Below, in pieces: positions 1-21,421 of a stretch of 21,421 nt of DNA (positions are counted from its first letter, which is position 1; every line of letters begins with the position of its first letter). Origin of the DNA: a virus; IMG/VR virus record IMGVR_UViG_3300042516_000445, positions 1-21,421 of that record; one strand, 5' to 3'. The notes below the pieces were generated by a model. The model had not been told where the DNA came from. It did no database searches and saw nothing but the letters and a program-made list of their open reading frames with translations. The translations under genes were made by a program, and so were the position numbers.

Positions 1-55
1 TGGCAATCAGGATGAATTGAAATCACCAACGATGTTAAAAGAGGAGCTAGACCGT

Positions 56-370
56 ATGAATGAAAAGTCATTATCAAAACCTATTAAGAAGTCTAAACCA
101 ATAGCTAAAAGCAATAAGGTTAATGAGACTATCAACGATAACAAGACGAAGGACATACAGGATATGTATGTAAGATGGTTTAAAGAAGAAAAGGTAATAA
201 GTGAAAATGATAAAGATGCTGTGATGTTGGTGCAACGCAGCAATGTTGCATGGCAACAATACATTGAGCAGCTGGATGCCCAGTTCAGAATGATAGTGAG
301 CGAGGGACTGCGGAAACCAGACGATGTACTGGCACTAACAGTCAGCATCCTTGCAGATAAAGGCTTGTAA
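56..370 (+). CDS. Hypothetical protein with Lys-rich N-terminus (start uncertain, may extend off the left edge)
   Basis: I do not recognise this protein. The frame is open from base 2 onward, so the gene may begin before the window. Possible starts inside it are TTG 17, ATG 32 and ATG 56. I chose ATG 56 because GAGGAG at 41-46 lies nine bases upstream of it, while ATG 32 has no clear ribosome site. From ATG 56 the product is 104 residues. The first 35 or so are rich in Lys, Ser and Asn and look disordered. The rest is mostly helical and ends with a Leu/Val-rich stretch (DDVLALTVSILADKGL). No catalytic motif or membrane segment is visible. It precedes the packaging genes, where T7-like phages often carry small uncharacterised proteins. 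Confidence is good that it is coding and low on the start. Confidence 0.6.
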   Translation: MNEKSLSKPIKKSKPIAKSNKVNETINDNKTKDIQDMYVRWFKEEKVISENDKDAVMLVQRSNVAWQQYIEQLDAQFRMIVSEGLRKPDDVLALTVSILADKGL

Positions 371-541
371 CAAACCCAAATGTCCGTATGGGAATGGGAC
401 AGGCAAGGGGTGGGGTGGCAATACGAAATAATGAAGGTGCATCAGCTGGCTAAGTCATTGATTATTGGAGACCCACCTTACCCTCCCCCACGGTCTGCCA
501 CTAGGGTGGGGGTATGTCACACAATTTTTTGGAGAGAAAAC
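371..541 (+). other. Intergenic segment with G/C-strand-biased tract and a GC hairpin
   Basis: This 171-base gap separates two small genes. Its frame is open (an ATG at 380 reads through into the gene at 542), but that N-terminal extension is rich in Trp, Pro and Gly and has no good ribosome site, so I treat it as non-coding. It contains a G-run-rich stretch around 401-420 and a hairpin with a perfect 7-bp stem, CCCCCAC (485-491) with GTGGGGG (506-512), and a 14-base loop. A T-tract follows at 525-530, twelve bases after the stem. That gap is long for a classical intrinsic terminator, so this may be a weak terminator or an RNA processing or regulatory hairpin. Confidence 0.3.
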
Positions 542-691
542 ATGGAAAAGTTACACAATCTAGTTCTTGAGATGTTGAGAATGGGTTTAACCCCAGAGAC
601 AATATCTGAGATGTTGCAGAAGGAGAAAGTTGCGCTATTACAGACAACTGAGTATATTGATGCTATGCGAGAGCATGATTTCAAACCATAA
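542..691 (+). CDS. Small hypothetical helical protein (49 aa)
   Basis: The start is ATG 542, with GGAGAG at 531-536 five bases upstream. A longer in-frame reading from ATG 380 exists but lacks a ribosome site and has an odd composition. The 49-residue product is predicted helical throughout. It contains MGLTPETISEMLQKEK, which resembles a short helix-turn-helix-like segment ('LTPE-I-ML'), followed by another helix. A DNA-binding role is only a guess. The family is not recognised. The gene ends 17 bases before the next start, and a purine-rich ribosome site (AAAAGAGAGG) lies between them, suggesting cotranscription. Confidence 0.55.
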   Translation: MEKLHNLVLEMLRMGLTPETISEMLQKEKVALLQTTEYIDAMREHDFKP

Positions 692-708
692 AAAAGAGAG
701 GTTAAAAA

Positions 709-960
709 ATGAGTACTTTTGAACACAAAGAAGGTAAGGGTAGTTTGTTGATTAATACCTATAAGAAGGATGAAAGACATCCTGACTTTAAGGGCAGTAT
801 CAAGATTAATGGCCAGACGTATCAGATAGCAGCTTGGAGAAAGCAGACTAAGACTGGTACAGATATGTACAGTATTTCTGTAGAACAGGGTTGGAGTGGT
901 GGGGGAGGCAATTTGCCCAGAGTAAGCGTACCTGATGCAGATAACGATATGCCATTCTGA
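709..960 (+). CDS. Small single-stranded-DNA-binding-like protein (putative)
   Basis: An 83-residue protein with a beta-rich core (KGSLLINTYKK..HPDFKGSIKINGQTYQIAAWRK) and a C-terminal tail ending in DADNDMPF. The core resembles small phage and plasmid proteins with an OB-like or DUF736-like pattern, in which alternating strands surround 'HPD-KGSI-I-G--Y-ISAW'. The acidic tail ending in Pro-Phe mimics the tip of bacterial SSB proteins (DDDIPF), which recruits replication partners. A role in ssDNA binding or replication is therefore plausible, but it rests on pattern recognition rather than an alignment. The protein is about half the length of classical SSB. The gene has a GAGAGG ribosome site and overlaps the next start by one base (TGATG), so it is probably translationally coupled to the small terminase. 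Confidence 0.6.
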   Translation: MSTFEHKEGKGSLLINTYKKDERHPDFKGSIKINGQTYQIAAWRKQTKTGTDMYSISVEQGWSGGGGNLPRVSVPDADNDMPF

Positions 961-1391
961 TGACTACAAAGGATGAGTTAAAGAATCAAATCCCATCCAT
1001 GCAAAACTGGGGTGGGATTAGGTCTATTACTAAAAGGTTAGAGCGAAGTGCCACGATTGTAGAGAACCGTGAGGCAGTCGCTTATACCTTGCTTTGTATG
1101 GCCAATACGAAGATTACAGATATCATGGAATGGGACTCTGCTGGCAATGTCTCAGTTAAGTCCGCTAAGGATATTCCAGAACACGCTTTACAAGCCATTA
1201 AGAATATTCGTCAAAGAACTGATAAGGATGGCAACTCAACGATAGAGATTGAGATGTTTGACAAGATTGGTGTGCTGAGAATCTTGGCTAAAGCTAGTGG
1301 ACTATTGGATGCGCCAGATGAATCTGATAAGCCGTCTGTGATTGGAGTCAATATTAAACCACCAGACATAATTGATGTGGAGGAAAGATAA
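960..1391 (+). CDS. terS: Terminase small subunit (DNA packaging)
   Basis: A 143-residue protein expected to recognise viral DNA and guide it to the large terminase and portal. The C-terminal half matches the pattern of phage small terminases: 'DIMEWDSAGNVSVKSAKDIP' (about residues 54-73), a conserved 'ALQAIKNI' helix, a beta strand (TIEIEMFDK), then 'IGVLRILAKASGLL', and finally 'VIGVNIKPPDIIDVEER', which resembles the Ile/Val-Pro tail of such subunits. The N-terminal region (residues 1-50) is helical and probably holds the DNA-binding domain. Position directly before the large terminase supports the call. Both ends overlap neighbours by one base. I see no sign of damage. Confidence 0.8.
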   Translation: MTTKDELKNQIPSMQNWGGIRSITKRLERSATIVENREAVAYTLLCMANTKITDIMEWDSAGNVSVKSAKDIPEHALQAIKNIRQRTDKDGNSTIEIEMFDKIGVLRILAKASGLLDAPDESDKPSVIGVNIKPPDIIDVEER

Positions 1392-1594
1392 TGAATGATT
1401 ATATTTTGATGGCTATCTTGTTATTAATTAACTCGCTTGGCTGGTTATATACACTTTCTAAGTACAAGCATCTTACAAGCTGGTTAAAAGACCAGGCTCC
1501 TATGACTTGGGAGGTTTATAACCGAGTCGGTAAAACTGGATGTGAATGTGATGAGCTTTGCAATCAAGGCCGTAACTGTAAGAATACTAGATGA
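1391..1594 (+). CDS. Cys-rich single-pass membrane microprotein
   Basis: A 67-residue protein with one N-terminal hydrophobic segment (YILMAILLLINSLGWLYTL, residues 4-22) and a soluble tail carrying four Cys in the pattern C-x-C-x3-C-x5-C near the end (GCECDELCNQGRNC). There is no lipobox, so it is probably an anchored protein rather than a lipoprotein. The Cys cluster suggests a metal site or disulfides. It starts on the last base of the terS stop (TAATG) with GGAGGAAA upstream, and its TGA overlaps the large terminase start (ATGA). It is thus locked into the packaging operon. A lysis-related role (holin- or spanin-like) is conceivable, but nothing specific supports it. Confidence 0.65.
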   Translation: MNDYILMAILLLINSLGWLYTLSKYKHLTSWLKDQAPMTWEVYNRVGKTGCECDELCNQGRNCKNTR

Positions 1595-3150
1595 GCAATG
1601 TAAAAGAGAAAAGTAGTAAGGCATTGCCTGAGGGTGGGATTAATTTAAACTTTTCTAAAAGCCCAGAGATTTATAAGTTCTTACAATCCAAGGCATTTGT
1701 CCGTGCAGTCATGGGTCCTGTGGGGTCTGGTAAATAGTATGCGTGTTGCGCAGAGATATTTATCAAGGCTTTACAGCAAAAGCCCTCCCCTATAGACGGC
1801 ATCCGTTATAGCCGTTTTGCAGTTGTTCGGAATAGCTATCCGATGCTTAAGACTACCACAATTAAGACGTGGTTGGATATGTTTCCTGAGGCTACTTTTG
1901 GACCAATGCTCTATACGCCTCCGATTACGCATCACATCCGTCTGCCAGCCAGAGATGGCGCAGCTGGTATTGACTGCGAAGTTATCTTCTTGGCCTTGGA
2001 CCAGCCAAAAGATGTGCGTAAATTGCTCTCTTTGGAATTAACTGGTGCTTGGGTGAACGAGGCAAGAGAGTTACCAAAGGCTGTCATTGATGGATTAACT
2101 CATCGTGTAGGTCGTTATCCTACAAAACGAGACGGTGGTGCAAGTTGGCACGGCATCATTATGGATACCAACCCTATGGATGATGACCATTGGTGGTACA
2201 GGCTTGCTGAAAAAGAAAAGATGACAGGTGCTTATGCCTGGAAGTTCTTTAATCAGCCAGGTGGCGTGGTTGAGGTAGCCCATGAAGATTTGCCTGAGAA
2301 TCCTGAGGCCAATGACCATATCTTTGCTAGTGGCAAGTGGTGGAAAGTCAATCCTAGAGCTGAGAACCTAGAGAATTTACCAGCTGGTTACTATCAGCAG
2401 ATGCTATTGGGTAAAAACTTGGACTGGATTCGCTGTTACGCAGAGGGCAAATATACCTACGTGCAAGAGGGTAAGCCTGTCTGGCATGAATATGATGACA
2501 ATCTAATGAGTGGGGATGTGGTTTTGGACCCTACCGTACCAATTCAAGTTGGCCTAGACTTTGGTTTGACCCCAGCTGCTGTGGTTGGCCAGCGTTTGCC
2601 GTCAGGTGTGTGGCAAATTCTTGATGAGATTGTTACTTTTGACATGGGTCTTGAGCGATTTGGCCAGCAACTGCTGTCTGAATTGAACGCTAAGTTCCCT
2701 GGTATGCAAGTATTGGTCTGGGGAGACCCAGCTGGTATGCAAAGAGATGCGATTTATGAGGTAACTGCGTTTGATTACCTAAGAACTCTAGGGCTTAGAG
2801 CGCAGCCAACCCCATCTAACGACTTTAAAGTACGTAGAGAATCAGCAGCTGCTCCGATGCAACGACTAATCGGTGGTAAACCAGGGCTATTGGTGAGCCG
2901 TGAGTGCAAGATGTTGCGTAAATCCTTGTCTGGTGGCTACCATTTCAAGCGTATTGCGGTGGGCGCTGGCCATGAACGGTTTAAAGATGCGCCAAATAAG
3001 AACGAACACTCACATATTGGTGATGCTTTTGGCTATTTGTTGCTCGGTGGTGGTGAGCATAAGCGATTAACCAAGTCTAGTGACCTAAGTAACAAGACTT
3101 TTGTGGCTCAAACCGTGGCTAATACAGACTTTGATATCTTTGGCAGATGA
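1591..3150 (+). pseudogene. terL: Terminase large subunit, interrupted by an in-frame TAG in Walker A
   Basis: The full reading is 519 codons plus stop. It begins at ATG 1591, overlapping the previous TGA, and carries TAG at 1735-1737 (codon 49). On either side the sequence is a normal packaging motor. The P-loop GPVGSGK (residues 42-48) is followed by TAG where Ser/Thr is expected. A Walker B-like GAWVNEARE follows near residues 152-160. The C-terminal RNase H-like nuclease has Asp candidates in GLDFG (D323), WGDPAG (D379) and HIGDAFGYL (D478). TerL powers translocation of DNA through the portal and cuts concatemers. No frameshift is present, and the first ATG after the TAG is at 1843, which would give a product lacking the P-loop. 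This is therefore a nonsense mutation, a sequencing error or a suppressed amber; one C-to-A change (TCG to TAG) would explain it. Confidence 0.88.
1735..1737 (+). other. In-frame amber codon at the Walker A Ser/Thr position of terL
   Basis: The codons read GGT CCT GTG GGG TCT GGT AAA TAG TAT GCG, that is GPVGSGK, stop, YA. Homologous P-loops have Ser or Thr after the Lys. The downstream frame stays open for a further 470 codons in the same phase. Two other genes in the window end in TAG, so TAG is not globally reassigned on simple reading. Confidence 0.9.
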
Positions 3151-3638
3151 TAAAAATACCGTATGACGTTTTAAATAAGGATATCCATAAAAGAAAAGGG
3201 ATGTTCTTTATGCCGTTTGTGATTGACCACTATGACCAGATGGATGTCAGGCAGCCTGAGTTGTTAGCTGTAGCCAGGGGTTACGAGTTGCGACAGATGA
3301 TTGCTGGCCAAGCAGACATGGGTACGGCAATGACTACCTTTCTACACGGTAAACCGATTGCCATTACAGGAGTTGTTTACTTTTGGAATGGCGTTGGTGA
3401 GCTGTGGTCTTTGTTTGATGAATCAATCAGGCAAAAGCCAGCGACTATGCTTAGGACTGGTAAATCGTATTGCGATATCGCAGTTAGATATCTCCACTTG
3501 CACAGATTACAAATAACTGTTAGAACTGACGATAATAGGGCAATTAACTATGCAAGGCATCTTGGTTTTGATACTGAGGCTACCTTGAAGGAATATGGCC
3601 CAGACCGTGTGGATTATTTACTGATGACGAGGTTTTGA
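3147..3638 (+). CDS. T7 gp13-like virion-associated protein with acetyltransferase (GNAT) fold
   Basis: A 163-residue protein that looks like a GNAT fold. It has an N-terminal 'RQPELLAVARGYELRQMI' helix, central strands 'PIAITGVVYFWNGVGELWSLFDE', a helix with 'AVRYLHLHRLQITV' and the typical C-terminal 'NRAINYARHLGFDTEATLKEYG'. Phages of the T7 group carry such a protein (gp13 family, Phage_T7_Gp13), which in T7 is needed for particle assembly. The gene follows terL with a four-base ATGA overlap. Whether it binds acetyl-CoA is unknown: the canonical Q/RxxGxG/A loop is not clear, and RTGKSYCDIA sits roughly where it would be. The call rests on fold-like pattern and position; a free-standing acetyltransferase is the alternative. 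Confidence 0.7.
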   Translation: MIKIPYDVLNKDIHKRKGMFFMPFVIDHYDQMDVRQPELLAVARGYELRQMIAGQADMGTAMTTFLHGKPIAITGVVYFWNGVGELWSLFDESIRQKPATMLRTGKSYCDIAVRYLHLHRLQITVRTDDNRAINYARHLGFDTEATLKEYGPDRVDYLLMTRF

Positions 3639-3639
3639 T

Positions 3640-3882
3640 ATGGGTGGATTGTTTAGTAAGCCTGACAACTCTGCTGCGATGGCGCAGATTGAAGAACAGA
3701 AAAAAGAGAATGAGAGATTGCGTATGCAAGCTGAGTCTGAGCAAAAAGACTTGGCTGCACAACAAGCAGCTCGTACTCGTAGCCGCACTCGTGGCGGTAG
3801 CCGTATGCTTTTAGCAGATACACGCCTAAACCCTGAGGCTGGTATTGAGCAGAAATTAGGGTCTAACGGAATGGGAGCGTAA
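3640..3882 (+). CDS. Small hypothetical protein with C-terminal 'RLNPEAGIE' motif (copy 1)
   Basis: An 80-residue protein. It starts MGGLFSKP, has a charged, probably coiled-coil middle (MAQIEEQKKENERLRMQAESEQ), an Arg-rich stretch (ARTRSRTRGGSR) and the motif MLLADTRLNPEAGIE. The last motif is shared with the next gene, so the two look like diverged paralogues or members of one short-motif family. Short phage proteins ending in an 'RGxRxLLSxxR' motif are common near terminase and portal genes, but their function is unknown to me. The ribosome site ACGAGG at 3627-3632 supports ATG 3640. Confidence 0.65.
   Translation: MGGLFSKPDNSAAMAQIEEQKKENERLRMQAESEQKDLAAQQAARTRSRTRGGSRMLLADTRLNPEAGIEQKLGSNGMGA
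3823..3848 (+). repeat. Direct repeat, copy 1 (paralogue C-terminal motif)
   Basis: A 26-base stretch encoding TRLNPEAGIE, repeated at 4074-4099 with only two silent third-position differences. The core CCTGAGGCTGGTATTGA is identical in both copies. Confidence 0.85.
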
Positions 3883-3884
3883 TC

Positions 3885-4130
3885 ATGGGCGGAGCAGTTG
3901 CACCAATCGTAAAACCAGTAGCAAAAGTATTAGGTATTAGCGGTGGCAGTAGTTCACCTCAACCAGCAGCAGCTGTAGAAAAAGTTGCTGCTAAAGCATC
4001 TCGTATGGATGAGGAGCAAGGCGCAAGGATGCGTGGTGCTAGACGTAGAGGCCGTCAGTTGTTATCTGATGCTCGTCTAAATCCTGAGGCTGGTATTGAA
4101 ACCCTTGGTGGAGGCAATAACCTTGGATAA
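3885..4130 (+). CDS. Small hypothetical protein with C-terminal 'RLNPEAGIE' motif (copy 2)
   Basis: An 81-residue protein with an N-terminal MGGAVAPIVKPVAKVLGISGG segment (Val/Ala/Pro-rich, possibly amphipathic), an Ala-rich middle, an Arg-rich stretch (RMRGARRRGRQ) and LLSDARLNPEAGIE, which matches the preceding protein. The N-termini of the two differ (coiled coil against Gly/Pro-rich), so only the C-terminal motif appears conserved; it may be a docking peptide for a common virion partner. The gene begins two bases after the previous stop, with GGGAGCG upstream. No known domain is visible. Confidence 0.65.
   Translation: MGGAVAPIVKPVAKVLGISGGSSSPQPAAAVEKVAAKASRMDEEQGARMRGARRRGRQLLSDARLNPEAGIETLGGGNNLG
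4074..4099 (+). repeat. Direct repeat, copy 2 (paralogue C-terminal motif)
   Basis: Partner of the repeat at 3823-3848. It lies in the equivalent position of the neighbouring gene and encodes ARLNPEAGIE. The two mismatches are both silent C/T third positions. Confidence 0.85.
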
Positions 4131-4131
4131 G

Positions 4132-4278
4132 ATGCAGAAGAAAGTTGCTAAAGTTATGCGAGAGTATAAGGCTGGTGGCTTACATTCTGGCAAAGGTGGC
4201 CCAGTAGTCAAGTCTCAAAAACAAGCCGTAGCGATTGCTATGTCTGAGGCTGGTTACAAGCAAAAGGAAAAGAAATGA
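4132..4278 (+). CDS. DUF6496-like small basic protein
   Basis: A 48-residue Lys-rich protein, MQKKVAKVMREYKAGGLHSG..GPVVKSQKQAVAIAMSEAG. This matches a pattern I know as DUF6496: 'KV--VM-E-K-G-LHSG--GP-V--RKQAIAIALSEAG'. It is frequent in phages and bacteria and its function is unknown. The predicted shape is two helices with a Gly/His turn, and it is basic enough to bind nucleic acid. The start is ambiguous: ATG 4132 has no well-spaced ribosome site, whereas TTG 4123 has GGAGG at 4110-4114 eight bases upstream and would add three residues. I kept ATG 4132 because family members begin there. The stop overlaps the next ATG (ATGA). Confidence 0.7.
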   Translation: MQKKVAKVMREYKAGGLHSGKGGPVVKSQKQAVAIAMSEAGYKQKEKK

Positions 4279-4430
4279 AAGCTGGACTTTATGCCAATAT
4301 CCATAAAAAGCGTGAGCGTATAGCTGAAGGCTCTGGTGAGAAGATGCGTAAGCCTGGTGCTGAAGGTGCGCCAACGGATGCTGCATTTAGAAAAGCAGCT
4401 AAAACAGCAATGAAACCTAAGAAGAAATAA
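4275..4430 (+). CDS. Small basic 'LYANIHKKRERI' family protein (51 aa)
   Basis: This short gene starts at ATG 4275, overlapping the previous TGA, and ends at TAA 4430, whose last base begins the next ATG. The 51-residue product starts MKAGLYANIHKKRERIAEGS and continues with GEKMRKPGAEGAPTDAAF and a Lys-rich tail. The pattern 'GLYANIH-KR-RI--GSGEKMRKPG--GAPT---F--AAKTA' recurs in many phages beside terminase and portal genes. Its function is unknown. The strong basic charge suggests DNA or RNA contact. The tight coupling on both sides argues that it is real in spite of its size. Confidence 0.75.
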   Translation: MKAGLYANIHKKRERIAEGSGEKMRKPGAEGAPTDAAFRKAAKTAMKPKKK

Positions 4431-5005
4431 TGGCCATTGAAGTCAAACGTGAGTCGCTAGATACAAAAGCACGTCATGTAAGTCCAGCTTATGTGGATAA
4501 AGATGGTGTTCATTACCTAGCAAGCTCTGATAAACCATTCCCTACTGTGGATGTAAACCATTTACGTTTACACGAGGGCAGAGCGTATTACGTTTATCGT
4601 GTTGAATCATCTTTAGCAGTCAACGGCAATCTTGATATTGCAGTTGCTTGGCCAGCTGGTGTATTCCCTCATGCAGTATTTAACTATCAATGCGGTGGTG
4701 ACTCAAGATTCTATGTCTATGAGGCTCCAACAACTAGCGGTGGCACAGCTTTAACTATCCACAGGCGCAATCGTGCATTGGAAACAACTAGTACAGGTGC
4801 CGCTGTATATGCTCCAACTGTGTCTAGCGTAGGCAATGAAATCTTTGCTGAGATTATCACTAGCGGACAGGGTGGTACAGGTGCTGGTGGCGGTGGTTAT
4901 ACATACGAGTATGTGCTTAAACCGTTGACAACTTATTTATTTAGATTAACAAACATTAACTCTCAGGCTCATATAGCTGAGTTATTGATTGAGTGGTACG
5001 AATGA
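4430..5005 (+). CDS. Beta-rich structural protein, possible capsid decoration or head fibre protein
   Basis: A 191-residue protein dominated by beta strands. Recognisable segments are 'HLRLHEGRAYYVYRVES' (around 44-60), 'LDIAVAWPAGVFPHAVF', 'YVYEAPTTSGGTALTIHRRNR', a Gly-rich turn (SGQGGTGAGGGG) and a closing 'YEYVLKPLTTYLFRLTNIN..AELLIEWYE'. I associate this pattern with a family of phage structural proteins that form jelly-roll-like surface or decoration subunits. The exact role is inferred, not shown. It lies between small basic genes and the portal, starts on the last base of the previous stop, and its stop overlaps the next ATG (ATGA), so it belongs to the same transcription and translation unit. 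Confidence 0.65.
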   Translation: MAIEVKRESLDTKARHVSPAYVDKDGVHYLASSDKPFPTVDVNHLRLHEGRAYYVYRVESSLAVNGNLDIAVAWPAGVFPHAVFNYQCGGDSRFYVYEAPTTSGGTALTIHRRNRALETTSTGAAVYAPTVSSVGNEIFAEIITSGQGGTGAGGGGYTYEYVLKPLTTYLFRLTNINSQAHIAELLIEWYE

Positions 5006-5274
5006 AGAAAGAGCATAAGAACCCTAAGGGCGGTCTTACTGAGGCTGGTCGTAAATACTTCAAGAGAACTGAAGGTGCGAACCTAAAAGCTCCAGTTAAA
5101 GAAGGTACGAATCCTAGACGTGTATCTTTTGCCGCTAGATTCGGTGGAATGGCTGGTCCATTAGTTGATGAGAATGGTAAGCCAACAAGATTGAAGTTAG
5201 CCCTAAAGGCTTGGGGTTTTGGTAGCAAAGAGGCAGCTCGCAACTTTGCTGAAAGAAATAAGAAAAAGGATTGA
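5002..5274 (+). CDS. DUF6321-like small basic protein
   Basis: A 90-residue protein, MKKEHKNPKGGLTEAGRKYF.., with 'VSFAARFGGMAGPLVDENGK' and 'PTRLKLALKAWGFGSKEAAR' and a Lys-rich end. This matches the pattern of DUF6321 phage proteins ('NPKGGLT--GR---KR--G-NLK--V', then 'RRKSF--R--G--GP--D--GKPTR--L---AWG'). Function is unknown. The start is ATG 5002, overlapping the preceding TGA; an upstream in-frame GTG at 4993 lies inside the previous gene and is less likely. With the DUF6496-like and 'LYANIH' proteins it forms a set of three small, strongly basic proteins placed between terminase and portal. Confidence 0.75.
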   Translation: MKKEHKNPKGGLTEAGRKYFKRTEGANLKAPVKEGTNPRRVSFAARFGGMAGPLVDENGKPTRLKLALKAWGFGSKEAARNFAERNKKKD

Positions 5275-5275
5275 T

Positions 5276-6844
5276 ATGGCTGAAATGATGCGCTTAAAAC
5301 CTGAGGATATTCTCAAACGTCACGACATTGCTCTGGCTAAGAAAGAGGATTTCAGAGACTTGTACGATGAGGCTTATGAGTTCGCTCTACCTCAGCGCAA
5401 TCTCTATGACGGCTATTATGACGGTAAGCGTGGTGGTGCTAAGAAGATGAACCGTATCTTTGATGCAACTGCTATCAGCTCTACTCAGCGTTTTGCTAAC
5501 AGAATTCAGTCAGGCGTATTCCCTCCCCAACGTAAATGGTGCAGACTAGAGTCAGGCCCTGATATTCCAGAGGAGCGCAAGGCTGAAGCCAATGCAGCAT
5601 TAGATGTCTATACAGAGAAGATGTTTGCAACTGTCAAGCAATCTAACTTTGACATTGCTATCGGTGAGTTCTTACTTGACTTGTCAGTTGGTACAGCTGT
5701 GATGATGGTCCAGCCAGGTGATGACGTAGTACCTATTAACTACATTCCAGTACCTCAGTACCTTGTAACTTTTGAAGAAGGTGCTAATGGCCAGGTTGAT
5801 AACGTGTACAGACGTATGCGTTTGAAGGGTGAGGCTATCCAGCAACAATGGAAAGATGCCGTAGTACCTCCTGAGTTGCAGAAGAAGATTGATAACAAGC
5901 CTACAGAGGATTTAGAGTTCATTGAGGCCACAGTCTATGACTACAAGCGTGGTGACTATTGCTACCACGTGATTCACAAAGAGTCTAAGTCTGAGATTGT
6001 TTATCGCAGAATGAAGTTTAGTCCGTGGATTGTTGCTCGCTACATGAAGGTAGCTGGTGAGATTTATGGTCGTGGCCCTGTGATTACTGCATTGCCAGAC
6101 ATTAAGACCTTGAACAAGGTCAAAGAATTAGTATTAAAGAACGCCTCTCTAGCTATCTCAGGCGTTTACACAGCTGCGGATGATGGTGTATTGAACCCAG
6201 CAACTGTGAAAATTATCCCTGGTGCGATTATCCCTGTAGCTCGGAATGGTGGCCCACAAGGCGAATCATTGAAACCACTACCTCGTGCTGGGGATTTCAA
6301 CGTATCACAGATTATTATCAATGACCTAGTGCAGAACATTAAGAAGATTCTGCTAGATGAGTCTTTGCCTCCAGATAATATGTCTGCTCGTTCTGCTACT
6401 GAAGTTGTAGAGCGTATGAAAGAATTGTCTCAGAACCTTGGCTCTGCCTTTGGTCGTTTGATTAACGAGACGATGGTTCCGCTAGTTGCCAAAACTTTGA
6501 TGGTAATGGATGAGCGTGGCATCATTGATATGCCTCTCAAGGTAAACGGTTTAGAAGTTAAAGTCTCTCCAGTAGCTCCATTGGCTATGGCTCAGAATAT
6601 GGAAGATGTGGGTAACGTCACTCAGTTCGTACAGATGGCTGCACAGATGGGACCTGAGGGACAAGCAACTCCTAAGTTTGGTGCGATTGTGGATTACATT
6701 GGTGACAAGCTAGGTATCCCAGCAGCACTAAGGGTTTCCCCTGAGGAGCGACAGTTTAATATGGAGCAAGCGATGGCTCAAGCTCAACAAATGGCTCAGG
6801 AAAACCCTGAGGTTGCATCCGAGGTAGTAAAAACGATGGGGTAG
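5276..6844 (+). CDS. Portal protein (head-to-tail connector, T7 gp8-like)
   Basis: A 522-residue protein, close to the usual length for T7-type portals (T7 gp8 is about 535). Portals form the dodecameric ring at one capsid vertex through which TerL pumps DNA. Recognisable segments are the N-terminal 'FRDLYDEAYEFALPQRNLYD', 'RIFDATAISSTQRFANRIQSG', 'FPPQRKWCRLE', 'IYGRGPVITALPDIKTLNKV' and the C-terminal 'SARSATEVVERMKELSQNLG' followed by 'LINETMVPLV'. These match the bacteriophage head-to-tail connecting family. The C-terminal tail is Gln/Met-rich (EQAMAQAQQMAQENPE). The start is ATG 5276, with AAAAAGGA five bases upstream; a longer reading from TTG 5219 lies in the previous gene. It ends with TAG immediately followed by an in-frame TGA. 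Confidence 0.93.
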   Translation: MAEMMRLKPEDILKRHDIALAKKEDFRDLYDEAYEFALPQRNLYDGYYDGKRGGAKKMNRIFDATAISSTQRFANRIQSGVFPPQRKWCRLESGPDIPEERKAEANAALDVYTEKMFATVKQSNFDIAIGEFLLDLSVGTAVMMVQPGDDVVPINYIPVPQYLVTFEEGANGQVDNVYRRMRLKGEAIQQQWKDAVVPPELQKKIDNKPTEDLEFIEATVYDYKRGDYCYHVIHKESKSEIVYRRMKFSPWIVARYMKVAGEIYGRGPVITALPDIKTLNKVKELVLKNASLAISGVYTAADDGVLNPATVKIIPGAIIPVARNGGPQGESLKPLPRAGDFNVSQIIINDLVQNIKKILLDESLPPDNMSARSATEVVERMKELSQNLGSAFGRLINETMVPLVAKTLMVMDERGIIDMPLKVNGLEVKVSPVAPLAMAQNMEDVGNVTQFVQMAAQMGPEGQATPKFGAIVDYIGDKLGIPAALRVSPEERQFNMEQAMAQAQQMAQENPEVASEVVKTMG

Positions 6845-6847
6845 TGA

Positions 6848-7138
6848 ATGAGTAATAAAAAACTTGATGAAGTAATTAGTGAGGGATGGGCTGGCTTACA
6901 AGAGCAAATGACAGATATAAGGTCAGCCGAGCAAGCAGTTGATGATTTGAATAAGCTCTGCCTTAGAGTTCTTGCCTCTGAGGATGGAGAGAAATTAATG
7001 AAGTGGTTAAGAACCACTTTGTTAGAGCAACCTGTAGCCGTGCCAGGGAGCGACTCTAGTTATGCCTACTACCGTGAAGGTCAAAATAGCGTAATTAGAG
7101 ATTTAGAGTCACGGATTTTAAAAGCAAGGAATATGTAA
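6848..7138 (+). CDS. Bbp19-like small protein between portal and scaffold
   Basis: A 96-residue, mostly helical protein. The central pattern 'LCLRVLASEDGEKLMKWLR' with 'TLLEQP', followed by 'AYYREGQNSVIRDLESRI', matches a small family I know from Bordetella phage BPP-1 gene 19 (Bbp19): 'F-RVF-TEDG--VL--L---T-----------A----EGQR-L---I---I'. Such proteins typically sit next to portal and scaffold genes in podophages and their role is unsettled (possible head-completion or assembly factor). The gene starts right after the portal's tandem stop codons and ends one base before the scaffold start. Confidence 0.7.
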   Translation: MSNKKLDEVISEGWAGLQEQMTDIRSAEQAVDDLNKLCLRVLASEDGEKLMKWLRTTLLEQPVAVPGSDSSYAYYREGQNSVIRDLESRILKARNM

Positions 7139-7139
7139 A

Positions 7140-7913
7140 ATGGAAAATACCGAAGCATCCAGCCCACAGGAAGGTGGCCTACTGGACTCTATTAGCATGG
7201 AGGACAGCCAAGGTACACAAGATGCTAATCCAAATAGTACTGAGATTAGCCATATTGCAAAGAGTGAGGATGATGAACCCCTAGATAGACCAGACTGGTG
7301 GCCTGAGAACTTTTGGAAAAAAGATAGCTCAGAACCAGACTTAGAGGGCATCGCTAAGTCATGGATGGATATGCGTAAAATGGTCTCTACTGGCAAGCAT
7401 AAAGCTCCAGCAGACGGCAAGTACGATACATCTGCCTTTGGTGATACCCCTGAGGATGACCCAGTTCGTAACCATGTAATGTCATGGGCGCAAGAGAATG
7501 GTATTTCTCAAGCAGCTTTAGACAAGTTGGTGGGTGAAGTAGTTAAGATGGGTGGAGAGAAAGTGGAATCTGCACAACGCTCTATCCAGCAAGAAAAAGC
7601 AGCCTTAGGCCCTAATGCTGATGCCGTAATTAAAGGTATGACAGATTGGGCAAGAGGCTTGGTAAACAAAGGTATCTGGGGTAAGGATGACTTTGAGGAG
7701 TTTAAATACATGGGCGGTACAGCCAATGGAATCAAGGCTCTAATGAAGTTGCGTGAATCTTATGAGGGTTCTCGTATTCCTACCCAGTCATTACCAGTAG
7801 AAGGTCAACCATCTAAGGATGAGTTGTACCAGATGGTCGCTGACCCTAAGTACAAAGATGACCCAGCGTACCGTGCTAAGGTTGAGAAGATGTTTGCTCA
7901 AACCTTTGGATAA
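7140..7913 (+). CDS. Capsid assembly scaffolding protein
   Basis: A 257-residue acidic protein with a disordered, Glu/Asp/Ser-rich N-terminus (residues 1-48), the typical scaffold segment 'RPDWWPENFWKKD' (about 50-62) followed by 'DLEGIAKSWMDMRKMV', a helical middle ('ISQAALDKLVGEVVKMGG') and a short C-terminal helical motif ('DPAYRAKVEKMFAQTFG') that would bind the coat protein. Scaffolds direct correct capsid assembly and leave before or during packaging. Position between portal and major capsid protein is as in T7 (gp9). It ends 31 bases before a strong intrinsic terminator, so it closes the upstream transcription unit. Confidence 0.87.
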   Translation: MENTEASSPQEGGLLDSISMEDSQGTQDANPNSTEISHIAKSEDDEPLDRPDWWPENFWKKDSSEPDLEGIAKSWMDMRKMVSTGKHKAPADGKYDTSAFGDTPEDDPVRNHVMSWAQENGISQAALDKLVGEVVKMGGEKVESAQRSIQQEKAALGPNADAVIKGMTDWARGLVNKGIWGKDDFEEFKYMGGTANGIKALMKLRESYEGSRIPTQSLPVEGQPSKDELYQMVADPKYKDDPAYRAKVEKMFAQTFG

Positions 7914-7916
7914 GAT

Positions 7917-7968
7917 AACCTCCTCACTTCACGAGTGATTTACGCCTCCCTTAGGGGAGGTTTTTTTT
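7917..7968 (+). terminator. Intrinsic terminator after the scaffold gene, with a competing upstream helix
   Basis: CCTCCC (7945-7950) pairs perfectly with GGGAGG (7955-7960) around a TTAG loop and is followed by eight T (7961-7968): a textbook Rho-independent terminator. Upstream, AACCTCC (7917-7923) could instead pair with GGAGGTT (7956-7962), enclosing a small hairpin TCACT/AGTGA (7924-7928 with 7934-7938). The two pairings share the GGAGG arm and exclude each other. Confidence 0.88.
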
Positions 7969-7997
7969 GCTTTATAAAAAATATTTAATAAAAAGTG

Positions 7998-8026
7998 TTG
8001 TATTTTTAAAACATATCTGCTAGAAA
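7998..8026 (+). promoter_or_regulatory. Candidate sigma70-type promoter for the capsid gene
   Basis: TTGTAT (7998-8003) and TAGAAA (8021-8026) are 17 bases apart, and TGC directly before the -10 element forms an extended -10. The match is partial (3 of 6 and 4 of 6). The AT-rich upstream tract and the location between a terminator and the most highly expressed virion gene support it. A phage-polymerase promoter cannot be excluded, and I did not find an obvious second copy. Confidence 0.42.
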
Positions 8027-8123
8027 ACGCATAAGGCATACCAAGCAATTGGCCCTTAACGCAACAAAGTTGACGAGTGGCTGGCGTAACCAGCAAGCAC
8101 ATGGCCCTAGAAATAGGCTAACC
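8027..8123 (+). ncRNA. Hairpin-rich 5' leader of the major capsid gene (candidate structured RNA)
   Basis: Four helices can be drawn in about 95 bases. First, TAAGG (8032-8036) with CCTTA (8054-8058), continuing through an internal loop to CCAA/TTGG (8041-8044 with 8049-8052) capped by a GCAA tetraloop. Second, CAAC/GTTG (8062-8065 with 8069-8072), loop AAA. Third, GCTGG/CCAGC (8080-8084 with 8090-8094), loop CGTAA. Fourth, CCTA/TAGG (8106-8109 with 8114-8117), capped by GAAA and extendable by a G-C pair with one bulge. TGGCCCT occurs twice (8050-8056, 8102-8108). It does not fit a tRNA and I cannot match it to a known riboswitch or ribozyme. A translation or RNA-stability leader is the modest reading. 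Confidence 0.4.
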
Positions 8124-8175
8124 AAAAGCGAAAACCCTTAATTTTATTTTTTTACTATCCATTTAGGAGATTCAC

Positions 8176-9021
8176 ATGAGCGTATCATTATCAAACGCCT
8201 TTGTAACACTCTTTGATGCTGAGGTAAAACAGGCTTACCAGGGCAAGGCTATGTTGGTAGGTGCTGTTCGTCAGCGTAAAGGTGTTGAAGGTTCAACTGT
8301 TAAATTCCCAAAAGTCGGTAAGGGCGTAGCTACTCCACGTATTACCCAATCTGACGTAACTCCATTGAACGTTGGTTTTTCAAACGTTACTTGCACATTG
8401 TCTGACTGGAACGCTGCTGAATACAGCGATATCTTCAGCCAAGCTAAAGTAAACTTTGATGAGCGTTCTGAGCTAGTACAAGTATTAGGTAACGCAATTG
8501 GCCGTCGTCAAGACCAGTTGATTCTTGATGCTTTGTCAGCTGCAAGTGGCACAGGTACTGTATCTAACGATATCGGTGGCTCTGACACAAACATGAACGT
8601 TGCTAAGTTACGTGAAGCAAAGCGTCTTTTAGACCGTGCAAACGTACCACCAGAAGGCCGTCATATTATCCTTCACGCATCAGGTTTGGCATCATTGTTG
8701 TCTGAAACAGCTGTAACTAGCTCAGATTTCAATACTGTTAAGGCTTTGGTTGCTGGTGAAATCAACACATTCTTAGGTTTCACATTCCACATCCTTGGTG
8801 ACCGTTCTGAAGGTGGTTTGGCAATTGATGGTTCTTTGGACCGTACTTGCTTTGCTTTCCACAAAGATGCAATTGGTTACGCAGAAGGTATCGCTCCTCG
8901 CACAGAAATCAACTACATCCCAGAGAAAACTTCATTCCTAGTGAATTCAGTATTCTCAGCTGGTGCAGTTGCTATTGATGCTGAGGGTATCGTTAAAATC
9001 ACAGCTCGTGAAACAGCTTAA
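8176..9021 (+). CDS. Major capsid protein
   Basis: A 281-residue protein that forms the icosahedral shell, presumably with the HK97 fold. It starts MSVSLSNAFVTLFDAEVKQA, has 'GSTVKFPKVGKGVATPRI', an E-loop-like segment, a long spine-type helix region with 'FDERSELVQVLGNAIGRRQD' and a C-terminal P-domain ending in 'TSFLVNSVFSAGAVAIDAEG'. These match the short podophage coat proteins of marine and freshwater phages. It is shorter than T7 gp10A (about 345). The ribosome site AGGAGA (8165-8170) is strong, the gene has its own candidate promoter and a long leader, and codon use looks optimised, as expected for the most abundant virion protein. Confidence 0.9.
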   Translation: MSVSLSNAFVTLFDAEVKQAYQGKAMLVGAVRQRKGVEGSTVKFPKVGKGVATPRITQSDVTPLNVGFSNVTCTLSDWNAAEYSDIFSQAKVNFDERSELVQVLGNAIGRRQDQLILDALSAASGTGTVSNDIGGSDTNMNVAKLREAKRLLDRANVPPEGRHIILHASGLASLLSETAVTSSDFNTVKALVAGEINTFLGFTFHILGDRSEGGLAIDGSLDRTCFAFHKDAIGYAEGIAPRTEINYIPEKTSFLVNSVFSAGAVAIDAEGIVKITARETA

Positions 9022-9034
9022 TTAGGAGATTAAC

Positions 9035-9313
9035 ATGGCTTATTCAGAAACTGGATTTACAACCGTTGCAGCCTCTAAAGCTGGTAGCGCACCTTCAATC
9101 TACGCATATAAAACTACTGACGCTATCGCTGACGTAAATACTGCTGGTTACTTTAACTCACTATCTACAGTATTGAGCGTTGGTGACTTGATTTATTGCG
9201 TAACTTCAACAGGCTCTACAGCTGTTGCTACTTTGGTTTACGTTGTATCTAACGCCTCTGGTGTTGTTGACGTAAACGATGGTACAACTTTGGCAAATAC
9301 TGACAGCGATTAA
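9035..9313 (+). CDS. Accessory head (decoration-like) structural protein
   Basis: A 92-residue protein, MAYSETGFTTVAASKAGSAP.., with 'DVNTAGYFNSLSTVLSVGDL' and 'IYCVTSTGSTAVATLVYVVS'. The 'NTAGYFN---LSVGDLI---' unit is common in small phage structural proteins encoded just after the major capsid gene. The predicted fold is a small beta barrel. Its proposed role is to decorate or stabilise the capsid surface, or to plug a head position. It lies 13 bases after the capsid stop with AGGAGA as ribosome site, so it is cotranscribed with it. The function is inferred from position and pattern. Confidence 0.7.
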   Translation: MAYSETGFTTVAASKAGSAPSIYAYKTTDAIADVNTAGYFNSLSTVLSVGDLIYCVTSTGSTAVATLVYVVSNASGVVDVNDGTTLANTDSD

Positions 9314-9334
9314 TACTTAATTAAAAGCTAGTCA

Positions 9335-9371
9335 AATGGGCTACTATCTGTTAAAACAGGGGTAGCCCATT
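9335..9371 (+). terminator. Long hairpin between head and tail genes (attenuator or processing site)
   Basis: AATGGGCTAC (9335-9344) is perfectly complementary to GTAGCCCATT (9362-9371), and CTGTT (9348-9352) pairs with AACAG (9355-9359) inside it. The result is a stem of 10 plus 5 bp with a small internal loop. No run of T follows the stem, so full termination is doubtful. It could reduce expression of tail genes relative to capsid, or protect or define an mRNA end. Confidence 0.6.
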
Positions 9372-9389
9372 CTTACATTGGAGAATTAA

Positions 9390-10004
9390 ATGGCAGCTGG
9401 AGATACAGCCCTTTCAATATGTTCTGATGCCCTACTAATGTTAGGCGCAAAACCAATTTCATCTTTTGATGAAGGGACAGACGAGGCATCTGTAGCTAAC
9501 CGTTTGTATTCAGACGTGAGGGACCAGACCCTCGTTTGCTACCCTTGGTCTTTTAGCTTTAAAAAGGTCAAATTAGCTCGTTTGATTACTACCCCTACCA
9601 ATGAGTACAGATACGAATATCAATTGCCTGGAGACCGTTTAACGAGTCCTAGAGCAGTTTATGACTCATCCGCTACTGGTATGCCTCCTCGTAAGGAGTA
9701 CCGTATCATGGGTGACAAATTATTGACAGATTATGAGGAAGTATGGGTTGATTATCAGTACTCAGTACCTGAGTTCTCAATGCCTATCTACTTTGTACAA
9801 TTCCTTAAGTATGCGATGGCATGGCATTTAGCCTTGCCTATTACAGACCAGACTGAGAAAGCTCAGTATTGGCAGAGCGTTGCAGTTGGTAGCCCAGGAG
9901 AAAATGGCCGTGGTGGTGCGTTTAGAACTGCTATGAATATTGACGGTGCTGGACAGCCAACCAATGCGATTAACGACTTCTCTTTGATTGCGGTGAGATA
10001 TTAA
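9390..10004 (+). CDS. Tail tubular protein A (adaptor, T7 gp11-like)
   Basis: A 204-residue protein (T7 gp11 is 196). Helical N-terminus 'ALSICSDALLMLGAKPISSF', then 'EASVANRLYSDVRDQTL' followed by 'YPWSFSFKKVKLARL', then 'YRYEYQLPGDRL' and 'VWVDYQY', and a C-terminal helix 'FVQFLKYAMAWHLALPIT'. This is the classic tail tubular A pattern. The protein forms the ring under the portal that joins it to the nozzle. The ribosome site GGAGA (9380-9384) supports ATG 9390, and the TAA overlaps the next ATG by one base. Confidence 0.9.
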   Translation: MAAGDTALSICSDALLMLGAKPISSFDEGTDEASVANRLYSDVRDQTLVCYPWSFSFKKVKLARLITTPTNEYRYEYQLPGDRLTSPRAVYDSSATGMPPRKEYRIMGDKLLTDYEEVWVDYQYSVPEFSMPIYFVQFLKYAMAWHLALPITDQTEKAQYWQSVAVGSPGENGRGGAFRTAMNIDGAGQPTNAINDFSLIAVRY

Positions 10005-12001
10005 TGGCTCGCTTTGTAAGCATCCAGACTAACTTCTCTACAGGTGAATTGGACCCATTGCTACGTGCAAGGGTTGATTTAGGTGCTTATGCCAACGCTT
10101 TAGAGGAGGCAACTAACATTGTATGTCAGCCTCAAGGTGGTTTTAGACGTAGGCCTGGCACAAAGTACATCTCTGCTTTGCCTAATAGCGGCTCAGAATC
10201 AGCTGCTAACGGTGTGCGTTTAGTTGAGTTTGAGTTCTCAACTGATGACAGTTATATGCTGTGCTTTACGCATAACCGTATGTATATTTTTAAGAATGAG
10301 ACATTGGTAACTAATATCAATGGCTCAGGCAATCCGTACCTAGATACATCCTCTGTAGGGCTAACAGGTGCTAGATTAGCTAAGATTTGTTGGACTCAAT
10401 CAGCTGATACGTTGATTGTGGTTCATCCTGACATTGCTCCAGTTGAGATTGTTCGTGGTGCTACGGATGCTACCTGGACCGTTGGTGCAGTTGCTTTTGA
10501 TTCAAAGCCTAAGTACGCTTTTACTATAACGACAACCAGCCCAGCTGGTACTTTGACCCCATCTGCCGTATCAGGCAAGGTGACTTTGACTGCCTCTACA
10601 GGCACTCCATTCTCTGCTGCAAGCGTAGGACAATACATCAATGCCAGCCCACAGGGCCGTGCCAAGATTGTTAAGTACACATCTGCAACTGTGGTGGATG
10701 CGATTACAGAGTTTCCATTTTTTAATACAACTGCTATTGCTACAGGCTCATGGGAGATTGAAAGTGGTTACGAAGATGTTTGGAGTTCTGGCCGTGGGTG
10801 GCCACGCTCTGTTACTTTCCATGAAGGTCGCTTGTATTTTGGTGGGTCTAAGTCTAGGCCTAGTACTTTATGGGGTTCTAAGGTTGGGTTGTTCTTTGAC
10901 TTTGAGGCTACTGAAGGTCTTGATGACGATGCAGTTGAGGCAACGCTAGATACCAATACGTATAACGCTATCGTGGATATCATCTCAGGTAGAGACTTAC
11001 AAATCTTTACAACTGGCGGTGAGTTCTACGTACCTCAGAACGGCTTGGACCCTATTACGCCTACTAACTTCTTTGTTAAAACTGCCTCTCGTAACGGCAT
11101 CAAAGAAGGCATCCGTATTCAGCAGCTAGAGTCTGGCACTCTATTTGTGCAAAGACAGGGTAAGTCATTGAACGAGTTTGCTTACACAGATACGCAAGCT
11201 ACGTATGTTACTGCCAAGATATCTTTGTTGGCTGGACATTTATTAAAGAATCCTACTCGCTTGGCTTTGCGTAGGTCTGTAGCTACTGACGAGAACGACT
11301 TGCTATTGATGACCAATGCAGATGATGGCTCTATGGCCGTATTCTCTTTGTTAAGAGCGCAGAACGTTATTGCTCCATCTGAGTGGACTACGATTGATGG
11401 ACAGTTCGTGGATGTTGGCGTGGACATTGATACGATTTATGCAGTCGTTAAGCGTAACGTCAATGGTGCTAACGTTTACTATGTTGAGTACTTTACTGAA
11501 AACTCTTTGACTGACAGCAGCAAAACTGGTGGAGCAGTATCAACTGTATCCATGAGCCATCTTGTATCTGAGTCAGTCAATGTGATTTTGGATGGCGCAG
11601 TACAGGCTAATCAAACTGTGCCAGTTGGCGGTACTGTAACCCTACCTAGAGCATCAACTACCAGCTATGAATTGGGCTTGCCTATCTCTGTCAAAGCGGT
11701 GACAATGCCAGTAGATTTGAAGTTACAAACTGGTACAAGAATTGGCTTTAAAAAGCGTATTGTTGAGGTTAATGCGATTGTTACTGAAACGCAGCACATG
11801 AAGATTAACGGTACTGAAATTCCATTTCGTCAATTTGGTTCTATCTTAGATGAGCCAGTTGCTGAATATACAGGCACTAAGACTTTGCACGGTATCTTAG
11901 GATATTCGCAAGAGGCAAAGATTACGATTGAACAAGACGTACCTCTAAAAATGACATTGTTAGGTTTAGAGTACAAAGTGGCAACTCATCAGGGGACATA
12001 A
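10004..12001 (+). CDS. Tail tubular protein B (nozzle, T7 gp12-like)
   Basis: A 665-residue protein (T7 gp12 is about 794). The N-terminus 'NFSTGELDPLLRARVDLGAY' followed by 'NIVCQPQGGFRRRPGTKYI' is a hallmark of tail nozzle proteins. It continues with 'RLVEFEFSTDDSYMLCF', 'WPRSVTFHEGRLYFGGSKSR', 'QIFTTGGEFYVPQNG' and a C-terminal beta-rich region. These beta-propeller-like proteins form the hexameric tip of the short tail, close the channel and anchor the fibres. It starts at the last base of the previous stop (TAATG) and ends one base before the next start region, so it belongs to the tail operon. No damage is seen. Confidence 0.9.
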   Translation: MARFVSIQTNFSTGELDPLLRARVDLGAYANALEEATNIVCQPQGGFRRRPGTKYISALPNSGSESAANGVRLVEFEFSTDDSYMLCFTHNRMYIFKNETLVTNINGSGNPYLDTSSVGLTGARLAKICWTQSADTLIVVHPDIAPVEIVRGATDATWTVGAVAFDSKPKYAFTITTTSPAGTLTPSAVSGKVTLTASTGTPFSAASVGQYINASPQGRAKIVKYTSATVVDAITEFPFFNTTAIATGSWEIESGYEDVWSSGRGWPRSVTFHEGRLYFGGSKSRPSTLWGSKVGLFFDFEATEGLDDDAVEATLDTNTYNAIVDIISGRDLQIFTTGGEFYVPQNGLDPITPTNFFVKTASRNGIKEGIRIQQLESGTLFVQRQGKSLNEFAYTDTQATYVTAKISLLAGHLLKNPTRLALRRSVATDENDLLLMTNADDGSMAVFSLLRAQNVIAPSEWTTIDGQFVDVGVDIDTIYAVVKRNVNGANVYYVEYFTENSLTDSSKTGGAVSTVSMSHLVSESVNVILDGAVQANQTVPVGGTVTLPRASTTSYELGLPISVKAVTMPVDLKLQTGTRIGFKKRIVEVNAIVTETQHMKINGTEIPFRQFGSILDEPVAEYTGTKTLHGILGYSQEAKITIEQDVPLKMTLLGLEYKVATHQGT

Positions 12002-12002
12002 T

Positions 12003-12500
12003 ATGGCAGAAGTCGCAGTAGCAATGGCAGTAGTATCGGCTTTTGGCTCTATTCAAGAGGGCAAGGCCAAGAAAGATTATTATCAGATGCAAGCCGCACA
12101 GACTCGTGTTGAGTCAGAGCGCAAGGCAATTCAATCTCAGTTCAAGGCTAACCAAATATTACAGCGTATTAATTCTGCCAATGCCTCAGTTATTGCTCGT
12201 GGGTTCGCTGGTGGTGTACAGGGACTTGATGGTTCTGCTGCTTTAATACAGGCCGTCAATAATACTAGAGGCGGTAAAGAGTTTGCGTTTGAATTAGGTA
12301 CAGCTGATGCAGTCCGCAGAGGTGGATTGATTCAAGCAACGCTATATGAGTCATCTGGTAAGACTGCTGAAAGAGCTGGTTACTTTGATGCAGCTGGCAA
12401 GTTGGGTATGGCTGGTCTATCTTATAGCAAGATTGGTAGTGCGCCAACAACTCAAGCTCCAGTAACTGATTTAAGCACTCCGTACTCAGGACAAGGTTAA
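12003..12500 (+). CDS. Internal virion protein (T7 gp14-like)
   Basis: A 165-residue protein with a mildly hydrophobic N-terminal helix (VAVAMAVVSAFGSIQEGKA), a long charged helix (YYQMQAAQTRVESERKAIQS), then 'INSANASVIARGFAGGVQG' and an Ala/Gly-rich C-terminal part. This layout (short hydrophobic N-terminus, then a 'G--Q-GKA--' segment and a long helix) is usual for the small ejection protein that forms the outer-membrane pore in T7-type infection. Placement directly after the nozzle and before two larger internal proteins matches T7 order 12-14-15-16. Sequence identity with T7 is not obvious, so the call depends on pattern and position. Confidence 0.75.
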   Translation: MAEVAVAMAVVSAFGSIQEGKAKKDYYQMQAAQTRVESERKAIQSQFKANQILQRINSANASVIARGFAGGVQGLDGSAALIQAVNNTRGGKEFAFELGTADAVRRGGLIQATLYESSGKTAERAGYFDAAGKLGMAGLSYSKIGSAPTTQAPVTDLSTPYSGQG

Positions 12501-12502
12501 TT

Positions 12503-14122
12503 ATGGCAGAACTCCCACGCTACCAACAAACAGGCTTATTGCCAGGTGATACCACCAGATTAGATTTTGCTGATGTTAAAGAAAGCATCAGTATGTCTAA
12601 AGGCATCCAGTCATCTTTGGACCGTATGTCCACTTTTGCATTTAAAGAGGCCGCTGAAAGAGCGCAGCGTGAGGGCGCACAATACGGAGCTGAGAATCAG
12701 CCAGGTGTTGAGCAAGTGATGTTGGCAATTGAGGAAGGTAAGTCTCCAGCAGAATTGTTTGTAAAACCAGGTACTGCTTTTGGTGATGCAGCTCGTAAGG
12801 TACAAGCTACTCAATTGCGTACAGAATTAGAAGTTCGTGGCCGTCAGGATTTAGCAAGGTTGTCAGCAACTTTAGAGGCTGGCCCTGTGGACATGAAAGA
12901 AGTAACCACGCAGATTAAAGGTTTGACCGATGGCTTTAGTAGAGCATTGGCAAGTATTGACCCAGAGGAGTCTCTAAGATTTAGAGCCTCTATGGCTACT
13001 GCTGGTAACGCAGTCTATACCAAGGCAACTGAGAGAGCTGCCAAGATATACCAAGAAGGATTGCAAGTATTGGCTGGTGATTCATTAGCTGCTACCTCAA
13101 CCATTCTTTCTGATACTTTAATGTCAGAGTCAGACCCACTTGCATTGCAAGAGCGTTTCAATGTGGAGCGCAGCCGTGTGTATGAGGTTGCCAAGCAAAC
13201 TGGAGACCCAGCTTTTGTTAAGTCAACAATGGATGCGTTTGATAAAAAACGTCTAAACGCTATTGTGGATTACGTAACTAAGTCTGACTTTGCTCCAACT
13301 CCTATGGCTGGTTTACGCAGACTAGAGTCAAAAGACTTTGGTAAGTTATCCAATATTATGCAGTCCGTGGATATGGACAAGCTCCGTAAGCAATACGTTG
13401 AGCGAGCTGGTGAAACTGCAACTTTATGGAAACGTAGCTCAGAACTAAAAGCAGCTGAGAATATTGACTTAGTTAATAACACTAAAGATGATATTTGGTC
13501 TGGCAAGATTAGTGGTGCTGAAGGCTATAGACGTATCAAGGCATTGGGGGTTACCCTACCTGATGAGGAGCGTAAGGCTTTCTTGCATGGTGACTTTGCT
13601 GGTGCTAATCCTCAGGTGTACGGTGAGTTTGAGTCTATGGCTGACCGTGGTAACTTGGGTGAAGAAGTAATCAATACTTATGCCAAAGCTGGTGTAATCA
13701 GCTGGAAACAAGCTAACGGTCTAAAGAAGATTGCTCGTGGTAATGAGCAAGATATGTCTCGTGCAAGACAGTTTGTACAGAATAGCCTTGGGGTTGCTGA
13801 CATTACTATGCCTGGATTTGGTCAAGAAAAGGCTCGTGTTGCTGAGATTAATACTCAGTTGGCTAAAGAAAAGCAAGAGGCTCTTAATGCTGGCTTGCCA
13901 TTCAACTCTATGGACCGTGCAATGGAGTTGATTAGCGATAAGAAAACGACTCTTATTACTGAAGGTAAAAAAGCATCAAGAGAAAGTCTCAAGAAAAAGA
14001 CTGATGAACTTAAGATTGAGTATCGTGAAGATTACACGGATGAGACTCTTAAGCGTTTGGGTGTTAAGAGCGAAGATGACCGTAGGCGTATTTTAAGAAT
14101 AACTAAGGAAATTCAAAGATGA
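12503..14122 (+). CDS. Internal virion (ejection) protein, T7 gp15-like position
   Basis: A 539-residue, almost entirely helical protein with charged, Ala-rich and Gln-rich stretches (for example 'FAFKEAAERAQREGAQYG' near the start and 'IREYRED'-type segments at the end, including 'KKKTDELKIEYREDYTDE'). There is no membrane segment or catalytic motif. Helical proteins of this size that follow the gp14-like gene form the periplasmic part of the DNA-ejection tube in T7-type phages (gp15 is 747 residues). The assignment rests on length, composition and position rather than on a clear sequence match. Its TGA overlaps the next ATG (ATGA), so translation of the following gene is coupled. Confidence 0.65.
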   Translation: MAELPRYQQTGLLPGDTTRLDFADVKESISMSKGIQSSLDRMSTFAFKEAAERAQREGAQYGAENQPGVEQVMLAIEEGKSPAELFVKPGTAFGDAARKVQATQLRTELEVRGRQDLARLSATLEAGPVDMKEVTTQIKGLTDGFSRALASIDPEESLRFRASMATAGNAVYTKATERAAKIYQEGLQVLAGDSLAATSTILSDTLMSESDPLALQERFNVERSRVYEVAKQTGDPAFVKSTMDAFDKKRLNAIVDYVTKSDFAPTPMAGLRRLESKDFGKLSNIMQSVDMDKLRKQYVERAGETATLWKRSSELKAAENIDLVNNTKDDIWSGKISGAEGYRRIKALGVTLPDEERKAFLHGDFAGANPQVYGEFESMADRGNLGEEVINTYAKAGVISWKQANGLKKIARGNEQDMSRARQFVQNSLGVADITMPGFGQEKARVAEINTQLAKEKQEALNAGLPFNSMDRAMELISDKKTTLITEGKKASRESLKKKTDELKIEYREDYTDETLKRLGVKSEDDRRRILRITKEIQR

Positions 14123-15312
14123 TAGACCAAAGATTCCTTGATGACTTGGCGCAAGACCTAAAGCTACCTGAGGATACTCCTACAGAGGAGATGCAATTAG
14201 CATCTGCTAATACTGGTGTGACTACGGATGCTGGCGGTTTTGTTGGCTATCGCTTGAATATGCCTAAGGGTTTGAATACTCGTGAAAATATGGCTAAACA
14301 ATCTGTATTAATTGCAGATACGATGGCTGGTGGCGGCAAAGGAATGATACAGGCTTTCCCTGGATTGCCAGGTGATTTAGAGTCTATTGGCCGTATGGCA
14401 TTGAACTATCTTGGCTATCAGGTAAATCCAACTACTGCTTTACCTACATCAGAAGAAATTGGTAGGCGTTTAGAGTCTGTGCTTGGCCCAGTCATTCCTC
14501 CTAACCAAACTACTGGCGTACCTACGGCAGAGCGTGAGAGAGCAGCTGGCGGTGGTGAGTTAGGTGGTGAGTTGTTAGCTCCAGGTGGACAGGTTAAGTT
14601 GGCTAGTACGCTTGCAAAGCCTGTTATTAAATCTACAATTAAGATGCTTGATGGCACAGAGCAGACATTGCAAAAAGCTCCAAAGATTGAAAGCAAAGCA
14701 TTTAAGAATTGGTTTGGAGAATCTAAAGCCGTTGATGACGGTGGAAAACCTATAGTTGTTTATCACGCTAGGCGTGGTGATTTTGAGGCTTTTGACCCTG
14801 ATAAAAATGATGGCAAGACAGTTGGCACAGGTACGTTCTTTAGCTCATCTCCGTTTGTATCTGCAACCTACAATACAAGTTCTGAGCATAGCTTAGTACC
14901 AGCTTACTTGAGTTTAAAAAAGCCATTCATTGTTGACTTTAATGATGCCAACTGGAATCGTGGTGGTGCTGATGCAGTCGTAAAGATGCCTGATGGAACA
15001 GATGATGATTTACTTTCATACTTTAATGCTGGTCCAGATGAATTTGTATCAACTGATGAAGTTGCAAGATTAGCAAGAATCAGAGGATATGATGGCGTAA
15101 TCATAAAAAATGTTGTGGACCACGGCCCAGCTGGCAGATTCTCTACTGAAGAAGCATTTAATCCTAGCGATATATATGTTGCCTTTGAGCCTACTCAGAT
15201 AAAATCCGCAATAAGCAATAAAGGTACGTTTGACCCTAAAGACCCTGATTATCTAAAAGGTATAGGCGTTGGTGGTACAGGCGCAGCAATGTCTCAAGAG
15301 GAAAATAAATAA
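14119..15312 (+). CDS. Virion-associated protein with ADP-ribosyltransferase (ART-PolyVal-like) domain
   Basis: A 397-residue protein of two parts. Residues 1 to about 190 are an ejection-type linker with 'GLPGDLESIGRMALNYLGY' and 'ALPTSEEIGRRLESVLGP', as seen at the start of many phage polyvalent proteins. Residues about 195-380 match the ART-PolyVal class of ADP-ribosyltransferase domains: 'FKNWFGESKAVDDGGKPIVV' then YHAR (Y215, H216), 'GTFFSSSPFVSATY' (238-251), 'AYLSLKKPFIVDF', 'IRGYDGVIIKNVVDHGP' and 'YVAFEPTQIKSAISNKGTFD' with E357 as the likely catalytic Glu. Such domains transfer ADP-ribose from NAD+ to proteins or nucleic acids. It lies between two ejection proteins with overlaps on both sides, so delivery into the host at infection is likely, as with T4 Alt. 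The usual YHGT motif is YHAR here. Confidence 0.8.
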   Translation: MIDQRFLDDLAQDLKLPEDTPTEEMQLASANTGVTTDAGGFVGYRLNMPKGLNTRENMAKQSVLIADTMAGGGKGMIQAFPGLPGDLESIGRMALNYLGYQVNPTTALPTSEEIGRRLESVLGPVIPPNQTTGVPTAERERAAGGGELGGELLAPGGQVKLASTLAKPVIKSTIKMLDGTEQTLQKAPKIESKAFKNWFGESKAVDDGGKPIVVYHARRGDFEAFDPDKNDGKTVGTGTFFSSSPFVSATYNTSSEHSLVPAYLSLKKPFIVDFNDANWNRGGADAVVKMPDGTDDDLLSYFNAGPDEFVSTDEVARLARIRGYDGVIIKNVVDHGPAGRFSTEEAFNPSDIYVAFEPTQIKSAISNKGTFDPKDPDYLKGIGVGGTGAAMSQEENK

Positions 15313-18191
15313 TGGCAATCAAACCGTTAAACGACAGACTAGACGAGTTATCAGGTGTTGAGCAAGATACAGCTCAGTTACCTCCAGAGACTCAGCCATT
15401 AGAGCAGATTGCTTTAGATAATGAACCAGTAGAGTTTGAGACAACGCAAGTTGCTGGCATTAAAGATATTGCTGAGATTATTTTAAAAGCTCCTAAGCGC
15501 ACTAAAAAGCCTGTGATTCAAGAAGGCGCAGCAATGGAGAAGGTTGGTCCATATCAGGTTATCAAGGATGTAACTCCAGCAGAGGCTGAGACAATCCTAC
15601 AAGAGGCTCCTAAAATGCCTGTATCAGGTAAGCCATCTGCTCCTCCTGGTGTACAAGAGACTGCATTTAACCTAGACCTTATCAAAGATGAGGATGGCGT
15701 TAAGCAATTTATTGAGGCTACTGCTCGCAGCGTAGGCGCAGATAAGTTACAGAAAATCAGTTACAAAGAAGTAGCTACCAAAGCTGCTGAAGATGGATAC
15801 GATGAGACTTTCTTAGCTCGCATGATTGACCCTAATGCTCCTACTCTTGCAGACCCTACACAGGCTTACAAGATGCTATTGGCTATTACCGATGCTGGTA
15901 AGAGAGCCTTTGATTTAGGTGAGCAAGTAAAGGCAGCTAAAGCTGACGGCACTCTTACGCCTGAGTTGGCTAGTCAATTCCAGCAAGCTATTGCTTTAGA
16001 GAACGTATTGGTCAGAGCCTCTCGTGGCAGACAAGCTGATATCGCTAGAACGTTAGGTATCTTCTCTCAAGCTCGTGAATCCTCTGCTATGCGTGGCCAG
16101 ATGCTTGAAGGCTTGATGACTGAGGCTGGTGGTATTGAGTCAGTCTTTGATATGGCTAATAAGTACACAGCCCTAGACTCACGCTCTGCTAGAGCTAACC
16201 TATCTGCTGATATGTTTGCCAATGGATTGGTTAAGACTAAAGATATTTGGATGAGTACATGGATTAACGGCCTATTGTCTAGCCCAGTTACTCATGCTAA
16301 GAACATTGCTGGTAATACATTCTTTGGTGTGTATCAAATCCCTGAGAGAGCTTTGGCATCTGCCATTGGTTCTGGTCGTAACTTGTTATTCAAGGGTGGT
16401 GAGCAAGGCATCAAGATGAATGAAGTGCAAGCTCAGGCCATTGGATTCCTACAAGGCATCCGTGAAGGTGGTGAGATATCCATTACTGCGTTTGCAAAGA
16501 ATCAGCCTACTGATGCTTTCTCCAAGATTGAAGATGTGCGTGTAGGTAGAGATGCTTTTGATATTGATTTTGGTGACGGTGAGACAGGCAAGGCCATGTC
16601 TAATGCCTTACGTTACTGGGGTAAGTTTGTAACATTGCCAGGCCGTGCATTGATGGCTGAAGATGAATTCTTTAAAGCCGTAGGTTATCGTATGGAGTTG
16701 AACTCTCTAGCAGTTAGAGAAGGCAACAATATGTATGACAGCTTGATTCGCTCTGGCATTGCTCCAGATGATGCCTCAAGACAATCATCTGAGTTGGTTG
16801 CTAGTTTATTAGCCAGCCCTACTCCTGATATTGATGAGGCAGCTAAGGCAGTATCTCGTACTGTAACCTTTACTCGTGAGCTAGAGACAGGCGTTTTAAG
16901 CGGTATGCAACAAGCTGCTCAGAATCCATTGATTAAGATATTTGTACCGTTTATCAAGACTCCTACCAATATCGCTTTGGAAACCATGTCTCGTACTCCA
17001 GGCTTGAACTTTGCATCTCCTAGATTCTGGGGTGATTATAACGCTGGTGGCATCCGCAGAGACCAAGCCTTAGCTCGTGTTACTTTGGGTGGTAGTTTGA
17101 TTTACGCAGCTGGTAGCTACTCGCTAGAGGGTCGCTTAACTGGTTATGGCCCAATGCGTACAGAAGATAAGAAAGCCCTAGAGGGTGGTGGCTGGCAGCA
17201 ATTCTCATTGGTCTTTGATAAGGCTGATGTAAGCCCAGAGACTTTGGCTGAGTTTGAGCAGATTACCTCTGTGAAGTATGGCCCTGATAAGGTATATGTA
17301 AGCTACGCTGGTATGGAGCCATTGGCTACTTTGTTGGCCATTGCCTCTACATCTGCTGAGTATTCCATGATGACTCCAGGCGGTACAGATACAGAGAAGA
17401 TTGCTATGGGTGGTGCTTTGGGTATCTATCAGTACCTATCAGACCAGCCAATGCTACAAGGCTTTGGTGAAATCACTAAGGTATTTAGCTCAGGTAAGAA
17501 GGATGCTCCTGGCATCTTTGCTGACTTGTTGAAGAAAGTAGTTAAGCAAGCGACTGAGTTTGGCATCGGTGGCTCTCCAGTTGGCGCACATAGTTCATTC
17601 GTGGCTATGGTGGAGCGTACTATGGACCCATCTAAATCTAACACAATGCCTAGCTCTATGGCTATTAGCTCTACAGAACCAGCTGCTCGTGGATTCTGGG
17701 AGGCAGTCAATTACTACAAATCTCGTAACCCATTGACTTCAGACAGTTTACCTCGTGGTTTAGACCCTATTACTGGTGAAGTACAGAAGGCTGGCAAGGG
17801 TAACTTGTATGAGGCAGTAAGCCCATTCAAGACATCTGATGGTAAGTTCTCCCCAGCTTACGCTACCTTGGTTGAGTATGGCGTACCAGCTTATCAGCCT
17901 AAGCGTTCTATAGATGGCGTTGAATTGTCTGCATCTCAGTACAACCGTTGGATTGAGTTATCCACAGGTGACGGCAGACTGGCTGATGCTATTACTGCTT
18001 ATGGTAAGTCTCCTGACATTCAATCACAGGCTAATCGTGACTTGGCAAGTGTTCAAGCCATGATTGCTCAAGAGATATCTAATGCTTATGAGATGGGTAA
18101 AAAGATGTTGGTTCAAGAGGACCCAGATTTACGTGATGCCCTAGAAGATGTGGCAGAGGCTAAACGTGAATATGGTAAATATAAACGCTAG
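15312..18191 (+). CDS. Large internal virion (ejection) protein, gp16-like position
   Basis: A 959-residue protein, largest complete gene in the window. A low-complexity N-terminus (residues 1-115; Pro/Glu/Thr-rich) leads to a helical body. Segments I associate with large polyvalent or ejection proteins of podophages are 'STWINGLLSSPVTHAKNIAG' (about 315-334), 'GRALMAEDEFFKAVGYRMEL', and 'FVPFIKTPTNIALETMSRTP' (544-563), followed by 'VTLGGSLIYAAGSYSLEGRL', a possible membrane-interacting stretch. It probably forms the inner-membrane part of the DNA ejection channel. I see no lytic transglycosylase signature like that at the N-terminus of T7 gp16. Start overlaps the previous TAA; the stop is TAG with an in-frame TAA three codons later. 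Confidence 0.75.
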   Translation: MAIKPLNDRLDELSGVEQDTAQLPPETQPLEQIALDNEPVEFETTQVAGIKDIAEIILKAPKRTKKPVIQEGAAMEKVGPYQVIKDVTPAEAETILQEAPKMPVSGKPSAPPGVQETAFNLDLIKDEDGVKQFIEATARSVGADKLQKISYKEVATKAAEDGYDETFLARMIDPNAPTLADPTQAYKMLLAITDAGKRAFDLGEQVKAAKADGTLTPELASQFQQAIALENVLVRASRGRQADIARTLGIFSQARESSAMRGQMLEGLMTEAGGIESVFDMANKYTALDSRSARANLSADMFANGLVKTKDIWMSTWINGLLSSPVTHAKNIAGNTFFGVYQIPERALASAIGSGRNLLFKGGEQGIKMNEVQAQAIGFLQGIREGGEISITAFAKNQPTDAFSKIEDVRVGRDAFDIDFGDGETGKAMSNALRYWGKFVTLPGRALMAEDEFFKAVGYRMELNSLAVREGNNMYDSLIRSGIAPDDASRQSSELVASLLASPTPDIDEAAKAVSRTVTFTRELETGVLSGMQQAAQNPLIKIFVPFIKTPTNIALETMSRTPGLNFASPRFWGDYNAGGIRRDQALARVTLGGSLIYAAGSYSLEGRLTGYGPMRTEDKKALEGGGWQQFSLVFDKADVSPETLAEFEQITSVKYGPDKVYVSYAGMEPLATLLAIASTSAEYSMMTPGGTDTEKIAMGGALGIYQYLSDQPMLQGFGEITKVFSSGKKDAPGIFADLLKKVVKQATEFGIGGSPVGAHSSFVAMVERTMDPSKSNTMPSSMAISSTEPAARGFWEAVNYYKSRNPLTSDSLPRGLDPITGEVQKAGKGNLYEAVSPFKTSDGKFSPAYATLVEYGVPAYQPKRSIDGVELSASQYNRWIELSTGDGRLADAITAYGKSPDIQSQANRDLASVQAMIAQEISNAYEMGKKMLVQEDPDLRDALEDVAEAKREYGKYKR

Positions 18192-18240
18192 ATTTTTTAA
18201 CAAATATCAGTTAGATTCAGACAAACAGTAAGGAATAAAT

Positions 18241-21200
18241 ATGGCAGATTACGCAATTAGTAACGTACCTCGTAGGGTTGTTTACGCAGCAAGTGGCGTA
18301 GGCCCTTATGCGTTTACTTTTGAAATCCTAGACGTAACAGATATCTCTGTCTATAGGGGTAGTACCTTACTGACTTTGACTACTGACTATACAGTTACGA
18401 TTAATGCTAACGGTACAGGCTCTGTAACGCTTGTAACTACGGCTGGTACATCTAACGTCACGATTGTTGGTGCTAAGAATATTCAGCGTACCTCAGACTT
18501 TACAACTGGTGGTGACTTGTTCGCTAACACGTTGAACGATGAACTAGATAACCAGACTATCTTTGTACAGCAAGTAGCTGAGACAGCAGAGCGTGGTCTT
18601 AAGGCTCCAGTAACAGACCCTACAGATATCGCTATGACATTACCAGCCAAGGATGGCCGTAAGGGTAAGGTTCTAGCTTTTGACTCAACTACTGGAAACC
18701 CTGTAGCTGGCCCATCTTTAGACTCATTGGTAACTGTGATTGAGCAGTCTGCTTATATCAATGCAGTTGGTGAGAACATTGATGACGTGATTGCAGTAGC
18801 TGACAATGAGGCTAATATTGACACAGTTGCTGGCGTATCAAGCGCAGTAACGACAGTAGCTACTAACATCTCTAATGTTAATACTGTGGCTGATGACTTG
18901 AATGAGCCAACATCTGAAATCCATGTAGTCGGTACTAACATTACTAACGTTAATACAGTTGGCACTAACATCGCTAGTGTTAATACAGTAGCTGGTAACA
19001 ACTCTAACGTAACAACCGTTGCTGGTATTTCTGCCAACGTTACTACGGTAGCTGGCATTTCATCAGCTGTGAGCAACGTATCATCTATCAGTTCTGCTGT
19101 TACTGGTGTTAATAGCAACTCATCTAACATCAATACTGTAGCTGGTCAGATTACGCCAACTAACAACGTATCTACTGTGGCTGGTATTTCAGCTAACGTA
19201 TCTACAGTTGCTGGCATCTCAGCTAACGTAACGACTGTAGCGACTAACAATACTAACGTATCTACCGTAGCTACCAACATCGCTAACGTGAACTCAGTTG
19301 GCGGTAATATCGCTAACGTGAACTCTGTAGCTGGCAATGCTACAAACATCAACGCTGTAAACGCTAATGCTACCAACATCAATACGGTTGCTGGCATCAA
19401 CGCTAACGTTACTACAGTAGCTACAAACAATGCCAACGTGACCACGGTTGCTACTAACATTGCATCTGTAAACTCTGTAGCTGGTAACGCATCTAACATC
19501 AACCAGGTTGCATCTGATACAACTGCTATCAATGCTGCATCTGCTAACGCTACGACTGCTACGACTAAAGCTGCTGAGGCTTTGGCTAGTGCTAATGCTG
19601 CCTCTGCTAGTGCTGCTGCTGCATCCGCTGTAGCTCTTGGTAGTGAGCCAGTTCGTCACTCAGTTCGCCCAAGCCTACTCCTAGACTTTGCTAACACTAA
19701 GACACTAGACCCTCGCATCACTTTCACTAGAGCATCTACTGGTACTTTCTATGATGGAAAGACTGTGGCTAAGGCTGAGGAGAATTTACTACTTAACTCG
19801 GAAAACTTTGGCGGTAGCGGTTGGCAAACATCTAACGTTACAACTTCCTTAAACGTAGGTGCTTCTCCAGATGGAACTACCACAGCTGATAAAATAATTC
19901 CCAATACCACATCTGCTCCACATTCTTTATTCCAAGCCAGCATAACAGTAACAGGTGATAATGTTCAATCTGTTTATGTCAAAGCTGATGGATACAGTAA
20001 AGTTGCTTTGCGTGAGAGTGAGGCTGGTGGTTATCACGCAGCTTTTGATTTATCTGCTGGTACTGTTCTAGCTACTTCTGGATGTACAGCAACAATTACT
20101 AGCGTAGGAAATAGCTGGTATCGCATTGCGATGGTAGGAAACAGAACGGGTCTTACACGCTGGTCTATATATGTCCTTGACCCATCCTACACAAGTGGTG
20201 GAATCCTTGGTTCTTGGGCTGGCGATGGCACAAGTGGTGTTCTTTTGTGGGGAGCACAAGTCGAACAACGCTCATCCGTAACAGCCTACACAGCTACCAC
20301 GACTGCACCAATCACTAACTACATCCCAGCTTTGCAAACTGCGGCTAGTGGAGTAGCTAGGTTTGAGCATAACCCTGTAACTGGTGAGAGCCTTGGATTA
20401 GAGATTGAGGAGCAGAGGACTAATCTGTTTACTTACTCTAGTGAATTTGATAATGCGGCTTGGGGCAAGACCAATGCTAGTATCACTGCTAATACCATAG
20501 TTGCTCCTGATGGTGCGTTGAGTGGGGATAAGCTAGTTGAGACTACAGCATCGGGGTCTCATAACCTTGAGATTCCTAGTTCGCCTTTAACTGTGACATC
20601 TGGTATCGCATATACTTTTAGTGTTTATGCAAAAGCGGCAGAACGAACTTTACTTCGTTTATATGACGATTCTAATTCTAGCCAATACACAGCAGTATTT
20701 AACCTGTCTTCTGGAACGACAAGTGATGTTGGTAGTTTAACTACAGCATCAATCACACTTGTCGGAAATGGCTGGTATCGTTGTTCAGTTACCTATACAA
20801 CCGCAAGCACACTTCTTAGAGGAAGAATCGGAATTGTGAGTGGTGGGTCATCTAATTACACAGGCAACGGATTCTCAGGCATCTACATCTGGGGAGCACA
20901 ACTAGAAGCTGGCTCATTCGCTACTAGCTATATTCCTACGGTTGCCTCTCAGGTGACTCGTTCAGCAGACTCTGCAAGCATGACTGGTACTAACTTTAGT
21001 AGCTGGTATCGTGGAGATGCTGGAACAATTTATGCTGAAACACAGGCTTCTGCAATCACAAGCGGTTACCAATATGCAATGACTTCTGGAACTTCCACAG
21101 CATCAGGAGCAGGTCTTTTCTACGATAGTGCTTCTAGTCGTTTCTCTTATCGTTTTTGGGACGCTGGTGGAACAGCTATAGGTGTTATTAGCTATACTAA

Positions 21201-21421
21201 TGCTGGCTCTCCAAACGCTACCACTTCTTACAAAACTACTTTTGCATTCTCAACAAACGATTTTGCTGGCAGTATCAATGGAAATGTAGTCACAACTGAT
21301 ACATCTGGAGTTATAAACGGTATTGCTGATAATTTGAAAATAGGTGCATCAAACAACAATACATCGTTGATGAATGGTACTATTAAAAAGTTTGCCTACT
21401 ACCCTCGCAGACTTACTAATT
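18241..21421 (+). CDS. Tail fibre protein, T7 gp17-like N-terminus (runs off the right edge)
   Basis: The frame from ATG 18241 (TAAGGA at 18229-18234) stays open to the window end, giving at least 1060 residues against 553 in T7 gp17. Residues 1 to about 125 match the T7 tail fibre N-terminal domain that attaches to the tail ('PYAFTFEILDVTDISVYRGS', 'GDLFANTLNDELDNQTIFVQ'). Residues 175-431 are a 10-residue repeat. An Ala-rich probable coiled coil follows (about 432-470), then 'RPSLLLDFANTKTLDPRITF'. Two related carbohydrate-binding-like modules follow (515-696 and 728-900), then a C-terminal LamG/concanavalin-like part with 'NGTIKKFAYYPRRLTN'. It should bind the host surface sugar. The true C-terminus lies outside the window. 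A shadow reading on the other strand is only a by-product of the repeat. Confidence 0.92.
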   Translation, partial: MADYAISNVPRRVVYAASGVGPYAFTFEILDVTDISVYRGSTLLTLTTDYTVTINANGTGSVTLVTTAGTSNVTIVGAKNIQRTSDFTTGGDLFANTLNDELDNQTIFVQQVAETAERGLKAPVTDPTDIAMTLPAKDGRKGKVLAFDSTTGNPVAGPSLDSLVTVIEQSAYINAVGENIDDVIAVADNEANIDTVAGVSSAVTTVATNISNVNTVADDLNEPTSEIHVVGTNITNVNTVGTNIASVNTVAGNNSNVTTVAGISANVTTVAGISSAVSNVSSISSAVTGVNSNSSNINTVAGQITPTNNVSTVAGISANVSTVAGISANVTTVATNNTNVSTVATNIANVNSVGGNIANVNSVAGNATNINAVNANATNINTVAGINANVTTVATNNANVTTVATNIASVNSVAGNASNINQVASDTTAINAASANATTATTKAAEALASANAASASAAAASAVALGSEPVRHSVRPSLLLDFANTKTLDPRITFTRASTGTFYDGKTVAKAEENLLLNSENFGGSGWQTSNVTTSLNVGASPDGTTTADKIIPNTTSAPHSLFQASITVTGDNVQSVYVKADGYSKVALRESEAGGYHAAFDLSAGTVLATSGCTATITSVGNSWYRIAMVGNRTGLTRWSIYVLDPSYTSGGILGSWAGDGTSGVLLWGAQVEQRSSVTAYTATTTAPITNYIPALQTAASGVARFEHNPVTGESLGLEIEEQRTNLFTYSSEFDNAAWGKTNASITANTIVAPDGALSGDKLVETTASGSHNLEIPSSPLTVTSGIAYTFSVYAKAAERTLLRLYDDSNSSQYTAVFNLSSGTTSDVGSLTTASITLVGNGWYRCSVTYTTASTLLRGRIGIVSGGSSNYTGNGFSGIYIWGAQLEAGSFATSYIPTVASQVTRSADSASMTGTNFSSWYRGDAGTIYAETQASAITSGYQYAMTSGTSTASGAGLFYDSASSRFSYRFWDAGGTAIGVISYTNAGSPNATTSYKTTFAFSTNDFAGSINGNVVTTDTSGVINGIADNLKIGASNNNTSLMNGTIKKFAYYPRRLTN
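18763..19533 (+). repeat. Tandem 30-base (10-residue) repeat region in the tail fibre, about 25 units
   Basis: Residues 175-431 break into 25 units following T/S-V-A-x-N-x-x-N-V-T/N, for example TVATNIANVN, SVAGNATNIN and TVAGISANVT. Twenty-two units are exactly 10 residues. One pair carries four extra residues (around the DDLNEPTSEIH segment) and one unit carries three (AGQITPTNNVS). The regular phase implies a repetitive trimeric fibre shaft. Nucleotide copies have diverged, so expansion is not recent, but adjacent units such as those at 19180-19230 are nearly identical. Confidence 0.9.
19783..20328 (+). repeat. Carbohydrate-binding-like module 1 of the tail fibre
   Basis: Residues 515-696. 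Landmarks in order: NLLLNSENF..W, ASPDGTTTADKI, SVYVKADGYSK, GNSWYRIAMV, LLWGAQVEQ and NYIP. The same landmarks recur in module 2, indicating a duplicated domain of the kind found in phage fibres and carbohydrate-binding proteins. Confidence 0.7.
20422..20940 (+). repeat. Carbohydrate-binding-like module 2 of the tail fibre
   Basis: Residues 728-900. Landmarks: NLFTYSSEFDNAAW, VAPDGALSGDKL, FSVYAKAAERTLL, GNGWYRCSV, IYIWGAQLEAGS and SYIP, parallel to module 1 but clearly diverged. Confidence 0.72.

Follow-up and report, generated by a model that had tools for sequence, protein, structure and literature searches.

An amber codon at the Walker A serine of a viral large terminase gene, private to one metagenomic record and probably a consensus error

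In the virus record analysed here (IMGVR_UViG_3300042516_000445; the window, 21,421 bp), the large terminase gene carries a TAG codon exactly where the P-loop serine is expected. We consider this TAG to be probably an isolated C-to-A nonsense change without function, private to a single assembled record, with an error in the consensus sequence as its most likely source. Taken literally, the record codes for an incomplete TerL. The window record is itself probably partial, since related records are ~34 kb long.

The terL frame and its amber codon

The features on which the analysis rests are as follows, all on the + strand of the window.

1591..3150 (+), terL reading frame from translation, homologous to the TerL of Methylophilales phage MEP301 and of ~190 viral-contig loci
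1714..1737 (+), Walker A / P-loop GPVGSGK[TAG], aa 42-49; relatives have Ser (192 loci) or Thr (2 loci) in column 49
1735..1737 (+), in-frame TAG, confined to the window record; TCG in the nearest relative (L198), and no stop at the same P-loop position elsewhere in viral_contigs
1843..1845 (+), first in-frame ATG past the TAG (codon 85), from the ORF list
2044..2061 (+), Walker B / catalytic Glu GAWVNE, aa 152-157, each column 94-100% conserved
2557..2559 (+), nuclease Asp D323 (GLDFG), 100% conserved
2725..2727 (+), nuclease Asp D379 (GDPAG), 100% conserved
3022..3024 (+), nuclease Asp D478 (HSHIGDAFGY), 98% conserved
6842..6844 (+), TAG as genuine terminator of the portal gene
18189..18191 (+), TAG as the true stop of the internal virion protein gene

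Translation of 1591-3150 gives 519 codons followed by TGA, and the TAG at codon 49 is the sole interruption: 48 residues ending in VMGPVGSGK, then the TAG, then 470 open codons up to the TGA. A previous reading made from the sequence only had placed the TAG directly after GPVGSGK, and our translation confirms this, exactly at the Walker A Ser. Its description of an unbroken 470-codon continuation with Walker B and nuclease motifs is equally borne out, with nuclease acids that are 98-100% conserved in relatives. Compared with the TerL Walker A consensus G-x-x-G-x-G-K-[S/T], every residue is there except the last Ser/Thr, which is replaced by the stop. The other hallmarks of a TerL are all found in the window, namely Walker B with its catalytic Glu, a three-acid RNase H-like nuclease (D323 is presumably one of its acids, by analogy with RNase H-like TerL nucleases) and homology to known TerL. 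The frame matches annotated TerLs in tblastn and the terminase large subunit family PHROG 10250 (E 8e-5), while the 435-aa TerL fragment matched no Pfam family and no PDB structure by sequence. The TerL homology of the frame is beyond chance similarity.

The gene context agrees with that of MEP301. The window terL is flanked by a TerS-like gene upstream and an acetyltransferase-like gene downstream, and both phages share a similar local order of ssDNA-binding protein, TerS, small ORFs, TerL and acetyltransferase. The MEP301 TerL (MW452941, gp45) is 80% identical in amino acids over aa 86-517, but its gene is annotated as one uninterrupted CDS, and the codon-49 TAG occurs only in the window. 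Two ways in which the window could still supply TerL were examined and rejected: the record holds no second TerL copy, and a restart at ATG 1843 would yield a product lacking the whole P-loop. Elsewhere in the window, a gene of the structural region (14119-15312) matches the ADP-ribosyltransferase domain of polyvalent proteins (PF18760, E 7e-23) and has no more than weak partial homologues among the relatives compared.

Codon 49 and selection among relatives

Aligning relatives at codon 49, as the sequence-only reading had proposed, gave Ser in 192/194 and Thr in 2/194 of the TerL loci other than the nearest relative, and never a stop; some of these loci overlap and are not all independent. 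The sense codons used are TCA, TCC, TCT, AGC, TCG, AGT, ACT and ACG. Across ~96,000 aligned codons of the 194 loci there is no premature stop in TerL, and the lone stop falls at residue 518/519, the natural C-terminus. Because the homologous frame in relatives has the same 519 codons without a gap, the window TAG arose by substitution and involves neither insertion nor frameshift. When the P-loop pattern was followed by TRR (TAA, TAG, TGA or TGG), nothing matched in viral_contigs, whereas the same pattern with any codon matched at least 109 stretches. Related TerLs in bacterial genome assemblies amounted to three distant matches, none of them informative on codon 49. Alignment of nine window genes to relatives (~230,000 codons) found other stops only near the beginning of the portal frame, within its first 23 codons. 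These apparent stops in the relatives' portal genes, at aa 9-23, probably precede the true start.

A search pattern derived from the P-loop flank of the window recovered L198 (IMGVR_UViG_3300047545_000075), the nearest relative in our searches. A further pattern scan gave no other close relative in the searched set, outside which records very near the window may lie. L198 encodes a full-length TerL with TCG at codon 49, and is otherwise identical to the window over codons 40-57. A single private C-to-A change thus separates the two, in agreement with the earlier proposal that the TAG arose from TCG by one such step. Over terL, L198 and the window share 95.1% nucleotide and 98.65% amino acid identity; their differences are synonymous in 62 codons and non-synonymous in 7, codon 49 included. 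With codon 49 excluded, dN is 0.008, dS 0.21 and dN/dS ~0.04. The other six missense changes fall in variable columns and give residues also present in relatives, and the window TerL departs at 0/108 columns conserved at ≥99% in relatives. The low dN/dS and the lack of deviation at conserved columns indicate strong purifying selection on terL up to the very recent past. Beside terL, the small ORF between TerS and TerL (1391-1594) does not align to L198 within a region that is otherwise 93-96% identical, which suggests that close relatives exchange this segment.

The position of the stop is less striking than it first appears. In L198 terL, 205 one-step nonsense changes are possible in 160 codons, and 14 of them are C-to-A changes, codon 49 included. 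As one of 205 possible changes, and one noticed post hoc, the exact Walker A Ser position needs no special explanation and is probably a matter of chance. In being a single-base, private change in an otherwise intact frame under purifying selection, the TAG resembles the isolated nonsense codons of metagenome-assembled genes, and what sets it apart from them is its location at the Walker A Ser, a probable coincidence.

Inteins at the P-loop of related terminases

One relative (L042) has its TerL P-loop split by an intein between codons 45 and 46 (GPVG^C...HHN^SGKS). The element is absent from the window, and an intron or intein remnant at the P-loop was rejected for the TAG because the window frame aligns without gaps across the site. 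Two features overlap in L042.

L042:1525-2394 (+), intein
L042:1547-2263 (-), HNH homing-endonuclease-like ORF inside the intein, on the opposite strand

Similar inteins are present in ~30 further loci (L204-L233), at the same site in those inspected. In 23/23 inspected intein loci, the sense frame is open throughout and the complementary strand contains a long ORF, which in all four members tested is an HNH_3 endonuclease with weak helix-turn-helix matches. Among 18 aligned loci, sense codon position 3 is most variable at the intein ends (aa 1-20 and 261-289), sense position 2, which faces antisense position 3, is most variable over aa 61-240 (less clearly so at aa 81-100), and aa 21-60 are constrained at every codon position. 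This pattern of codon-position divergence indicates selection on the sense strand at the intein ends, where the splicing blocks would lie, selection on the antisense strand in the middle, where the endonuclease would be encoded, and a dual-coding stretch. Intein homologues also occur in the cultured phages Pseudoalteromonas phage PHS3 (L235) and Pectobacterium phage Ymer (L236). In PHS3 (KX912252), the annotation places an HNH gene in antisense orientation immediately ahead of a TerL that lacks its start; the deposited TerL begins past most of the intein, which leaves the N-terminal part of TerL and the intein outside the annotated gene (L235:1589-3567). In Ymer, the sense frame is annotated as a single 2265-bp hypothetical protein. 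TerL P-loop inteins are already known (PMC5050341). We found no description of an antisense endonuclease within a TerL intein in the open-access papers searched, which is not proof of novelty, and the intein with its opposite-strand HNH gene may deserve separate study.

Consensus error, null allele or recoding

A consensus error would have arisen by miscalled bases, damage or low coverage in the metagenomic contig, and the phage itself would then probably encode an ordinary Ser49 TerL. C-to-A changes are a common damage-related error class. Nothing similar is seen in any relative, which favours an error, and window genes with homologues align to relatives at full length and unbroken, save a few diverged ones. 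Against an error, the TAG lies 1.7 kb from the contig end and not at its edge, and no other obvious error was noticed in the window. General decay or poor assembly was rejected, as the other window genes are unbroken apart from the few diverged ones and no other near-invariant TerL column deviates.

An otherwise clean terL gene would be equally expected of a very recent real mutation. The TAG could therefore be a recent terL null allele, dead alone or packaged via a co-infecting intact relative, which we regard as possible though rather unlikely. It is one step from L198, and a very young mutation would leave everything else in the gene intact and selected, as is seen here. However, a premature terL stop in 0/194 relative loci implies that such alleles normally do not reach consensus, and the window shows no other decay. 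One would also expect lethal alleles of essential genes to be much less frequent in a population than read errors where coverage is thin, and for this reason we judge an error likelier than a null allele. Both options, error and defective variant, had been listed in the sequence-only reading and remain; the high significance given to the TAG there is unsupported.

Amber suppression, in which a phage or host tRNA with a CUA anticodon would insert Ser or another residue to give full-length TerL, is very unlikely. The frame past the TAG is intact, and ~13 kb of genome probably lies outside the record, given related records of ~34 kb. However, the search for a suppressor tRNA that had been suggested found no tRNA gene of any kind in the window, in 14 related records (several of ~34 kb) or, with ARAGORN, in MEP301 or any further locus scanned. 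The nearest relative has TCG, no other window gene contains an in-frame TAG, and TAG terminates window genes. In the portal and internal virion protein genes, a second in-frame stop follows within two codons of the TAG, so that terminal use of TAG alone would not exclude weak suppression. Stop-recoded crAss-like phages, which carry suppressor tRNAs, also have in-frame TAG in an essential late gene. Unlike in those phages, where many genes contain TAG and termination avoids it, the window has one in-frame TAG, ends genes with TAG at 6844 and 18191, yielded no suppressor tRNA, and has relatives with a sense codon.

Regulated readthrough that delays or limits TerL synthesis is scarcely credible. 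It is favoured by nothing more than the location of the TAG in an essential late gene and the open frame that follows, whereas the stop is conserved in 0/194 loci and is absent even from the 95%-identical L198, which largely refutes it as a trait of the lineage. Ordinary stop readthrough inserts Gln, Tyr or Lys, against only Ser or Thr in the 194 loci. A literature search on terminase amber readthrough returned general recoding papers only, among them PMC7886860 on crAss-like phages. Reassignment of TAG to an amino acid such as Gln can be practically dismissed, since nothing beyond the single codon suggests it, no tRNA was found, and two window genes end with TAG, which stands in frame within none but terL; a Gln at this position would violate the P-loop consensus, and the earlier view that it is atypical there holds.

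In conclusion, the TAG in this terL gene is probably a consensus error. It is very unlikely indeed that the TAG is fixed in the population with TerL active only through Ser-inserting suppression by the host or the remaining genome, and the present data give this no support. If it were true, packaging would be restricted to suppressor hosts, a striking tie of packaging to host translation. More generally, our analysis suggests caution: when a stop falls on a catalytic residue in one contig, close relatives should be checked before recoding or suppression is invoked.
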